From Phycisphaera sp. (GTDB lineage Bacteria; Planctomycetota; Phycisphaerae; Phycisphaerales; UBA1924): a stretch of 64,000 nucleotides of DNA. Positions 1-64,000 of this stretch are shown piece by piece; within the stretch, counting starts at the first letter, position 1; the number at the start of each line of letters is the position of its first letter. Position numbers and translations under genes: made by a program. The stretch lies in contig CP098402.1 in assembly GCA_025916675.1 (NCBI GenBank), positions 553,205 to 617,204 of the forward strand. The letters run 5' to 3'. The notes beneath the pieces were generated by a model, which saw only the letters and a program-made list of their open reading frames with translations, was not told the origin of the DNA and made no database searches.

Positions 1-46
1 CCGCCTGACACGCTCTTGGCACGGGCCATACGCTGGGGCATTGGAG

Positions 47-2524
47 ATGCCCATGCGTGTTGCCGCTGCTATTGCCGTTGCCATCCTTCTGCTTCTCGTC
101 TCGCCCTCGCCGGCCCAGACGGTCGTCGAACTCGTCGAAGACGCCGATTCGCTGGTCATCCGCGAGATGCTCGCCGTCGATCGCCTCTCTCGCGGTGGGC
201 GCAGCCTGATCGTGACCGATCCGGTCGAAGCCAGCATCGTCCGAGGCACGTGGGGTACGCCGGTCGAGGACGAAGTGGTGACAGCCGCGGACGGGCGGAC
301 CGCGACCTGGAAGCCGATCTCCGCCAACGATGACGGCGTCTTCAATGATCGCGCACTCGCCGGCGGCTACGCCCACGTGATCGTCCGGTCGCCGGTCCGC
401 CGCATCGTGATGCTCCATGCCCGCGGCCATCGGCACGTGAGTATCAATGGCGAACGCCGAGGCGGCGACGTGTACAACCTCGGCATCACGGTGCTCCCCA
501 TCGAATTGATCGAGGGCGACAACGAGTTGTTGTTCAGGGGCGGGCGCGGGCGGCTGCGCATCGAGCTGCGCGAGCCCAAGGCGGAGTTGTTCTGGCTCGA
601 TCGCGACGTGACCAGGCCCGACGTTGTCGAAGGTGGCGAATATGTCGCAGCTTCGCCTCTGGTGAACGCTACCACCGAGCAACTGATTGGCGTGCAGGGT
701 GTGTGGGACGGCGGCCGCTTGACCACCCAGGTCGTCCCCGGGCTGGGGGGGATCGCGCCCCTTGGCGTCCGCAAGCTGCCTGTGCACATGGCTCTCCCAG
801 CAACTTTGGAAACCGATGAGGTCGCCGTCGAGTTGGGTGCCCTCTCAGGAATGACACAGGCCCAGACATCCGTGTCGCTGCGGATGCGAGAAAGGCATAA
901 CAAGCACAGCCGCACCTTCATCAGCGACATCGACGGCAGCGTGCAGTACTACGCCGTCACGCCGCCCACCGAAGGAAAGAGGGTCGAAGGTCTGATCCTC
1001 ACCTTGCACGGCGCGAGCGTCGAGGCGCGCAATCAGGCCAATGCGTATGGCCACAAGGATGGCACGATCATCGTTGCGCCCACCAACCGCCGCCCCTTCG
1101 GCTTCGACTGGGAAGACTGGGGCCGCATCGACGCGATGGAAGTACTCGACCATGCCTCGGATGCGTATGGCCACAACAACCCGCAGCGCACCTGGCTCAC
1201 CGGCCACTCCATGGGCGGTCATGGCACGTGGCAGGTGGGCGCCCACTTTGCCCCAAAGTTCGCCGCCATCGGTCCCAGTGCCGGCTGGCGAGACTTCTGG
1301 AGCTACGGCGGCGCGGGCGACTTCGACGAAAGCGACCCCATCGGCCAGATCCTCAACACCGCCAACAACGCCAGCCGCACGCTGCTGCTCGAAGAGAACT
1401 ACAAGGACCTGGGCGTCTACATCCTCCACGGCGACGCCGACAACAATGTGCCCGTGTCCCAGGCCCGTTTCATGCGAGAACGGCTGGCGAAGTTCCACCC
1501 CAACTTTGCCTACTACGAACAACCCGGGGCCGGGCACTGGTGGGGCAACCAGTGCGTCGACTGGCCGCCGATGATGGAGTTCTTCGAGGATCGCAGCATC
1601 GACATGACGCCGGCGAGCGAGACCTTCATCACTATCAATCCCGCCATCAGCAGCGAGGGGCGGCTGTTTACGATCCATCGGCAGGCGAAGGCGATGACGC
1701 CGACGCAGGTCGAGCTCGTGCGGGACACCAACAAGAACACGATGGTGGTGACGACGGAGAACGTGCTCGCGATGGTCATCGAGCCCCGAGCATGGAGCGA
1801 TTTCAAGGTCGAGCCCGCCACGCTCACCGTCGACGGGCAGACGTTTGATGTCCCCCTCCACCGCGATGAAACCGGAACCACTCGCCTCCAACGTGCAAGC
1901 GTCGACCAGCCGTGGGAAGGAACTGGCAGGTTCGACCTTGCCCTCAAGGGCGCCCACCGCGCCGGACCCTTCAAGCACGCCTTCAACAACCACATGGCCT
2001 TCGTCTACGCCACCGGCGGCACCGATGATGAGAACGCCTGGGCCCTGGCCAAGGCCCGCTACGACGCCGACACTTGGCAGTACCGCGCCAACGGCTCGGT
2101 CGACGTCGTGCCCGACACCGCGTTCGATCTCAATGACCCCGAGAACGCCGACCGAAACATCATCATCTACGGCTGCGCCGATTCACATCGGCTTTGGGAT
2201 GCCCTGCTCGACGATGCCCCGATCCGCATCGCGCGCGATGCGGCGACGGTGGGGGATCGCACGCTGGAACGTGACGACTTGGCCGCCCACTTCCTGTATC
2301 CAAGACCCGGCAGCGACACGGCGCTCGTCGGCGTCGTCGCGGGCACCGGCGATGGTGGTCGCCGACTGGCCGACGAGCCGCGGTACTTCATCTCGGGCGT
2401 GGGCTACCCAGATTGGATGCTCACCAGCCCGGACGTGCTCAAATCGGGGCTCGATGGTGTGGTCGCCGCGGGCTTCTTCGAGTCCGATTGGTCGGTGAGC
2501 GAAACGCAGAGCGCCTGGCGTTAG
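47..2524 (+). CDS. Secreted alpha/beta hydrolase (prolyl oligopeptidase-like esterase/peptidase)
   Basis: Predicted exported serine hydrolase of about 825 residues. The N-terminus (MRVAAAIAVAILLLLVSPSPAQ) is shown here only in outline: a charged start, about 15 hydrophobic residues and an A-Q cleavage site. The catalytic domain lies roughly at residues 310-510: nucleophile in TGHSMGGHG (about Ser388), candidate acid in HGDADNNVP (about Asp462) and histidine in GAGHWWG (about His497). The first 300 residues look beta-rich and the last 300 are unassigned. A TTG at 41 is possible, but ATG 47 or 53 gives the cleaner signal peptide. It is convergent with the next gene, the two stop codons overlapping at 2521-2524. 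Substrate unknown; the fold call is solid, the peptidase-versus-esterase choice is not. Confidence 0.8.
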   Translation: MPMRVAAAIAVAILLLLVSPSPAQTVVELVEDADSLVIREMLAVDRLSRGGRSLIVTDPVEASIVRGTWGTPVEDEVVTAADGRTATWKPISANDDGVFNDRALAGGYAHVIVRSPVRRIVMLHARGHRHVSINGERRGGDVYNLGITVLPIELIEGDNELLFRGGRGRLRIELREPKAELFWLDRDVTRPDVVEGGEYVAASPLVNATTEQLIGVQGVWDGGRLTTQVVPGLGGIAPLGVRKLPVHMALPATLETDEVAVELGALSGMTQAQTSVSLRMRERHNKHSRTFISDIDGSVQYYAVTPPTEGKRVEGLILTLHGASVEARNQANAYGHKDGTIIVAPTNRRPFGFDWEDWGRIDAMEVLDHASDAYGHNNPQRTWLTGHSMGGHGTWQVGAHFAPKFAAIGPSAGWRDFWSYGGAGDFDESDPIGQILNTANNASRTLLLEENYKDLGVYILHGDADNNVPVSQARFMRERLAKFHPNFAYYEQPGAGHWWGNQCVDWPPMMEFFEDRSIDMTPASETFITINPAISSEGRLFTIHRQAKAMTPTQVELVRDTNKNTMVVTTENVLAMVIEPRAWSDFKVEPATLTVDGQTFDVPLHRDETGTTRLQRASVDQPWEGTGRFDLALKGAHRAGPFKHAFNNHMAFVYATGGTDDENAWALAKARYDADTWQYRANGSVDVVPDTAFDLNDPENADRNIIIYGCADSHRLWDALLDDAPIRIARDAATVGDRTLERDDLAAHFLYPRPGSDTALVGVVAGTGDGGRRLADEPRYFISGVGYPDWMLTSPDVLKSGLDGVVAAGFFESDWSVSETQSAWR

Positions 2525-4584
2525 ACGATCTTGGCCACAACGAACGTGATGTCGTCGTCCTGTGACTTGTCGCCGCACGCGGCCTTGTGATCCTCGCGGA
2601 TCGCCGCGGCGATCGACTCGGCGTTCTCTGTGGCCGACTCGCGGATCACCCGCTGCAAGCGTTCCATGCCATAGAACTCGCCGTCGGCCTGCTTGGCTTC
2701 CCACAATCCATCGGTCGACAGCACCACGATATCGCCCGGCGAGAACGGTCCGGCGGTGTACGTCTCGAACTCCCTGCCCGCAAACAGCCCGAGCGGGATG
2801 CCGCCGCCCTTGTGCTCGGCGAAGCGATCATCCTTCGCGACATACACCATCGGCGGACCGTGACCCGCCGAGGCCCAAGCCATGTTGCCAGTCCCGCCAT
2901 CGAGCACGACCAGCAGCATCGTCATGAAGCGTTCGCCGCCCGTGTCGTCAACCAGCAATTCATTGAGGTGCTTGAGTAACTCGCCCAGCGACGCCGGTTC
3001 GTGGCACCGGCTACGCAGGATGCCGCGGGCCGTGGCCATGAGCATCGCCGCCGCCACGCCGTGGCCGACGACGTCGCCGATGGCCAGTGCCGCGCATCGC
3101 TCGCTGAGACCCTCGATGTGCAGATAGTCGTAATAGTCCCCGCCGGTTTCATCGCAGTACGTGCTGTGGCCGGCGATGTCCAGGCCCTCGATCACCGGCG
3201 GTTCGTGGGGCAGCAGGTTCTTCTGGACCTCCATCGCCACCAGCAGGCTCTCGCGCAGCCGAACGCGATCGCGCAGGTCCTCGGCCATGGTGTTCACCGC
3301 CTCGGCGATCCGGCCCAACTCGCTCGTCACACCGGGCACGACGCGTTCTTCGAGCTCTCCCTCGCCCACGCGGCCGATCTCTCGCACGAGCCTGGACACC
3401 GGCCGCGTGGCCAGCAGGCCGAGCGCCAGGCCAAGCAGGACGGTGAGCACGAAGGCAGCCGTGCTGGCCCGATCGCTGCTGGCCCGCGCGGCGGCCACCG
3501 GCAGGAGCAACTCGGCTTCGGGCAGGGCGGTGATGATGCGCCAGTCGAGCCCCGGCGCATCGTGGTACGCCGACACGCGGACCAGCATGGGCGAGCCGGC
3601 AATATCGGCGACGATCGTGCCGGATTCGATCTCTTCTGACAAGTCCTCGGCTCGCTCGCCCTGCTGACGGGCCACCTCGCGCGCCACGTGATTGGCCGCG
3701 TCGCGCACCCGGGCATCGGCCATCTGCGAGGCGACCGGGACGGCCGGCAAGCCGTCGATCTCGATGATGGCCGGTACCTGATCCTTGGGCAGCGAGTGGG
3801 CGATCAGCCGGCCGCCGCCGTCGAGGATCAGCACGAACCCCGCGTCGCCCACCTCGAGCGTTCGAAGAAAGGCCGCGAGGTCTTCGAGGCTGAATTCGGC
3901 CGCAAGAACGCCGATCAACTCGCGCTCTTCGCCATCACCGTTGGGCTCGATGTACACCGGCTCGACGAACGGCAGGCCGAGCGTGGTGGCCTGCCCGTCC
4001 ACATTCAGCCACGCGTAGGGGTCGAGATAGGTGGGCTTGCCGCCCAACACGGCCCCGACATACCAGGGCCTGCCGCGTGGGTCGTACGGATAGCCGCCGA
4101 TCCGATCGATGACGTTCCCCGTTGCGTCAAGAGAATACTCCTCGACGTACCCGGTATCGGGCGAGTCGTTGGCCAGCTTGGTTTGCTCGTCGGCGATGGC
4201 GAACTCGGGGTGCAGCTTGCCCGGGTAGCGGAACACCCAGGTCGCCCGGCCCGTGGCGTCGCCCCAACTGATGCCGCTGATCATGTCCATCGCTTCGGCG
4301 AACTCGAACAGCGGCCCGCGCCAAGACCGCAGGTCGTCCCGATCGCGCCGGCCGGCCAGGATGTGCCCGCGCTGGATGCGCGTCGCCCGTGGCAGGGTTT
4401 CGAGCAACGACGCCAGCCGTTCGTCGATCCGGCCGTGGATCTGGGCCATCTCGGCGGCGTTCAGCGTGCGCGCCGTCTCGCTGGTCTGCCCGCTCCACAA
4501 CGTGACCAGCACGACGGCCGCGACCGCGACGGGCAGGCCCATGAGGAGCGGCAAGAGCACTCGGATCGACACGCGGCCAAGCAT
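2521..4584 (-). CDS. Membrane-bound PPM/SpoIIE-type serine phosphatase with Cache sensor and HAMP domain
   Basis: Sensor phosphatase of about 687 residues, presumably acting on an anti-sigma-factor antagonist in a partner-switching pathway. Order: TM helix near residues 8-32; periplasmic sensor of the double-Cache type with a GGYPYDPRGRPWYVGA segment; second TM helix near 371-393; HAMP linker; C-terminal PP2C/SpoIIE domain with metal-binding signatures GDVVGHGVAAA and STDGLWEA. I chose the ATG at 4584 because the longer reading starts with an unlikely arginine-rich stretch and would overlap the upstream MoxR gene; from 4584 the gap is 31 bp, suggesting one operon. No anti-sigma antagonist gene is visible next to it, so its target is unknown. 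Confidence 0.85.
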   Translation of the reverse strand: MLGRVSIRVLLPLLMGLPVAVAAVVLVTLWSGQTSETARTLNAAEMAQIHGRIDERLASLLETLPRATRIQRGHILAGRRDRDDLRSWRGPLFEFAEAMDMISGISWGDATGRATWVFRYPGKLHPEFAIADEQTKLANDSPDTGYVEEYSLDATGNVIDRIGGYPYDPRGRPWYVGAVLGGKPTYLDPYAWLNVDGQATTLGLPFVEPVYIEPNGDGEERELIGVLAAEFSLEDLAAFLRTLEVGDAGFVLILDGGGRLIAHSLPKDQVPAIIEIDGLPAVPVASQMADARVRDAANHVAREVARQQGERAEDLSEEIESGTIVADIAGSPMLVRVSAYHDAPGLDWRIITALPEAELLLPVAAARASSDRASTAAFVLTVLLGLALGLLATRPVSRLVREIGRVGEGELEERVVPGVTSELGRIAEAVNTMAEDLRDRVRLRESLLVAMEVQKNLLPHEPPVIEGLDIAGHSTYCDETGGDYYDYLHIEGLSERCAALAIGDVVGHGVAAAMLMATARGILRSRCHEPASLGELLKHLNELLVDDTGGERFMTMLLVVLDGGTGNMAWASAGHGPPMVYVAKDDRFAEHKGGGIPLGLFAGREFETYTAGPFSPGDIVVLSTDGLWEAKQADGEFYGMERLQRVIRESATENAESIAAAIREDHKAACGDKSQDDDITFVVAKIV

Positions 4585-4615
4585 GGTCAACGCTCCCGCT
4601 TCGGTTGCACGGAGC

Positions 4616-5659
4616 TCATACGCCCTCGACCGGCAGCGTCTGCACGATGTTCTCAACGATCGGGTCGCTGGCCACGCCCTCCGCCTCGGCCTCGAAGTTC
4701 ACCACGATGCGGTGGCGTAGGGCGGGCAGCGCGATCGCCTTGACGTCCTCGATGGCCACCGACGGTCGGCCATCGACCAGCGCCCGGCATTTGGCACCCA
4801 GAATCAACGCCTGGGCCGCACGGGGCGACGCGCCAACCCGCACGAACTGGTTGACCATCGGCGGCGCGAACTGGCCGTCAGAGTACCGACCCTTGGCGTG
4901 CGTGCTGAGCACCAGGCGGATGGCGTAGTCCCGGACCTGATCGGTAACCGCAACGCGTCGGACGAGCTTCTGGTGCTCCAGGATCGTCTTCGCGTCGAGC
5001 ACGGACTCCACGCTGGTGGCAACCGCCCCGGTCGTGCGTGCGATGATCTCGCCCATCTCGGCCCGGTTGGCGTAGCCCACCTGCAGCTTGAAGAAGAACC
5101 GGTCGAGCTGCGCTTCGGGCAGCGGGTACGTGCCCTCCTGCTCGATGGGGTTCTGCGTGGCCAGCACGAAGAACGGCAGCGGCAATTCATGCGTCGTGCC
5201 CGCGACCGTCACGCTGCGCTCCTGCATAGCTTCCAAGAGAGCGCTCTGCGTCTTGGGTGTCGCCCGGTTGATCTCGTCGGCCAGCACCATCTGGGCAAAG
5301 ATCGGCCCGCGCTGGAACACGAACTGCCGCTTGACCTGCCCCGAATCGGTCTCGACCTCATCGATCACCGTCGTGCCGGTGATGTCCGCGGGCATCAGGT
5401 CGGGCGTGAACTGCACGCGACCGAAGTCGAGCGAGAGCGCGCTGGCCAGCGTGCGCACCATGAGCGTCTTGCCGATGCCCGGTACGCCCTCGAGCAACGC
5501 GTGCCCCCCGGTGAACAGGCAGGTCAACAGGCCGTCGACGATGTCTTGCTGGCCGACCACCACGCGGGCGACCTGGTCGCGCACGGCGGTGTAATCGGCG
5601 CGGAACTTGTCTGCGGCGGCCTGGGTAGCTTCGGGGCTGTGCTGCTGCTCCGCGTCCAT
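4616..5659 (-). CDS. MoxR family AAA+ ATPase
   Basis: Cytosolic AAA+ ATPase of the MoxR group, 347 residues, a usual length. Walker A is GVPGIGKT near residue 58, Walker B is LADEIN near 125 followed by RATPKTQSALLEAMQE, and sensor 1 is in LATQNPIEQEGTYPLPEAQL. The family acts as a chaperone that activates or assembles partner complexes, usually with a von Willebrand factor A protein encoded next door; here the following gene is the membrane phosphatase and no VWA or DUF58 gene is present, so the client is unclear. Upstream the secreted HExxH gene ends only 30 bp away on the same strand, so the three may be cotranscribed. Confidence 0.92.
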   Translation of the reverse strand: MDAEQQHSPEATQAAADKFRADYTAVRDQVARVVVGQQDIVDGLLTCLFTGGHALLEGVPGIGKTLMVRTLASALSLDFGRVQFTPDLMPADITGTTVIDEVETDSGQVKRQFVFQRGPIFAQMVLADEINRATPKTQSALLEAMQERSVTVAGTTHELPLPFFVLATQNPIEQEGTYPLPEAQLDRFFFKLQVGYANRAEMGEIIARTTGAVATSVESVLDAKTILEHQKLVRRVAVTDQVRDYAIRLVLSTHAKGRYSDGQFAPPMVNQFVRVGASPRAAQALILGAKCRALVDGRPSVAIEDVKAIALPALRHRIVVNFEAEAEGVASDPIVENIVQTLPVEGV

Positions 5660-5689
5660 GCAGTCTCCGATCGAGCGAAGGTGGTCAGA

Positions 5690-7108
5690 TCAGGGCACCA
5701 GGACTTCGGCCTCAGCCGAGTGCTTGGCGTTCCAGGCTTCGGACGCCGCCTGCACGCCCGCCCAGGTCTTGATGGCCTTGGTCGAGAGCCCCCGGATGCT
5801 GCTCTCGACGGCCCCCGCTGTGTCGGCGGGCAAGCCCCGCGTCAGCACCACCGTGTCGCCCTCGACGGTCACCCACGAGAGGTCGGCCTCGTCGCCGACG
5901 GCCAATTCGTACCGCCCGCCCTCGTTCGTGCTCCTGGTCTTGCCCGCCTCGCCGGTGAAACGCTTGCCCTCGTGGTACGCCAACTCTTCGGCGAACTGCT
6001 TCGCGTCGGCGTCGGTGTCCCACACGCTGATCCACGCCAGGCCAAGCCGCCCATCCTCGTGCTGCCACACCTGAAAGCGGTCGCCGTCCCAGCCCTCGGC
6101 CGCGGCGATGGCATCGGGCGAGCTTCCCAACAGCACGCGCGTCTGGAACTCACCCATCGTGTTCTGGCCCACGGGCGTCCAGCCCAGGTCGTCCAGGTTC
6201 ACTTCGGGCAGCGTGATCTCGATCGGATCGTCCCGCTCTTCGCCCAGGTACTTCTCGATGTGCAGCAGCTGCTCGGTCGAGAGCGGGGGATCACCAAATG
6301 CCGCGTCGATGCGGGCGAAACCGCCGTCCTGCACCATCGTCGTGACCAGGATGTACCCATACACGTACGGGAAGATGAGAGTCTCCTTGAGGATCGCCGG
6401 CATCGCGTTGGCCTCGGCACCCATCATGCCGCCGCCCGCACCCATCATCGCGCCCATGGCGGCGGGATCCTGCTTGAGCAGGTTGGTCATGTCGCCGTTC
6501 TCATCCATCATCGCGCCCGTGCCGATGAGCGTCGCGTCGCCCTCGACCAGCGCGGTCAGCGCCAGCTTCACGTCGTCGTCGTCCATGGCCATGCCCATGA
6601 TGGTGTTGAGGTCGTGGTGCTGGTCTTGTAAGGCATGCGTGAACTCGTGGGTCAGGATGTTGCGCATCATCGGGTCCATGAAGCCCGGCGCGTTGGCAAC
6701 CATCTCGCCCACCATCTCACCCATGAACTCCTCGAGATCGTCGGGCAGGATGACATGCTTGGCCTCGGGGTCGTAGAACCCACCCGCCTGCGACACCACG
6801 AGCTTGATCATGTCGTTCAGCACGTCCGAGTCCGGCGGCACCAGCCCGAAGGCCTTGTAGCCCAAGTCGATCTGCTTGCGGTACGCCGGCGGCATATCCC
6901 GGTCGACCATCGCCAGGATCTCGTCCTTGATCTTCGCCCGCGACATCAACTCCACCGGCACGTCGCGCAGGAAGAGCAGCCCGCGCATCTTCTCGGCTCG
7001 CACCTTCCCCTCCTCGGCCCAGCGGCTGAGCTGCTCGGGATCGCGCGCTAGGGTGGTCCCGCTGGTCGCGAGCATCAGGGTGGCCAGGGCGAGCGTCCGT
7101 GCGATCAT
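5690..7108 (-). CDS. Secreted HExxH putative zinc metallopeptidase, Met-rich
   Basis: Exported protein of 472 residues with a signal peptide (MIARTLALATLMLATSG, cleaved after TTLA). A metalloprotease-type motif HEFTHALQDQ lies near residue 152, a form seen in several uncharacterised secreted families where the two histidines and the glutamate bind and activate zinc water. The third ligand is not obvious; E and D residues occur about 40 residues later. A methionine- and glycine-rich stretch (GAMMGAGGGMMGAEANAMP) near residue 220 is unusual and could be a disordered or metal-contacting loop. The C-terminal third (SSPDAIAAAEGWDGDRF and beyond) resembles a substrate-like or inhibitory beta domain. 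Function unknown. Confidence 0.7.
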   Translation of the reverse strand: MIARTLALATLMLATSGTTLARDPEQLSRWAEEGKVRAEKMRGLLFLRDVPVELMSRAKIKDEILAMVDRDMPPAYRKQIDLGYKAFGLVPPDSDVLNDMIKLVVSQAGGFYDPEAKHVILPDDLEEFMGEMVGEMVANAPGFMDPMMRNILTHEFTHALQDQHHDLNTIMGMAMDDDDVKLALTALVEGDATLIGTGAMMDENGDMTNLLKQDPAAMGAMMGAGGGMMGAEANAMPAILKETLIFPYVYGYILVTTMVQDGGFARIDAAFGDPPLSTEQLLHIEKYLGEERDDPIEITLPEVNLDDLGWTPVGQNTMGEFQTRVLLGSSPDAIAAAEGWDGDRFQVWQHEDGRLGLAWISVWDTDADAKQFAEELAYHEGKRFTGEAGKTRSTNEGGRYELAVGDEADLSWVTVEGDTVVLTRGLPADTAGAVESSIRGLSTKAIKTWAGVQAASEAWNAKHSAEAEVLVP

Positions 7109-7148
7109 GCGAATCTCCTTGGGGTGTCCATCGTATCGGCCCGATCGT

Positions 7149-8330
7149 TCAGCCGCCGGTGTACATCCGTTCGAGCACCTCGATGCCTCGGTCGATCGTG
7201 TCTTGCGAGGACGCGAAGCTCAGCCTGAAGTGCGTATCGCGATCGCTGAAGAACCCGCCGGGGATCACCAGCAGCTTGCGCGAGATCGCGTCCTCGACGA
7301 ATTGGGTACCGGTCATCCCCTCCGGCACGCGGGGAAACAGATAGAACGCACCGCCCGGCACCGCCACCTCGGTCCACCGGCTCAAGGCCTTCACGAGCGC
7401 GTCCCGCCGCTGCTTGTATTGCGACACGATCTGCCCCATGTCCACGTCCATCGCCGCGATGCACCCGTGCTGGGCCATCGACGGCGCGCACACATAGGTG
7501 TACTGCTGGAACTTCCCGATATGGCCCATCAACTCGGCCGGCCCCGCGGCATAGCCCATCCGCCAGCCGGTGACGCCGTAGGTCTTGCCGAAGCCGCGGA
7601 TCACCAGCACGTCGTCCTGCGCCCCCTCGAACCGGGCGGGGGATGGGCACCGCGCCCGCGACGGGTCGCCAGCGGCCTTGTCGTCCTCGAAGTCATCGAA
7701 CGTGAACTCGTCGTAGATCTCGTCGCTGATCAGCAGCACACCCTTGCGGCGGCATAGGTCCAGAAGGTCCTTGCATTCCTGAACGCTGCCAACCACGCCC
7801 GCCGGGTTCGACGGCGCGTTGTACAGCACCAGCTTCGTGCGCTCAGTAATCAGCGGCTCCACCCGCTCGGCGGTCATCCGGAAGTCTGGGTACGTGTCGC
7901 ACCGCACGGCCTTGGCACCGCACATGGTGGCGATGTGGGGATACATCACGAAGTACGGGTCGGGGATGATCGCCTCATCGCCCGGACCGAGCAGGGCCAG
8001 GAAGGCCAGGTACAGCGCCCCGCTCGTGCCGCTGGTGACCAGCAACTCCGGATCACCCGCCGAGCCGAAACTCCAGCCCAGGTCGAGGGTGAGCCAGTCT
8101 GTCAGCCTCTCACGAAGCGGCGCGATGCCCTGCGTTTGCGTGTACCCGTTGTGGTCGGCCTCGATGGCCTCGATCGCGGCGCGCTTGATCGGTTCGGGCA
8201 CCGGAAAGTCCGGCTGCCCGATGCTCAGGTTGATCGGGTTCTCGATCTGGGCACCGAGTTGGAAGATGCGGCGGATGCCCGAGGCGTCGACGGCCCGGGC
8301 TCGGTCGGTCACGAGGCGGCTTACGTCCAT
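7149..8330 (-). CDS. Class I/II PLP-dependent aminotransferase (aspartate aminotransferase-like)
   Basis: Fold-type I aminotransferase of about 393 residues. The N-terminal NLSIGQPDFPVPEPIKRA and the GYTQTQGIAPLRE segment are typical of subfamily I-gamma. The Schiff-base lysine lies in RGFGKTYGVTGWRMGY near residue 245; the PLP-phosphate arginine is in the same segment, and the carboxylate-binding arginine lies in the C-terminal HFRLSFA. An insertion (DDKAAGDPSRARCPSPARFEGAQDD) precedes the lysine motif and lengthens a surface loop. ATG 8330 is preferred over a TTG at 8351. Aspartate, aromatic or other amino donors all remain possible; no biosynthetic neighbour decides it. Confidence 0.88.
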   Translation of the reverse strand: MDVSRLVTDRARAVDASGIRRIFQLGAQIENPINLSIGQPDFPVPEPIKRAAIEAIEADHNGYTQTQGIAPLRERLTDWLTLDLGWSFGSAGDPELLVTSGTSGALYLAFLALLGPGDEAIIPDPYFVMYPHIATMCGAKAVRCDTYPDFRMTAERVEPLITERTKLVLYNAPSNPAGVVGSVQECKDLLDLCRRKGVLLISDEIYDEFTFDDFEDDKAAGDPSRARCPSPARFEGAQDDVLVIRGFGKTYGVTGWRMGYAAGPAELMGHIGKFQQYTYVCAPSMAQHGCIAAMDVDMGQIVSQYKQRRDALVKALSRWTEVAVPGGAFYLFPRVPEGMTGTQFVEDAISRKLLVIPGGFFSDRDTHFRLSFASSQDTIDRGIEVLERMYTGG

Positions 8331-8377
8331 GCCCCCATCGTTCCCACCCAAGAGGGCAAAAGCGCTGCCAAAGGAAA

Positions 8378-8533
8378 CTAGAAGACGCGGACCTTGGGCA
8401 GGCCCAGAGCCTTCTTCTCGTCCTTGGGCATCTTCTTCTCGTCGAGCAGCTTGGCGACACGCTCGGCCCGGGTCAGGACCGACCGCTTCTCGACCAAGGC
8501 GCCACCGGTGCGAAGCGAACTGTGAATACTCAT
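8378..8533 (-). CDS. Small basic protein of the PVC superphylum
   Basis: A 51-residue, lysine/arginine-rich protein starting MSIHSSLRTGG and containing KRSVLTRAERVAKLLDEKK and ending GLPKVRVF. I recognise this as the family of tiny basic proteins annotated simply as 'small basic protein' in Planctomycetes, Verrucomicrobia and Chlamydiae; the VLTRAERxxKL core and the GLPKVRV ending are the family marks. Its function is not established; a ribosome- or RNA-associated role is a guess from charge and size. The longer reading frame back to 8626 adds a sequence unlike the family and is rejected. A lineage marker for this window. Confidence 0.85.
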   Translation of the reverse strand: MSIHSSLRTGGALVEKRSVLTRAERVAKLLDEKKMPKDEKKALGLPKVRVF

Positions 8534-8626
8534 GGCCGAACTCCTGCCAACCTGGCCTGCAAGACAGCCCGAGCCGTGAATCAGGCCCGGGCAGAGATCA
8601 TAGACGTTGAGTTGCCAACTGGCCAA

Positions 8627-9640
8627 TCAGCCGTCGAATCGCATCCACAGCTGGTCGCGGGACGTGTAGGGCCCGCCCAGTTCCTGTGGGGTCGAGCCCA
8701 GCAGCCGGACGACCCGAGCCGTGAGCTCGCGCCGTTCGCGTTCCATCGCGCTGAATTGCCCGCTGGGTACCGCGAAGGCCGTGTAGAGCCCGAACCCCTG
8801 CCGCCCCTCGTCGATCGCCATGGCGTGGACGCCGTTGGTCGAGAGTTGCTGGGCCAGGCCAACGGCCCGCTCGCGGGTCATGCCGCTAGCCAGCTTCATG
8901 TAGTTGTTGCCGGCCACCCGCACATCGACGAGGACGTCGATGGGCCGAACAGGGGCAGGATCGGGCTCGACCACCGGGGGCGTCGGGTCGGTGCGGAGCG
9001 TCGCTTCGGCCTGACGCCGCTCTTCCTGGCGTTCGATGCCCGAGAGCGGTGGGGTCTCTGTGGAGTTGCCATCGGTCTCAGCCGTCATCGGGTCGGAGAT
9101 CGCCCCGGGCTGGCTCGCCCGGTCAAGGTAGGGCTTGAGCTCAGCTTCCATGCTGCTCTCACCAAGGTTGTACCCCAGCGTCCAGACGCCGACCACGATC
9201 GCAAGCACGGCGAAGATCGCGCCATAGATCCACATCATCTTCACGCTGACAGCGTTCTTGGGATGCATCCCCGACCAGTCGGCCGCGCCGGCGGCCCGCT
9301 CTGGCTTGGGTTCGGCCTTCTTTGCGACACGCTTTGTCTTTCGTGCCGGCTCGGGCAAAGGTGCCGGCACGTGCGTGGGCCTGGGCCGAGCCTGGGGTTG
9401 CTTTGGCTTCGGTTTGGTGACCGGTTCGGACAGGTCCTCAAGCGTCGACGCTGCCGAGCCGTTGCCTTCAGGCTTGGTCTCGACCGCACCCTGAGCATGC
9501 CCGTTCGAGGTCTTGGTCGCCGGGGGCTCTTCGGTTGCATGGCCGAGGGCGTTCGGGCGCCCGACACCAGGTCCCTGGCCCTGACGCGGGCCGTCTTGGT
9601 GCTGGAGCAGTTCGAACAGTGGGGGGCGGCGGCTTGCCAT
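8627..9640 (-). CDS. Single-pass membrane protein with C-terminal SPOR-like domain
   Basis: A 337-residue protein not recognised by name. It opens with a short conserved-looking RRPPLFELL motif, then about 120 proline/lysine-rich, disordered residues, one TM helix (MMWIYGAIFAVLAIVVGVWTL) near residue 135, a charged linker and a C-terminal domain of about 85 residues (VLVDVRVAGNNYMKLASG onward) whose layout, with a repeated beta-alpha pattern and the phrase RERAVGLAQQLSTNG, resembles SPOR domains that bind denuded peptidoglycan at division sites. The cytoplasmic tail-in topology is inferred from the basic N-terminus. SPOR assignment is tentative. Confidence 0.65.
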   Translation of the reverse strand: MASRRPPLFELLQHQDGPRQGQGPGVGRPNALGHATEEPPATKTSNGHAQGAVETKPEGNGSAASTLEDLSEPVTKPKPKQPQARPRPTHVPAPLPEPARKTKRVAKKAEPKPERAAGAADWSGMHPKNAVSVKMMWIYGAIFAVLAIVVGVWTLGYNLGESSMEAELKPYLDRASQPGAISDPMTAETDGNSTETPPLSGIERQEERRQAEATLRTDPTPPVVEPDPAPVRPIDVLVDVRVAGNNYMKLASGMTRERAVGLAQQLSTNGVHAMAIDEGRQGFGLYTAFAVPSGQFSAMERERRELTARVVRLLGSTPQELGGPYTSRDQLWMRFDG

Positions 9641-9764
9641 ACCAAAAGTCTATCTCGGCCCGAGGCCGTGTTGTGCATCGGCTTTCCGGTTGATTTTTCG
9701 GGGGGGTGGTGATTCCCATGTGATCACCATCGACCCGATCATCCCATGCCCTATCATCGGCCCC

Positions 9765-10328
9765 ATGACCGTGCCCGAACAGGACATCCTTCGCATCGCC
9801 CCGGCTCCGACCTCAGCCGTCGAGCGGCTCTACGTCCGAGAGGTCGTCGTGGGCTTCGGCACCACCATGCGGCACTTCTTCACCAGCTTCGGCCAAGGCA
9901 AGGTTTTCCCCGGCAAGAACACCAGCCGGACCATGAATTACCCCGAGGAGCGGCGCGAGGACATCCCCGTAGAGGAGGGCGGCCTCAACGCCAGCAACTT
10001 CCGCGGCGTCCACCGCCTCAATAGGGATGAAGAGGGCCGCGTCAAGTGCGTCGCCTGCATGATGTGCCCGACCATCTGCCCGGCCAACTGCATCCACATC
10101 GTGGCCGAGGAGAGCCCTTGGGACGACCGCGAGAAGTACCCAAAGAAGTTCGAGATCGACGAACTGCGGTGCATCTTCTGCGGGATGTGCGAGGAAGCCT
10201 GCCCGGTGGACGCGATCGAGCTGACCACCGAGTATGACATTACCGGACAGAGCCGCCAAGAGATGATCTTCGATAAAGAGAAGCTCCTGCACATCTACGA
10301 CGTGACCATCGACAAGAAGCCGATGTGA
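9765..10328 (+). CDS. nuoI: NADH-quinone oxidoreductase subunit I
   Basis: Ferredoxin-like subunit carrying the two [4Fe-4S] clusters (N6a and N6b) of complex I, 187 residues. Both binding motifs are intact: CVACMMCPTICPANC near residue 95 and CIFCGMCEEACPVD near 137. The C-terminus (KEKLLHIYDV) is typical. ATG 9765 is chosen; the upstream codons to 9690 encode an unrelated stretch. It stands alone: no other nuo subunit lies next to it, so this is either a dispersed nuo gene or an additional copy serving a related hydrogenase-like or ferredoxin-linked complex. A divergent promoter region of about 120 bp separates it from the SPOR-like gene. Confidence 0.9.
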   Translation: MTVPEQDILRIAPAPTSAVERLYVREVVVGFGTTMRHFFTSFGQGKVFPGKNTSRTMNYPEERREDIPVEEGGLNASNFRGVHRLNRDEEGRVKCVACMMCPTICPANCIHIVAEESPWDDREKYPKKFEIDELRCIFCGMCEEACPVDAIELTTEYDITGQSRQEMIFDKEKLLHIYDVTIDKKPM

Positions 10329-10403
10329 TCCGTCGGGCAAGCCGTTTCAAACAAAATCCTACCATTTCATGTTTGAGCTTGGCCTCTCAAGGCATTAGTT
10401 GTA

Positions 10404-10430
10404 TTATAGGACCTTTGCATTGTCCTATAA
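10404..10430. promoter_or_regulatory. Perfect 9-bp inverted repeat, candidate operator
   Basis: TTATAGGAC (10404-10412) and GTCCTATAA (10422-10430) are exact reverse complements separated by 9 nt. There is no following T-run on either strand, which argues against an intrinsic terminator of nuoI and for a protein-binding site in the promoter region of the PEP-CTERM gene. Confidence 0.45.
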
Positions 10431-10577
10431 CGTACCTGTTTTCGTGCGAAGCTCCTATACTTGATAACCTGGGCAAACATCCGAGGCAAGGGCCAATAAA
10501 GGCGGCGAATTTCGGATAAATTGTCTGGATTCCTAGCTTGCATCCGGTTACGCTGTACGTTAAGAGGACAAGGCTCT

Positions 10578-10643
10578 GCCCCCGTTGGGAGATTGGGGGC
10601 GGTCGCTTCGGCCGCAAGGCCACTAGATCGGGCATGATGCCCG
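10578..10643 (+). promoter_or_regulatory. Hairpin-rich 5' leader of the PEP-CTERM gene
   Basis: Three successive hairpins can be drawn: GCCCCC (10578-10583) with GGGGGC (10595-10600); GGCC-GCAA-GGCC (10610-10621, a GNRA-type loop); and the 15-nt palindrome CGGGCAT-G-ATGCCCG (10629-10643). The last abuts the ribosome-binding AAGAGGAG at 10644-10651. This resembles a stabilising or regulatory mRNA leader; no known riboswitch is recognised. Confidence 0.45.
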
Positions 10644-10659
10644 AAGAGGAGATGCAGAG

Positions 10660-11310
10660 ATGGGTCGCACAATGCTTATTGCTGCCGCTGGAATCGCTGC
10701 CACGGCTGCCGTTGCCAACGCTCAGGCCATCCTGACGTTCGGCTTTACCGAAGTTGATGGCTCCTTTACGGCCAGCGATGGCTCGTTCCTGGGTTCTTCG
10801 AACGCCTCGACGTCCGGCGACGTGACCCGCCTGTCCGCGCCGGGCGGTACCGCCGTGTTCGAGCCCGGCTTTGCCGGTGTCGGCGCGTCGGACTTCAGCT
10901 TTGATATCGATGTCATGATCACCGGTGCTGGCACTGCGGACGGCTCCGGCACATTCACGATCACCGACGTGCAAGGCGAAACCCTGAGTGGTGACCTGGA
11001 CGGCGACTTCATTGAACTCGCCCCGGGCGTCATTGCCTTCAACGGCCTCCTGTCGGGTGTCCAGTTCAACGACCTCAGCGGCGACGGTACCTTCGATGGT
11101 CCCACCGCTGGTTCGTTCAGCACCGACCTGCCCGGTACCGCCCCGTACGACGGTGCCTTGGTCCAGTTGTTCCTGGACGGCTCCGGTGGCTTCTTTGATG
11201 CCGACTTCACCGGCATCTCGACCCAGGTCAGCGGCGTGGTTATTCCGGCCCCTGCCAGCTTGGCGTTGCTCGGCCTCGGTGGCTTGGCCGCCGCTCGTCG
11301 TCGCCGCTAA
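10660..11310 (+). CDS. Exported protein with PEP-CTERM-like sorting signal
   Basis: A 216-residue secreted or surface protein of unknown role. It has an N-terminal signal peptide (MLIAAAGIAATAAVANAQA), a low-complexity body rich in Gly, Asp, Ser and Thr and poor in Lys, and a C-terminal sorting tail: PAPASLALLGLGGLAAA followed by four arginines. That tripartite tail (short motif, hydrophobic helix, basic end) is the planctomycete variant of PEP-CTERM, recognised by exosortase and linked to envelope or exopolysaccharide-associated surface proteins. A good Shine-Dalgarno (GAGGAG) precedes ATG 10660. No exosortase gene is in the window. Monocistronic: a terminator follows. Confidence 0.85.
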   Translation: MGRTMLIAAAGIAATAAVANAQAILTFGFTEVDGSFTASDGSFLGSSNASTSGDVTRLSAPGGTAVFEPGFAGVGASDFSFDIDVMITGAGTADGSGTFTITDVQGETLSGDLDGDFIELAPGVIAFNGLLSGVQFNDLSGDGTFDGPTAGSFSTDLPGTAPYDGALVQLFLDGSGGFFDADFTGISTQVSGVVIPAPASLALLGLGGLAAARRRR

Positions 11311-11312
11311 GC

Positions 11313-11340
11313 GACCATCTGACCATCTGACCATCTGACC
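11313..11340. repeat. 3.5 tandem copies of an 8-bp unit
   Basis: GACCATCT repeats exactly three times (11313-11336) followed by GACC, starting two bases after the stop codon of the PEP-CTERM gene. A short slippage-prone array; no function seen. Confidence 0.9.
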
Positions 11341-11377
11341 GGCTGCCTCCCTTCAGCCGAACATCAAGATCCATCGG

Positions 11378-11409
11378 CCGACATTCCGTCACGGGGTGTC
11401 GGTTTTTTT
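11378..11409 (+). terminator. Intrinsic terminator
   Basis: CCGACA (11378-11383) pairs with TGTCGG (11397-11402), with additional CCG/CGG pairing inside, followed by seven T residues (11403-11409). It ends transcription of the PEP-CTERM gene. Confidence 0.9.
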
Positions 11410-11478
11410 AGATACTCTAGATTTGGGTAATTTTTGCCACTACGTTTCGCCAACGACTCGAATCAATGGACCGTTGGA

Positions 11479-12363
11479 TTAGTGAATCGAGGTGGCTCGG
11501 GCCGTCATCGCGTCACGGAGTTCTGAATTCAGATCCGCCGCGGCTGCCGACACGCCGTCGGTCCAAGCGGCGGTTTTTCCGCCGGCGTAGATTACAGACC
11601 GGCTCGCTGTTGGCAGCAATCCGCGGGTGGGGTCTTCGTTCGTATGGCTCGGGTGCTTGGCGAATGCGCACAGATCGGTGACGGTTGCGCCCTGGGCACC
11701 GAGGCCCGGAAGCAGGAACAACTGGTCGGGCATCACAGCCCTCAGCACCGCAGATTGGTCGTGCTGGGTCGCGCCAACGACAGCATGCACGCCCGGCCGA
11801 GAGCGGCCGAGGTTGGCCACGAGCTGGCCCAGATGCATGGCCAGCGTACCGCCGTTGCGTAGTGGCACGTCCTGCACGTCGACGGATCCTGGATTGCTCG
11901 TGCGGATCAGCACGAAGATGGCCAGCCCCGCGTCGAGGTAGGGCTCGATCGTCTCCGTGCCAAGGTACGCGTTGACGGTAATAGCCTGGGCACCCAGGTT
12001 CGCCGCGGCCGCCGCGTAGTGGCGGGCCGAGATGCCGATGTCCCCGCGCTTAGCGTCCAGGACGACCGCAAGGCCGGCTTCTCGGGCGGCTCGGATGCCG
12101 GACTCGAGTGCGGTGATGCCGGCGGCACCCAGCCGCTCGTAGCACGCTGATTGGAACTTGGCCGCGGCCGCGTGCGGCGCGATCGCGTCGACGACGCCTC
12201 GCGAAAAGGCCTCGAATGCCGCGCCTGGTTCACCAGTCAGGCCTTCGGGCAGTTGCTCGAGAACGGGGTCGATCCCCACGCACAAGGGCGCACCGCAGCG
12301 GGCGTGGGCCTCTCGCAGGGCGCGGTCGAAGTCGGTGCCGGCGCTATCGTGTTGCATGCCCAT
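11479..12363 (-). CDS. pyrF: Orotidine 5'-phosphate decarboxylase, type 2
   Basis: Last step of de novo UMP synthesis, decarboxylating OMP. 294 residues, the size of the longer type-2 family. Visible signatures: LCVGIDPVLEQLP near residue 22, KFQSACYE near 68 and the catalytic DAKRGDIG motif near 100 (Lys-Asp network), then TVNAYLGTETIEP and FVLIRTSNPGS; the C-terminal LLPGLGAQGA and the phosphate-loop-like YAGG fit. The start ATG 12363 (or 12357) is chosen because the upstream reading frame is antisense to the DUF971 gene. It is divergent from that gene with only about 54 bp between the starts, so the two share a promoter region. Confidence 0.93.
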   Translation of the reverse strand: MGMQHDSAGTDFDRALREAHARCGAPLCVGIDPVLEQLPEGLTGEPGAAFEAFSRGVVDAIAPHAAAAKFQSACYERLGAAGITALESGIRAAREAGLAVVLDAKRGDIGISARHYAAAAANLGAQAITVNAYLGTETIEPYLDAGLAIFVLIRTSNPGSVDVQDVPLRNGGTLAMHLGQLVANLGRSRPGVHAVVGATQHDQSAVLRAVMPDQLFLLPGLGAQGATVTDLCAFAKHPSHTNEDPTRGLLPTASRSVIYAGGKTAAWTDGVSAAAADLNSELRDAMTARATSIH

Positions 12364-12417
12364 GACGATAGAGCGCCCGCGGCGGTGGGGCTCTATGGGT
12401 GCCTTGGAGCTCGATTC

Positions 12418-12762
12418 ATGCGTCAGGAGTTCGCCCCCCAAACCCTCGACCTCGACCGGCAGCGGGGCCTCACCGTGCGCTGGCAGGATGGCGTCGAGTC
12501 GTTCTACCCGCTGTCGTATCTCCGGCGGATGTCCCCATCGGCCGACATGCGCCAGCTTCGCGATGAGATGGAGAGCAACCCGCTGGTGGTCGTGCCGGAC
12601 AGCGGCCCATCTTCGGCCCTGCGCGCCGTTGATGCCCAGCTCGTCGGCAATTACGCCCTGCGGGTCGTCTTTTCCGATGGCCACCGCACCGGCATCTTCA
12701 GCTGGGACTATCTCCGCTCAATCGACCCCGGCGCTTCAACCAACGAAGATCCCGCGACATGA
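12418..12762 (+). CDS. DUF971 domain protein (GBBH-like N-terminal domain)
   Basis: A 114-residue single-domain protein. The pattern TVRWQDGVESFYPLSYLR, then later VGNYALRVVFSDGHRTGIFSWDYLRSI is the DUF971 signature, the same fold as the N-terminal domain of gamma-butyrobetaine hydroxylase. Members in bacteria often sit near Fe-S carrier genes, but here the gene lies in front of recG, overlapping it by 4 bp (ATGA), which implies translational coupling. Biochemical role not established; zinc or iron-sulfur related roles are suggested for homologues only. Confidence 0.85.
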   Translation: MRQEFAPQTLDLDRQRGLTVRWQDGVESFYPLSYLRRMSPSADMRQLRDEMESNPLVVVPDSGPSSALRAVDAQLVGNYALRVVFSDGHRTGIFSWDYLRSIDPGASTNEDPAT

Positions 12763-14912
12763 ACCAGTCGACCCTGAGCCTCACCAGCCAGCTCATCGAG
12801 CTCCCCGGCGTCGGCCCGCGCCGGGCGAGGCAGCTTGCGGCTCTGGGGCTGACCAACATCGGCAAGCTCGTGGCCCACCTGCCCGCGCGCCACGAGTGGC
12901 ACGAGCCTACACGCAGCATCGCCGAACTGCCAGAGGGCGAGCAGGGGTCGGCGGTGGGGGAGGTGACCTCCACCCGCATGGCCGGCCGATTCCCCAGACA
13001 GCGATTCCAGGCGAAGCTGACCGACGAGTCGGGCTCGATAGACCTGGTGTGGTTCAACGGGTCTTATCTCCGCAACCAGATCCAGCCGGGCCTGCGGCTC
13101 CGTGTGCAAGGCAAGGTGGCGATGTACAACCACCACCCGCAGATGGCCAACCCGGCCTTCGACGTGCTGCCCGAAGACGCGGATGGTGCGGCCGGTGGCG
13201 ACGCGCTCGACCGCCGGCTGGTGCCGGTGTACCCCGCGGGCGAGGGGCTCAAGAGCCGCGCCATCGCCGACGCGATCGCCGCCGCGCTGCCTGATGCGCT
13301 CCCGCAGATCGACGATCACCTGCCCGAAGGCTTCCGCAAGCACAGAGCCTTGCCCGAGCTGCGCGAGGCCTATCGCATGCAGCACGCGCCGGCCGACCAG
13401 GACGAGGTCGCCGTCTCACGCCGCCGATTGGCCTACGACGAGTTGCTCATGCTGCAACTGGGCGTTCAGCTCCGACGCGCCGAGTTGCGCCAGGAAGGCC
13501 GCGCCATCGCCCTGCGCGCCGACGAAGCGCTGCACGACCGAATCCTCTCGCGGCTGCCCTTCAGGCCCACGCCGGGCCAGCTCGCCGCGATGGCCGAGCT
13601 CGCGAGCGACCTGGGACAGGACACGCCCGCGAACAGGCTCATCCAGGGTGACGTGGGTTCTGGAAAGACCATGGTCGCCGCGTACGCGATGCTCATGGCC
13701 GTCGCGACCGGGCACCAGGCCGCCATCATGGCGCCCACCGAGATATTGGCCGAGCAGCACGAGCGTTCGCTGCGGAAGATGCTCAGCAAGGCCGACGTGC
13801 GCGTGGCGATGCTGACCGGTGCGCTCAGTACGGCCGAGCGTCAGGGCGTGCTCGCCGAGATCGCGATGGGCCACGCCGACATCGTGGTGGGCACGCACGC
13901 CCTGCTCACCGAGACCGTGAAATTCAAGAGCCTCGCGCTGGCGATCATCGACGAGCAGCACCGCTTCGGCGTCCGCCAGCGTGCGGCGCTCCGGGACAAG
14001 GCCGGCCAGACGATCCCCCACACGCTCGTGATGACCGCCACGCCCATCCCGCGGACCGTTGCCATTAGCGTGCTGGGCGACCTGGACGTCACGACCATCG
14101 GCGACATGCCTCCGGGCCGCAAGCCGGTGCACACCGAGCACATCCCCGGTCCCACGCGCTCATGGGCCTATGAGCGGCTGCGCGAGCATGTGGGTAAGGG
14201 CGGGCTTGGTTTCGTCGTCGCACCGGCCATCGGTGATAGTACTCAGCAGCTCGAATTGGCCGCGGCCGAAGATTCCGAGCCGGGCAAGGAACCCCTCGTC
14301 GGCGTGCTCGATCTGGTAAAGGAACTCGAAGCCGGTCCGCTGGAGGGCCTGCGTCTGGGCCTGCTGCACGGCAAGATGCCCACCGCAGCGCGCGAGGCGG
14401 TCATGGAACGGTTCCGCTCGGGTGAGGTGCAGGTGCTGGTGGCGACCACCATCGTCGAGGTGGGCGTCGACGTGCCGGGCGCAACCTGCATGGTTGTCGA
14501 GCAGGCCGACCGGTTCGGCCTCGCCCAGTTGCACCAGCTCCGTGGACGCATCGGTCGCGGGGGAGTGCCCGATGGCCTCCGCCCCGAGTGCCTGCTGGTT
14601 GCCGAACCCACCACCGACATCGGTGTGCGGCGGCTCAAGGCCATCACGAGCACGAACGATGGGTTCAAGCTGGCCGAGGCCGATTTTGCGTTGCGGGGGC
14701 CGGGCGAATTGTTCGGCTCGCGGCAGTCGGGCGCGATCCCATTGCGAGTGGCCGACCTGGTGCGTGATGCCGAGTTGCTCGAGCTGGCGCGGCGTGATGC
14801 CCAGGATTGGGTCCGGCGCTCCCCGAATCTGGGGAATCAGGAGGACGCCATCCTCCGTCGCCGCGTGCTGCGAACCGTCGGCGAGTGGCTCGGGCTTGCC
14901 GACGTGGGGTGA
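12759..14912 (+). CDS. recG: ATP-dependent DNA helicase RecG
   Basis: Branch-migration helicase that reverses stalled replication forks and processes Holliday junctions. 717 residues, full family length. N-terminal wedge/OB domain includes a helix-hairpin-like LIELPGVGPRRARQLAALGL; helicase motif I QGDVGSGKTMVAA near residue 296, Ia APTEILAEQH, motif II IIDEQHRFG near 397 (the DEQH form typical of RecG), motif III MTATPIPRT, and motif VI QLRGRIGRGG. Starts inside the stop of the DUF971 gene and is followed closely by an HTH gene, forming a short operon. Confidence 0.96.
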   Translation: MNQSTLSLTSQLIELPGVGPRRARQLAALGLTNIGKLVAHLPARHEWHEPTRSIAELPEGEQGSAVGEVTSTRMAGRFPRQRFQAKLTDESGSIDLVWFNGSYLRNQIQPGLRLRVQGKVAMYNHHPQMANPAFDVLPEDADGAAGGDALDRRLVPVYPAGEGLKSRAIADAIAAALPDALPQIDDHLPEGFRKHRALPELREAYRMQHAPADQDEVAVSRRRLAYDELLMLQLGVQLRRAELRQEGRAIALRADEALHDRILSRLPFRPTPGQLAAMAELASDLGQDTPANRLIQGDVGSGKTMVAAYAMLMAVATGHQAAIMAPTEILAEQHERSLRKMLSKADVRVAMLTGALSTAERQGVLAEIAMGHADIVVGTHALLTETVKFKSLALAIIDEQHRFGVRQRAALRDKAGQTIPHTLVMTATPIPRTVAISVLGDLDVTTIGDMPPGRKPVHTEHIPGPTRSWAYERLREHVGKGGLGFVVAPAIGDSTQQLELAAAEDSEPGKEPLVGVLDLVKELEAGPLEGLRLGLLHGKMPTAAREAVMERFRSGEVQVLVATTIVEVGVDVPGATCMVVEQADRFGLAQLHQLRGRIGRGGVPDGLRPECLLVAEPTTDIGVRRLKAITSTNDGFKLAEADFALRGPGELFGSRQSGAIPLRVADLVRDAELLELARRDAQDWVRRSPNLGNQEDAILRRRVLRTVGEWLGLADVG

Positions 14913-14929
14913 GCAGGGCACAATACACG

Positions 14930-15475
14930 GTGAGCGATCGTGGGGGAGTCGAAACCAATGGGCACGAGCGATTGAACGACCGCTTGCAGGCGGCCGTTGG
15001 TGATCGGACGTTCAAACGCGTCGGCAGCCTGACCAACACGCATCCGGAGACCGTGCGACGGTACCTCTCGGGCCACGCGCCGAGCGTCGACTTCGTCACG
15101 CGTCTAGCCGCCTCGCTCGGGCTGAACATCAACTGGATCCTCACGGGCCGGGGGCCCATGCGGCTGGTCGAGGTGAAGCCCCAGGCGCTCCGCGAGGCCA
15201 ACGCGACCGACCTGCTCACACACGTCGCGCTGGCGATCGAGCGGCTTGAATCGCGGGTCGATCGTCTCGACCGCTACACTCAGGTGCTCGAGGTGATGAT
15301 CCGCCAGGGCAACGGGCCGTCGCCGGTAGCATCGACTTCGATCGAGCCCAAACCGTCCGAGAGCGACCATGGCAAGCCAGCCGCAACCACAGAAGCAGCC
15401 CGAAACGGAGCCGATGCCCGAGCGCGATCCGTCGCCGACGCTCTCGCCGAGCGACCACGTCCGGATGCTCGTTGA
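14930..15475 (+). CDS. Helix-turn-helix protein with C-terminal disordered tail
   Basis: About 181 residues. The first 75 residues look like a lambda-repressor-type HTH: LTNTHPETVRRYLSGHAPSV gives the recognition helix region and FVTRLAASLGLNINWILTGR is the classic ending of Cro/C1-like domains (as in CI-like regulators with 'W(I/L)LTG'). A probable coiled coil follows (LAIERLESRVDRLDRYTQVL), then a low-complexity tail. GTG 14930 is chosen; a GTG at 14909 would overlap the recG stop by 4 bp and is possible. Probably cotranscribed with recG. Target unknown. Its 3' end overlaps the next ORF by 107 bp. Confidence 0.75.
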   Translation: MSDRGGVETNGHERLNDRLQAAVGDRTFKRVGSLTNTHPETVRRYLSGHAPSVDFVTRLAASLGLNINWILTGRGPMRLVEVKPQALREANATDLLTHVALAIERLESRVDRLDRYTQVLEVMIRQGNGPSPVASTSIEPKPSESDHGKPAATTEAARNGADARARSVADALAERPRPDAR

Positions 15476-15716
15476 GTTGCTGCGCCCCGCGGGCGCGGAG
15501 CTTGGCCGGCGGTGGCTGGCGTGCTTGATGCTCGCGCCCGAGTCCGAGCGTGAGGCGATCGTCGAGTCGATCGAGCGGCGCATGGCCGAGTTGTATCTGG
15601 AACCCAAGGCAGATCGGGCGGTCGACGTCGTGCATCCACCCGAGCAGCACGATGGCTTCGTCGAGCAAAAGATCACGACCTACGCGGTCAAGGATGACGG
15701 CAAGTCAGTCCCCTGA
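15369..15716 (+). CDS. Small hypothetical protein
   Basis: 115 residues, unrecognised. The N-terminal 25 residues are Pro/Gln/Glu-rich and probably disordered; the rest is predicted helical (MLVELLRPAGAELGRRWL, SEREAIVESIERRMAELY). It overlaps the end of the HTH gene by 107 bp in another frame, unusually long for two real genes; an internal ATG at 15414 would shorten the overlap to 62 bp. Charged-residue pattern and clean reading frame favour coding. Its stop lies 12 bp inside the end of the convergent mqnC gene. The partner role to the HTH protein is only a guess from order. Confidence 0.55.
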   Translation: MASQPQPQKQPETEPMPERDPSPTLSPSDHVRMLVELLRPAGAELGRRWLACLMLAPESEREAIVESIERRMAELYLEPKADRAVDVVHPPEQHDGFVEQKITTYAVKDDGKSVP

Positions 15717-17150
15717 GCTGGCGCTCACGGTGAGGGTAGCTGTCGAGGTCCCGGTCTCGGCCTGCTTGTGCAGCTTGCGGGCGCGGTGCTCGCTCCAGTC
15801 GGTGACCTTCAGGTCGGGGCTGTCCACGCCGTCGTGCGTCCGCAGCACGTCGTAGGTATTGTCGCGCTGCGAGGGCACGTAGCCCGCGTCGCGGATGAGC
15901 CGGCACAGCACGGGCTCGTTCAGGCAATAGGTCGTGCCGGCCGACGACACGACGTTCTCTTCCATCATCACGCTGCCCATGTCGTTGGCGCCGAACTTCA
16001 GGCCCACCTGGCCCACGTGCGGCCCCATCGTCACCCAACTACTGCCGATGGAGTAGATGTTGTCGAGCATCAGGCGGCTGAGGGCCTGCGTGCGAAGGTA
16101 CTGCGTCGCGCCCGCCAGTCGCAGGCGGCGGCCGAACTCGGGGTGCGTGCCTTTGGTGCCGCTGCCATCGAGCCTTGCCACGACATCGCCGGGAAAATCG
16201 CCAGAATCGTCCTCGCCCTGCCCCCATTCACGCAGGCGGCCGAGCGCTGTGTTCTCCCGCTGGAAGGGCCAGCTGATGAACGCCTTGTAGTGCCCGAAGC
16301 TCGGCGTGGCGATGGGCTCGCCCGGCCCCGCGTCCATCGGGTCTCGCGCGCCGCCCTCGAGGAGCGCCCTGTCCTGCCATTGCCGGACCAGCTCCATGTG
16401 ATGCACGCGGTCGGCCAGCCCTTCGATATGGCCGAACATCATCGTTGCGCTGGTGAACATGCCCAGCGAGTGCGCGACGTACATGCACGTCAGCCACGCC
16501 TCGGCGTCGCACTTGCCAAGGCCGATCTTGCGACGCACGGCTGGCGCGAAAATCTCGCCGCCGCCGCCGGGAAGGCTGTCGAGCCCCGCTTCTCGCAAGC
16601 GGACCATCACCCAGCGGATCTTGTCTTCCAACGTCGAGCCTGGCGGGTTGAAGAACTCGACGAACTCGATGAACTCTGGCGGGCTGAACGCATGGATATG
16701 GATGTGCGGGAATCGCTCCTTGATCCCGCGCAAGAGGCCCAGGTACCAGTCGAGTGGCAACGCCGGGTTCATGCCGCCTTGCATGAGGATCTGCGTGCCG
16801 CCGATATCGCTCAGCTCGGCGATCTTCTCGTAGATGTCCTCGTACTCGAGCGTGTACGCGTCGTCATCGGTCGCGTCACGCCGGAAGGCGCAGAAGATGC
16901 ACTTGGCGCTGCACACGTTGGTGTAGTTGATGTTCCGGTCGATGACGTACGTCCGGTATGTATCGCCGTGCACCTGCCGGCAGCGGGCGTCGGCCCATCG
17001 GCCCAGGTCGGCCAGGGGCATGTTCTGTAGGATGTCCAGGGCCTGCTCGGGTGTCAGGCGGGCGTGCCCACGCACGACGGCATCCAGCAGCCCACGGTCG
17101 GCGGCAAGAAGATGGGCGTGCGGCTGGGGTGCCTTGTAGATCGACAGCAT
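15705..17150 (-). CDS. mqnC: Cyclic dehypoxanthinyl futalosine synthase (menaquinone, futalosine pathway)
   Basis: Radical SAM enzyme that cyclises dehypoxanthinyl futalosine on the alternative route to menaquinone. The cluster motif CSAKCIFC sits in YTNVCSAKCIFCAFRR near residue 80, the form that distinguishes MqnC from MqnE. Further family marks: TQILMQGGMNP, LPGGGGEIF, FTSATMMFGHIE and FISWPFQRENT. At 481 residues it is about 100 longer than usual, largely because of extra sequence around residues 285-345, including a charged stretch (EWGQGEDDSGDFPGD). A strong GGAGG precedes ATG 17150, and the long upstream frame is rejected. Tells us the organism makes menaquinone by the futalosine pathway. 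Remaining mqn genes are not in this window. Confidence 0.9.
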   Translation of the reverse strand: MLSIYKAPQPHAHLLAADRGLLDAVVRGHARLTPEQALDILQNMPLADLGRWADARCRQVHGDTYRTYVIDRNINYTNVCSAKCIFCAFRRDATDDDAYTLEYEDIYEKIAELSDIGGTQILMQGGMNPALPLDWYLGLLRGIKERFPHIHIHAFSPPEFIEFVEFFNPPGSTLEDKIRWVMVRLREAGLDSLPGGGGEIFAPAVRRKIGLGKCDAEAWLTCMYVAHSLGMFTSATMMFGHIEGLADRVHHMELVRQWQDRALLEGGARDPMDAGPGEPIATPSFGHYKAFISWPFQRENTALGRLREWGQGEDDSGDFPGDVVARLDGSGTKGTHPEFGRRLRLAGATQYLRTQALSRLMLDNIYSIGSSWVTMGPHVGQVGLKFGANDMGSVMMEENVVSSAGTTYCLNEPVLCRLIRDAGYVPSQRDNTYDVLRTHDGVDSPDLKVTDWSEHRARKLHKQAETGTSTATLTVSASSGD

Positions 17151-17405
17151 GCGGTCCTCCGGGCAGACAAGTCGTTGTATTGTTAGTGGTATTCGCCTGT
17201 TGGTACAGTAATCTTTCAGAAATATTTGAAATTTACCATCCGGTCCGAGTATCTCCGGAATCTGGATGGCCCCTGCCGCATGCAACGGCCATGACGCCTG
17301 CAAATCGTGCATCGGTTGGTCTGGGACTGCTCTCTGCTGGGCTCCGGGTCCTCCCGAATCGATACCTCTAAGGGGCGCCGTGCGCCCTGCTGGAGGATTC
17401 TGTCG
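17151..17405. promoter_or_regulatory. Divergent promoter region, AT-rich
   Basis: Holds the promoters of mqnC (leftward) and the membrane protein gene (rightward). Bases 17175-17245 are distinctly AT-rich for this genome and contain TTTCA (17214-17218) and TGAAA (17227-17231) as an 8-nt-spaced inverted pair. Near 17371-17390 a GC hairpin (AGGGGCGC with GCGCCCT) lies just upstream of the GGAGG of the rightward gene. No sigma-factor consensus is clear. Confidence 0.4.
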
Positions 17406-18308
17406 ATGCAGCACAACGCCCGCCCGCACGTTTCGGGGGCCCTGGTACAACTCCGCACCACAGTCACCTGGTCTGCCACCGCAGTTATTGTTGCGGCGGT
17501 GCTCCAGATGCTGGCCTTTGGGTTCGTCCACTTCACCGACGTCCGTTGGAGTGTCCAGGAAACCCCGGCCACAGCCCAGCAGCTCACCGTGGTCGCTCCC
17601 GAGGCCCGTGCCGCCGCGACCCCCGGTGAACGTGCCGGACGTGCCACCCGTGGGGCCCGCCAAGTCCAAACCGAGCCACAAAAGGTACTCAGCCGCTGGG
17701 ACGGGACCCTCCGGACGTTCACAGATGCCTCGGCGTCGATTGGGCTGATCTCGGCCGCGACGCTCTGGGTTGCCGTAGCGCTAGGCGTGGTCGTTGCCGG
17801 AGGCGGCAGCATTCCCGGCGTCGAGCAGACGGTCCGGGCGAGCACCTGGGCCACTGTTCTCGGATTCTCGTCGATACCGCTCATCGTGACCCTGCCGGGG
17901 CTGCCGCTCAACGGCGCGTTCGTAAGTTATCAGACTCTGCTCTCGGCGAGTGAGGGTGCCCAGAAGCTCGACACGGTCGCGCTGCTGGCCTCGCACTTGG
18001 CCTTGCCGCTGATCGCGGCCGTGCTGGGCGGCTACACCCTGCTGTGCTTCCGTGAGGGCGTCGAGGCTGGCGTGATCGTCCGATCGGTGAGCGAACTCGA
18101 TCGCAAGCTCGACAAGGAACTGGACACGATCCGTTCGGCCGGTGTGGCCAGTAACCACGGTCAGCGCACCGTGGGTGTCGTCGATCGTCCGATCGGTGAG
18201 GGCGGTTCCACGCAAGAGAGCCAGTCGAAGTCCCGCTCGTGGGTCTCCGACCGCGATCGCAGCATGGGAGATTCCTCGCCCGGCAACCCGCTCCGCCGGC
18301 CCATGTGA
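17406..18308 (+). CDS. Hypothetical integral membrane protein
   Basis: 300 residues, not recognised. Four hydrophobic helices can be placed: about residues 22-43 (VIVAAVLQMLAFGFVHF), 113-135 (TLWVAVALGVVVAGG), 150-170 (VLGFSSIPLIVTLPGL) and 195-215 (LALPLIAAVLGGYTLLCF). Between the first two lies an Ala/Arg/Glu-rich soluble loop, and a charged C-terminal tail of about 75 residues includes a short coiled-coil-like LDRKLDKELDTIRS. ATG 17406 has a GGAGG box. It is a single gene: a terminator follows and mqnC is divergent. No function proposed. Confidence 0.7.
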   Translation: MQHNARPHVSGALVQLRTTVTWSATAVIVAAVLQMLAFGFVHFTDVRWSVQETPATAQQLTVVAPEARAAATPGERAGRATRGARQVQTEPQKVLSRWDGTLRTFTDASASIGLISAATLWVAVALGVVVAGGGSIPGVEQTVRASTWATVLGFSSIPLIVTLPGLPLNGAFVSYQTLLSASEGAQKLDTVALLASHLALPLIAAVLGGYTLLCFREGVEAGVIVRSVSELDRKLDKELDTIRSAGVASNHGQRTVGVVDRPIGEGGSTQESQSKSRSWVSDRDRSMGDSSPGNPLRRPM

Positions 18309-18332
18309 GTTCGCAATCTGGATCCCGACGAG

Positions 18333-18356
18333 GCCCGGGTGCAGGCCCGGGCTTTT
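18333..18356 (+). terminator. Intrinsic terminator between convergent genes
   Basis: GCCCGGG (18333-18339) pairs with CCCGGGC (18346-18352) around a 6-nt loop and is followed by TTTT. It lies 24 bp beyond the membrane-protein stop and directly before the end of xerD, so it may also act on the opposite strand. Confidence 0.75.
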
Positions 18357-18359
18357 CGC

Positions 18360-19319
18360 TTAGCCCAACGGGAGGTGCTTGCTCACCACGTCCTGCAACC
18401 GGTCCGAGTCCAGGTGTGTGTAGATCTCGGTCGTCGCGATGCTGGTGTGGCCCAGCATCTCCTGCACGACGCGCAGGTCGGCACCACCGGTCATCAAGTG
18501 CGTGGCGAAGCTGTGCCGCAGCATGTGGGGGTGGATGCCCGCCAGGCCGACGCGTTTGGCCCAGCGGTTCACGATGACCCACACGGCCGTGCGTTCCAGG
18601 GGCCGTCCCGTGCGAGACAGGAACAGCCGTCCGAGGTGTGGGTTGCCGCGAGCGACCAGCAGCGGGCGGCATTCCTGGCGATACCTGGCGATCCAATGCA
18701 CCGCCGGCATGCCCATGGGCACGACGCGCTCCTTATCGCCCTTGCCGCGCACGCGCAGGATGGCCACATCGCGTACGGGATCATCGTCCGCTAAGTCGCA
18801 CACCTCACTGGCGCGCACGCCGCAGGCGTACATGAGCTCGAGCATCGCCCGATCGCGGAGCCACAGGGGCGGCCCCTTGCCATGTGCCGGCGCGTGGGGT
18901 GCCTCAACGAGCTTGCTCACCTGGCTGGGCGAGAGCGTCTTGGGCAGCCGCCGCCATCGTGCGGGGCGCAGCAGCAGATCGGTGGGGTCTTCGGCTACCA
19001 CGCCCCGGGCGTGCAGCCACCGGCAATACGCGCGGATGCTGGCCAGATGCCGCGCCTGGCTCGGGGATTTCAAGGCGTGCTGGCTCGAGAGGCGGCCCAG
19101 GTGGTCGGCCAGGGCTCGCGGGTGGATGTCCGCTGGTCTTCCGATGCCATGCTCGCACAAGTCCGTGGCCATGTCACGCAGATCTCGCGCGTAGGCCATG
19201 CGCGTGTTGTGGCTCAGGCCGCACTCGATACGCAGAAAGGTCAGAAACCCCCGCAGGGTGTCCTGGTACTCACGGGGCAATTCATCGATGCCGGGGATGT
19301 CCAGGGGCGCTTGCGTCAC
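18360..19319 (-). CDS. xerD: Site-specific tyrosine recombinase XerD
   Basis: Resolves chromosome dimers at dif with XerC. About 319 residues. The N-terminal core-binding domain ([23 protein letters not shown]) and the catalytic residues are all visible: Arg in ACGVRASEV, Lys in [10 protein letters not shown], His-x-x-Arg in [13 protein letters not shown], His in LGHTSIATT and the Tyr nucleophile in TEIYTH. I start at GTG 19319; the longer frame from a TTG at 19358 would begin inside the flagellin terminator, which makes it unlikely. The [22 protein letters not shown] segment is typical of housekeeping Xer proteins rather than phage integrases. Read in the same direction as the flagellins but separated from them by that terminator. 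Confidence 0.9.
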
Positions 19320-19356
19320 TCTTGCACGTATCGGCTCACCGGCCCGGGCGCATGGC

Positions 19357-19388
19357 AAAAGGCCCGCCCCGAGATCGGGACGGGCCTT
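19357..19388 (-). terminator. Intrinsic terminator of flagellin gene 1
   Basis: On the minus strand AAGGCCCG (19388-19381) pairs with CGGGCCTT (19366-19359), with further CCCGA/TCGGG pairing inside, and is followed by a TTTT run (19360-19357). It sits about 40 bp downstream of the flagellin stop codon. Confidence 0.85.
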
Positions 19389-19425
19389 GAAGGTGCTTTA
19401 TCTCAGACGGTTGGAGCTATCGGGA

Positions 19426-20949
19426 TTAGCCGAGAAGCTGGAGGACCGACTGGGGCTGGCTGTTGGCCAGCGAGAGGATGTTGGTGGTCGACGAGACCAG
19501 GATCTGACTCCGTGTCAGCTGCGCGGTCTCGGCGGCGAAGTCGGTATCACGGATCACCGACTCGGCGGCCCGGGTGTTCTCCAATGAGATCGACAGGCTG
19601 CGGATTGTCGCACCCACGGTGTTCTGCTGGAACGCACCGAGGCGTCCACGCAGGGTCGAGACCTGCTCGATGGCTTCCTCAACGACATTCTGAGCGCCGG
19701 AGAGGTCATCACCGTCGGCCAGGTTGAGCGACTTACCCGAGGCCAGATCGCCCAGGAAGCCTGCGGTCGAGTTGCCCAGGTTGCGAACGGCGACGTTCGA
19801 GATGCCCAGGCTCACCTTGCCGGCCACGTCGACCTGTCCGGCGAGTTGGAAGTCGGCACCACCGCCGGTGATCTGGAGGGTGGGCTCACCCGAGCTGGCC
19901 TCAACGGCCCCCAGCGTCTGGCTGGAGGTGGTGTCGAGGGTAAGCTCGATGTCGAGGAAGTCGGTGTTGATGCGCAAGTTCTTGCCGTCCGCCACGGCGC
20001 GGATGCCGTTGATCGTACCGGCGATGTCCTGGCCCACGTCCCGCTGCTCGTTCGTTGCATTGGCAAAGGTGCTGCGGATGGTGGTATCGGCGGTGCCGAA
20101 GTCGTCGGCCTCGAAGTCGTAGATGCCAACGCCGGTGCCCTGGATGCTGGCATCGTCGACAACCTTGACCGAGACGAACTCACTGTCGCCGAATTCAGTG
20201 GTGATCAACGCGACGGTGCCGCCCGAGGCCGACGCCGTCACGCCGGTGACCTCGCTGAAGTCGTTGATGGCTTCGGCGATCTGGGCATTGGTCTGTCCAG
20301 ATGTGAAGCTGAACTCGCGGCTGCCCAGGCGGCCGCCGATCTCGATGCGGAAGTCGTCGCCGCTGCCGTTGAGGTCGAGTGTGCCCGTCGTCGACAGCAG
20401 GAAGCCGGCCTGCTGGGCCGACTGGGTGACCAGGGCGTTGACGTCGAGCTCATCGCTCTCGAACTTGGCACCATTGATCTTAAAGTCGGTGATGTCGCTG
20501 GCGACGTTCTGGGCGCGGTAGTCGAAGCTGCCGTTGAGCAGCTTGGTGCCCTGGAAGCTGGTCGCAGAGGCGATGCGGTCGATGGTCTGCAGGATCGAGT
20601 CGACCTGCTGCTGGTTGGCTAGCTTCTCCTGCTCGCCCAGACCGGCCTGGTTGGCGGTTGTGGTCAGAAGGCCCTGGAGTTCGTTCAGGAGGTTCGAGAC
20701 CTCCTGGAGTCCGCCTTCGGCGATGTTGACCACCTGGTCGGCACGCTCGGCGTTGCCGATGGCCGAGGTCAGCGCGGTGGCCTCGGCACGCAGGTTCTCC
20801 GAGGCGATGAGACCCGCAGGGTCGTCCTTGCCCCGGTTGATGCGGGTACCAGTCGACAAGCGTTCGAGTGACTGGCTCAGGTTGTTGTTGTTCAGGCCAA
20901 GCACACGCTGGGCGAGAAGCGACTGCACGTTCGTGTTGATCCGGCTCAT
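19426..20949 (-). CDS. Flagellin (filament subunit) 1
   Basis: Filament protein of 507 residues. The conserved D0/D1 N-terminus (MSRINTNVQSLLAQRVLGLN, then LSQSLERLSTGTRINRGKDDPAGL) and C-terminus (RSLSISLENTRAAESVIRDTDFA ... SLANSQPQSVLQLLG, given in parts) bracket a variable domain near residues 145-420 that would be exposed on the filament. Start ATG 20949 has a GGAGG box; the upstream extension to 21003 is arginine-rich and rejected. A second flagellin lies directly upstream on the same strand, with its own terminator between them, so the two are separate transcripts. Export needs FliS-type or other chaperones not present here. Confidence 0.95.
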   Translation of the reverse strand: MSRINTNVQSLLAQRVLGLNNNNLSQSLERLSTGTRINRGKDDPAGLIASENLRAEATALTSAIGNAERADQVVNIAEGGLQEVSNLLNELQGLLTTTANQAGLGEQEKLANQQQVDSILQTIDRIASATSFQGTKLLNGSFDYRAQNVASDITDFKINGAKFESDELDVNALVTQSAQQAGFLLSTTGTLDLNGSGDDFRIEIGGRLGSREFSFTSGQTNAQIAEAINDFSEVTGVTASASGGTVALITTEFGDSEFVSVKVVDDASIQGTGVGIYDFEADDFGTADTTIRSTFANATNEQRDVGQDIAGTINGIRAVADGKNLRINTDFLDIELTLDTTSSQTLGAVEASSGEPTLQITGGGADFQLAGQVDVAGKVSLGISNVAVRNLGNSTAGFLGDLASGKSLNLADGDDLSGAQNVVEEAIEQVSTLRGRLGAFQQNTVGATIRSLSISLENTRAAESVIRDTDFAAETAQLTRSQILVSSTTNILSLANSQPQSVLQLLG

Positions 20950-20954
20950 GACGA

Positions 20955-20967
20955 CGATCCTCCGTGA
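20955..20967 (-). promoter_or_regulatory. Shared flagellin leader element with SD (candidate CsrA site)
   Basis: TCACGGAGGATCG on the minus strand, containing the Shine-Dalgarno GGAGG 9 nt before ATG 20949. The identical 13-mer precedes the other flagellin. ACGGAGGAU contains the GGA core bound by CsrA, whose gene and antagonist fliW lie just upstream. Confidence 0.55.
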
Positions 20968-21141
20968 ACCCGGCTTCCGCATACCTGCGGCACCGGGTGC
21001 CACTGCGGGGCGTTACCCCGCCGCTTGCACGCAGCCGTCCTGGCATCCGTACCAGGGCTGAACCTCGTGCTTGGTGCCTGGATCGTCGAATCCGGAAGGC
21101 CAATTCAGTCCGACTTGGCAATGCCGTGAAAATTGACGCCA

Positions 21142-21180
21142 AACGCCTCACGGCCCGGGGCAAACCGGGCCATGAGGCGT
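21142..21180 (-). terminator. Long hairpin, terminator of flagellin gene 2
   Basis: ACGCCTCA (21142-21149) pairs with TGAGGCGT (21173-21180) and inside it GGCCCGG pairs with CCGGGCC around a 6-nt loop; about 15 bp with one mismatch. The T-run after it on the minus strand is short (TTT), so termination strength is uncertain. It lies 54 bp beyond the flagellin 2 stop. Confidence 0.7.
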
Positions 21181-21233
21181 GCGATGAGAGTCTGATAACC
21201 ACCCTTAGGCGGTGTTTTGTGTTGTTATCGGTA

Positions 21234-22793
21234 CTAGCCGAGCAACTGCAGCACGCTCTGGGCCTGCTGGTTGGCTAGGCCCAGGACGGTGGTGCCCGAA
21301 CTTGCCAGGATCTGGGCCCGGGTTAGGAGGCTCGTCTCGACGGCGAAGTCGGCGTCGCGGATGATCGACTCGCTGGCGGTCAGGTTCTCAACCGTGAGCG
21401 CGAGCGAACGGATATTTGTCTGGAGCGTGTTCCGCTCGAACGAGCCCAGGGTACCGCGGATGATGGTGGTCTCGTCGATGGCCGAGTCCGTGATGCGACT
21501 GGCGGCGGTAAAGTTACCGCGGTCCTTGCTGTTGGCCAGGCTGTTAGCGCGGCCGGTCTTCAGGGACTCGAGGAATTCGAGGCTGCCATCCACGAGTGTT
21601 CCGCCGAGCCGGGAGGCGGCCACGGAGTTGATTCCAATGTTCACCTGCTGCTGGGTCACCACCTCGGCGCCGAGTTGGAAGAGCGAGCCGCCGCCGGTGA
21701 TGTCGAAGGTCGAGCTCTCACCCACACGAGTCGCGAAGTCAGCCGTCAGGGTGAGTTCAAGCGAGAGCTGGGAGCCGGCTGTGCTGACGTTGAGCCCGTC
21801 GCCGCTGGCCAGGGCGCCATTGATGATGGCCCCGACATCGCGCCCCGGGTCGCGCTCGGCTGTTTGGAGATCGGTTCCGACAGTGCCCCATGGGAAGGGG
21901 TCGGTGTCACCGATGGCCAGGTCGTCGTCGAACTTGTAGGTTTCCCAAGCGCTCTCGGCGCTAGTTTCGCCCAGGCGATCGATCGAGACAAAGGAACGCG
22001 ATCCATACTCTTCACTGCGGAAGGCGATGCCACTCGTGGGGTCGCCGTTGATGAGCTCGGCGATCACTCCGGTCGAGGGCGAGTTGCGGTTGATCGAGTC
22101 CACGACGGCGCTGAACGTCTGGCCTTCGGGCAGCTCAAGGCTGATCACGCCGTCTGGGCCACGAACCTCGATTAGGGTCGTCGAGAGGACGGTGCCATTG
22201 AGCGGATCGCCCGGCGAAGGATTGTCGCCTCTCAGGTAGAGCCCGCCCTGCTGGGCCGAGGTGAGGATCTCGACGTTCACGTCTAGCGAGTCGTCCTGCG
22301 AGAAGCTGGCCGCTTTGATGTTGGTCTTAGCGATGGCTGAAGTGGCGATGCCAGAGGTCTGGTAGCCCAGGGAGCCGTCGAGCAACCGCAGGTCGCCAAA
22401 TCGTGCGGTATTGGAGATGCGGGTGATCGAGTCGATGGCCGAGTCGATCTGGGCCTGGTTGGCTGCGATCTCATCGTCAGAGAACGCACCCGTATTGGCC
22501 GCTTCGACCACGAGGGCCTTGATCGAGTTGAGCAGCTCGTTGATCTCGGTGAGCGAGCCCTCGGTGGTGGCGATCACCGCCGATGCCCGTTCCGAGTTCT
22601 TGATGCCCTGCTCGGCCCCGCGGATGTTCGAGCGCAGCCGCTCGGAGATGATGAGTCCCGCCGGGTCGTCGGCACCGCGGTTGATCCGCAATCCCGTTGA
22701 GAGCCGTTCCAGCCTGACGTCCAACTCACGGTTGGTCCGCGTGAGGTTTGATCGGGCGATCATGCTGGGTACGTTTGTGTTGATGCGAGTCAT
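21234..22793 (-). CDS. Flagellin (filament subunit) 2
   Basis: Second flagellin, 519 residues, about as long as the first and clearly paralogous at the ends: MTRINTNVPSMIARSNLTRT and LERLSTGLRINRGADDPAGL at the start, LTVENLTASESIIRDADFA and ANQQAQSVLQLLG at the end. The central domain (about 145-430) differs strongly from flagellin 1, so filaments could be mixed or switchable. ATG 22793 has a GGAGG at 6 nt, in the same 13-nt leader as flagellin 1. It follows csrA by 97 bp and may be cotranscribed with fliW-csrA or have its own promoter; I see no convincing sigma-28 or sigma-54 consensus in that gap. Confidence 0.95.
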   Translation of the reverse strand: MTRINTNVPSMIARSNLTRTNRELDVRLERLSTGLRINRGADDPAGLIISERLRSNIRGAEQGIKNSERASAVIATTEGSLTEINELLNSIKALVVEAANTGAFSDDEIAANQAQIDSAIDSITRISNTARFGDLRLLDGSLGYQTSGIATSAIAKTNIKAASFSQDDSLDVNVEILTSAQQGGLYLRGDNPSPGDPLNGTVLSTTLIEVRGPDGVISLELPEGQTFSAVVDSINRNSPSTGVIAELINGDPTSGIAFRSEEYGSRSFVSIDRLGETSAESAWETYKFDDDLAIGDTDPFPWGTVGTDLQTAERDPGRDVGAIINGALASGDGLNVSTAGSQLSLELTLTADFATRVGESSTFDITGGGSLFQLGAEVVTQQQVNIGINSVAASRLGGTLVDGSLEFLESLKTGRANSLANSKDRGNFTAASRITDSAIDETTIIRGTLGSFERNTLQTNIRSLALTVENLTASESIIRDADFAVETSLLTRAQILASSGTTVLGLANQQAQSVLQLLG

Positions 22794-22795
22794 CG

Positions 22796-22808
22796 CGATC
22801 CTCCGTGA
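22796..22808 (-). promoter_or_regulatory. Shared flagellin leader element with SD (candidate CsrA site)
   Basis: Second exact copy of TCACGGAGGATCG (minus strand), with GGAGG 6 nt before ATG 22793. Confidence 0.55.
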
Positions 22809-22890
22809 GCCGCAGCCGCACTCCGTCGCGGCCTGCTGGAACTATCCGTCGAAGCGACGAGGGCTATGAGCCCGGTAGCCAATCCAAGAG

Positions 22891-23283
22891 TCAGGTCGAA
22901 GCCTGCCTCCGTGAGTCGTTGTCGGTGTGGGGCACCCGTGGGGTGCGTTCGGGAGCGGACTGACCGTTGCTCGCCGAGCCGTTCGTCGACGCCCCGTTGG
23001 TTGATGCCCCGTTGGAGCCAGGGACGCGCCCCGCCGGGCTGAGCCCCGCGCGGCGCCCCGGCCGGACGGCCGAGCTGAGGGCGCCAAACTCGGCACCCTG
23101 GGCCTCGGACGCCCGCCTGTTCTCGGCCTTGATGGCCTCGTACACCTCTTTGCGGTGGACGGCCACTTGGGACGGGGCGTTGATGCCCAGCCGGACCTTG
23201 TCCCCGCGGATGTCGACGATGGTGATCTCCACCGCGTCGCCGATCATGATTGTTTCGTCTCGTTGCCTTGACAGCACCAGCAT
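22891..23283 (-). CDS. csrA: Carbon storage regulator CsrA with long C-terminal tail
   Basis: Small homodimeric RNA-binding translational regulator, here expected to repress flagellin translation until titrated by FliW. Residues 1-60 are canonical (MLVLSRQRDETIMIGDAVEI, VRLGINAPSQVAVHRKEVYEA). Normal CsrA ends near 60-75 residues; this one has 130, the extra part being low-complexity with repeated NGAST/NGS units and basic patches. Such an extension is where FliW contacts CsrA in B. subtilis (its C-terminal helix region), so the tail could affect that switch. Follows fliW by 66 bp and precedes flagellin 2, an arrangement known from other flagellated bacteria. Confidence 0.93.
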   Translation of the reverse strand: MLVLSRQRDETIMIGDAVEITIVDIRGDKVRLGINAPSQVAVHRKEVYEAIKAENRRASEAQGAEFGALSSAVRPGRRAGLSPAGRVPGSNGASTNGASTNGSASNGQSAPERTPRVPHTDNDSRRQAST

Positions 23284-23349
23284 CCGTGCGCTCCGTGCCC
23301 CCTTCGGTGGGGTTGCTTTGGTGGCTCCGATCCATCATCGCCACTGCCG

Positions 23350-23799
23350 TCAGGCCGTCGCGGCCTGGGTCTGTTCGACGCCCACCTGCATGATGGTGTG
23401 ACGCGTCGACCAGCGCTTGTCGGCGAGCACCAGTTGCTGGCCACTGAGGTTCAGCGTGTTGATGAGCAGCGGACCCTGGAGGTTGGCCGTCAGGATCTGG
23501 CCCACCTTGTTCACGATCACGAACACCTGCGCATCGTCCATCTTGTCGATCCCGAGCGTCTCGGCCTGCTCGGGGCGGATCGGCACCTCGTACTCCTTGA
23601 AGAAGAGCGCCGGGTCGGTTAGCACGAACGCCAGGGCGGGCTCGTCGACCGACTGGAGCCAGAAGAAGCACGCGTCTTCCCCGGGTTCGAGCAGGCAATA
23701 ACGCCTGTGGTCGGGGAATCCCAGGAGGCCCTGGGGGAACGTGATGACCTTGTCGTCGGCGATATCCACCACGCCGAATCGGGTCGTCTTGACTTGCAT
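23350..23799 (-). CDS. fliW: Flagellar assembly factor FliW
   Basis: CsrA antagonist that binds flagellin; when free it sequesters CsrA and allows flagellin synthesis. 149 residues, usual length. Family marks: the N-terminal TTRFGVVDIADDKVITFPQGLLGFPDHRRY and the later LQSVDEPALAFVLTDP, with ANLQGPLLIN and a conserved-looking C-terminal segment LADKRWSTRHTI (quoted in parts). Lies between flgL (105 bp upstream) and csrA. Confidence 0.95.
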   Translation of the reverse strand: MQVKTTRFGVVDIADDKVITFPQGLLGFPDHRRYCLLEPGEDACFFWLQSVDEPALAFVLTDPALFFKEYEVPIRPEQAETLGIDKMDDAQVFVIVNKVGQILTANLQGPLLINTLNLSGQQLVLADKRWSTRHTIMQVGVEQTQAATA

Positions 23800-23904
23800 G
23801 CCGTACTCCTCCGGCCGGGCGCGATGCCCACGTTGGTGCCGATGTCCGTTTGAGTCCTAACGAGTCGCTCGAGTCCGAGTCTTCGATTCCGTCGCCCGGG
23901 GCCC

Positions 23905-25953
23905 TTACCCCAGGAAGTCGAGCAGTGATTGCTGGCGGCTCGTGGCCGTCACCTGGAGGGCCGCCTGGAGCTGGATCTGCAACTGGCTGAGCTCGACCGC
24001 CGCTTGCGCGAAGTCGGTATCTTGCAGTTCGCTCCGTGTGGCCTGATCCAGCAGCACGATGTCCTCCCGCAGTTCGTGGGCTTCCTGCACGCGTCGTGCA
24101 TCGCCGCCCACGATGGCCCGCACTTGTGCGATCTCGCTCAGGCGGGCCTCAACAGCTTCCCCCGCAAAGCCGATGCCAGTTTCGTCGTCATTGAGCAGGG
24201 CCTGTCGCAGATCCAGCAGATCGCTGAAGATATTGCGCACCCGGACCTGGGCCACGTCCTCGCCAACGAGGGCGTCGGTGTCCGAGTCATAGACCACGTC
24301 ATCCAGCCCAAGGTCGCGCAGCGCTGGGGAGCCATTGAGCTTTTCGACTTGCAATGGCCCGGCAGCGCCGCCGGCTTGCCTCAGGCTCAGCCCGCCCGGG
24401 CCGGTGGTGACCACGCCCGCCTCGAATTCGTCTGGCACGTTGATACCGGCGTCGGCGGCGGCCTGGTTGATCCGGGTTGAGATCGCGCCCATGGTGGTCA
24501 GGTCTTCGGGTCGCAGGTCGACATCGAACGCTTGGCCGTCGCCCAGGGTGACGCGGAAGTCGGTGTTGCGCTCGGGGTCGACCTCGCCGGTGACCGGGTC
24601 GGCCTGGTTGTCGATGATCCGCACGCCCCGCCCGTCATTCAGGCTTGCGGCCTCGGTTTCCGCGGCAAAACTGCGGATTCCCAGCCGCTGGGCGGTGTCG
24701 AAGTTGCCCGCTACTTCTTCCACGCTCAGCCCGTTGCCCACGGCCACGGCCAGGTCGCTCACCAGATCGATGGTGCCGTTCTCGGGGTCGAGCTCGACGC
24801 GCACGCCCAGGCTGGTGGCTTCGACGGCGGCGCGTACGTCCTGCAGGGTCTCGGCCTCGCTCAGGTCGACGAGCCGGGTCTGCCCGCCGTTGCGGATTCG
24901 GATGCTGCCCAGCGGCACGTCGTCCATGTCGGGGATGGGGCTGAGCCAGGTGAGCTTGGGGTTGAGGTCCGACCCGGTCCCGCTTGCCGCGGTAAACGCG
25001 CCGGTGTCCATGAGGCCCAGGTCGCTGGCGGTGGTGCCCCGGGCGACCTCGCCGAAGTTCAGGCCCGGCACGGCCCCGTCCTGGTCAGCGGCCAGCAGGT
25101 CGATGCGCAAAGCCCGCGCCTCGAAGCGCACGCCCTGCGGGCCCAGCAGTTCCCGCCCGGTGCGATCCTCGACGCGGCGGATGCCCGCCTCGATGGCATC
25201 GGCGATGTCGCCGGCCACGTCGGCCCCGCTTAGGTCGACACGCTCGGTCTCTCCACCGACGAGGATCTCGATCTCGCCCAGCTCGATGCCCAGGCCCCGC
25301 GCCCCGCGCAGGTCTTCGATGGGCGTGTCTGCTTCCACCGGCGGGCGGATCTCGGTGAACCCGCGCACGCGGGCCGAGGTGCCGCCCAGCGGGCTGCCCG
25401 GGCCCAGCGTCAGCGGCACGTCCACGCCCGGGCCCAGGTCGATCTTGAGCCCGTCGCCCGAGGCGCTGAACTGGTATCCGCCCAGCACCGCGGTGACGGG
25501 CTGGTTGCCGGGGTGATCGCCGCCGAACATGTGGCCCACGTTGCTCTTGCGGTTGGCCGTCGCGAAGACCTTGTCGATCAGGCTCTCGACCGTGATGGCC
25601 GCACCCGCCCGATCCTCGGCGTTGAACGTGCTGTTGATGTACTCCAGCGCGATGCTCTTGGCCTCGAGGCCGGCGTTCTGGGCGTCGTCGAGGGCGCCGT
25701 CGAGCATGTCCAGCGCGGTGCCGGCGGTGTCGAAGTTGCGCAGCCACTGGCTCGAGCGGTCGAGCGACTGGTTGATGGTCGAGATGGCGGCGGCCTTCGC
25801 GGGGTCGTCGCTCACGCGGTTGATGTCCCGGCCGGTGGCCAGGCGTTGCTGCACGCCGAACAGGTCGACGTTGCCGCGGTTGATGCGGTTGAGCTGGACC
25901 TGCGCCATGAACAGGGTTGGCGCTCTGGAGAGCCCGACTGGGATGCCGCTCAT
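23905..25953 (-). CDS. flgL: Flagellar hook-associated protein 3 (FlgL)
   Basis: Hook-filament junction protein. The flagellin-like N-terminus (LFGVQQRLATGRDINRVSDD) and C-terminus (QDTDFAQAAVELSQLQIQLQ, TSRQQSLLDFLG) are clear. At 682 residues it is about twice the length of the enterobacterial protein; the additional 350 or so residues are between about 190 and 590 and contain repeated beta-rich blocks (for example LPLTLGPGSPLGG, VRIRNGGQTR-like segments with IRIRNGGQTRLVDLSEAETL), suggesting inserted surface domains. A GGAAGG box precedes ATG 25953. Downstream of flgK by 31 bp on the same transcript. Confidence 0.9.
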   Translation of the reverse strand: MSGIPVGLSRAPTLFMAQVQLNRINRGNVDLFGVQQRLATGRDINRVSDDPAKAAAISTINQSLDRSSQWLRNFDTAGTALDMLDGALDDAQNAGLEAKSIALEYINSTFNAEDRAGAAITVESLIDKVFATANRKSNVGHMFGGDHPGNQPVTAVLGGYQFSASGDGLKIDLGPGVDVPLTLGPGSPLGGTSARVRGFTEIRPPVEADTPIEDLRGARGLGIELGEIEILVGGETERVDLSGADVAGDIADAIEAGIRRVEDRTGRELLGPQGVRFEARALRIDLLAADQDGAVPGLNFGEVARGTTASDLGLMDTGAFTAASGTGSDLNPKLTWLSPIPDMDDVPLGSIRIRNGGQTRLVDLSEAETLQDVRAAVEATSLGVRVELDPENGTIDLVSDLAVAVGNGLSVEEVAGNFDTAQRLGIRSFAAETEAASLNDGRGVRIIDNQADPVTGEVDPERNTDFRVTLGDGQAFDVDLRPEDLTTMGAISTRINQAAADAGINVPDEFEAGVVTTGPGGLSLRQAGGAAGPLQVEKLNGSPALRDLGLDDVVYDSDTDALVGEDVAQVRVRNIFSDLLDLRQALLNDDETGIGFAGEAVEARLSEIAQVRAIVGGDARRVQEAHELREDIVLLDQATRSELQDTDFAQAAVELSQLQIQLQAALQVTATSRQQSLLDFLG

Positions 25954-25984
25954 GGCCTGGTTCCTTCCATCCGCGAGGGGTGCA

Positions 25985-27724
25985 TTAGAAGATGCTCAGC
26001 AGTTCTTGTTGCAACTGGTCGACCACCGAGATGAAGCGGGCCGCGCCCTGGTAGGCCTGCTGGTAGGTGACCAGGTTGATGGCTTCCTCATCGAGGCTCA
26101 CGCCGCTGACCGAAGCCCGCTGGGCCTCGATCGACTCGCGCACGACCGCCGCCGCCTGGGCGCTGGTGAGGGCTGCGTCGGTCTGGGCGCCCACGTCTCC
26201 GGCCACGGTGGCCCAGAAGCCGTTAAGCCCCACGCCGCCGAGCGCTTCGAAGCCCTTGTCCTGCAGCTTGGCCATGTTCAGGGCCGCCGCGTTCTCGCGG
26301 AACTCGCCGTCGGCCCCGATACGACCGACCTGGAGCCGGCTGGGCTCGTCGGCGATGTCATGGCGCACGGCGATGTCGTCGGCGCTGGTGCCCGCGAAGA
26401 ACGCGTTCATGCCGATGGCACCGAGCAGCCCGCTGCTGTCCTCGCTGAAGGAGAACCGGGCGCCGTTCTCGCCGCGAACGCGCAAGCGGCCGTCGGCGGT
26501 GAAGTCGGCCCGCACGCCCTCGACATCATCAAGAGCTTGGCGGATGGCTTCGAGGGAAGTATCGTCGACCGTCGTCGCCGCACTATCGGCACCCAGCCCG
26601 TCGAGGTCGACCTCGATGCGGGTCGCCTCGCTCGTGCCGCTCACAGGGTTGCGGATGTGAACCAGGAACGAGCCGTTGCGTATGTCGAACGGCAGGTCGG
26701 CCGTGCTGGGGTTGGTGGGCCCGTTGATGGGGAGCAGCCGATCCTCGGTGGGCATGCGGAGCTGGCTTGTGGCCTCGCGCAAGCCGTCCGGGCCGGTGGC
26801 GGTCGCATGGATCTGGTTGGTCTGGAAGATCAGCTCGGCGGCCAGCTTGTCGAGCTGCTCGATGGTCTCGCCCACCGCGCTGTCGCGGGCCTTGAGCAAG
26901 GCCCCGACCTGGCCCGAGCGAACCGGAAGGACCGATCCGTCGGCCTTCGAACGCAGCGTCACCTCGGTCACGCCGTCCACCGCGTCGCGACGGAGCTCGA
27001 TGCCCCGGCTCTGGCCGGCCAGGACCATGGGCGTGCTGCCGACGTACACGTCAACCGCGCCCGAGGAGCGCTCGACGGTATCGACATCGATGAGCGCCGC
27101 GAGTTCGTCCAGCACACGGTCGCGCTGGTCTTGCAGGGTTGCCGTATCGCCGCCGCCCACCTTCGCTCGGGCCACGTCCTTGTTGATATCGGCAACCTGG
27201 GTTAGCAGGTCGTCCACTCGGGGGATGAGCGTGTCGAGCAGGCCGTCGGTCTGGGCCTTCTGATCGACCAAATCGCTACGGAGCCGCTTGATGTTGCTCA
27301 CCAGCGTCTCGGCCTGCTGCACGACCACGCCGTCGGAGGCCACCAGCGTCGAGCGGTCGGACCAAGCCCCGAAGAACTCGGTGAGTTGCGTGGTCAGCCC
27401 GGTCTCGCTGAGCTCGCCGATGGCGGCCTCGAGCGCACCGAGCGATTGCACCGCCTGGGTGGTCTCGCTCTCGCGGGCGATCTGGCCGCGCAGGCGGGCC
27501 AGCACCGCCTCGTCGATCACTCGGCTGAGCGATTGCGGCCCGACGCCGTTACCCGCCTGGAAGCGCTGGAATGGGTCGGCCGACTCGAGCGGCGTGAGCA
27601 GCAGCGAGCGCCGGGCGTAGCCGGGCGTGGCCATGTTGGCCATGTTATTGCCGGTTACCTGCACGCCGAGCTGGCTGGCGTTCAGGGCGCTCTGTCCGAT
27701 GCGCAGCGCGCTGGTTAGGCCCAT
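25985..27724 (-). CDS. flgK: Flagellar hook-associated protein 1 (FlgK)
   Basis: First hook-filament junction protein, 579 residues, close to family length. The rod/hook-type N-terminal motif GQSALNASQLGVQVTGNNMANMATPGYAR is split here as SALNASQLGVQVTGNNMANM followed by ATPGYAR; the C-terminus GVSLDEEAINLVTYQQAYQG and RFISVVDQLQQELLSIF is diagnostic. Middle region carries the usual long helices (LVSNIKRLRSDLVDQKAQTD). Followed by flgL after 31 bp; preceded by the FlgN-like chaperone gene by 27 bp. Confidence 0.95.
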   Translation of the reverse strand: MGLTSALRIGQSALNASQLGVQVTGNNMANMATPGYARRSLLLTPLESADPFQRFQAGNGVGPQSLSRVIDEAVLARLRGQIARESETTQAVQSLGALEAAIGELSETGLTTQLTEFFGAWSDRSTLVASDGVVVQQAETLVSNIKRLRSDLVDQKAQTDGLLDTLIPRVDDLLTQVADINKDVARAKVGGGDTATLQDQRDRVLDELAALIDVDTVERSSGAVDVYVGSTPMVLAGQSRGIELRRDAVDGVTEVTLRSKADGSVLPVRSGQVGALLKARDSAVGETIEQLDKLAAELIFQTNQIHATATGPDGLREATSQLRMPTEDRLLPINGPTNPSTADLPFDIRNGSFLVHIRNPVSGTSEATRIEVDLDGLGADSAATTVDDTSLEAIRQALDDVEGVRADFTADGRLRVRGENGARFSFSEDSSGLLGAIGMNAFFAGTSADDIAVRHDIADEPSRLQVGRIGADGEFRENAAALNMAKLQDKGFEALGGVGLNGFWATVAGDVGAQTDAALTSAQAAAVVRESIEAQRASVSGVSLDEEAINLVTYQQAYQGAARFISVVDQLQQELLSIF

Positions 27725-27751
27725 GGCGTTCTCCCCGGGTTGGTTGCGAAC

Positions 27752-28264
27752 TCAGGAGACACAGTCGACCCCCCGCGGCGTCTGCCCGCCGGCGAGCGCC
27801 CCACTGGCAGCGTACACGCCCGCCTGGTTCATATGGGCGAGCACCTGGCGTGCCAATCCGTCGAGGTGGGCCATCACGCCCGTGGCCGCGGCGTGGACCA
27901 CGCGTTGTTCCTTCTGGCAACCCAGGATCGCTTGCTTTGCCCGGCCGGCCGCTTCGCCGAGGGCTTGCCCGACAGCGCGGTCGTGCGTGCCCACGGCCCG
28001 AACCAGGTCCGCGATGCTTGTGCCCTCGGGCAGCGCGAGCGCCCGGCACAGGTGCTGGGTCTCCCGCCGGCGGTCTTCTTCCGCGGTCGCAAGCTGCCGC
28101 CCGATCTCACGCTGCCGGGCGACGATGGCGCCAACGTCCGGGGAGCGCATCTTCGAGATGGCTCCGCGCTGCTCGGCGGCCAGTGTCCCCAGCACCTCGT
28201 TGATGCGTGCGATGGTGTCGATGGCCACGATCAGCCGGCCGGTTGCTTCGATGACCATGTTCAT
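27752..28264 (-). CDS. flgN: FlgN-like flagellar export chaperone
   Basis: 170-residue, almost entirely helical protein with the size and place of FlgN, which escorts FlgK and FlgL to the export gate. No short catalytic motif exists for this family; the call rests on helical composition (LRQREIGRQLATAEEDRR-like segments such as IVARQREIGRQLATAEED), length, and position directly before flgK and flgL. Start overlaps the stop of the flgJ-type gene by 4 bp, implying coupling. An ATG two codons in is equally possible. Confidence 0.75.
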   Translation of the reverse strand: MNMVIEATGRLIVAIDTIARINEVLGTLAAEQRGAISKMRSPDVGAIVARQREIGRQLATAEEDRRRETQHLCRALALPEGTSIADLVRAVGTHDRAVGQALGEAAGRAKQAILGCQKEQRVVHAAATGVMAHLDGLARQVLAHMNQAGVYAASGALAGGQTPRGVDCVS

Positions 28265-28611
28265 GCGACCACCCCCTCGGCAAGCTGCGCGCTGCGTTGG
28301 GACAGATCGGCCTCCAGCCGATCGACGAGCCCGAAGTTCGATGCCCGCACGATCTGCCGGCTCATGACCTGGTCCATGATCTCGCCGAACTGCTTCTCGG
28401 CCGGCCCCGGTGCGAAGGGCGGGGCGGCGTTGTTGCCCTCACGCAGTTCCGCGAGCAGGGGTTCAACGAATGCCATGGCAACGAAGTCTTCGGCCGCGCG
28501 TCGGGCCGAGCCCTGGGCGCTGGCTGGCGTGTCGTCGCGTGCGATGACGGCTGAGAAGTCCCGCTGGCGGTCGTATACGGCGGTGGCGGTGGTGGGGGGG
28601 TGAACGTTCAT
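28261..28611 (-). CDS. flgJ: FlgJ-type rod-binding protein
   Basis: 116-residue protein equivalent to the N-terminal rod-binding half of FlgJ, without the C-terminal peptidoglycan hydrolase domain found in gamma-proteobacteria. The signature region is AAEDFVAMAFVEPLLAELRE, then FGEIMDQVMSRQIV and NFGLVDRLEADLS. This truncated form is normal outside Proteobacteria; a separate muralytic enzyme must exist elsewhere. Starts 2 bp after the flgI stop, with a GAGG box inside the flgI end. Confidence 0.85.
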   Translation of the reverse strand: MNVHPPTTATAVYDRQRDFSAVIARDDTPASAQGSARRAAEDFVAMAFVEPLLAELREGNNAAPPFAPGPAEKQFGEIMDQVMSRQIVRASNFGLVDRLEADLSQRSAQLAEGVVA

Positions 28612-28613
28612 GC

Positions 28614-29771
28614 TCAGGGCACCTCGATGAAGTCGGCGTGCAGGGCACCCATCTCGTGCATCATGGCGAGCAGGTCGATCTGCTCGCGGACGGGCACGTC
28701 GAGTGTCCGCAATGCGGCCAGCAGGTCGGTCAGCTTGGCCATCTCGTTCTGGCTGGCGGTCGAGGCCACCTCGGCCCAGCGTTCCTGCGTGGTGATGGGC
28801 GTCTGCGGTGTAGCAATGAGCGGGGGTTGGGTCACCGTGAATTGCAGCGCTTCGTGCGTCACGCCCACCGGGCTGATGTCCACGTCGGCGGTGGCCACGA
28901 TGGCACCGGTCTCCCGGTTCACGATGACCCGCGCGGGAAGATTCAAGAGGTCGGGGTCGCGCACCCGCCGGTCCATGACGAACTTCACGAACTCGGTGAG
29001 GAACGGCTGGTCGGCTTCGGGCACGCTCACCCGGACGATGCGATCATCGAGGGCCCGCGCGACCGGCGGCAGCCCCGGCTCGTCGGAGTTGTAGTATGCC
29101 TCGTTGAGGGTCGATGCGACGAGTGATGTTGCCGCGTGCCCGGCGTACTGCGTCTTGACCTTCAGGTCGAACACGTTGCCGACCTCGTGGGTGATGATGT
29201 CCTTGATGAGCGTGAGCCCCTTGCGGATCGTGCCGCGCCGCGGCGTCACCGGATCCTGCACGACGACCGAGCCGGACGCGAAGGCGATCACGGGGTCGCC
29301 CGGCAGGTGGCCGCGGACGGGCGAGACGAAGAGCTCGCCGCCCACCAGGCTTTCCGCCCCGTTGGCCGCGGTGATCGTGACGTTGAACTGGTCGCCCTCT
29401 CGGCCGCCCGTGCTGGGGATCTCGGCGCTGATCCAAACCAACGCCGTGCCGCGCGATTCGGCGAGCTGGGTGGGATCATTCACGGGAACACCCTGGCTGC
29501 GCATGGCGGCCATGAGCGGCTCGGCGGTGGCGCTGTTTTCGAGCGGATCGCCCGTGCCCGAGAGGCCGGTCACTAGCCCGACGCCTAAGAGCTGGGCGGG
29601 CGTCGTGTTGGCGAAGTCGACCAGCTCTCTGATCTGCAATTCTGCGCGGCGGGGCAGCACCTGCACGCCCGGCAGGCCCACGTCCTGCCCGACCGTGGTC
29701 GCGGCGAGCAGGAGCAGGGTCGTGATCATCAAGAGCATCTGGCGCATATCAACTCGCTTTCGTTCCGGCAT
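28614..29771 (-). CDS. flgI: Flagellar P-ring protein FlgI
   Basis: Periplasmic protein that forms the P ring in the peptidoglycan layer around the rod. 385 residues. Signal peptide MRQMLLMITTLLLLAATTVGQ; conserved segments LLGVGLVTGLSGTGD, TAANGAESLVGGELFVSP, VPEADQPFLTEFVKF and PARVIVNRETGAIVATADVD. The alternative ATG at 29747 would give a tighter signal peptide. Located between flgH and the flgJ-type gene; P-ring assembly needs FlgA, encoded two genes upstream. Confidence 0.95.
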   Translation of the reverse strand: MPERKRVDMRQMLLMITTLLLLAATTVGQDVGLPGVQVLPRRAELQIRELVDFANTTPAQLLGVGLVTGLSGTGDPLENSATAEPLMAAMRSQGVPVNDPTQLAESRGTALVWISAEIPSTGGREGDQFNVTITAANGAESLVGGELFVSPVRGHLPGDPVIAFASGSVVVQDPVTPRRGTIRKGLTLIKDIITHEVGNVFDLKVKTQYAGHAATSLVASTLNEAYYNSDEPGLPPVARALDDRIVRVSVPEADQPFLTEFVKFVMDRRVRDPDLLNLPARVIVNRETGAIVATADVDISPVGVTHEALQFTVTQPPLIATPQTPITTQERWAEVASTASQNEMAKLTDLLAALRTLDVPVREQIDLLAMMHEMGALHADFIEVP

Positions 29772-29777
29772 CGAGAC

Positions 29778-30446
29778 TCAGAAGGGCAGGAGCCACTCGA
29801 CGAATCGTGTGAGCGGCCCCTTGCTAGCGGCGTCGCGTACCTCACCCTCGTGCCGCACTTCCAGCCGCAGCTCGGCGAGCTGGTTGCTCTGGATGGTGTT
29901 CTGCTCGGTGACGTCCTCGCTCCGGCAGTTACCACTCAGGATGAACGTCTTGGTTTCCTCGTCGCCGGCAGTGAAGCGCCGGGCCTCGAGCACGAGCACG
30001 CCGTTGGGTTTTACGTCGATCACGGTGGCCGAGAGGCGATCGGTGATGCGGTCGGTGCGTTCGTACTCGCCCTCACCCTCGAACTCACGCTGTGCCGCAT
30101 AGCGGAGCAATTCCAGGTCGCTCACGCTGCTGTTTTCCAGCCGCAGGTTGAGCAGCTCCTCGACGCTTAGCGTGGCTCCGATCGACGCGGTAGCGTCGGT
30201 TTCCTTCGAGGTCTCCAGCGTCTGCTCGCTGGTCTGGCTCGACGATTCGTTCACGATGATCATGATGATGTCGTGGCGCTCATACTCCCTGGGTTCGGGT
30301 GGCCTCACGGCAAAGAGCGACACCGCGTACAAAGGCTCGGCCGGATCGGCGGCGGTGGTGGGGGCCGGGTTCGGTTGACGCGAGAGCTGGGCGCTCGCGG
30401 AAGCGGCGGCCACCGCGATCAACGGAATCGTCAGCAGGATCTTCAT
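29778..30446 (-). CDS. flgH: Flagellar L-ring protein FlgH
   Basis: Outer-membrane ring protein, 222 residues. Family marks: RPPEPREYERHDIIMIIVNE, the TSKETDATASI stretch, RITDRLSATVIDVKPNGVLV and the closing block LSGNCRSEDVTEQNTI / NQLAELRLEVRHEGEV. Oddity: the signal sequence (MKILLTIPLIAVAAASASAQ) looks like an ordinary signal-peptidase I substrate, with no cysteine at the cleavage site, whereas the enterobacterial protein is a lipoprotein. Overlaps flgA by 4 bp. Confidence 0.92.
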   Translation of the reverse strand: MKILLTIPLIAVAAASASAQLSRQPNPAPTTAADPAEPLYAVSLFAVRPPEPREYERHDIIMIIVNESSSQTSEQTLETSKETDATASIGATLSVEELLNLRLENSSVSDLELLRYAAQREFEGEGEYERTDRITDRLSATVIDVKPNGVLVLEARRFTAGDEETKTFILSGNCRSEDVTEQNTIQSNQLAELRLEVRHEGEVRDAASKGPLTRFVEWLLPF

Positions 30447-31468
30447 CGGCTGGGGTCCTTCACGATGGCGACGGCCAATCCGGAGTGCTCCACCCGTGCC
30501 TGGAAGGGCACGCGGTCGCGACGGGTGGGGGCGATCATCTCGAAGGCGATGACTTCACCGGGCCGCCCATCGGTCTTGGCGCGGGCGAGGAGTGTTGTCG
30601 TGATGCTGCCCACGATCATCCGTACCTGGACCCGTTCGCCACGCTTGATGGCCACGCTCGTGTTGACGTCGTTGGCCTTGACCACCGCGCCGGCCTTCAG
30701 ATCCGTCGCCGCCTCGCGGCCGATGAGGGTGACCACGCCGGCGGGCGTATCGGTCGCGTCGGTCCATTGCCGCTCGATCCGCACGTCGCCATCGGTCAGG
30801 ATGCGACGCTTGCGGACATCGTGGGTGAGCACGGCTACGTCGCGGCGGATGCGGACCTCGGCCTTGGCCTCGCCCTCGGCGACCACGTTCGCGTCGGCAT
30901 CATACAGCGTGATCCGCAGCGCCATGCGGTTTGAGCGCCCAGCGTCGTCGATGTGTGGGAGCAGTCGAGCCGTGGTGTGGTCCAGCAGGCCCGGTGTCGC
31001 CGATACCCAGCGGACCTCGACGTCTCGCATGGGCGCCTTGAACGCCCGGGCGATCCACTGCTCGGCGAGTTGACGTACGGTGCCGGGAGTGGCGGGGCGG
31101 TCGATGGCTGGCTGATCGGGCGACTTCTGGGCGGCCTCTGGGTCGTGCGTGACCATGCGAACGTAGCACGGGCCGCCGCGGAGTTGCAGGGCCCCCCAGA
31201 GCGGCTCGGCCGATTCGAGGTCGACGCGCACACCCTGCGCGTCGATCTTGCGCCACCCGCCGGGGCCGGCGTTCAGCGCGGTCGTGTCGATGGTCGTCTC
31301 GGCCAGGCGATTCGCCTCGGGGCCGATCAGGTCGGCGATGTCCCCAAGCGTCACGGTCTGGCCGGTCTCGATGAGCACGGTGGACCGCAGCGTGATGGTC
31401 GAAGAGCCACCGCCGGCGACGGCGCTCGTTGTCAACAGGCCGATCAGGATGGCGAACAGTGTGCGCAT
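30443..31468 (-). CDS. flgA: Flagellar P-ring assembly chaperone FlgA
   Basis: Periplasmic chaperone for FlgI. 341 residues, longer than many FlgA proteins. Signal peptide MRTLFAILIGLLTTSAVAG; N-terminal domain of about 200 residues including LRSTVLIETGQTVTLGDIAD; C-terminal SAF domain (VRKRRILTDGDVRIERQ, LKAGAVVKANDVNT, VKRGERVQVRM-like KRGERVQVRMIVGS). ATG 31468 with a GGAG box is preferred to the longer frame from 31507, which would start within the conserved 18-bp element upstream. It probably heads a flgA-flgH-flgI-flgJ-flgN-flgK-flgL transcript. Confidence 0.92.
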   Translation of the reverse strand: MRTLFAILIGLLTTSAVAGGGSSTITLRSTVLIETGQTVTLGDIADLIGPEANRLAETTIDTTALNAGPGGWRKIDAQGVRVDLESAEPLWGALQLRGGPCYVRMVTHDPEAAQKSPDQPAIDRPATPGTVRQLAEQWIARAFKAPMRDVEVRWVSATPGLLDHTTARLLPHIDDAGRSNRMALRITLYDADANVVAEGEAKAEVRIRRDVAVLTHDVRKRRILTDGDVRIERQWTDATDTPAGVVTLIGREAATDLKAGAVVKANDVNTSVAIKRGERVQVRMIVGSITTTLLARAKTDGRPGEVIAFEMIAPTRRDRVPFQARVEHSGLAVAIVKDPSR

Positions 31469-31490
31469 GGCGGGTCTCCGCACATGCAAC

Positions 31491-31508
31491 CTCAACTGGC
31501 GTGCCAAT
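31491..31508 (-). promoter_or_regulatory. 18-bp duplicated element upstream of flgA
   Basis: ATTGGCACGCCAGTTGAG on the minus strand, between the flgG stop and the flgA start. An identical copy lies at 33424-33441. It fits the sigma-54 -24 box (TTGGCACG) and, after 4 nt, TTG, but the expected -12 GC reads GA. It also holds a TGGC-N2-GCCA palindrome. Confidence 0.6.
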
Positions 31509-31520
31509 CGCCGGCGAGGC

Positions 31521-32333
31521 CTATCGGCGGAGCTGCGAGATGGTCGAGAGCGCCTCGTCGGCGGCGCGGATCGACTGGCTGTTCATCTCGAAGGCCCGCT
31601 GGGTGCGGATGAGCTCGATGAGTTCCCGCGTGGGGTCGACGTTGCTCGACTCGAGCATGTTGTTGCGGATGCCGCCTCGGTTGTCCTCGAGGGGGTTGCC
31701 CTCGAGTGGCGGCCCGCTAGCGACGGTCTCGGCGAAGAGGTTCGCCCCGAGTTGCTTGAGGCCGGCCGGGTTGACAAAATTCGCAAGTTGGATCCGGCCG
31801 ACCTCGTTCAAGCCTTGGGCGCCAGGCTGCCGCACCAGCACGCGACCATCGGCCGAGATCTGGATGGGCCGGATCGCGTCTGTGGGAATCTCGATTCCCG
31901 GCTCGAGCCGGCGCCCTTCGCTGTTGGCGAGCACAAGTTCGCCGTCGGCGTTGAGCGCGAAGTTCCCCGCCCGTGTGTAGGCGATGCTGCCCGGCGCGAG
32001 CGCGTCCTCGACCATCACCTGGAAGAAGCCCTCGCCCTCGATGAAGATGTCCAGGTCGTTGCCGGTCTGGATCGGCGCCCCCTGCTCGAAGGTCACCTGC
32101 GTGCCGCTGACCTTCACGCCCAGGCCCACGTAAAGGCCTGTCGGCCGCTGGTCGCCCGTGGCGGTCTCGACGCCCGGCTGCTCGCGCTCGACGTAGAGCA
32201 GATCCTGGAAGTTCGCCCGGCTGGCCTTGAAGCCCTCGGTGTTCACGTTGGCCAGGTTGTTGGCGACGACGTCGAGCTTGGTCGACAGGGCGCTGAGCCC
32301 CGACGCGGCGGATTGCAGTGCGATGGCGGCCAT
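31521..32333 (-). CDS. flgG: Flagellar distal rod protein FlgG
   Basis: 270 residues, standard length. N-terminal SAASGLSALSTKLDVVANNL and ANVNTEGFKASRANF define the rod/hook family; the distal-rod marks are QGAPIQTGNDLDIFIEGEGF and the C-terminal MLESSNVDPTRELIELIRTQ, with RAFEMNSQSIRAADEALSTI. Has a strong GAGGAG box. Follows flgF by 31 bp and belongs to the first transcript of the block (small ORF-flgF-flgG), since the 18-bp element and flgA come next. Confidence 0.95.
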   Translation of the reverse strand: MAAIALQSAASGLSALSTKLDVVANNLANVNTEGFKASRANFQDLLYVEREQPGVETATGDQRPTGLYVGLGVKVSGTQVTFEQGAPIQTGNDLDIFIEGEGFFQVMVEDALAPGSIAYTRAGNFALNADGELVLANSEGRRLEPGIEIPTDAIRPIQISADGRVLVRQPGAQGLNEVGRIQLANFVNPAGLKQLGANLFAETVASGPPLEGNPLEDNRGGIRNNMLESSNVDPTRELIELIRTQRAFEMNSQSIRAADEALSTISQLRR

Positions 32334-32364
32334 GGGCTGGTCTCTCCTCGGAGTTCTGCTGGGA

Positions 32365-33156
32365 CTAGCCCACGCGTGCGAACGTGTTGATCGCCTGGTC
32401 CAGAATCTGGTCGTGATAGCCGATCATCCTGGTGTTGCTGGCCACCGACTTGCCCGCGTTCGTTACTTCCATCATCGCCTTGATGGGATCGACCGCCGAG
32501 CCCTCGACCATGCCCTGGTGGACACGAACCCCGGTCACCAGCGGCTGGGCGATCGTGGCGTTCAGGAGCTCTGGCGACGCGGCGTAGAGGCCCTCACCCT
32601 GCTTTTTGAGCTGCGACGGGTCGGCCACGCTCACCACGCCCAGCTGGCCCAGGAGGCCGCCAACCTCGTCGTACATGAAGCCGTGTGCGTCGATGGTGAC
32701 CGTGCCGTCGATCGGTAGCGTGATAGGCGAGCCGCCGGGACCCAGCACGGGCAACCCGCTGGCGGCTTGCACCAGTTGTCCCAGATCATTCCGCGTGAAC
32801 CGGCCGTCGCGGGTCAGCTTGGTTTCCCCGCCGTCCTCGCTTGCCACGCCCACCAGGAAGAAGCCGTCCCCCTCGATCGCGATATCCAAATCGTTGCCGG
32901 TCTGTTGCAATGCCCCTTGCTCGAAGCTCGTCCGCCGCGGCCCGGCCAGCACACCAGCGCCAAGTTGCTCAAGCACACGGTCGCTGGGCAGGAAGGGCAG
33001 GTTGTCCTCTTCACGCACCACGGCGCGGCTCTGGGCGCTCGCGCTGTCGGGCTTGAAACCCACGGTGTTCACGTTGGCCAGGTTGGCCGCCGCCACGTCG
33101 GTGCGGTACAGCGACACCATCGCCCCCGACGCCGAGATGCGCATCCCCTGCTGCAT
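32365..33156 (-). CDS. flgF: Flagellar proximal rod protein FlgF
   Basis: 263-residue rod protein of the FlgF group. N-terminus MRISASGAMVSLYRTDVAAA, NLANVNTVGFKPD; middle SFEQGALQQTGNDLDIAIEG; C-terminus VTGVRVHQGMVEGSAVDPIK and NTRMIGYHDQILDQAINT. The C-terminal VEGSAVDPIKAMMEV differs from the FlgG ESSNVDP type, which supports FlgF. Start at 33156 follows the stop of the preceding small ORF without a gap; a GGAG box lies 9 nt upstream, inside that ORF. Confidence 0.9.
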   Translation of the reverse strand: MQQGMRISASGAMVSLYRTDVAAANLANVNTVGFKPDSASAQSRAVVREEDNLPFLPSDRVLEQLGAGVLAGPRRTSFEQGALQQTGNDLDIAIEGDGFFLVGVASEDGGETKLTRDGRFTRNDLGQLVQAASGLPVLGPGGSPITLPIDGTVTIDAHGFMYDEVGGLLGQLGVVSVADPSQLKKQGEGLYAASPELLNATIAQPLVTGVRVHQGMVEGSAVDPIKAMMEVTNAGKSVASNTRMIGYHDQILDQAINTFARVG

Positions 33157-33378
33157 TCAGTTGAACTCCACAGGGTTCTGAACCGAGCCGCGTGCGTGAG
33201 CACGCGGACCATCTTCGCTTGCCGCTTGACCCGCCATCATCTGGATGAGCCCCAACGCCTGCCCCCCAATCTCCCCCCGCCGCATCATCTCCTCGATGCT
33301 CACCCCTGAGGCCAGCCGGCGTGCGAGTTCGCTCTGGGGTTCGGCCTCCAGGATCGTGGGGACTTGGGCGTGGCGCAT
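33157..33378 (-). CDS. Small uncharacterised protein heading the flagellar block
   Basis: 73 residues, unrecognised. The central part ELARRLASGVSIEEMMRRGE is amphipathic and helical, followed by GGQALGLIQMMAG; the ends look disordered. It has the best Shine-Dalgarno in the neighbourhood (GGGAGG) and its stop codon is directly adjacent to the flgF start, so it is translated and coupled to flgF. The 18-bp element lies 46 bp upstream. A regulatory or export-related role is a guess from position; it does not match FlgM, FlbT or FlaF by eye. Confidence 0.65.
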   Translation of the reverse strand: MRHAQVPTILEAEPQSELARRLASGVSIEEMMRRGEIGGQALGLIQMMAGQAASEDGPRAHARGSVQNPVEFN

Positions 33379-33423
33379 GATCTGCCTCCCGGGCGGCGTA
33401 TTGGCAGCCCGCGGGCGGATACA

Positions 33424-33441
33424 CTCAACTGGCGTGCCAAT
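33424..33441 (-). promoter_or_regulatory. 18-bp duplicated element upstream of the flagellar block
   Basis: Exact second copy of ATTGGCACGCCAGTTGAG (minus strand), 46 bp before the start of the 73-residue ORF and 37 bp from tRNA-Thr. If it is a -24/-12 promoter the start site would fall near 33413. Confidence 0.6.
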
Positions 33442-33477
33442 GGGGCTTCCCCATACGCCCCAGCGGCACTAACGCTG

Positions 33478-33550
33478 GCCGCCTTAGCTCAGTTGGTAGA
33501 GCAGCGGTTTTGTAAACCGCAGGTCGTCGGTTCGAGTCCGACAGGCGGCT
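33478..33550 (+). tRNA. tRNA-Thr (anticodon TGT)
   Basis: Complete cloverleaf of 73 nt: acceptor GCCGCCT (33478-33484) with AGGCGGC (33543-33549), D-arm GCTC/GAGC, anticodon arm CGGTT-TTGTAAA-CCG region with TGT anticodon, T-arm CGTCGG/TTCGAGT/CCGACA. CCA is not encoded. Divergent from the flagellar block. Confidence 0.96.
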
Positions 33551-33594
33551 CCTTCCCACTCAAAGCCTGCGCCCCTGGCGCAGGCCTTGCGCGT

Positions 33595-34068
33595 ATGCCC
33601 GAAACCCACCCCATCATCCTCTTCGACGGCACCTGCGGCCTGTGCGATCGCACCGTGCGGCTGGTGTCCCGGCTCGACCGCAAGGGTCGCTTCCGCTTCG
33701 CCCCCCTCCAGAGCGAGGCGGCGGCCTTCCTCTTCCAGCGGCATCACGTCCCCGAGTCCATCGACTCCATCGTGCTGGTCCATCAGGGCTCCGATGGCGG
33801 CCGCGCCCGCGTCCAGAGCGACGCGGCGATCGGAGTCGCCCGGCTGCTGGGCTTCCCGTGGTCGCTGGCGGTCGTGTTCCTGGCCATCCCCCGCCCCATC
33901 CGCGACGCCGCTTACCGCTTCATCGCCCGGCACCGCTACCGCGTGTTCGGCCGCGTCGACGCCTGCGGCCTGCCGACCGAGGCCCAGCGGGCCCTCGTGA
34001 TCGAGACGCGCGAGGAGGCGGAGAGGATTTCCGGCAAGCCGGGGGAGAAGGATGGGGATGGGCGGTGA
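33595..34068 (+). CDS. DCC-family thiol-disulfide oxidoreductase-like protein (DUF393)
   Basis: 157 residues. The defining motif DGTCGLCDRTV is at residues 10-20, the Asp-x-x-Cys-x-x-Cys form that names the family, followed by RLVSRLDRKGRFRFAPLQSE and later an FPWSLAVVFLAIPRP helix and a conserved RHRYRVFG. The family is thioredoxin-like and presumed redox-active, but its substrates are unknown. Starts 45 bp after the tRNA, with no strong Shine-Dalgarno. Stands alone. Confidence 0.85.
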   Translation: MPETHPIILFDGTCGLCDRTVRLVSRLDRKGRFRFAPLQSEAAAFLFQRHHVPESIDSIVLVHQGSDGGRARVQSDAAIGVARLLGFPWSLAVVFLAIPRPIRDAAYRFIARHRYRVFGRVDACGLPTEAQRALVIETREEAERISGKPGEKDGDGR

Positions 34069-34133
34069 GCGCGTTTTGCGCGTGAGCTGGCGATGCGGCG
34101 GGCGCGCAGCGCCCGTCTGCCTGTACCGTCTGG

Positions 34134-35018
34134 TTAGTCAGCATCTCGGCGCAGACATCGACGTCGCCCAATGTACTCAGGGATCGAAGACCTGACCGGC
34201 ACAGTGCCGGACGTCTTCGCAAGGTTGCAGCTACTGCAGAGAAGCTGGAGGTTGACGATGTCATTGCACCCGCCCTGGGCCAGGGGGATGATATGATCGA
34301 TGTGGGTGTCAGCGTCGAGTTCCTGGGTCATGTCCACGTGGCAAATGGAACACTTGCCTCGCTCCCTGGCACGAAGGATTGACTTTACCCGCTCCGGCCA
34401 CCTCTCTCGCGCAACCCAGCGGCTGGGTTCGCCAATATCATTGTCATCTCCGTCGAATCCGATCCGAACCACGAGCTCAGCGATGTAGGCGCAAAGCTGC
34501 CGGTCGTGCATCATTCGGTCTGAGTATTTCACTGCATACATGGTTCGCATCGCCGCGACGAGTCCGGCGTTTGCGTGGAGCATCGTGATGTAGCACTCGG
34601 AGAGCTCACATGCGCCCCTGTCGGACTCGAGATACCGGAAGTACTTGGATTCGTCGCGCTCGTATAGGACGTCAATCCGCTGCAGGAGGCGGCTCGTGGC
34701 GAGCACAGTCTCACATTGAGCATCACACTCGTGCGCTACCAGGAAGTCGGCGAAGTCGCTAAGGAACCAAGCTCGGTACTCGTCCTTGAGGTCTTCCATG
34801 CGATCTTCACTGAAGAACTCGTCGTAGAACCAAGTACCCAAATAGTACGGCAGCCCACGCTCAAGCGGCTTCCGGAGAAGCTCAACAGGCTCCACGCGCC
34901 CTCGAACATGCTGCTTGAGCCTGTCGAAGAGCGTCATGCCAGTCCAATTGGGATCGTGGAGTAAAGTGAGTCCGAACGCGTGCAATTGAAGCGCAATCGG
35001 TACGAAGATCTTCGACAT
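34134..35018 (-). CDS. HNH endonuclease domain protein
   Basis: 294 residues. The C-terminal 90 residues hold an HNH nuclease: zinc-ligand pair CSIC near residue 222, the catalytic HIDHIIPLAQGG near 239, the Asn in NDIVNLQLLC and the second pair CSSC. The N-terminal 210 residues are helical and unrecognised (YYLGTWFYDEFFSED, SDFADFLVAHECDAQ). GC content is visibly lower than in the flanking genes and the gene is followed and preceded by long intergenic stretches, consistent with acquired DNA. No methylase or phage structural gene accompanies it, so restriction, homing or defence are all open. Confidence 0.8.
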   Translation of the reverse strand: MSKIFVPIALQLHAFGLTLLHDPNWTGMTLFDRLKQHVRGRVEPVELLRKPLERGLPYYLGTWFYDEFFSEDRMEDLKDEYRAWFLSDFADFLVAHECDAQCETVLATSRLLQRIDVLYERDESKYFRYLESDRGACELSECYITMLHANAGLVAAMRTMYAVKYSDRMMHDRQLCAYIAELVVRIGFDGDDNDIGEPSRWVARERWPERVKSILRARERGKCSICHVDMTQELDADTHIDHIIPLAQGGCNDIVNLQLLCSSCNLAKTSGTVPVRSSIPEYIGRRRCLRRDAD

Positions 35019-36121
35019 TAGCTTGCCTGACCAACAGATTAGTTAAACGGAAGTCCTTGAATTCATGGCTGTGGGCCATGCTATCCGGACTTCAGCCTTA
35101 AGGGCGAATCGCTGTGCTCAACGGAAATGACGGAACCCCTCGACCCCGACGGCCTAGCCGCCGCCCACCCGACGCATCACCGCGGGCTCGTTGGGAGGGC
35201 CGCGCCACCCCCCGACGGATGGACGCCGGAGCCCTTCCTCGGCCCCCCCGGGGCGGCCCGCGTCACCGCGTGGGTTCGTGAGGATTGCCAACGCCGATCG
35301 GACGTCGGAAGACCTCGACTAGCGCCCTCCGATGGAATGGCCCGCCACGGAATGGCCCGCCGGGGGCAGGGGAGGGATTGGGAGCGGCCCGGCGGTGCGA
35401 TAACCCCCGCTGCGCAAAGACCCGCCACTGAGTGGCCGCCAGCGGAGCGGGTCCGGATATGGAAACTGCTCTCACGGCCTGCCAGGGCGGTTTCGGTGCC
35501 TGGGATGGAATTTTCGTCGCGACGATTGCTCCATCCCACGCAACGATTGCTCCATCCGTCGCAACGAAAATTCCGTCCGTGGCGACGATTGCTCCATCCG
35601 TCGCAACGAAAACTCCATCCGTCGCGTGGATTGCTCCATCCCGGCCATGGATTTCTTCATCCCGCGCGTGGGATGCTCGATCCCGAGCGTCCGGGAACGC
35701 GTCGAGTAAGGGAGCGAGGGCGGGGTGAGGGTGGGCGGCCCCCGGTTCTCGGGCATCCAGTTCCCTCGCTTGCGCGAGGGGCTCGTGGGGCTCGTGTGGG
35801 GCGTGTGGGGGTGTCTTGGGGGTCGGACTTGCGAGCCCTTCGTGGCCTCCGCGTTCAAGAGTGAAGGCCAGTTGCTTACACAACCGGCTCGGTTCGGAGC
35901 CCGATGCCCATTGCCCGATGCCTCATCCCGCACGCCCTTTGCCCCCTTCCGAGCCACATTCCTGGTGTCCCTGGCCACAACCAGACGCCCGCCCCGTTCG
36001 TATACAATGCCACGGACCCCTGGTCGCCCGGGCCAAGCGCCCGTCCGGCCTCCCGGAGCAGGACCTCCCCTGCCATTGCGGCACGCGACTGAGCGCGTGC
36101 CTTCCGAAAAGGAATCCAACC
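35019..36121. other. 1.1-kb gene-poor region
   Basis: No gene I can support. Open frames exist on both strands (for example about 245 codons rightward from 35127 and about 215 codons leftward from 36119), but their products are arginine/proline-rich and resemble nothing; they stay open mainly because the 21-bp repeat has no stop. The last 120 bases hold a plausible promoter for hmgA with TATACAAT near 36001. Confidence 0.5.
35510..35698. repeat. Degenerate 21-bp tandem repeat, about 9 copies
   Basis: Units of exactly 21 bp, best aligned on CCATCC followed by GTCGCAACGATTGCT; clear copies begin at 35531, 35552, 35573, 35594, 35615, 35636, 35657 and 35678, with a weaker one before. Two alternating variants end in GATTGCT or GAAAATT/GAAAACT. 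The period is a multiple of three: leftward it would read heptads such as MEQSLRR and MEFSLRR. Confidence 0.85.
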
Positions 36122-37444
36122 ATGCCCTATTACACCAAGCTCGGCAGCCTCCCCAAGAAGCGGCACACCCAGTTCCGCCGGCCCGATGGCAAGCTCTATT
36201 CCGAGGAGCTGTTTGGGACGGAAGGCTTCGTGGGGCCGACCTCGACCATGTATCACATCCACCCGCCCACCCAGGTGACCGGCTGGAAGAACCTGTACGG
36301 GACGAAACCCGAGTACGTCGAGATGGACACCATGCGCATGCGGCACCTACGCACCGGCGGGGCCTTCACCCCGCCCAAGGGCGACAGCGTCACCGGCCGC
36401 ATCGTGCTGTTCGGCAACAGCGACGTCGAGATGAGCGTGTGCAACCCGGCCGAGGCGATGGGGTACCACTTCAAGAACGGGCAGGGCGACGAGTGCCTGT
36501 TCGTGCACTTCGGCAGCGGCACGGTCCGCACGTTCATGGGCACGCTCAAGTTCGGCCCCAAGGATTATATTGTGATCCCCAAGGGCATCATCTACCACAT
36601 GGAATGGGACGAGCGCCCCGACGGTGGTGATGAAGAGAAGTTCGGCGGGCACGGTAAGGCCGACATGCCGTACGGAAAATTCGTGGGCTTCGAGACGGCC
36701 AACGGCAGCCACATTTTGCCACCACCAACGTACCTGTCCAAGAAGACCAGCCAGTTCCTCGAGCACGCGCCCTATTGCGAGCGCGACCTCGAGCTGCCGG
36801 TCGCCAACGACGAGCACCCGCTGTTCACCGACGAGCTGGGCGAGTACGAGGTCCGCATCAAGGCCCGCGACACCGTGCACTCGTATATCTACAGCTACCA
36901 CCCGTGCGATATCGTGGGCTGGGACGGCTGCTATTACCCGTATATCTTTAATATCGGCGACTTCGCGCCCATCACCGGCACGCTGCACATGCCCCCGCCC
37001 ATCCACCAGACGTTCGAGGGCCACAACTTCGTCATCTGCTCGTTCTGCCCGCGGGCGCTCGACTTCCACCCCGAAGCGATCCCCGTGCCGTACAACCACA
37101 GCAACCTCGACAGCGACGAGATCTTGTACTACGTCGAGGGCAACTACAAGGCCCGCCGCGGCATCGAGCAGGGCTCGATTACCGTCCACCCGCAGGGCAT
37201 CCCGCACGGGCCGCACCCCGGCACCGTCGAGAAGAGCCTGGGCGCCAAGTGGACCGACGAACTGGCGGTGATGTGCGACACCTTCCGCCCCATGTTCCCC
37301 ACCAAGGCGGCCCTGGCGATGGACGACGAGGCGTATCCAGCATCGTGGACCGACGCCCCCGCGCCCAACGCCCACGCGAACGGTACCACCAATGGTGCCA
37401 CCAAGGGCGCAGCCGCGGGCGCACCGGCGAGGCTTGATCCATGA
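36122..37444 (+). CDS. hmgA: Homogentisate 1,2-dioxygenase family protein
   Basis: Cupin-fold iron dioxygenase, 440 residues. In tyrosine and phenylalanine breakdown it opens homogentisate to maleylacetoacetate. Seen: MYHIHPPTQVTGW, VIPKGIIYHMEWD, the C-terminal metal region HPQGIPHGPHPGT and the MPPPIHQTFEG and SFCPRALDFHPEAIPVPYNH segments that match the active-site end of the family (quoted in parts). ATG 36122 is used; the open frame further upstream is non-conserved. The last 25 residues are an Ala/Asn/Gly tail. No maleylacetoacetate isomerase or fumarylacetoacetase is adjacent, and it overlaps the following gene by 4 bp. Sequence looks divergent, so a related ring-cleaving reaction is possible. 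Confidence 0.82.
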   Translation: MPYYTKLGSLPKKRHTQFRRPDGKLYSEELFGTEGFVGPTSTMYHIHPPTQVTGWKNLYGTKPEYVEMDTMRMRHLRTGGAFTPPKGDSVTGRIVLFGNSDVEMSVCNPAEAMGYHFKNGQGDECLFVHFGSGTVRTFMGTLKFGPKDYIVIPKGIIYHMEWDERPDGGDEEKFGGHGKADMPYGKFVGFETANGSHILPPPTYLSKKTSQFLEHAPYCERDLELPVANDEHPLFTDELGEYEVRIKARDTVHSYIYSYHPCDIVGWDGCYYPYIFNIGDFAPITGTLHMPPPIHQTFEGHNFVICSFCPRALDFHPEAIPVPYNHSNLDSDEILYYVEGNYKARRGIEQGSITVHPQGIPHGPHPGTVEKSLGAKWTDELAVMCDTFRPMFPTKAALAMDDEAYPASWTDAPAPNAHANGTTNGATKGAAAGAPARLDP

Positions 37445-38280
37445 TCCACCAATCCCGTTCAACGCTCACGATGCTGCTCGCGATCGGGCTGGCAACGACG
37501 GCGTTCGCACAAGCCGAACCGGCCCAACCCAGTTCGGAAGACCGCATCGCCCAGCTCGAAGCCGAACTGGCGCAGGTGCGAGCCGAGCGTAACCAGCTTC
37601 GCGTCCGCCTCGGCGAGGCCATCGAGATGCTGCGCAATCTTGGATATGCCCCGCCCGCGCCGATGCTTGCCGAGCCGAGCGATCCGATGGCCTCGCCCAT
37701 CGCCGTGATGCAGACGCTGCGCCGCCGCGCTCGGCTTGAACTCGCTTCCATCCCGCGCGAGAGCGCCGCCGATCGCGCTGCGTACCGCAAGTTCGCCCAG
37801 GACTGGGTCCAGAAGATGAACGAGGCTCTCAGCGGTGAGAAGGACTGGCTCGTCCGCGTGCTGCGCGTCACGCTGCCCACCAGCAGCTCGACGGCCGCCC
37901 GGGCTACCGCCGAGTTGCAGCTCTTCGACAAGGCGACCGGTGCGCCGCTGTCGCTGCCCATCGAGGTGAGCGTGCCCGGCCGCATCGGACGCCGAATGGC
38001 CGAGGGCGGGACCGAGCAGGGCTGGATGGCCCATGTCGAGCTCGAAACGAAGGTCCGCCACAACCCTGACCGCCAGGAGCGTGGGCCCTTCGACCACCCG
38101 CCCTTCCTGGCGCCCGAGGTCGAGGCCACCGTCGATGTCGAGTGGATGCGCTTCGAGACCACCGACGTGCCCGACGGCTTCTTCCCGCCCGCGCCGGGCG
38201 AGGATCCGCTGGCCGTGCCCGATGCCGCGCCTTCGCGTGATCCCTCGCCGGCCACCGAGCCCGCTCGCCAGCCGCGCTGA
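37441..38280 (+). CDS. Secreted coiled-coil protein of unknown function
   Basis: 279 residues with a signal peptide (LTMLLAIGLATTAFAQ), a short coiled coil near residues 32-62 (IAQLEAELAQVRAERNQLRV) and a C-terminal beta-rich domain (LVRVLRVTLPTSS, GWMAHVELETKVRHN, VEATVDVEWMRFET). The last 35 residues are proline-rich. Not recognised as a named family. Begins in the stop codon of hmgA (ATGA), so it is coupled to it, although no metabolic link is evident; fluC follows after 3 bp. Confidence 0.65.
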   Translation: MIHQSRSTLTMLLAIGLATTAFAQAEPAQPSSEDRIAQLEAELAQVRAERNQLRVRLGEAIEMLRNLGYAPPAPMLAEPSDPMASPIAVMQTLRRRARLELASIPRESAADRAAYRKFAQDWVQKMNEALSGEKDWLVRVLRVTLPTSSSTAARATAELQLFDKATGAPLSLPIEVSVPGRIGRRMAEGGTEQGWMAHVELETKVRHNPDRQERGPFDHPPFLAPEVEATVDVEWMRFETTDVPDGFFPPAPGEDPLAVPDAAPSRDPSPATEPARQPR

Positions 38281-38283
38281 TCC

Positions 38284-38694
38284 GTGCGTGTGTTGCTCGA
38301 CATCGCGGCCGTCGCGCTAGGCGGTGCGCTCGGTGCGTCGACCCGGTATGGCGTGGGGCGCGTGCTGCTTGCTTCGTTGAAGGAACACCCGCTCGCGTTG
38401 CCCACCGCGACGCTCCTGGTCAACGTCGCCGGGTGCCTGGCGATCGGTGCTGTTCTGCCCTGGCTGCTCGCGCGCGAGGCCGACGGCGCCGCCCAGCACG
38501 CACGATTACTCGTGGTGGTGGGGGTGCTCGGCGCATTGACGACGTACAGCACGTTCGGGCTCGAGACAATTACGCTCTGGCGCGAGGGCAAGGCCGGCAT
38601 CGCCTTCGGTTACGTGGCCTTGCACCTGATCCTGGGCTTGGGCGCGGTGGCGATTGGCGTGTGGCTTGGGCAGAAGCTCATCGCGCCGACATGA
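38284..38694 (+). CDS. crcB: Fluoride ion channel FluC/CrcB
   Basis: Small membrane protein of 136 residues with four TM helices that exports fluoride as a dual-topology dimer. Conserved marks: GGALGASTRYGVGR near residue 14, TLLVNVAGCLAIG near 43 and the central LGALTTYSTFGLET near 83 containing the Na+-site and pore Thr/Ser/Phe residues. Starts with GTG 38284, only 3 bp after the preceding stop, so there is no room for a fluoride riboswitch. Confidence 0.9.
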   Translation: MRVLLDIAAVALGGALGASTRYGVGRVLLASLKEHPLALPTATLLVNVAGCLAIGAVLPWLLAREADGAAQHARLLVVVGVLGALTTYSTFGLETITLWREGKAGIAFGYVALHLILGLGAVAIGVWLGQKLIAPT

Positions 38695-38721
38695 ACGAGC
38701 CGCTCGCGCGAGGGGCTCGTT
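38694..38721. terminator. Hairpin between convergent crcB and gcvT
   Basis: AACGAGCC (38694-38701) pairs with GGCTCGTT (38714-38721); the inner bases CGCTCG/CGAGG add a few pairs. It fills the gap between the two convergent stop codons. There is no long T-run, so it is a terminator-like hairpin rather than a proven one. Confidence 0.6.
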
Positions 38722-38723
38722 GC

Positions 38724-39875
38724 TTACTTGGGCTTCTTGTACAAGGGGTTCGCCCGCACCTCGGCCTCGAGCTCGACCTTGCCCGTATCGATGGCCACCC
38801 TCGTGCCCTCGACGTTCGACGCCTTGTCCATAAACCCCATCGCGATCGGTACGCCCAGCGTCGGGCTCATGCACCCGCTGGTCACGATGCCGACCTCCTT
38901 GCCATCGGCCTTCACAACCATGCCCTGCCGCGGCGTGCGCTTGCCGTCGACCACGAAGGCCGCCAGCGTGCGCGGTGGCCCGCCCTCGGCCTTGGTCTTC
39001 TTGAGGGCTTCCTGCCCGATGAACGGCTCGGGCATGTCGCCCTCGTCCTTGTCGAGCTTGATGGCGAAGTCGATGCCGCACGAGAGGGCGTTGATGTCCT
39101 CGCCCAGCTCGTGCCCGTACAGCGGCATGCCCGCTTCGAGGCGCAGCGTATCGCGAGCACCCAGGCCAACCAGCTTCATGTCACTGCGTTCGGCCGATAA
39201 ATCCACGTCCTTAAGCAGCAGCTTGAGGGCCATGTCGACGATGCTGGCCGGCAGGATGACCTCCACGCCGTCCTCACCCGTGTAGCCGGTGCGCGAGACC
39301 AGCAGCTTGGCGATCAGCAGGTTCTTGATCGTGAAGCGGTACCGCTTGAGCGTGGGTACCTCGCTGCTGACGCGGCCGACCAGGTCCATCACGTTGGGCC
39401 CCTGGATGGCGACCATCGCGGTCTTGGTGGTCTGATCGTCGAGCTTGACCACCAACTCCTCGGCGGCGATCACGCTCTTGAGATGCTCGACGATCTTCTC
39501 GCGGTTGCTCGCGTTGACGACCATGAGGAACTCGGTGTCGTCCATGCGATAGACCAGCACGTCGTCCTTCACGCCGCCCTGCTCGTTGCACACTAGCGCG
39601 TAGCGGCACTGGCCGGCCTGCATGTCGCTGATGCGCCGCGAGCAGACGCGCCCGAGCAGCCGCCGAGCGTGTCGGCCGGTGATCTTCAGGCGGCCCATGT
39701 GCGAGACGTCGAACAGCCCGCCGCTGGTGCGGACCTGGGTGTGCTCGTCCTGGATCGACCCATACGCGATGGGCATCTCCCAGCCGGCGTACTCGACCAT
39801 CTTGCCGCCGTGTTCGTGGTGGAGCTTGTTGAGCGGGGTCTTGAGCAAGGCCGGCCTCCGAATCCAGAGATACAT
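38724..39875 (-). CDS. gcvT: Glycine cleavage system aminomethyltransferase (T protein)
   Basis: Folate-dependent T protein that transfers the methylene of the aminomethyl-lipoyl H protein to tetrahydrofolate. About 383 residues. Signatures: MVEYAGWEMPIAYGSIQDEH near residue 28, GGLFDVSHMGRLKITG, the nucleotide/folate region YRMDDTEFLMVVNASNREK and SRTGYTGEDGVEVILPA, then RLEAGMPLYGHELGEDI. The catalytic Asp is in LFDVSHMG. ATG 39875 is chosen over a longer frame whose extra residues are not family-like. No gcvH, gcvP or glycine riboswitch is visible nearby. Confidence 0.93.
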   Translation of the reverse strand: MYLWIRRPALLKTPLNKLHHEHGGKMVEYAGWEMPIAYGSIQDEHTQVRTSGGLFDVSHMGRLKITGRHARRLLGRVCSRRISDMQAGQCRYALVCNEQGGVKDDVLVYRMDDTEFLMVVNASNREKIVEHLKSVIAAEELVVKLDDQTTKTAMVAIQGPNVMDLVGRVSSEVPTLKRYRFTIKNLLIAKLLVSRTGYTGEDGVEVILPASIVDMALKLLLKDVDLSAERSDMKLVGLGARDTLRLEAGMPLYGHELGEDINALSCGIDFAIKLDKDEGDMPEPFIGQEALKKTKAEGGPPRTLAAFVVDGKRTPRQGMVVKADGKEVGIVTSGCMSPTLGVPIAMGFMDKASNVEGTRVAIDTGKVELEAEVRANPLYKKPK

Positions 39876-39931
39876 AAAAACACACCCATGCTGGGCATCG
39901 AAGGGCCAAGGATAGCGGCCGAGCCGGGGCC

Positions 39932-40816
39932 CTACAGCCCGAGCAGGGGGGAATCGGCCGGCAGGGGCCACGCCGCGTTGTCCAGCAGCCGGGTTTGTCC
40001 CAGCCGGCAGGTGATCAGGGCCCGCAGCGGCGCGGAGCCGGCCCGGGTGCGGGGATCGATTCGTTCGAGCGTGTCGGCCCGCCGCACCGTGGCGTACTCG
40101 ATATCGAGGCCCGCCAGCGCACCGCGCATCGCCGCCTCGGCCTCACCAGCCGTGCCCGCTTGCGAGGCTGCCCGGAGCGCCCTCGGGATGGCGGTGGCGG
40201 CGGCTCGTTGGTCTTCGCTCAAGAACCGATTCCGGCTGCTCATCGCGAGCCCATCGGCGTCGCGCACCGTTGGCCCGGGCACGATGTCGATGCCAAGCCC
40301 CTCCTGCTGGACCAACGCCCGCGCGAGCTGGTACTGCTGCCAGTCCTTCTCGCCGAATACTGCCGCCGCCGGCTTGGTGAGCTCGAACAGCCGAACGAGC
40401 ACCTTGGTGACGCCCACGAAGTGCCCCGGTCGAAATTCGTCTTCGAGCCCCTTGTCCACGGCGACATCGGGCACCCTGGGTCCTGGCGCACCAAGCCCAT
40501 CGGGGTACACCATCTCGACCGAGGGCGAGACCACTGCCGAGGCCCCGGCCGCCTCGCACATCGCCGCGTCGGCGTCGAGCACCCGTGGGTAGCGGTCGAA
40601 GTCGTGCTCCTCGTCGAACTGCGTGGGGTTCACGAACACCGTCACGACGCAGCCCGCCGCCAGCCCGCGCCGGGTCGCTTCCTGGGCCGCTTGGCGGATC
40701 AACGACTCGTGCCCGGTGTGCAATGCGCCCATCGTGGGTACCAGCACCCCGCCCGGATACTCGCCAATCTCGTTCTGGTAGTCGGCAAGCTCTCCGGCCG
40801 AGCGGATGATGCGCAT
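39932..40816 (-). CDS. panC: Pantothenate synthetase
   Basis: Joins pantoate and beta-alanine with ATP to make pantothenate, the coenzyme A precursor. 294 residues. The HIGH-type ATP motif is in VPTMGALHTGHESLIR near residue 27, the pantoate-binding VNPTQFDEEHDFDRYPR near 62, FGEKDWQQYQLARALVQQ near 150 and the KMSKS-like AMSSRNRFLSEDQR near 189. Transcribed after the PilZ-like gene (52 bp gap). A secondary fusion with cytidylate kinase, seen in some bacteria, is absent. Confidence 0.95.
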   Translation of the reverse strand: MRIIRSAGELADYQNEIGEYPGGVLVPTMGALHTGHESLIRQAAQEATRRGLAAGCVVTVFVNPTQFDEEHDFDRYPRVLDADAAMCEAAGASAVVSPSVEMVYPDGLGAPGPRVPDVAVDKGLEDEFRPGHFVGVTKVLVRLFELTKPAAAVFGEKDWQQYQLARALVQQEGLGIDIVPGPTVRDADGLAMSSRNRFLSEDQRAAATAIPRALRAASQAGTAGEAEAAMRGALAGLDIEYATVRRADTLERIDPRTRAGSAPLRALITCRLGQTRLLDNAAWPLPADSPLLGL

Positions 40817-40868
40817 GGCGCAGCATTCGGGGGCCGGGGGCCAAGGTCAAGTCAGGGGCGTGGGTGGC

Positions 40869-41441
40869 CTAACGCTGTGCTTCCCACTGGCGGAGCTCTT
40901 CGCTCACGGGCTTGGGCATCAGTTCGACCTCGATGCTGTAGAGGGCCTCGCCGTCGTAGTCGCAACTCGTGACCCGGCCGGCCAGGATCGTGGGCTTGTC
41001 GTCGATCAGGTGGACCGCGATCATGAGAAGCTTCTTGGCGTAGCACATCCGCCGGGATCGGAAGCTCAGGGTCGATCGATTCACACCGGTCGAACGGGCC
41101 GACCACGTGGTCACGGGCCGCAGCCGCTCGTCGAGTTCGGCGACGTCCAGTTCGGCACTGAATTCATTGAACGTTGGAGCGCCATCGGTCCCACCAAGAT
41201 CCTCGGCGATCGGCTCGGGGGCCTCTTTCGGCGGGGTCTCGGGCAGCGGCTCGGGGTCGGCCATGGGTGCCGGGGCCACCACGGGCTCCGATTGGGCCGG
41301 GGGGGCGGCCGTGCTGGTGATCGAGGGCCTGACCTTGGGCGGCGGCGGCACCGCGCCCCACTGGTCCCATACGCTCACGCCGGGATCGATCCACGCGAAT
41401 CGATCGCCATCTTGAGCGTGTTGGCCCTGGCCATCCGGCAT
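40869..41441 (-). CDS. Proline-rich protein with PilZ-like C-terminal domain
   Basis: About 190 residues. The first 90 are acidic and proline-rich and probably disordered (PPPPKVRPSITSTAAPP and similar). The C-terminal 100 (RPVTTWSARSTGVNRSTLSF, RSRRMCYAKKLLMIAVHLID, LAGRVTSCDYDGEALYSIEV) have the strand order and the 'grV..cdy...y.ieVEL' ending of PilZ domains. The c-di-GMP-binding RxxxR motif is not clearly present, so it may be a non-binding PilZ relative. ATG 41441 is selected. It is divergent from a GTG-started gene 83 bp away. Confidence 0.5.
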   Translation of the reverse strand: MPDGQGQHAQDGDRFAWIDPGVSVWDQWGAVPPPPKVRPSITSTAAPPAQSEPVVAPAPMADPEPLPETPPKEAPEPIAEDLGGTDGAPTFNEFSAELDVAELDERLRPVTTWSARSTGVNRSTLSFRSRRMCYAKKLLMIAVHLIDDKPTILAGRVTSCDYDGEALYSIEVELMPKPVSEELRQWEAQR

Positions 41442-41524
41442 CACCCCAGCATCGACCACTCCGCCCGCCCGCACCAGCCCAACGGCGAGCTCTCGTGCCA
41501 ACCAATCGAGTTACAGGACCCACA

Positions 41525-42133
41525 GTGCATCAAAGCCCCGTCCAGCCCTGGATCGACCGCCTCCGAGCCGTGCTTGGCCCCGATCCATTAGACGGCGTCG
41601 ATCCCGACACGTTCGCCGACGAGAACGGCAACCGCCGAACCATCGACCGGCCCTTGCTCGCCTGGCTTCTGCACTTCACGACCGCCCCGACCAGGGACAT
41701 GGGCCTCGACCTCGTGCTCTGGCACGCGTTGGCCAACGACACTTCGTTCGACGGGGCCATCATGGTGGCTGAGGGCTCCCTCCAAGATGCCGCCGCGCCG
41801 AGCCGGGGCGAGGTCGCCATCGAGGTCTGGACCGAACGCGAACTGGCCGCCATCCAGGCCCTGTGGACCATCGGCGTCCAGCGGATCGAACCCCTCCTCA
41901 CACGCCGGGCCGAGGGCGCCGCCCAGTGGTGCGTGCAGGAACTCCAGCCCGACAACGCCACCGCCCACCCATGGGCCGTGAACGCCTTCGCCAGCTTGGC
42001 CGCCCAGGGCGACATCGAGGCCGACCTGTACGCCCAGACCCTTATGCACAACGCCCAAGTCGGCACAGGCCGCCCCGGGCGATTCGCGTCGGTCGTGATA
42101 TTGGCATCGCTTCGATCACTCGAACTGATCTAG
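41525..42133 (+). CDS. Hypothetical protein
   Basis: About 202 residues, unrecognised, predicted mostly helical and rich in Ala, Leu and Glu (DRPLLAWLLHFTTAPTRDM, TERELAAIQALWTIGVQRIE). No signal peptide or TM helix. Starts with GTG 41525, preceded by AGGA; another GTG at 41495 is possible. Convergent with pyrG, the stops being 6 bp apart. Codon bias looks normal for the genome, so it is probably a native gene. Confidence 0.6.
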   Translation: MHQSPVQPWIDRLRAVLGPDPLDGVDPDTFADENGNRRTIDRPLLAWLLHFTTAPTRDMGLDLVLWHALANDTSFDGAIMVAEGSLQDAAAPSRGEVAIEVWTERELAAIQALWTIGVQRIEPLLTRRAEGAAQWCVQELQPDNATAHPWAVNAFASLAAQGDIEADLYAQTLMHNAQVGTGRPGRFASVVILASLRSLELI

Positions 42134-42139
42134 TGCTTC

Positions 42140-44062
42140 CTACGCCGGTTGCGTCCGCTTCCGCGGCGTCCGCAACCACCGCTTCACCAGCGTCGAGATT
42201 TCCTTGGGCCCCGCGGGCTCGCCCGCCCTTGGCCCCATCGCCACGCGCCGCGCGATCGCCGCTGCGCACAAACCCATGAACATGGGCTGGGGCTCGAGTG
42301 GCCTGCCCGTCAGCTCGGGGTGGAACTGCCCCGCGATGAAGTAGGGGTGCGTCGGCCCATCGTAATCCTCGTCGTGCCCGGGTTGGGGCAACTCGAGTAC
42401 CTGCATGATGGGTTGTGTCGGGTGACGCCCGCTGAAGACGAGGCCCGCCTCGGTCAGCCGATCGATGTACCCAGGATCGACCTCGTAGCGGTGGCGGAAC
42501 CGCTCGCGGACGCTGTGGCGTCCCGAGAACAGGAAGCTGGCCAGCGATTCGGGCGTCAGGCTCACGTCCTGGGCACCCAGCCGCATCGTGCCGCCGAGGC
42601 CCTCGATCTTCTTCTGCTCGGGAAGCTCGCTGATGACCGGGTGCGGCGAGTCGAGGTCGAACTCGGCCGAAGCCGCCCCTTCCAGCCCCAGCACATTGCG
42701 GGCGTACTCGATGACCGCCACCTGGAAGCCCAGACAGATGCCGAGATATGGCAGTCCCGTCGTGCGGCAGTGCTTGACCACTGACAGCTTGCCCTCGACC
42801 CCCCGGGCGCCAAACCCACCCGGCACGATCACCGCGTCGATGTCGCCCAGCTCGTCGGCGATGCGGGCCTCGCTCAGGTCGGTGGTGTCGAAGCGCTCGA
42901 CCTCAATATTCGCGTGGAGGGTGGCCGCGCAATGCTCGATGGCCTTGTCGATCGACGCGTAGGCGTCGCCCAGGTCGGTGTACTTGCCGGCAAGCCCGAT
43001 GCGGATCTTGTGTTGTGGTTCGCTGGTGAGGCCCCGGACAAACGCCCGCCAGCGTTCGCGCTCGCGGTCTTCCTGGCCCATGTCCACCCGGTCGTGCAGG
43101 TCGAGCACGCTCAGGATCTCCCGGTCCAGCCCGTCGCGCCGCATCTCTTCGGGGATGAGGTAGATGCTCTCGCGGTCGTGCATGCTGAACACGCGGCGGA
43201 GCTGCACGTTGCTGTACATGGCGATCTTCTGCATCGCCTGGCCGGTCACCGGGTTGTCGCAGCGGCAGGCGATCATGTCGGGCTGGATGCCCGCTTCCAT
43301 CAATCGCTGGATGCCCAGCTGGGCCGCCTTGCTCTTCTGCTCGCCCAGCACCTTGGCCTCGATGACATAGGTGAGCGCCACGAAGCACACCGAGCGTTCG
43401 CCTTCTTCAAAGGCCAGCTCGCGCAAGGCCTCGATGTAGAAGCCGTTCTCGTAGTCGCCGACCGTGCCGCCCACCTCGACGAAAACGACGTCGGCCGGCC
43501 TTCCCGAGCCATCGCCATACATGGCCAGCTCGCGGAGCTTGCGCTTCACCTCGCCGGTGACGTGCGGGATCATCTGCACGTCGCGGCCCAGGTAATCGCC
43601 CAGCCGCTCGCGTTCGAGCACCTCGCTGAAGATCTGGCCCGAGGTGGTGAAGTTCCGGCGGCTGAGATTCTGGGCCAGCAGCCGTTCGTAGGTGCCCAGG
43701 TCCATGTCGCACTCGGTGCCGTCGTCGAGCACGAACACTTCGCCGTGGCGGTAGGGGTTCAGCGTGCCCGAATCGATGTTCAGGTAGCCCTCCATCTTGA
43801 TGGGGGCGACGACGAGGCCCTTGTCCTTCAGCAATTTTGCACCGCTGGCGGCGAAGATGCCCTTGCCCAGCCCGCTCATCACCGTGCCCAGCACGGCGAC
43901 GTACTTCGTGCGACCCCGGCGGTACCCAGGCGGCACTGGCGAGTAGAACTCGGTCGTCAGCGATCCCTCAGCTGCCTGCACCAGCAACTCGTCCGCGCGA
44001 CGACGGCGGGCGTCCTCACCCAGCGTCCGATCGGAGGGGGCGGGTTCGCTGCCGACAGGCAT
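42140..44062 (-). CDS. pyrG: CTP synthase
   Basis: ATP- and glutamine-dependent UTP to CTP conversion. Synthase domain signature TKYVAVLGTVMSGLGKGIFA, then EGYLNIDSGTLNPYRHGEVF and VEVGGTVGDYENGFY; glutaminase with Cys in LPYLGICLGFQVAV and the His/Glu pair in AGQFHPELTGRP. Two oddities: a 50-70 residue acidic/basic N-terminal extension before the TKY motif, and GT in place of the usual GG in the first loop. ATG 44062 is used; a GTG at 44119 would lengthen the extension. Downstream of kdsB by about 90 bp on the same strand, and KdsB uses CTP, so joint expression makes sense. Confidence 0.95.
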   Translation of the reverse strand: MPVGSEPAPSDRTLGEDARRRRADELLVQAAEGSLTTEFYSPVPPGYRRGRTKYVAVLGTVMSGLGKGIFAASGAKLLKDKGLVVAPIKMEGYLNIDSGTLNPYRHGEVFVLDDGTECDMDLGTYERLLAQNLSRRNFTTSGQIFSEVLERERLGDYLGRDVQMIPHVTGEVKRKLRELAMYGDGSGRPADVVFVEVGGTVGDYENGFYIEALRELAFEEGERSVCFVALTYVIEAKVLGEQKSKAAQLGIQRLMEAGIQPDMIACRCDNPVTGQAMQKIAMYSNVQLRRVFSMHDRESIYLIPEEMRRDGLDREILSVLDLHDRVDMGQEDRERERWRAFVRGLTSEPQHKIRIGLAGKYTDLGDAYASIDKAIEHCAATLHANIEVERFDTTDLSEARIADELGDIDAVIVPGGFGARGVEGKLSVVKHCRTTGLPYLGICLGFQVAVIEYARNVLGLEGAASAEFDLDSPHPVISELPEQKKIEGLGGTMRLGAQDVSLTPESLASFLFSGRHSVRERFRHRYEVDPGYIDRLTEAGLVFSGRHPTQPIMQVLELPQPGHDEDYDGPTHPYFIAGQFHPELTGRPLEPQPMFMGLCAAAIARRVAMGPRAGEPAGPKEISTLVKRWLRTPRKRTQPA

Positions 44063-44149
44063 GGGCCAGTCGTCTTGGGGATGGTCGTTGCCGTGCTTCG
44101 AATTTCGTTGGTCGGGCACCAGAGAGGATAGCCAACCCGATCGCGCCGG

Positions 44150-44974
44150 TCACGTCTTTTCGCCCCGAGTCCGGTATCGCTCGACAAAGGCCGCGTATTG
44201 CTCGGGGGTGTCGATGCCCTGGTGCCACGCCTGCCGAACGGCGACGGCGATGGGCAGCCCGTGTTCGAGCCAGCGGAGTTGCTCGAGTTGCTCACACTGT
44301 TCGAGGGGGGTGGGCGGGAGGCCGACGTAGCCCCGGAGGTCGTGATACAGGTAGGCGTAGATACCGACATGCTTGAGTCGGGGCACGGCTACGGAATGGT
44401 CGCGAAAGTGGGGCACGTCCGCCCGCGTGAAGTACAACGCCGGGGCGACGGCATGTTGTGGTTCGATGGTTCCGATGACCACCTTGACGATGTTGGGGTT
44501 GCTCGGATCGTCGCCGCGGGCGAGGGGCGAGGCAACTGTACCGACAGCCGCGTAGGTTTCGCGCCCAAGGTGTGGCGCGGTGCCAACTTCCCAGGACGCG
44601 TTGAGTTGGGCTTCGAGCGCTCGCAAGGCACCGTCGATGGTCTCAGGCTCGATCTCGGGCTCATCGCCCTGAACGTTGACGATGTCCTGGCTCTTCCTGA
44701 GCTTGAGCGTCTCGGCCGCCTCGGCCAGCCGGCTGGTTCCGTTGGGATGGTCTTCCGACGTCATGACCGCCTCGAAGCCATGAGCAACCACTGCTTCGGC
44801 GATCTCTTGACTGTCGGTTGCAACAACCACCCTCGACACGGCCTGTGCCTTGGCGGCCTGCTCGCAGACATGCACGACCATCGGCTTGCCGGTCTCGCTC
44901 GCAAGCGGCTTGCCGGGAAACCGAGTCGACTCCATCCGCGCCGGGATGATCGCGATCGCTTTGCCCCTGGCCAC
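44150..44974 (-). CDS. kdsB: 3-deoxy-manno-octulosonate cytidylyltransferase
   Basis: Activates Kdo as CMP-Kdo for lipopolysaccharide inner core. 274 residues. Marks: IIPARMESTRFPGKPL near residue 10, the TDSQEIAEAV block, SRLAEAAETL, the magnesium-binding VNVQGDEPEIEPETI near 98, and KHVGIYAYLYHDLRG near 212, PPTPLEQCEQLEQLRWLEHG near 230. The start is GTG 44974, 5 bp after the TPR gene stop. Its presence implies an outer membrane with Kdo-containing LPS. Confidence 0.94.
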   Translation of the reverse strand: MARGKAIAIIPARMESTRFPGKPLASETGKPMVVHVCEQAAKAQAVSRVVVATDSQEIAEAVVAHGFEAVMTSEDHPNGTSRLAEAAETLKLRKSQDIVNVQGDEPEIEPETIDGALRALEAQLNASWEVGTAPHLGRETYAAVGTVASPLARGDDPSNPNIVKVVIGTIEPQHAVAPALYFTRADVPHFRDHSVAVPRLKHVGIYAYLYHDLRGYVGLPPTPLEQCEQLEQLRWLEHGLPIAVAVRQAWHQGIDTPEQYAAFVERYRTRGEKT

Positions 44975-44979
44975 GCCGC

Positions 44980-46512
44980 TCAGCCCTGCCGCAACTCGGC
45001 CAGCAGCTTCTTGATCGCGTCACGCTTCTGGCGGATCTCCCGGAACCCGATGTCCTTGATCGCGATGCCCGAGGCGATCTTGTCGGCCTCGGTCGCGGCT
45101 TCCAGATCTCGGTGGTCGGTGGCCTTGGTCAGCAGGGCGTTCATCAGGCCGTAGTTGATTTCCATGCCCGTCGCGTCGCTGTCGCGGCCGTGGGCTTCCA
45201 GGGCCTGGCGGAAGGTCGTGACCGCCTCGTCGCCCCACTCCATGGCCAGGAACGACTGGGCCAGCATGTGCAGCGTGCGGACGCGCAGCTTGGGCTCGCC
45301 CTGGGCCTGCTGGAGGTTGGCGATGGCGTCCTCGAACTGGCCCTGGTCGAAGTACCGCCGCCCCAGCTCGAACCTCAGGGACATGTCGGTCGGGTAGGCC
45401 TCAACGCGAGCCACGTACACCTTGGTTTCGGCCTCGAGCACGGCCTTGCGTTCGAGCGCGAGCTTCTCCTGGATGGCGGTATCCTGGGGATTTTCTTTGG
45501 CCGTCTTTTCCAGGGCCGAGAGCTTGCGGCGCCAGGCCCGCATCTTGATATCGTCGGCCGCCTGGCGGAAGCGGAATTCCTTGGTGAGTTGGTAGGCCTG
45601 TTTATAGAGCTCGTAGGCTTCTTTCTCGTCCTTGGGTGTGCCGCGCTCCAGCAGCCGCTTGGCTAGTGCCGAGATGGTGGGTGGGTCCTCGGGCCGCTCT
45701 TCCATGTCGGCCCGGGCGCGTTCGATCAATCGCTCGATCGTGCCCTCGCCCTTCGAGAGCGCTTCCTCGTCCTGCAACTGCTGCTGCTTGGCCGCGTCGC
45801 GGACGTTCTTGCGGAAGCCGCCTTCTTCGCCCACGTTGTCGTAGCCGCCCTGGCTCATGGTTGCCTGGGCCGAGAAGTTCTTCACCGCGTTGGCCAGGTC
45901 GGTGTCGGCGGGGTTGAGCTGCACGGCGATGGTGCCGGCCTCAACCGCCTCGTTGTAGGCACCGACCTTCGCGAACAGCTGCATCAGCTTCTTGAAGTGG
46001 AGCGGGCTGGGCCGCTTGGCCTGCTTGGCCAGTGTCATCGAGCGCTCGAGGCACCAATAGCCCTGCTCGTCCAGGCCCGCGTTGGCAGCCGCCTCGCCCG
46101 CCCGCATCGCCGCGTCGCCGTCGCTCAGCCGCGTCGCCCAGTTCAGTAGTCCCGCGAGGAACTTGTCTACCGGCGTTTTGACCTGAAGATCGACCTTGGG
46201 CTTTTTCTTTGGGTTGGCGGCCACGAAGGCCGCCGCGGAGCGGAAGAAGTTTTCCATGGCCGAGATGTTCGAGGGATCCTGCCGCAGCCCGCTCAGCCAC
46301 ATGTTCATGGCGTACTCGTAGCTGGTCGTCTCGTGCGAGGTGCGGGCGTGCTCGAAGAACCGCTCGGCGGCTTCTGGGTTGAACGAGGGCCCCGGCTGGG
46401 CACCCTTGCCCGAACCCTTCGGCTCGGTCACGGCGGCTTCGGGCTCGCCCTTGCCGTTTGCTTCGGGAGAACCCGCGTCTTCCTTCTTCTTCTTGCCGCC
46501 GAAGATCGCCAA
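44980..46512 (-). CDS. TPR-repeat protein
   Basis: 510 residues of helical, tetratricopeptide-like repeats after a charged N-terminus (GGKKKKEDAGS, many Gly/Lys/Glu). Repeat-like segments include HKARTSHETTSYEYAM-type helices, FEDAIANLQQAQGEPKLRVR and LAMEWGDEAVTTFRQALEAH. The start is a TTG at 46512 with AGGAA and GGGAG just upstream; no ATG is available. No export signal, so probably cytosolic or membrane-surface scaffold. Heads the operon with kdsB and pyrG. No specific partner can be named. Confidence 0.75.
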   Translation of the reverse strand: MAIFGGKKKKEDAGSPEANGKGEPEAAVTEPKGSGKGAQPGPSFNPEAAERFFEHARTSHETTSYEYAMNMWLSGLRQDPSNISAMENFFRSAAAFVAANPKKKPKVDLQVKTPVDKFLAGLLNWATRLSDGDAAMRAGEAAANAGLDEQGYWCLERSMTLAKQAKRPSPLHFKKLMQLFAKVGAYNEAVEAGTIAVQLNPADTDLANAVKNFSAQATMSQGGYDNVGEEGGFRKNVRDAAKQQQLQDEEALSKGEGTIERLIERARADMEERPEDPPTISALAKRLLERGTPKDEKEAYELYKQAYQLTKEFRFRQAADDIKMRAWRRKLSALEKTAKENPQDTAIQEKLALERKAVLEAETKVYVARVEAYPTDMSLRFELGRRYFDQGQFEDAIANLQQAQGEPKLRVRTLHMLAQSFLAMEWGDEAVTTFRQALEAHGRDSDATGMEINYGLMNALLTKATDHRDLEAATEADKIASGIAIKDIGFREIRQKRDAIKKLLAELRQG

Positions 46513-46615
46513 ATTCCTGCTCCCGTCTGCTGCTCAAAGCCCGACCAACTGGCATGGAGCCCGATTCTAGGGCCAATGCCCGCCTGCCCCAAGCGGGCAC
46601 AATATCATCCCCGCG

Positions 46616-47209
46616 ATGCCCCAGCACGCTTCCAGCACATCCGAGCCTATCGGCTCGATCGACCCCGCCCGCCTGCACCTGCGATTCCATCCGGACGCCG
46701 CCCTGCGGGCCAAGGCCCGCCCGGTGGGCGAGGTCACCGACAACGTCCGCGAGGTCGCCCACCGGATGCTCCAGATCATGCACGAGGAAGAGGGCATCGG
46801 TCTTGCAGCCCCGCAAGTGGGCCTGCCGTGGCGGATGTTCGTGTGCATGGTGCCGGCGGATCCACACGCCGCCCCCCAGCCCGAAGGCGTGCAGGAGGAC
46901 ACCGCCGGCAAGCCCATCGTCTGCATCGACCCCACGCTCACGCCCGGCGGGGCCCTCGAATCGTTCGAGGAGGGCTGCCTCAGCCTGCCCGATATCCGCG
47001 GCCAGATCAACCGCCAGGTCGAGGTCTCGATGGAAGCCACCGGCCTGGATGGCAACCGATTCACGATCAATGCCGCCGGCCTGCTCGCCCGCTGCATCCA
47101 GCACGAGGTTGATCATCTCGACGGCGTCCTGATCATCGACAAGTTCGGCCAGCTCGACCGCCTGCGCACCCGATCGGCCCTGCGTCGCCTCGAACGCAAG
47201 GCCCGCTAG
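46616..47209 (+). CDS. def: Peptide deformylase
   Basis: Iron-dependent removal of the formyl group from nascent protein N-termini. 197 residues. The three catalytic motifs are intact: EGIGLAAPQVGLPW near residue 58, EEGCLSLPDIRG near 118 with the metal Cys, and QHEVDHLDGVL near 162 with the two His ligands. Its partner fmt begins 37 bp downstream, the standard def-fmt pair. An insert around PADPHAAPQPEGVQED between motifs 1 and 2 is somewhat longer than usual. Confidence 0.96.
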   Translation: MPQHASSTSEPIGSIDPARLHLRFHPDAALRAKARPVGEVTDNVREVAHRMLQIMHEEEGIGLAAPQVGLPWRMFVCMVPADPHAAPQPEGVQEDTAGKPIVCIDPTLTPGGALESFEEGCLSLPDIRGQINRQVEVSMEATGLDGNRFTINAAGLLARCIQHEVDHLDGVLIIDKFGQLDRLRTRSALRRLERKAR

Positions 47210-47245
47210 TTCCCAAGAAACAGGGCAGGGAGGCCCAAATTGCCC

Positions 47246-48199
47246 ATGCGTGTGGTGTTCTTCGGCTCGGGAGCGTTCGGCGTGCCCACCTTGCGTGCGC
47301 TGGCCGAGCGGCACGAGGTCGCCGCCATCGTCACGCAGCCCGACCGTCCCGCCGGTCGAGGAAAGAAGCTGAGCCCGACGCCCATCGCCGCCGAGGCCGA
47401 AGCGCTCCTGCCGGGCGTCGAACTGTTCAAGCCCGAGAAAGTCAACACCCCGGATATCCGAGACCACATCCGCGGCATCGACGCCGAGGCCTGGGTCGTC
47501 ATCGCTTTTGGCCAGAAGCTGGGGCAGAAGCTGCTCGCCGAGAAGTTCGCCATCAACCTGCACGCCTCACTCTTGCCTCGTTGGAGGGGCGCAGCGCCCA
47601 TCAACGCCGCGATCCTCGCCGGCGACGAGTCCACCGGCGTCAGCGTCATCACCCTGGCCGAGGAGATGGACGCCGGCCTCGTGCTCGGTCAGGCCAGCCG
47701 CCCGCTCGACCCCAGCCTCACCATCGGCGAGCTCCACGAGGTGCTGGCCCGGGACGGCGTGCCTGTTGTTCTGGGCGTTCTCGAACGCCACGCCGCCGGC
47801 ACGCTTACGCCCATCGAGCAAGATGCCGACAAGGTCACCCTCGCTCCCAAGCTCTCCAAGGCCGACGGCTGGATCGATTTCGCCGACACAGCCAGCGCCT
47901 GCCGCAACCGGGTGCACGGCCTTACCCCTTGGCCGGGTGTGAGCATCAACCTCGCGGGTACTGCGCTCAAGCTGTTGCGTGTCGCCGCCGAAACCTCGGA
48001 CCACACCGCGGGCCCCGGCACGCTAATCGATCCGGCGGGATTGATCGCTTGTGGCCACGGGACCGCGCTGCGACTGATCACTATCCAGCCCGCGGGCAAG
48101 AAGCCCATGGACTTCGCCGCGTTCGCCAACGGGCGTTCGCTCACCGGCGGTGAACTCGCCACACCGGAGCGCCAGCCATGCGCACGCTCTGGGACCTGA
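47246..48199 (+). CDS. fmt: Methionyl-tRNA formyltransferase
   Basis: Formylates initiator Met-tRNA using 10-formyl-THF. 317 residues. N-terminal hydrolase-like domain: VVFFGSGAFGVPTLRAL, VTQPDRPAGRGKKL; catalytic INLHASLLPRWRGAAPINAA near residue 108 with Asn-His and Asp in TLAEEMDAG; C-terminal OB domain with GWIDFADTASACRNRVHGLT and TPWPGVSINL. ATG 47246 preceded by GGGAGG; a TTG two codons earlier is possible. Overlaps the next gene by 22 bp. Confidence 0.95.
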   Translation: MRVVFFGSGAFGVPTLRALAERHEVAAIVTQPDRPAGRGKKLSPTPIAAEAEALLPGVELFKPEKVNTPDIRDHIRGIDAEAWVVIAFGQKLGQKLLAEKFAINLHASLLPRWRGAAPINAAILAGDESTGVSVITLAEEMDAGLVLGQASRPLDPSLTIGELHEVLARDGVPVVLGVLERHAAGTLTPIEQDADKVTLAPKLSKADGWIDFADTASACRNRVHGLTPWPGVSINLAGTALKLLRVAAETSDHTAGPGTLIDPAGLIACGHGTALRLITIQPAGKKPMDFAAFANGRSLTGGELATPERQPCARSGT

Positions 48200-48723
48200 T
48201 CCCCCGCCGGAAGATCGAGCGCCCGCCGGTGCCCGCCAAGCCCGTGGCCGTTGCCGCGCCACGGGCGAAGCGTGCATCACCCGCGGCGGACCGCTACGAG
48301 GCCGTCGCGCGCCTCATGCTCGCCAGATACAACATCCGGGTACGCAAGTGGCGCAGCAGCACCAGCGGCGTCGCGTGGCAGGTCCACTACGCCGACGGGA
48401 GCGTCTCACGCCTCATCGAGTCCCCGCGCCCGCGCGGCCCGATCTCGGCTGCGGTCTTCCTGCACGAGGTCGGCCACCACGCCATTGGCCTTGGCACGTA
48501 CAAGCCGCGGTGCCTCGAGGAGTATCACGCCTGGCTCTTTTCGTTGCAGCAGATGCACGCCCACGGCCTAAACATCACGCCCAAGGTTCATGAGCGCGTT
48601 GATCACGCCCTGCGCTACGCGGTCTACAAGGCCAAACGCCGGGGCATCAAGGCGCTCCCGATCGAGCTCTTGCCCTATGACGGCAAGGGCCCCATCACGC
48701 CCATCCCCTACCTCGAAGAGTGA
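48178..48723 (+). CDS. Putative HExxH zinc protein
   Basis: 181 residues, unrecognised. A basic N-terminus (LIPRRKIERPPVPAKPVA) is followed by a domain containing FLHEVGHHAIGL near residue 98, an HExxH metalloprotease-type motif with a second histidine, and a Glu a little later (PRCLEEYHAW near 110) that could be the third zinc ligand. No signal peptide. Overlaps the end of fmt by 22 bp, so it is likely part of the def-fmt transcript. Whether it is proteolytic is untested. Confidence 0.7.
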   Translation: MRTLWDLIPRRKIERPPVPAKPVAVAAPRAKRASPAADRYEAVARLMLARYNIRVRKWRSSTSGVAWQVHYADGSVSRLIESPRPRGPISAAVFLHEVGHHAIGLGTYKPRCLEEYHAWLFSLQQMHAHGLNITPKVHERVDHALRYAVYKAKRRGIKALPIELLPYDGKGPITPIPYLEE

Positions 48724-48760
48724 CAACCTCAAACGAGGCCCCGGCACCAGCACGGGCTCT

Positions 48761-49444
48761 TCAAGCCGCCTGATCGCGCCCCGGGGCCATCTTCCGCGCG
48801 GGCGGGCTGCACAACAGCGCACCCTTGCAACTCGGGCACGTGGAGTTCGACACCCCGCGGATGTCCTCGCCGCACCGCGTACATACGCCCTCCCGACAAG
48901 ACCACGCCGCGTGCGAGGCCCACCGCATGAGCGAACCGGCCGCCCCAGCGTGCCACGCGATGATGGCCGCGAAGGTCGTGGTGGGGGTGTCATTGTGCGA
49001 GAGCGAAGCGCCGGCGACCAAGCCGGTCAGCACCAGCACGTGCCAGAATACCGCCGCCGATCCCGTGCCCAGGTACAGCAACGCGCTCGTCGCCACACCG
49101 CCTGCCAAAAGCACTAACGCGTACGCCACGGGCTCGACCATCGATGCGGCAACGCCCCAATCGCCCAAGCTCGGCGCGAGCGTCTCGGCCCCAAAGTCCT
49201 GAGCGATCGGCAGCCACATGCCAAAGCCGGCAACCCATGCCAGCGGCAGCAGCGCCGTCAGGCCCGCCGTCCGCCGCGCGAGCCCGAAGGCCGCCAGCGT
49301 GTACGCCATGCACAGCAGGCCCAGGGCGAACAGGCCCGCCTGGGCGTCGAAGGGCAGAACCCAGTGCGCCGTCGCGGCGGCACCGAGCACCGCAAGCAAC
49401 CACACCCCAACCGCCGATCGCACGACTGTCGATTCTCCCGGCAT
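48761..49444 (-). CDS. Polytopic membrane protein with C-terminal zinc ribbon
   Basis: About 227 residues, unrecognised. Five or six hydrophobic helices (for example VGVWLLAVLGAAATAHWVL, GLFALGLLCMAYTLAAFGLA in part, LLPLAWVAGFGMWLPIA, VEPVAYALVLLAGGVAT) precede a soluble end with CTRCGEDIRGVSNSTCPSCK, two CxxC knuckles spaced like a small zinc ribbon (the same style as 'CxxCGYDLRG..CPECG' planctomycete proteins). Convergent with the HExxH gene. No function proposed. Confidence 0.7.
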   Translation of the reverse strand: MPGESTVVRSAVGVWLLAVLGAAATAHWVLPFDAQAGLFALGLLCMAYTLAAFGLARRTAGLTALLPLAWVAGFGMWLPIAQDFGAETLAPSLGDWGVAASMVEPVAYALVLLAGGVATSALLYLGTGSAAVFWHVLVLTGLVAGASLSHNDTPTTTFAAIIAWHAGAAGSLMRWASHAAWSCREGVCTRCGEDIRGVSNSTCPSCKGALLCSPPARKMAPGRDQAA

Positions 49445-49504
49445 AGGCGAACACTCCTCGGCTTGGCTATCGGCCACTACACGATCGCGCCATGGCTCCA
49501 ACGC

Positions 49505-49526
49505 AAAAGACGCCCGTGCGGGCGTC
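49505..49526 (-). terminator. Intrinsic terminator of the tricorn-like gene
   Basis: Minus strand: GACGCCC (49526-49520) pairs with GGGCGTC (49515-49509) around a 4-nt loop and is followed by TTTT (49508-49505). About 50 bp beyond the stop at 49575. Confidence 0.85.
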
Positions 49527-49574
49527 CGTCTGCGCGGGCTGGGTAAGCCCGAGGCCTGATAACGTGGGTCGGGC

Positions 49575-52500
49575 CTACTCCATGTCGTCCATCACGGCCT
49601 TCACCGCCGCCTCGAGTTGCGGGTCGACACCCTCAACCTCGTGGCCGGGGTTAACCTCAACGAGCACGTCGGGCACGGCACCGTTGTTCTCCATGTCGGT
49701 GCCGTCGGGCAGGTACCAGCCGCGGAAGGGCCGGCGGACCGTCGTCCCATCGATGAGCCGGTACGACCCGGTCGAGATGACCGCGCCGTAGGTCTCCTGG
49801 CCCACCAGCGGCCCGCGTTCGGTGGTCTTGATGGCGTGCGAGAAGATCTCGGCGTTCGAGTACGAATTCTCGTTGCACAACACCGCGATCGGGCGTGAGT
49901 AGCCGTAGATCAGCCGGCGATCACGCGGGTAGGCATCCTGGGGGACGTCGTCGGGGTTGGCCCCGCGCGGGATGGTGTAGGCGTGGCGTGGCGCCGTGAG
50001 CGAGCTGAGCAGGATGTCGGTGGTCCAGCCACCGCCGTTGTCGCGGACGTCGATGAGCAGGCCGTCCTTGCCGCTCGCCGCGGCGTACAGATCACGCTCA
50101 AAATCGCGCAGCGAGGGCTCGTTCATGCCGCGGATGTGCAGGTAGCCCACGCGCCCGCCCGACAGCTCCTCGACCTTGGCGCGGCGCTGGCGAACGCCGT
50201 CCTCGTACCGCAGGCCGCTATCGCCGCCCGAAGAAGTCGGCACGATGAGCACGTACGCGGATCCTGTCGGGTCTGCGGGCACGATGTCGAGCAGGGTTTC
50301 CTCGCCCGACGTGCCGGCCATCGCTTCGCTCAGGTCCACCGTCGGCATCCCACCCTCGGGGGCCAGCGGCGTGCCGTTGATAGCGATGATCACGTCGCCC
50401 TCGTGGAGCTTGCTCGTGTCACGCCACGCCGGGCCTTCGGGCAGCACGTACGTGACTTCGTAGCCGCGTGCCACGGGCTTGGCGTCGATGCCCAGGTACC
50501 CGGTGCGGATTGCCGGTGCGTCGTAGAGCTGCGTGCCGCCCCAGATGCCCAGGTGCGAGCCGTTGAGCTCGCCCATCAGCAGCCGACCGACCTGGTAGAA
50601 CTCGCTGGGCGTGCGTGTCACGCGCGCCAGCTCCAGATACCGCTCGGTCAGGCCGTCCCAATTCAGGCCCTTCATCGTGGGGTGGTAGAACTCGCGGCCG
50701 AGCATGTTGGCCGCGTCGCGGAACTTCTGGGCCTGCTCGGCGGCCACGTCGATGCGGACCGTCGCGTCGATGCCCAGCGTGTTGGCCCCGCCGCCGGTGG
50801 GCTTGGCCGTCGCCGCCTGCCCGCCGCGGATGAACACGGCCTTCGAGCCATCGGGCGTCACGTGCACCTGTGATACGCCGCCGCTCTGCACGGTCTTGCG
50901 GTCCTGCCCCTGGTAGTCGACCGAGAACAGGCTGGTGCTGCCGTCGATGTTGGTGCTGAACAGCACGCGGTCGCCGCCGGGCGTGAGCGCGAGGTTGCCG
51001 ACTCCGCTGAAGCCCGTCAGTCGACGCACGCGCTGCCACGCGTCCTCGGTGTCGAATTCCAGCGGCTCGCGATCGGCCGGCTCGTCCAAATCGGGCGTGT
51101 CGATCTTGCCCTGCTTGCCCACTGCCTTGGCGGCGTCCTTGAAGTACTGGGCGAGTTCGTAGTCGGTCTTACCCTCAAGAGAGCGGTCGAGTAGCACTGC
51201 GTACGCGTCGTACGACCAGTTGTTGCCCGCGCGATCGCTCAGGAACACCAGCATCTTGCCGTCGTGGCTCAGCCGCGGGGATGTATCGATATCCGGGTGC
51301 CGCGTGATGTTCACCGGCTCGGCGTCCTGGCCGTCCAGGTCCAGCAGCCACACGTCGGCGTTGAAGTCCAGGTCGGCCACCTCGTAGACGATGTGGCGGC
51401 TGTCGGACGCCCATTGCACGTCGGGTTCGTTCCAGCTCTCGAAGACGAGCGTGTCCTGACCGCTGGCCAGGTCGCGCATCCACAGGTCGCCCCGCTCGCG
51501 GACGTACAGCAGGCGGTAGCCGTCAGGCGATGGCATGGGCTCGACCGTCCGCTCGTCGCTCTCGATGAACGGTTCAACCTCGAAGCGCAGCGCGTCGGAC
51601 CAGCGTTTGCCGTGATCGATCTTGTCTTCTTCGTCTTTCTTCTCGGATTCATCCTCGCCGCCGTCTTCGGGCTGCTCTTCGCCATCGCCATCGCCATCGC
51701 TCTCGGCTTCGGTCGCTTGGTCCTCGCCCTCGGTAGGCTCTTCGGCGTCAGCGTCTTCCTCGGTGGCCTCGGGTTCTTCTTCCTCCGGCTCTTCGGGCAT
51801 GATGTCCTCACGCGCGAGGCTCACCATGGCGCGGTAAATGGCGAACTCGCCGTCCTCGTCGCTCGAGAAGTACAGGTACTGGTTGTCGGGGCTCCAGGCG
51901 ATGTCCTGCTCTCGCCCGCTGGTGAAGGTCACGCGGCGGGTGGGTCGGTCGTCCTCGGTGTTGCGGATGAACACCTCGCCTCGCGCCACCACGGCCAGGG
52001 TCTTGCCATCCGGGCTCAGGGCCGCCTCGCTCACCTGGCGGTCGAGGGTCTCGAGCCGAGTGTCGAGCGTCTGGCTGTCGCCCGAGGCGTAGATCTCCAC
52101 GGACTCGGGTGTTGCGCCCCGCTGGGTCAGGTCGAGCGTGTACAGCGTATCCCAAACCAGGAATACGGCCGTCGACCCATCGTCGGACAGGTTCAGATCG
52201 AGCACGCCGTGGCCGATCGTGTGTTCGCCCTCCTCGGGTGCAAAATTGGTCACGCGGCGCAGCCCGTCCGCATCGGTGCGGCCGGCGGGGATGCGCCAGA
52301 TGTTGTTCTGGCCGTGGCGGCTCGAGACGTAAATGGTCGATCCGTCGGGAAGGCCGAACGCGTTGGCATCGTTGCCATCGAAGTTGGTCAGTTGCTCGAA
52401 TCGGCCCGTCTCGGTGTCCATCTCCCAGACCTCGCCGGCGGCGGGGCCCTGATAGGCCGGGCGGTCGTACAGGTCGCGTTGCCGGGTGAACAGCACGCGC

Positions 52501-53159
52501 GAGCCGTCGGCGGTCATCCGCGGCATCAGGCCATAGGCATCGGTGAGGCGTGTAATGGCGCTCCCATCGAGCGGCACGCGATACATGTTGGTTCCGCGGT
52601 ACATGCCCGGCTCGAGCCTCGCCTGTACCAGCACCGCGTCGCCCGCCGCGTCGAAGCCCGAGAGCGTGAGCGAGCGATCGCTCAGCGTGATGCGGCGGAC
52701 GGCGCCACCGACCACACGGCCGCCATCGGTCGAGACCGGCATGGCGTACAGGTTTGTCGAGCCGTCGCGCGTGGACGTGAACACCAGCGTCGAACCATCC
52801 GGGCTGAACGCGCTGCGCAGGTCGTCGGCTGGATGCGTGGTCAGGCGCGAGGCAACGCCGCCCCCGGCGCTCACGGCCCACAGGTCGCCCGCCCACGTGA
52901 ACGCGATGGTCGAGCCATCGGGGCTCAGGCTCGGCATGCGCGGGTAACCCACGCGGGATTGCTCGGCCATCCAAGCCGCCGACGCCATGCCCGAGCGAGC
53001 AGCAGACTCGTCACCCGCCCGGCTGCTCGAAAGCGACGAATCGGGCGAGGTGGTGGCGCTGCTCGCGCAGGCCATCTGGAGCGAGGCGGTGCCCGCGGCC
53101 AGCGCCATGGCGAACGCCGCCGACACGCGGCACCTTCCTGAGAGGTCGAACCCTGGCAT
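49575..53159 (-). CDS. Tricorn-like S41 family peptidase, secreted
   Basis: Large exported protease of about 1194 residues. Signal region MALAAGTASLQMACASSA with a Cys at the end of the hydrophobic part, possibly an atypical lipobox. Order: two beta-propeller regions with TolB-like repeats (PSLSPDGSTIAFTWAGDLW, SAFSPDGSTLVFTSTRDG, LLYVRERGDLWMRD); between them an extreme acidic stretch of about 65 residues near 475-540; a PDZ-like domain (HEGDVIIAINGTPLAPEGG); and the C-terminal S41 catalytic domain (GGRVGYLHIRGMNEP, LLIDVRDNGGGWTTD, nucleophile Ser in CNENSYSNAEIFSHA, then GAVISTGSYRLIDGT). Matches the plan of tricorn protease, which trims peptides; here it would act outside the cytoplasm. 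Confidence 0.9.
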   Translation of the reverse strand: MPGFDLSGRCRVSAAFAMALAAGTASLQMACASSATTSPDSSLSSSRAGDESAARSGMASAAWMAEQSRVGYPRMPSLSPDGSTIAFTWAGDLWAVSAGGGVASRLTTHPADDLRSAFSPDGSTLVFTSTRDGSTNLYAMPVSTDGGRVVGGAVRRITLSDRSLTLSGFDAAGDAVLVQARLEPGMYRGTNMYRVPLDGSAITRLTDAYGLMPRMTADGSRVLFTRQRDLYDRPAYQGPAAGEVWEMDTETGRFEQLTNFDGNDANAFGLPDGSTIYVSSRHGQNNIWRIPAGRTDADGLRRVTNFAPEEGEHTIGHGVLDLNLSDDGSTAVFLVWDTLYTLDLTQRGATPESVEIYASGDSQTLDTRLETLDRQVSEAALSPDGKTLAVVARGEVFIRNTEDDRPTRRVTFTSGREQDIAWSPDNQYLYFSSDEDGEFAIYRAMVSLAREDIMPEEPEEEEPEATEEDADAEEPTEGEDQATEAESDGDGDGEEQPEDGGEDESEKKDEEDKIDHGKRWSDALRFEVEPFIESDERTVEPMPSPDGYRLLYVRERGDLWMRDLASGQDTLVFESWNEPDVQWASDSRHIVYEVADLDFNADVWLLDLDGQDAEPVNITRHPDIDTSPRLSHDGKMLVFLSDRAGNNWSYDAYAVLLDRSLEGKTDYELAQYFKDAAKAVGKQGKIDTPDLDEPADREPLEFDTEDAWQRVRRLTGFSGVGNLALTPGGDRVLFSTNIDGSTSLFSVDYQGQDRKTVQSGGVSQVHVTPDGSKAVFIRGGQAATAKPTGGGANTLGIDATVRIDVAAEQAQKFRDAANMLGREFYHPTMKGLNWDGLTERYLELARVTRTPSEFYQVGRLLMGELNGSHLGIWGGTQLYDAPAIRTGYLGIDAKPVARGYEVTYVLPEGPAWRDTSKLHEGDVIIAINGTPLAPEGGMPTVDLSEAMAGTSGEETLLDIVPADPTGSAYVLIVPTSSGGDSGLRYEDGVRQRRAKVEELSGGRVGYLHIRGMNEPSLRDFERDLYAAASGKDGLLIDVRDNGGGWTTDILLSSLTAPRHAYTIPRGANPDDVPQDAYPRDRRLIYGYSRPIAVLCNENSYSNAEIFSHAIKTTERGPLVGQETYGAVISTGSYRLIDGTTVRRPFRGWYLPDGTDMENNGAVPDVLVEVNPGHEVEGVDPQLEAAVKAVMDDME

Positions 53160-53366
53160 GGCTGGTCTCCTGATATCGAGGGCCCTAATCGGCCCGATTG
53201 GGTCGTATGCGCGAGCCACATGGCCGCCTCAGGCAGCCAAAGTAGGGCACGCCTGACAGGTACAGACTACAGCGTCTGATGCGCTGGGTCTAGCGATCTG
53301 TCGTCCGGGCGAGGGGTTGCCCGCCTCGATCGAGTGCTTGTTGGGTGATGGGTTGGGTCGCGGGCG

Positions 53367-54647
53367 TCACAGCCCGGCGGTTTGACGGGTCCGCTCGTCC
53401 TGATTCTGGCGCTCCCGGGCGGCGGCGGTCCACCGCCGGGCGATGCGACGCTCCAGCGAAGCCACGTCGCCGAAGTGGCGCTCGAAGCGTTCCAGGTGCT
53501 GAGCCGGGGTCTGTTCCCCGGCGGGCAGATCGGCCAGCTCGCCCAAATAGGCCGCGAGCTCGTCCCGCTGGGTGCGGTGCAGTTCCTTGAAGAGCCCGTA
53601 GGCCATCGCGTAGAGCGGCCGGGCGGTATAGGCCCGCAGCCCGGTGTTGTCGTCGAAAACGACCACCTTCTCCAGGCTCGGGAGCTCATCCTTGAGCACG
53701 AGCTTCTCGAGTTCCTGCTCGCGCGGCTCGTAAGCGAACGCGAACCCGAACTGCCCGCCGGTGTTGTGGGCCTCGAAGCTGGCCGCCAGACCTTCGCTCA
53801 CCCACAAGGGATACGACGACCGGCGGTCCTGGAGCCCGGTGTTGAACGCCAGCAGGTGGATGGCCTCGTGCAGTACCTTGGCAACGCCGAAGCGGAGCAC
53901 CTCGTTCTCGATGCGTCGGCGTTCCTCGCCCAGGTGCTCGTTCAGGTCGTTGGCGGCATCGCGGATCAGCCGGGCCCGCTCGTATTGGCCCTGGCGATTG
54001 GCCTCGTTGGCTTGGTCGGTGAGCTCCTGGATGCGCTGCTCGTACTTGGCCAGCTCACGCATCACGCGGAACAAGCTGGGCGAGGTGCGGTCGTCGTGGA
54101 CGATGATCGCGTTGTGGGCCATGCTGTAATAGCCCGCCGTCCAGCCGGCATCGAACCCATCGTGGTTCTTCGCGAAGTCCAGATAGTCGCCGTGCTGCCC
54201 GAAGAACACGCACACCAGGCGGTGGGGGTGGGGGTGCACGGGCACGCCCAGGCGGTCGATGTCGCGGAAGTACTGCTCGCGGGCGCGCTCCAGCAACGTG
54301 ATGCGGCCTCGGGTCCAGTCGTCGGGGGCATCGCTGAGCACGAGGTACGAACGCGAGCGATAGGTCTTGAAGCCCGGGCCCAGCTTGGTCTGGATGGGTT
54401 CGATCACCGACGTGTCGTCGTTCGATGAGAGCCTGGCGACGCGCTCGAGCGAGCGTGCGCGGCGGGCTGCCTCGTGCCGCAGGGCGGGGTCGGCCCAGGC
54501 CCTGAGATAGCCGTCAAAGGCCTCGCGATGGCGGCCTTCGACCTCGGCCTTGTGGGCGCTCTCGAACGCCTCTTGTGGCGAGGCCCAGGCAGCCATGCTG
54601 AATGCGAGCGTGGCCAAGCCAAGCGCAACCTTTATTGTCGGACCCAT
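53367..54647 (-). CDS. Secreted HExxH protein, DUF1570-like
   Basis: About 426 residues with a signal peptide (TIKVALGLATLAFSMAAWA). The putative zinc motif is KVLHEAIHLLAFNTGLQD near residue 255, followed by YPLWVSEGLAASFE, whose Glu is a likely third ligand; that pairing (HExxH...WxxEGLA) is typical of the planctomycete DUF1570 and gluzincin-like proteins. The first 110 residues look like helical repeats (EVEGRHREAFDGYLRAWADP). ATG 54647 has a GGGGGAT box. Divergent from the thiolase gene with 149 bp between starts. 207 bp without a gene separate it from the tricorn-like gene. Confidence 0.75.
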   Translation of the reverse strand: MGPTIKVALGLATLAFSMAAWASPQEAFESAHKAEVEGRHREAFDGYLRAWADPALRHEAARRARSLERVARLSSNDDTSVIEPIQTKLGPGFKTYRSRSYLVLSDAPDDWTRGRITLLERAREQYFRDIDRLGVPVHPHPHRLVCVFFGQHGDYLDFAKNHDGFDAGWTAGYYSMAHNAIIVHDDRTSPSLFRVMRELAKYEQRIQELTDQANEANRQGQYERARLIRDAANDLNEHLGEERRRIENEVLRFGVAKVLHEAIHLLAFNTGLQDRRSSYPLWVSEGLAASFEAHNTGGQFGFAFAYEPREQELEKLVLKDELPSLEKVVVFDDNTGLRAYTARPLYAMAYGLFKELHRTQRDELAAYLGELADLPAGEQTPAQHLERFERHFGDVASLERRIARRWTAAARERQNQDERTRQTAGL

Positions 54648-54796
54648 CGGCGATCCCCCTTCGCCCCGCCTATCGGCCAGCGTCTTGACCGTCCCCGGTC
54701 GAGTGCCGCGACCGGGCGCTCGGGAGTCCGAATATGGCGCGTGGGGGGGATCGGGGGGTGGTAACCCGCCGTTGACCTCCGCAGCTACCATGGCCG

Positions 54797-56002
54797 ATGC
54801 CGCGACGCGCCGCTGTTATCTGTGCCCTGCGAACCCCGGTCGGCCGATTCGGCGGGGCCCTGGCTGGCGTTCGACCCGATGACTTGGCCGCCCACGCCAT
54901 CAAGGCGGTGGTCAAACAATCGGGCATCGATCCGGCCACCATCGATGATGTCTACTTCGGCGCGGCCAACCAAGCCGGCGAGGACAACCGCAACGTCGCA
55001 CGCATGGCCGTATTGCTCGCGGGGCTGCCGACGAGTGTTCCAGGATCCACCATCAACCGGCTGTGCGCGTCGGGGCTCGACGCGATCAACATCGCCGCCC
55101 GCATGATCGAGGCCGACCACGGCGACGTGTTCATCGCCGGCGGTGTCGAATCGATGAGCCGGGCACCATACGTGCTCAGCAAGCCCGACACGGCCTACGC
55201 ACGCAACCAGGAGATGCACGACACCTCCATTGGCTGGCGCTTCGTGAACCCGAAGCTTTCTGAACTCCACCATCCCTACGCGATGGGCGAGACCGCCGAG
55301 AACGTCGCGCGGCAGCACAAGATCAGCCGGGAGGATCAGGACACGTTCGCGCTGTCGAGCCAGCAGAGGTGGGCCGCCGCCCACGAGCAGGGGCTGTTCA
55401 AGGACGAGATCATGCCGATTCGGATCCCCCAGCGCAAGGGCGAGCCGATGGTATTCGACACCGACGAGCACCCGCGGCCGGACACGACGCTCGAGAAGCT
55501 CGCCAAGCTGCGACCCGTGTTCGCCAAAGACGACCAGGGCACCGTGACGGCGGGCAACTCATCGAGCATCAACGACGGCGCGGCCGCGCTCTTGCTCGTC
55601 GAGGAGGGCCGAGCCAAGGCGTTGGGCCTCGAGCCGCTGGCATTCGTGGGCCCGAGCGCCGCGGTCGGCGTCGATCCGGCCTACATGGGCATCGGCCCGG
55701 TGCCCGCCATCCGCAAGGCCCTCGATCGCGCCAAACTCTCGCTCTCCGACATCGGCCTCGTCGAATTGAACGAGGCTTTCGCGGCCCAGTCGGTCGCGTG
55801 CGCTCGGGAATTGGACATCCCAAGCGAGAAGCTGAACGTGAAGGGCGGAGCGATCGCCATCGGCCACCCGCTCGGCTGCAGCGGTGCTCGGCTGGCGACC
55901 ACGCTACTCCACGAGATGGTGCGCACCGGCACGACACACGGCATGGCTTCGCTTTGCGTGGGTGTTGGTCAGGGGCTGGCGACGACTTTCGAGCGGGCCT
56001 GA
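54797..56002 (+). CDS. Acetyl-CoA acyltransferase (thiolase)
   Basis: 401-residue thiolase of the degradative type. Catalytic residues: nucleophile Cys in INRLCASGLDA near residue 91, His in GGAIAIGHPLGCSGAR near 356 and the second Cys in SLCVGVGQGLA near 386; NEAFAAQ is present. Similar proteins are annotated as 3-oxoadipyl-CoA thiolase or acetyl-CoA acetyltransferase, and the sequence alone does not decide. It faces the CoA-transferase operon tail to tail (stops 2 bp apart), which fits cleavage of acetoacetyl-CoA or 3-oxoadipyl-CoA formed there. Confidence 0.9.
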   Translation: MPRRAAVICALRTPVGRFGGALAGVRPDDLAAHAIKAVVKQSGIDPATIDDVYFGAANQAGEDNRNVARMAVLLAGLPTSVPGSTINRLCASGLDAINIAARMIEADHGDVFIAGGVESMSRAPYVLSKPDTAYARNQEMHDTSIGWRFVNPKLSELHHPYAMGETAENVARQHKISREDQDTFALSSQQRWAAAHEQGLFKDEIMPIRIPQRKGEPMVFDTDEHPRPDTTLEKLAKLRPVFAKDDQGTVTAGNSSSINDGAAALLLVEEGRAKALGLEPLAFVGPSAAVGVDPAYMGIGPVPAIRKALDRAKLSLSDIGLVELNEAFAAQSVACARELDIPSEKLNVKGGAIAIGHPLGCSGARLATTLLHEMVRTGTTHGMASLCVGVGQGLATTFERA

Positions 56003-56004
56003 AT

Positions 56005-57327
56005 TCAGACGCTCACTGCCATCTTCTCGAATCCGCGCTCGAAAGCGCCAACCAACTCATCGATCTCGGCCTCAGTCATCGGCGTTGAGAGCGTGGCCGA
56101 GCACGTGTTGATGAGGATGAACCCCTCGTCGAACATGTACTCGAGCAAGGCCTTGAGACGGGAATTCTCTTCCGGCGTGAGGTAGGCCTCGCGGAAGTTT
56201 CGCGGCGGCTGTGGCTTCATATGCACGCGGAACATCGAACCGCTTCCGGTCACACACACCGGCACGCCCGCTTGCCGGGCCGCTGTGTCGATGCCCTTCA
56301 TGGCACGAGCGGCCAACGCGTTGAGGCGAGCCACCGCGGGCTCGTCGAACAGCTCCATCGCGACCAGGCCGGCCGTCGTGCTGATAGGATTGGCCGAGAA
56401 GGTGCCCGAATGCGGGTAGAGCACACGCTTGGCGCGCGGATTGAGCACTTCCATGACTTCCGAGCGGCCGACCACCGCGCCTACCGGAAAGCCGCCGCCG
56501 ATCATCTTGCCGATGGCGGTCAGGTCGGGCGTGATGTCGTATCGCGATTGCAGCCCGCCGTGCTCGGTGCGGAAGGTGATGACCTCGTCGAGCACGAGCA
56601 GCGAGCCGTGCTTCGTGGCCCACTCGCGGATCGCCGCCACGAATTCCGGGTCCGCCGGCCGCAGCCCGACACGGTGGGGCATCAGGTCGAGCAGCACGCA
56701 CGCAAGTTCATCTGCGTGCTTGTTCAGGATCGCGATCGCGCGCTCGGGGTCGTTGAACGGGATAATGACCACGTCGCCGAGCGCCGACCCGGGCGTGCCG
56801 TGCGCGAGGGCGACGCTGTTGGGCTGGTCGATCTCGCCCCATGTGTCGGGATTCGGCGCCTGGCTCACCTCGGCGTAGTCGTACCCGCCGTGGTAGGCGC
56901 CCTCGACCTTGGCGATCTTGGGCCGCCCCGTGTACGCCCGCGCCGCCTTGAGCGACACCATCAACGCTTCGGTGCCCGAGTTCACGAACCGCAGCTTCTC
57001 GAAGTTCGGGTTCCGCCCCACCAGATGCTCGGCGTATCGCACCTCAACCTCGGTGGCCGTCGTAAATGCCGACCCACGAGCGAGCTGCGCGGTCACCGCT
57101 TCGACAATCGCCGGGCACGCGTGGCCGTGGATGAGCGAGGCCATGTTGTTCGAGAAGTCCAGCCGCGTCACGCCCTCGATGTCGGTGATCCGGCAGCCCA
57201 CACCATGGTCGGCGTACACGGGATGCGGATCGCGCAGCACGGTGTTGCGGCTGACGCCGCCAGGCAAAACTCTCTGGGCTCGTTCGTAGAGTTCGGCGCT
57301 ACGTGTGGTCTGGGAAGGCGTGCTCAT
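56005..57327 (-). CDS. Class III aminotransferase / glutamate-1-semialdehyde aminomutase-like
   Basis: 440-residue PLP enzyme of the GSA aminomutase group. N-terminal LPGGVSRNTVLRDPHP, FVNSGTEALMVSLKAARAYT with the cofactor loop, KVEGAYHGGYDYAEVS, the pyridine-ring Asp in LVLDEVITFR near residue 230, and the Schiff-base Lys in TAIGKMIGGGFPVGAV near 258. In true HemL the region is more conserved and here the N-terminal part is longer, so an amino-acid-like omega-aminotransferase or aminomutase is more likely. Last gene of the KamA-CoA-transferase operon (10 bp after the B subunit), suggesting it acts on an amino-acyl intermediate of the same route. Confidence 0.85.
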   Translation of the reverse strand: MSTPSQTTRSAELYERAQRVLPGGVSRNTVLRDPHPVYADHGVGCRITDIEGVTRLDFSNNMASLIHGHACPAIVEAVTAQLARGSAFTTATEVEVRYAEHLVGRNPNFEKLRFVNSGTEALMVSLKAARAYTGRPKIAKVEGAYHGGYDYAEVSQAPNPDTWGEIDQPNSVALAHGTPGSALGDVVIIPFNDPERAIAILNKHADELACVLLDLMPHRVGLRPADPEFVAAIREWATKHGSLLVLDEVITFRTEHGGLQSRYDITPDLTAIGKMIGGGFPVGAVVGRSEVMEVLNPRAKRVLYPHSGTFSANPISTTAGLVAMELFDEPAVARLNALAARAMKGIDTAARQAGVPVCVTGSGSMFRVHMKPQPPRNFREAYLTPEENSRLKALLEYMFDEGFILINTCSATLSTPMTEAEIDELVGAFERGFEKMAVSV

Positions 57328-57337
57328 CGGGTATCAC

Positions 57338-58000
57338 TCACTCTTGGATCGGCAGCAGTGGGGCACCGGTGCGCTGCTGGACGTCGCCGAACCCAACACC
57401 CGGGCTCAACTCGACCAGCCGGAACCCCTCGGGTGTCACGTCGATGACCGCAAGATCGGTGTAGATGCGGTCGATCACGCGCCGGCCCGTCAGCGGATAG
57501 GTGCAATCCTCGACCAGCTTGGGCTCGCCTTGCTTCGTGCAATGCTGCGTGATGACGTAGACCTTCTTGACGCCCGCCACAAGGTCCATCGCGCCGCCGA
57601 CGGCGGGGATCGCGCCGGGCTCGCCCGTCGACCAATTCGCCAGATCACCGTTCTGGGAGACCTGCATCGCGCCCAGCACGCACAGGTCGATATGCCCGCC
57701 GCGGATCATCGCGAAGCTGTCGGCGTGGTGGAAGTAAGCCGCCCCGGGGATGGCCGTCACGTGCCGCTTGCCGGCGTTGATGAGTTCGGGGTCGCCAGCG
57801 CCCTCTTCGGGCGAGGGACCCATGCCCAGCAGGCCGTTCTCGGTGTGGTAAATCAGCGTGCGGCCCTCGGGCACGAACCGCGCGACGAGTTCGGGGATGC
57901 CGATGCCAAGATTGACATACGACCCATTGGGAATGTCGAGCGCGAGCCGTTGGGCCATCTCTTCCCGCGTGCGTCCGGCGAGTTGCTCGGTCTGGGTCAT
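57338..58000 (-). CDS. 3-oxoacid CoA-transferase subunit B
   Basis: 220-residue beta subunit with the catalytic Glu in YHTENGLLGMGPSPEEG near residue 53 and conserved GSYVNLGIGIPEL, GGHIDLCVLGAMQVSQNGDL. Covers ScoB (succinyl-CoA:acetoacetate) and PcaJ (3-oxoadipate) types; the text does not separate them. Overlaps subunit A by 4 bp. Converts a 3-oxoacid to its CoA ester, the step before the nearby thiolase. Confidence 0.92.
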   Translation of the reverse strand: MTQTEQLAGRTREEMAQRLALDIPNGSYVNLGIGIPELVARFVPEGRTLIYHTENGLLGMGPSPEEGAGDPELINAGKRHVTAIPGAAYFHHADSFAMIRGGHIDLCVLGAMQVSQNGDLANWSTGEPGAIPAVGGAMDLVAGVKKVYVITQHCTKQGEPKLVEDCTYPLTGRRVIDRIYTDLAVIDVTPEGFRLVELSPGVGFGDVQQRTGAPLLPIQE

Positions 58001-58707
58001 GGGTACGTCTCCCCGGCGGCGACTAATTCCGATTCATGCACGGGATTCGCCACCGCGACGACGCGCTCCACGAACAACCCCGGCGTCACGACAACCTCAG
58101 GATCAATCCCGCCAGGCTCGACGACGCGTTCTGCTTGCACGATCGCAACCTTCGCCGCCATCGCCATGATCGGGCCGAAGTTGCGCGCGGTCTTGTTGTA
58201 CACGATGTTGCCATACGTATCGGCGGTGCGCCCCTTGATCAACGCGAAGTCGGCCTTCAATCCGCGCTCGAGCACGAACTCCTGCCCCTCGAACTCTCGC
58301 GTTTCTTTCCCATCGGCCAGCGGCGTGCCCACCGCGGCAGGAGTGTAGAACGCCGGGATGCCCGCCCCACCCGCGCGGATGCGTTCGGCCAGCGTGCCCT
58401 GCGGTACAAGCTCGAGCGTGGTCTTGCCGCTGCGGTAGAGTTCGGGGAACACCGTCGAGTTGGCGGTCCGTGGAAACGAACAGACCACCTTCGACACCCG
58501 CCCGGCCTTGAGCAGCGCAGCCAACCCGACCTCGCCGCTGCCGGTGTTGTTGCTGACGACCGTGAGGTCGGTCGCGCCCTGGTCGATCAGCGCGTGGATC
58601 AGCTCGATCGGGCTGCCAGCCTCACCGAACCCGCCGACCATCACCGTCGCACCATCGAAGACATCAGCCACGGCCTCGGCCGGGCTCGAGACCTGTTTGT
58701 TGATCAT
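57997..58707 (-). CDS. 3-oxoacid CoA-transferase subunit A
   Basis: 236-residue alpha subunit: GATVMVGGFGEAGSPIELI near residue 20, the loop GGAGIPAFYTPAAVGT and DFALIKGRTADTYGNIVYNK near 170, which are typical. Starts 9 bp after the kamA-like stop and overlaps subunit B by 4 bp. Works only as a heteromer with B. Confidence 0.92.
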   Translation of the reverse strand: MINKQVSSPAEAVADVFDGATVMVGGFGEAGSPIELIHALIDQGATDLTVVSNNTGSGEVGLAALLKAGRVSKVVCSFPRTANSTVFPELYRSGKTTLELVPQGTLAERIRAGGAGIPAFYTPAAVGTPLADGKETREFEGQEFVLERGLKADFALIKGRTADTYGNIVYNKTARNFGPIMAMAAKVAIVQAERVVEPGGIDPEVVVTPGLFVERVVAVANPVHESELVAAGETYP

Positions 58708-58715
58708 CGGATTGC

Positions 58716-60137
58716 TCAGGTGGCCGCGAGGCTCGGGTTGGTCACGCGCGAGTATTCGTACAGCCCCGCCTCGTCAAACAGCACCCGATCGTCGTAGCCG
58801 TCGAACCACACCGCGTCGGGGTTGCGGCCGACAATGCACACCTTGCCACGCTCTGGAGCGCTGCCAGCGTTGCGGAGCAGTTTGAAGATGACCACGCCGT
58901 TCTCGCTGCCCGCCAGGCCCGGGATGGGCTCGTTGGTGACGGCGACCACCTCGGTCTTGCCCTTGTAGTGCGTGATCGACAGGCGGGCGTGGTTCTCGAC
59001 GCCCGACAAGCCCTTCTGCGACTCGTTGAGGATGCGCCAAGCCTCCTCGATCGGGATGTTGAACGCCTTGTACGCCACGATGTCGCGGCCGCAAAAGAAA
59101 TAGTGGTTGTCGGCACCCACACGCTTCATCTCTCGCTGCATGATGCGGATCGCGTCGGGGTCGTCGTTGATGTCACGGATGATGGGCGTCTGGTTCTCAA
59201 CGGTGATCCAGCCGCGGTCGAGCAGCCCGCGCATCGCTACGCCGGTGTCGGGCACCCACTGGTAGATGCCGTGCTCGCCGCGTAAATACTCGCCGTCCTC
59301 GCCCTTGGCCAGAAACTCGTCGGGATGCTCGAAGTGGACCATCATGTGCAGGCCGACCTCGGGATACGCCTCGTGGAAGTCGTCGAGCATCGCGAGGAAC
59401 GTCGGGTCGAACCGCTTGGGGTAGAACGCCATCTCCTTCGTGCCGATCCGGATCGACTCGATCCCCGCCTCGGCCAGCGCCGCCAGCCACGCGGCGAGCT
59501 TGGAATTGTTCAGCACCATCGGGTCGCCGCCCGAGAGCAGAATCTCGCGCAGCTTCTCGCGACCAGACTCGGGGTGCACGCCACCGTTGGCGGCCACCTT
59601 GGCGTTGAAGTCGCGGATGTACGCCGTGATCTCGGGGATTTTGGCCAGCCCCTTCTTGGCCACCGTGCCGTCCTGGCGGGCGACCTCCTTGCGGGCGATC
59701 AACTCCTCGCGATAGCAGAAGCGGCAGTGCGCCGAGCACGTCGAGACGACGTACATCAGCCCCATCTCGTACTTGTGCAGCAGCCCCTCAACCGGGCTGT
59801 AGTCCATCTGGTTGCCGGGGTCTTCTGAGCCGGCCAGGTCGGTGGTCTCGTCGGGGCTGGCCTTCACCAGCCGCTGGATGGCCGGGCTGGTCTTGGCGAG
59901 TTCGAAGAAGTGCCGCGTGATCTTGACGGGCATCCGCTTCTCGACGTCGCGATCGGTGCCCTTGAGCCCGCCCAACTGCACGAGCTCCTCGGTGCTGTAG
60001 AGCCCGCGCATGTCGTCGGGCACCTTGTCGCCGATGAACGGGGCCAGCCCGTTGATGATCTCACGTTTGTACTGGGTGTCCTCGACCTTGTCGAGAAAGG
60101 CTTGTTCCTTCTCGGTCGGGGTGTAATCCTGAGGCAT
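58716..60137 (-). CDS. KamA-family radical SAM aminomutase-like enzyme
   Basis: 473 residues. The radical SAM cluster motif CSAHCRFC is in VVSTCSAHCRFCYREEL near residue 137, and LLSGGDPMVLNN and EDGEYLRGEHGIYQWVPDTG-type segments give the lysine 2,3-aminomutase family. In clostridial KamA the PLP lysine lies in PGGGGK; here the aligned segment reads ITHYKGKTEV near residue 400. The Lys can be matched, but the Asp before that motif, which holds the epsilon-amino group of lysine, appears lost. The substrate may not be lysine. First gene of an operon with the CoA-transferase subunits and the aminotransferase. ATG 60137 has a GGAG box. Confidence 0.85.
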   Translation of the reverse strand: MPQDYTPTEKEQAFLDKVEDTQYKREIINGLAPFIGDKVPDDMRGLYSTEELVQLGGLKGTDRDVEKRMPVKITRHFFELAKTSPAIQRLVKASPDETTDLAGSEDPGNQMDYSPVEGLLHKYEMGLMYVVSTCSAHCRFCYREELIARKEVARQDGTVAKKGLAKIPEITAYIRDFNAKVAANGGVHPESGREKLREILLSGGDPMVLNNSKLAAWLAALAEAGIESIRIGTKEMAFYPKRFDPTFLAMLDDFHEAYPEVGLHMMVHFEHPDEFLAKGEDGEYLRGEHGIYQWVPDTGVAMRGLLDRGWITVENQTPIIRDINDDPDAIRIMQREMKRVGADNHYFFCGRDIVAYKAFNIPIEEAWRILNESQKGLSGVENHARLSITHYKGKTEVVAVTNEPIPGLAGSENGVVIFKLLRNAGSAPERGKVCIVGRNPDAVWFDGYDDRVLFDEAGLYEYSRVTNPSLAAT

Positions 60138-60307
60138 AGGTCGGGCTCCATCCTGGTCAAAAAGCGGCCTTCGTACAGGCCTGTCATCGGGAATTCGGCG
60201 TGGGCAGACCATTGTAAGCGGGCCGACCGCTGGGGTGCCATCGCGGCCGATTTCAGGCCAGTATCGGACCTCGACACCGCACGAACGGGCATACACTGGC
60301 CCCACCA

Positions 60308-60345
60308 GGGGCGGTAACTCAACTGGTAGAGTGCCAGCCTTGCAA
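60308..60345 (+). pseudogene. 5' half of tRNA-Ala (anticodon TGC), truncated
   Basis: Matches positions 1-38 of a tRNA: GGGGCGG acceptor strand, TA, D-stem ACTC/GAGT with an AACTGGTA loop, G26, CCAGC and the anticodon loop CTTGCAA. Directly after it the expected GCTGG is replaced by ATTGTTGG and no T-arm (TTCGA) or 3' acceptor follows within the next 100 bases. The break lies at the 3' edge of the anticodon loop. Confidence 0.7.
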
Positions 60346-60841
60346 ATTGTTGGCGAGATAGGCGTGTCCTCTGGAATCTGGCTTGTGAGGCCATGAGCGC
60401 CGTTTGCACTACTCAATACGGGTTGAACCATCGTCCCACTTAGTCCCTATTCGACCGCAAAGTAGTGCAAAGATTTTTGTTGGTACGGCCGAAGTCGGCG
60501 GGCAGTCGGGCTGCTCAAGGCGTCTAGATCAGACACGGCGGACTGCGACGGTAACTCGCAGCAAGTCTTGCAGTCCAGCACGAATTGTCTGTGAAATGGT
60601 AAAGGCACTATCCACGCGTCGCTGTTGGCATCTACGGAATGTGAGTGTTGGGGCTCGACGTTCCATTGCGTGTTAAGAACGCGGCGCTTCCGGGCAGCGT
60701 TCTCGGCGGCCTGATTTTCTGAGTAGGAATGGTCCTTTTGGTTTACTGCCCCGGAACAGGTATCGCTGCAATCGGTGATGGATCGCGCCATGCCGCCCCG
60801 GGCATGCTGGGGGGCTCTTTGGTGCGGCTCTTCACACCGAG
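60346..60841. other. Lower-GC non-coding region beyond the broken tRNA
   Basis: About 500 bases nearer 50% GC with only short open frames on both strands, none resembling a known protein. It contains the 11-bp inverted repeat and otherwise nothing I can assign. Confidence 0.5.
60403..60471. repeat. 11-bp perfect inverted repeat
   Basis: TTTGCACTACT (60403-60413) and its exact complement AGTAGTGCAAA (60461-60471), 47 bp apart. Starts 57 bp after the broken tRNA. Could be paired protein-binding sites, for example recombinase arm sites, but no recombinase gene is adjacent. Confidence 0.6.
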
Positions 60842-61054
60842 ATGTACCCCTGGGTGAAATCGTCCGTGCTCGGGATTGGTGATGTTGGCAATGAGACGCT
60901 CAACACCATGACACAGCTATCGCCATGGTGGTTCTTGGTAGCGATGGTCATGGTGGCCATTGTCGGATTTATGCTGCTGGAACGGTGGGAGCGACGCCTG
61001 GGCAGAAATGCAGGTTGTGCGAATTCTGCAGCTCCGTCCGCTGTGTCCGGATGA
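60842..61054 (+). CDS. Possible small single-pass membrane protein
   Basis: 70 codons. A short N-terminus precedes one clear hydrophobic helix (WWFLVAMVMVAIVGFMLL) and a basic stop-transfer end (ERWERRLGRNAG). Not recognised, no good Shine-Dalgarno. The helix-plus-basic-flank pattern is the only support; it may be chance. Convergent with the adaptor gene. Confidence 0.3.
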   Translation: MYPWVKSSVLGIGDVGNETLNTMTQLSPWWFLVAMVMVAIVGFMLLERWERRLGRNAGCANSAAPSAVSG

Positions 61055-61057
61055 TCT

Positions 61058-62263
61058 TCATGGGCGCCGTATCCGGATGCGGGTGCCATCAACGAGGTTG
61101 TCTGTCGAGTGCCGAACAACTAACTGGTCAACATCAAGGCCAGCGAGGATTTGCGTCACTTCATCGTTTTGTTGGCCAATTTGTACTTGGCGGAGGAACG
61201 CACGACCGTTGCGAATGACGTAGACCGCCCATCTATCATCGGTGCGAAAGACGGCGGTTGTCGGCACACCTAGTACGGCCTCATGGTGCCATATTATGAT
61301 CTTGGCCTCAACGCGGTATTGATCGCCAAGCCCAGTTCGGTCCGGTAGAGGTGAAACGAAATCGGCGATGACGTTGACGCGCTGCTCCTCTATGCCCAGC
61401 GCCGAGATATGGGTGAACGCACTCGGTTCGACCAGCCGCACAACCGCTGCCAGCGGTTCATCTCCTCCCCAGTGCTCGATCATGACGCGATCGCCAGCGT
61501 CGATGCGTACACCATCGGTTGAGAGCACGTCGATCACGAGTTCCAGGTCATCTAGATCGCCGACTTCCAGCAACGGTTCTCCAGCGTCGACGACCGATAT
61601 GCTCTCACGCAGTACCCTGAGCACAACGCCATCGATGGGACTGGTCAGTAGCATGCGAGCCAAGTTGCCTTCGGGCGTCTCGCCACGAGCATAGAGCAAT
61701 GAACTGCGGGCGACGTCAAGCTCGTAGCGTGCAATATCCTCGTCGAATTCCGCAGCACGGAAGGCTTCATGTGTCGAGCGCAGCTCAGCCTTGGCGCGGG
61801 CAAGTTCACGAGTGGTAGCGGCGTCGCGCTCACCGGCGCTGGCGATGCGTCCGTGTTCGGTCTCGGCGAGATCCCATGCCGCCCGGGCACGCTCGCGTAG
61901 GGATTCTGCTCGACGAACAGCGGCCGCAGCAGCCTCCACGCGTGCCTCAGTCTGAGCAATGGCCCGAGGGTCGAGCATCGCCGGGTCCATTGGTTCGATG
62001 GTGGCCACTGGAGTAACCCCCGCTTCGATCGCATCACCGGGGTCGAGCGTGATTCGCCGCAGCCGCCCGTGGAGTGGGCTGGAGATGACGTATCGCTCTC
62101 CAATGCGGGTCATGCCTTCCTCGTCTACGCTCACGATCATCGGAGCTAACGTGACGAACGCGGCGTCGACGGCAACCGGTTGAGGCCGAAGCGTGACGAT
62201 CAGGCCGGTGACCACAGCAAGTGCGGCAAGCATGACGACAATCCACCGAGCAATGCGTTTCAT
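61058..62263 (-). CDS. HlyD/MacA-type periplasmic adaptor of an efflux system
   Basis: 401 residues. One N-terminal TM anchor (RWIVVMLAALAVVTGLIVTL), then a lipoyl-like strand pair (YVISSPLHGRLRRITLDPGD), an alpha-hairpin of about 90 residues (IAQTEARVEAAAAAVRRAES, RDAATTRELARAKAELRSTH), the second lipoyl half (LLTSPIDGVVLRVLRESISV) and a beta-barrel (VMIEHWGGDEPLAAVVRLVE). Acts as the bridge between an inner-membrane transporter and an outer-membrane channel. GGGAGG precedes ATG 62263. It follows the FtsX-like permease by 39 bp, so the pair forms a MacAB-like or lipoprotein-export-like system. Substrate unknown. Confidence 0.88.
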   Translation of the reverse strand: MKRIARWIVVMLAALAVVTGLIVTLRPQPVAVDAAFVTLAPMIVSVDEEGMTRIGERYVISSPLHGRLRRITLDPGDAIEAGVTPVATIEPMDPAMLDPRAIAQTEARVEAAAAAVRRAESLRERARAAWDLAETEHGRIASAGERDAATTRELARAKAELRSTHEAFRAAEFDEDIARYELDVARSSLLYARGETPEGNLARMLLTSPIDGVVLRVLRESISVVDAGEPLLEVGDLDDLELVIDVLSTDGVRIDAGDRVMIEHWGGDEPLAAVVRLVEPSAFTHISALGIEEQRVNVIADFVSPLPDRTGLGDQYRVEAKIIIWHHEAVLGVPTTAVFRTDDRWAVYVIRNGRAFLRQVQIGQQNDEVTQILAGLDVDQLVVRHSTDNLVDGTRIRIRRP

Positions 62264-62302
62264 GATCGGAGCCTCCCGGTCTCCATGTGTGGATTACGTT
62301 GT

Positions 62303-64000
62303 TTACTCTCGTGCCTTCAGCACGGCCATGAGATCAAGGCGGAGTACCCGACGCGCGATGGCAATGCCTGATAGACACGACGCCATGCAGACGATCACGA
62401 CCGCAATTGCGAAAGTATCGGAGTGGATGACGAAGGGCATGCGTACCAGTTCTGATCGGGTAGCCGTGGCAGTGAACCACGCGAGGGCGTAGCCGCCGAC
62501 CAGCCCCAAAGGAACCCCAACTGCGGTGATGATGGTGAGTTCGGCCAATTGCATCGTGGCGACCTCAAGCCGGGAAAAACCCAGTACACGCAAGCTGGCC
62601 AGGTCACGTCCGCGTTCTGAGAGCGAAACTCGCGCGCCGTTGTAGATCACGCCGATCGCAATGGCGGCGCTGAAGCCGATCAGAAACGTACGCATGAGTC
62701 CTAGGTTCTTGGCGATGGTTTCGCGAAAGCTCTGCTCAGTGGATTCTGTTACGTTCACCGCCATGATCCGGGGGGTGCGAGACACCTCGTCGTACAATTC
62801 ACTTCGCTTGGCATCATCGACGCGTATATACACGCCACCAACGACGCCCGGCTCGCGCATGAGTCTGTTAAGTTCACCCAGATGCATGTAGGCAGCCAAG
62901 CCGGAGAAGTCCTCGATCGTTGCGGCGACGATCGTATCGAAGACCGGTCGCCGGCCTTGGAGTACTTCTACTGTGACTTGTTCGCCCGGCTTGACACGGA
63001 GAAAATCCGCTAGGATTTTCGAGAGGACAACACCGTGATCGGGTAGTACAACCTCCCGGCCGTCCTGGCCCAGCAAGTGGTGCATGCCATCGCCGCGTTC
63101 CAACCCCAGGATACCGGTGCGTCGCGTGGCCGAACCATGACGCAACCGCACACCTACGCTGCGATAGGGTTCGGTGGCGAGCACCCCGGGGAGGTGGCGT
63201 ACGCTTGCCAGGGCGCTGGAGTCGGTCTCGTCGGAAAAGACGAGGTCGACATCGCGCTGTAGTACACGATCAAATTGCAGGTTGAGCACGTGATCAACGG
63301 CGTCTTCTGTGGCATTACCCAATACCAGAATAGCAGTCGCCAGTGCGACGCCGAATGCTGACAGCGCAGTCTTGATCGGGCGTCGTTCCAGATACCGTAC
63401 GACCATCCGCAACGACACGGGCAGCAGGCGGTGCAGGCCCACGCGCTCAACAATCGTTGGTCGATAGGAGGTAGGGGCGGGTGGGCGCATCGCTTCTGCT
63501 GGAGACAGCCGCATCGCTCCGCGCAGGGCTCCCGTGACTGCCAGCGCACCGGTGGCTGGCCCGATCGCCAAGGCCATCAAGGCGACAGGTGGACGTAGCA
63601 TGTAAATGGAACCCGGAAAATCCATGAAATCCATGTACAACGCTGTCAGGCCCCGGCCCATCATCGCGCCCAACGCGAGGCCAAGGATGGAAGCTACCAG
63701 CGCGATGAGCATCGCGAAACCCAGGTAATGGCGGCCAATCTCCCAAGTCGTATAGCCCAACGCCCGCAAGGCGGCGATCTGTTCGCGTTGTAAGCTAATG
63801 AGCCGGCCGAGTACCAAGTGCAGGAGGAATGCCGACACGACCAGAAACACAACGGGGACGATGAGCGTCATGCCTCGCAGCTCGTCGAGCTCGTTCGTGA
63901 TGAACTGGTGCGAGGGTTGGTCACTCCGTCCGTACGATCCCAGGCCACCGTAACGCGCCAGTAGTGTATCAACACGCTGGATCACTGTTGCCTCGCTCGT
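62303..64000 (-). CDS. ABC transporter permease of the FtsX/MacB type (partial, 5' end outside window)
   Basis: At least 565 residues; the frame is still open at the window edge, so the N-terminal part is missing. Two FtsX-type membrane blocks can be seen: TLIVPVVFLVVSAFLLHLVL with RLISLQREQIAALRALGYT (block 1) and RTFLIGFSAAIAIGVIYNGA with SLSERGRDLASLRVLGFSRL (block 2), separated by a large extracytoplasmic domain (VVLSKILADFLRVKPGEQVT). The 'EIxALRALG' phrase after a helix is the family mark. A single-pass-rich, two-copy layout fits large MacB/LolE-like permeases. The ATPase gene is not in the window and should lie upstream. Confidence 0.88.
   Translation of the reverse strand, partial: TSEATVIQRVDTLLARYGGLGSYGRSDQPSHQFITNELDELRGMTLIVPVVFLVVSAFLLHLVLGRLISLQREQIAALRALGYTTWEIGRHYLGFAMLIALVASILGLALGAMMGRGLTALYMDFMDFPGSIYMLRPPVALMALAIGPATGALAVTGALRGAMRLSPAEAMRPPAPTSYRPTIVERVGLHRLLPVSLRMVVRYLERRPIKTALSAFGVALATAILVLGNATEDAVDHVLNLQFDRVLQRDVDLVFSDETDSSALASVRHLPGVLATEPYRSVGVRLRHGSATRRTGILGLERGDGMHHLLGQDGREVVLPDHGVVLSKILADFLRVKPGEQVTVEVLQGRRPVFDTIVAATIEDFSGLAAYMHLGELNRLMREPGVVGGVYIRVDDAKRSELYDEVSRTPRIMAVNVTESTEQSFRETIAKNLGLMRTFLIGFSAAIAIGVIYNGARVSLSERGRDLASLRVLGFSRLEVATMQLAELTIITAVGVPLGLVGGYALAWFTATATRSELVRMPFVIHSDTFAIAVVIVCMASCLSGIAIARRVLRLDLMAVLKARE

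Follow-up and report, generated by a model that had tools for sequence, protein, structure and literature searches.

A KamA-like gene and its neighbours

The window, a 64,000-nucleotide stretch of Phycisphaera sp. DNA, carries on its minus strand a gene for a 473-residue KamA-like radical SAM/PLP 2,3-aminomutase, P0001 (58716..60137), which we propose to be an L-2-aminoadipate 2,3-aminomutase; the original prediction had given the coordinates of this gene correctly. It is followed on the same strand by genes for a 3-oxoacid CoA-transferase, with subunit A (CtfA) of the PcaI type (57997..58707) and subunit B (CtfB) of the PcaJ type (57338..58000), and for a HemL-like class III aminotransferase (56005..57327), a candidate 3-aminoadipate transaminase. 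A PcaF-like thiolase gene on the plus strand (54797..56002), which may encode a 3-oxoadipyl-CoA thiolase, lies tail to tail with this operon. A longer open frame of 571 residues, reaching to 60431, was dropped as the gene start since homology supports the 473-residue form: in the best 80 of 160 confirmed relatives, homology begins at residues 1–5 of this form in 79 of 80 loci, and in the exception, L049, which lies at the extreme end of its contig, it begins at residue 12. The extra N-terminal stretch of the 571-residue frame overlaps an antisense tRNA-like segment, itself below the family threshold.

P0001 falls below every NCBIfam cut-off by a wide margin. Its best model is the KamA-family TIGR00238, with 88.4 bits against a cut-off of 199.2, and the lysine, glutamate and arginine aminomutase models give 71–80 bits against cut-offs of 525–650 (71 bits against 525 for lysine 2,3-aminomutase, TIGR03820, and 71.9 bits against 650 for glutamate 2,3-aminomutase, TIGR04368). 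A Pfam scan returned zero matches at E 0.001, and at the same threshold lysine 2,3-aminomutase 2a5h is the only sequence relative in the PDB. The AlphaFold model of P0001, built with 55 sequences of which the others are 74–84% identical to the window protein, has a mean pLDDT of 71.5 and is poor around the cluster loop. By VIA-align it superposes on KamA 2a5h with Z 25.4 over 304 residues at 3.6 Å, compared to Z 11.8 for the runner-up fold, and the identity to 2a5h in structure alignments is 18–19%. P0001 is a deep branch of the KamA-family radical SAM proteins. The residue swaps described below are based on sequence profiles, and no pocket geometry is claimed from the AlphaFold model.

Residues at the active site

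The motifs named in the original prediction, CSAHCRFC (with C134, C138 and C141), LLSGGDP and HYKGKTEV, are all present in P0001. We compared P0001 with 102 close homologs, 68–94% identical (L002-L022, L031-L110 and L128), by pairwise tblastn alignments. The three cluster cysteines are kept in all 101 homologs covering them, as is R143, the counterpart of KamA R134 (101/101), and the residues at four further positions, Lys at K394, Ser at S387, His at H390 and Arg at R351, are each found in 102 of 102. K394, the presumed PLP lysine, lies in the segment SITHYKGKTEV (residues 387–397; 58947..58979, minus strand; translation-checked), which replaces DAPGGGGKTPV; among the 102 homologs PGGGGK is replaced by SITHY-(K/R/L)-GK, with only the GK end retained. 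The segment HYFFCGRDIV (residues 345–354; 59076..59105, minus strand; also translation-checked) has R351 at the position of KamA D293, in an alignment that is gap-free both by an hmmsearch PDB profile search and by hhalign. KamA D330 corresponds to S387, seven positions upstream of K394 (equivalent to KamA K337), the register of this stretch being set by counting back from K394 and not by structure. At the positions of KamA R112 and R116, P0001 has K122 and M125.

In KamA, we take D293 and D330 to bind the ε-ammonium group of lysine, and R134 presumably has a role in lysine binding as the carboxylate arginine. P0001 resembles KamA/AblA (2a5h; TIGR03820) in its fold, its CxxxCxxC motif, and in R143 and K394 in place of R134 and K337, but differs in lacking PGGGGK and in having Arg in place of D293 and Ser in place of D330. 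Judged from the alignments, the putative PLP lysine and carboxylate arginine are kept, as for a PLP-dependent 2,3-aminomutase, and the site that would grip the ε-ammonium group of lysine appears to have reversed its charge. The original prediction had claimed that the PLP lysine survives, which we find for K394 in every homolog, and had suspected that a substrate-side Asp is swapped for a neutral residue, which agrees with D330 becoming the invariant S387 when the register is set by count. Its broader claim of a changed substrate pocket stands in that both lysine-site Asp residues are gone, but it had missed the change of D293 to R351. We also looked for an alignment with the conserved Asp and PGGGGK intact and found both Asp residues and PGGGGK gone.

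Glutamate 2,3-aminomutases (TIGR04368) offer a comparison. The homolog L117, from the same phylum, scores best as a glutamate 2,3-aminomutase (570 bits, under its cut-off of 650; the lysine model gives 421), and has Lys at the D293 site and Thr at the D330 site. Clostridium glutamate 2,3-aminomutase also has Lys at the D293 site. P0001 is similar in its basic D293 site and neutral D330 site; L117, in contrast, has the more KamA-like loop LPKSRGK and belongs to the canonical KamA clade. In this single available comparison, L117, a basic residue at the D293 site would accompany an acidic substrate. In the Bacillus subtilis lysine aminomutase, a review describes D331G, whose position we take as the D330 equivalent by counting, as the key change in alanine 2,3-aminomutase-active variants (PMC9850924).

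A further KamA-like clade (L023-L030), about 26–39% identical to P0001 depending on the aligned part and the method, has Arg where KamA has D293, carries SHxxGK instead of PGGGGK, shares a C-terminal segment with P0001 and joins the P0001 family in the tree at 100/100, with long branches. It differs in that its short flanks gave no match to any of the four partner genes, and its frames are 383–553 residues long.

Partner enzymes and conservation of the operon

We studied the loci of the best 80 of the 160 confirmed relatives, and give denominators as the loci with enough flank. Among these, the aminomutase is followed on the same strand by CtfA in 78 of 78 loci, by CtfB in all 73 with enough flank and by the HemL-like aminotransferase in all 69. 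The gene neighbourhood comparison that had been suggested with the original prediction thus finds the order CtfA, CtfB, aminotransferase kept across loci with sufficient flank. The thiolase is adjacent on the opposite strand in 46 of 61 loci and missing from this position in the other 15. A similar grouping presumably exists in Bacillus, where we take the yodT-S-R-Q-P-kamA group to combine a KamA with a class III aminotransferase and a pair of CoA-transferase genes, as in the operon, along with an acetyltransferase and a deacylase; the difference is that its KamA is a true lysine enzyme. YodT is described as BioA-like, and KamA is also described, in the part of PMC6522883 that we draw on. A divergent RpiR-type regulator recurs in 27 of 81 regions, with two members confirmed by family scans, and carries little substrate information. 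Neighbour clusters resembling ABC transporters and kinases (7 and 8 loci) mix unrelated proteins, as judged by eye.

Close orthologs (E 3e-178 or better) occur in 22 of 392 sampled genomes of the window's phylum, with distant matches only in 12 further genomes, and none was found in three sampled genomes of the window's own genus. In 20 of the 22 ortholog-bearing genomes the aminomutase gene is followed, on its own strand, by CtfA and CtfB; in the exceptions, CtfA is divergent (L017) or absent from the 1.5-kb flank (L016). By record title, 59 of the best 80 of 160 relatives are Phycisphaera, Phycisphaeraceae, Phycisphaerales or Phycisphaerae, 14 bear other Planctomycet- names, and the other seven are titled Spartobacteria (two), Chthoniobacterales, Alphaproteobacteria, Acidobacteria, Actinobacteria and one bacterium, bin labels that can be wrong. 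A scan of viral contigs confirmed no relative. A plasmid of Mesorhizobium sp. 113-3-3 carries a 68% identical ortholog (JG746_RS35655) whose annotation is hypothetical protein; after it come the ferredoxin FdxA, a HemL-like aminotransferase and a CoA-transferase of another kind. The closest PDB entry to the β subunit of this CoA-transferase is glutaconate CoA-transferase; the α subunit is missing from the incomplete gene table, and an open reading frame at the locus matches the CoA-transferase family.

CtfA and CtfB both exceed the cut-offs of their models (TIGR02429, 343.5 bits against 128.5, and TIGR02428, 299.5 bits against 243.55), and the thiolase, with pcaF as its best model, falls below the TIGR02430 cut-off (567.9 bits against 597). 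In trees, CtfA groups with PcaI of eight plasmid loci and a Tistrella protein (100/99), apart from ScoA/AtoD and four non-pca loci; CtfB groups with PcaJ (100/100), and the thiolase with PcaF and a Thermus thiolase (92/95, not starred, in separate clades). All eight PcaI reference loci are beside pcaF and seven also have further pca, cat or pob genes next to them, although two of the eight (L133 and L137) were picked via the thiolase match list and were hence bound to adjoin pcaF. Window CtfA is 55–63% identical to Pca proteins, compared to 43–52% for non-pca proteins, and the window thiolase is 52–57% identical to PcaF, compared to 42–45% for non-pca thiolases; the Thermus thiolase, which lies beside a benzoate-CoA-ligase-family gene, is 58.3% identical to the window thiolase, slightly above any PcaF compared. 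The clades that CtfA and the thiolase of the operon form beside the Pca ones may reflect a change of substrate.

Seven plasmid CtfA relatives (55–69% identical, from the CtfA match lists) include six that adjoin pcaF. The seventh, from Tistrella mobilis, is the nearest in the plasmid collection (68.6%). Close to its locus are genes for a 2-oxoadipate dioxygenase/decarboxylase, which matches Pfam HGLS with 94 bits, and for an L-piperidine-6-carboxylate dehydrogenase, which scores 798 bits where the cut-off is 730; these make a lysine/2-aminoadipate context that has no aminomutase. The β-ketoadipate pathway is known for aromatic compounds. The operon differs from it in that the PcaI-, PcaJ- and PcaF-like enzymes follow an aminomutase and a transaminase, and a search that covered the protocatechuate branch, with the catechol branch (catechol 1,2-dioxygenase) outside it, found protocatechuate 3,4-dioxygenase (pcaH) over cut-off in none of the 22 ortholog-bearing genomes. 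Sub-threshold intradiol-type matches, of 113.8 and 44.5 bits, occur in two of these genomes. As none of the 22 reaches the cut-off for protocatechuate dioxygenase, 3-oxoadipate, if it is what the CoA-transferase uses, probably arises by another route, and aromatic degradation by the protocatechuate branch is disfavoured as the reason for the PcaIJF-like genes.

The closest PDB entry to the window aminotransferase is 6k8h (391.7 bits), the Sphaerobacter β-amino-acid transaminase StoTA, whose substrates, according to the portion of PMC10589169 used here, include β-leucine and β-homoalanine. The presumed carboxylate residue of StoTA, R36, aligns with R27 of the window protein, and the GK of the PLP-lysine segment is also aligned; the window aminotransferase resembles a characterised β-amino-acid transaminase. 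Kat and StoTA are HemL-like or related class III aminotransferases, as is the window enzyme, that act on β-amino acids or their CoA esters. Kat, described in an extract of PMC3149608 as a 3-aminobutyryl-CoA aminotransferase of an aminomutase pathway that acts on thioesters only, is the precedent for a HemL-like transaminase in such a pathway. It differs from the window enzyme in serving the KamA-KamDE fermentation of lysine, and the neighbours of P0001 are likewise unlike the lysine fermentation gene set as given there (PMC3149608). In general, the loss of both lysine-site Asp residues and the transaminase, CoA-transferase and thiolase partners bear out the original suggestion of a β-amino-acid operon that perhaps does not start from lysine.

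The proposed route and its alternatives

P0001 is likely a radical SAM aminomutase whose substrate is a dicarboxylic amino acid. 2-Aminoadipate is lysine with a carboxylate replacing the ε-ammonium carbon, of equal length and with the opposite charge at that end. We propose that P0001 would convert L-2-aminoadipate to 3-aminoadipate as a radical SAM, PLP-dependent 2,3-aminomutase, in which R143 (KamA R134) would hold the α-carboxylate, K394 would carry the PLP, and R351, in the place of the Asp, would hold the distal carboxylate at the position of the ε-ammonium of lysine. The HemL-like enzyme would then transaminate 3-aminoadipate to 3-oxoadipate, the PcaIJ-type CoA-transferase would use succinyl-CoA as the donor to form 3-oxoadipyl-CoA, and the PcaF-like thiolase would cleave this to succinyl-CoA and acetyl-CoA, regenerating the CoA donor. 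For the product of an aminomutase to give 3-oxoadipate after one transamination, the start must be 2-aminoadipate. Comparison of sequences and structures shows the fold, the residue swaps, the conservation of the operon and the kinship with PcaI, PcaJ and PcaF, and from these we infer the substrate, the order of the steps and lysine as the source. That P0001 is such an aminomutase, most likely acting on L-2-aminoadipate and feeding a PcaIJF-type route, is a tentative reading that we consider about an even call; 2-aminoadipate is our first choice of substrate and glutamate its main rival.

The cluster points to an undescribed degradation of the lysine product 2-aminoadipate. The enzyme type is already known. 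A literature search of openly licensed PMC papers did not turn up the proposed substrate or a 3-aminoadipate route, and in the text of PMC9854754 accessible to the search "β-aminoadipic acid" occurs once, in a reference title. We give somewhat less than even credence to the full proposal, in which a new L-2-aminoadipate 2,3-aminomutase, with the charge of the KamA-like lysine site reversed, opens a new terminal route for lysine and 2-aminoadipate into the lower β-ketoadipate pathway, in Planctomycetota and in bins titled Spartobacteria, Chthoniobacterales, Acidobacteria, Actinobacteria and Alphaproteobacteria, with a related cluster on the Mesorhizobium plasmid. If true, an Asp-to-Arg swap would have retuned a radical-SAM aminomutase from lysine to an isosteric diacid, and the β-ketoadipate pathway would also take in amino-acid carbon. 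This would provide a route for lysine-derived carbon and an enzyme making 3-aminoadipate, as well as a function for a family that is below NCBIfam cut-offs and is called hypothetical protein on a rhizobial plasmid.

As to where 2-aminoadipate might come from, 13 of the 22 ortholog-bearing genomes have a lysine 6-transaminase above its cut-off (counted in those 22 only). At E 1e-70, lysine-6-dehydrogenase-like genes are found in nine of the 22 and in 31 of the other 370 genomes (Fisher p 9e-5); at E 1e-50 the counts are nine of the 22 and 47 of the 370 (p 0.0015). Kinship is not accounted for in these tests, and the query came from G380, itself ortholog-bearing, which may bias them towards an association. 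Within the order the association is weak (5/9 compared to 4/22, p 0.08). The closest PDB entry to the query is 3abi, PH1688, which we take to be an L-lysine 6-dehydrogenase. One or the other candidate for a lysine ε-deaminating enzyme is present in 17 of the 22 genomes. The window's genome (99.97% complete) lacks a lysine-6-dehydrogenase-like gene and the saccharopine/lysine dehydrogenase C-domain as well as any lysine 6-transaminase over cut-off, and four further genomes of the 22 are without both enzyme types. We saw no gene for turning lysine into aminoadipate within the operon, and a comparison of the genes called around 14 lysine-6-transaminase loci with three ALDH references gave no match at E 1e-20. 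PF16653 failed as a marker of lysine catabolism, showing no association (12 of the 22 ortholog-bearing genomes compared to 193 of 392 overall); it also takes in carboxynorspermidine-synthase-like proteins.

Glutamate would be another acidic substrate, which a glutamate 2,3-aminomutase would convert to 3-aminoglutarate and the transaminase to 3-oxoglutarate (or its CoA ester), leading to malonyl-CoA and acetyl-CoA or, by decarboxylation, to acetoacetyl-CoA and two acetyl-CoA. The basic D293 site of the glutamate-type L117 fits this reading as well, and glutamate is abundant in every cell, while the window's genome shows no 2-aminoadipate source. However, the site holds Arg in P0001 and not Lys, the glutamate model gives only 72 bits against its cut-off of 650, the kinship to PcaI, PcaJ and PcaF points to the C6 compound 3-oxoadipate, and the lysine ε-deaminating candidates in 17 of the 22 genomes also speak for 2-aminoadipate, so we consider glutamate unlikely. 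With either diacid transamination and CoA transfer could run in reverse order, the CoA-transferase acting on the free β-amino acid and the HemL-like enzyme on the CoA ester, as Kat does in its aminomutase pathway, according to the extract cited above (PMC3149608). The genes indeed run in the order aminomutase, CoA-transferase, aminotransferase. This order has a low probability in our view, however, as CtfAB belongs to the 3-oxoacid CoA-transferases and would act more naturally after transamination, and the presumed carboxylate arginine of StoTA, a free-acid transaminase, is kept as R27 in the alignment of StoTA with the window protein.

A neutral amino acid such as leucine could be converted via β-leucine and a 3-oxoacyl-CoA to isobutyryl-CoA and acetyl-CoA, in keeping with the use of β-leucine and β-homoalanine by StoTA, the closest solved aminotransferase (an excerpt of PMC10589169), and with the alanine 2,3-aminomutase activity gained on changing D331, the D330 equivalent by count (PMC9850924, likewise in part). 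We hold this to be very unlikely, as an invariant Arg in the side-chain site fits poorly with a neutral side chain, and dicarboxylates are favoured by the PcaIJ and PcaF kinship and by the glutaconate-CoA-transferase-like subunit in Mesorhizobium. It is also improbable that lysine is still the substrate, in a different pocket, or that P0001 is another radical SAM/PLP enzyme such as a radical deaminase. In favour of such a reading, the PLP motif has been rebuilt and K122 and M125 stand where KamA has R112 and R116. However, lysine is disfavoured by the loss of both side-chain Asp residues, and the fold, the cluster, the carboxylate arginine and the PLP lysine are all kept, while β-transaminase-like and 3-oxoacid CoA-transferase partners fit a β-amino-acid product.

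Genes flanking the aminomutase operon

An RpiR-family regulator, encoded divergently, lies directly upstream of the aminomutase gene in 27 of 81 regions (80 homolog loci plus the window), many of which have only a short upstream flank. Family scans confirmed the RpiR assignment for two of these loci, L034 (944-1792, minus strand) and L098. When the 81 regions were clustered, the window contributed no member to the RpiR-family cluster. Three Spartobacteria/Chthoniobacterales loci carry an extra, divergent PRK06289-type thiolase upstream of the operon, all on the minus strand (L077, 6264-7496; L079, 6382-7611; and L106, 3329-4594), and only that of L079 scored over the cut-off. Near the aminomutase locus, the window also encodes a 1214-residue Tricorn-type protease (49575-53219, minus strand) with matches to a WD40-like propeller, Tricorn C1, PDZ and S41 peptidase.

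A tRNA-like segment upstream of the aminomutase

The segment at 60308-60438 (plus strand) does not reach the gathering score of the Rfam tRNA model (20.8 bits; 29 needed). Read by eye, its 5' half and its anticodon stem are well formed and its acceptor ends match, but it has a long insertion. ARAGORN found no tRNA in this segment, whether or not introns were allowed, and among the loci compared, its sole match outside the window's own genome was to its first 38 bases, in L031.

Plasmid-borne relatives

A P0001 ortholog (L128) lies on a plasmid of Mesorhizobium sp. 113-3-3 that is typed as conjugative, with a BREX defence system nearby; its partners are an FdxA ferredoxin and a glutaconate-type CoA-transferase, which replaces PcaIJ. 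On Tistrella mobilis plasmid pTM2 (L132, 1-7391), a GcvA-type regulator separates a PcaIJ-like CoA-transferase pair from genes for an aminotransferase, L-piperidine-6-carboxylate dehydrogenase and 2-oxoadipate dioxygenase/decarboxylase, and this stretch contains no aminomutase.

Other KamA-like genes

Besides the P0001 family, Planctomycetota contain a second uncharacterised KamA-like clade (L023-L030; for example L023, 1447-2658, minus strand). In this clade Arg occupies the KamA D293 site and SHxxGK replaces PGGGGK; a P0001-type operon was not seen in the short flanks of these genes. A gene resembling glutamate 2,3-aminomutase, also from a planctomycete (L117, 1252-2595, plus strand), scored 570 bits, short of the 650-bit cut-off.
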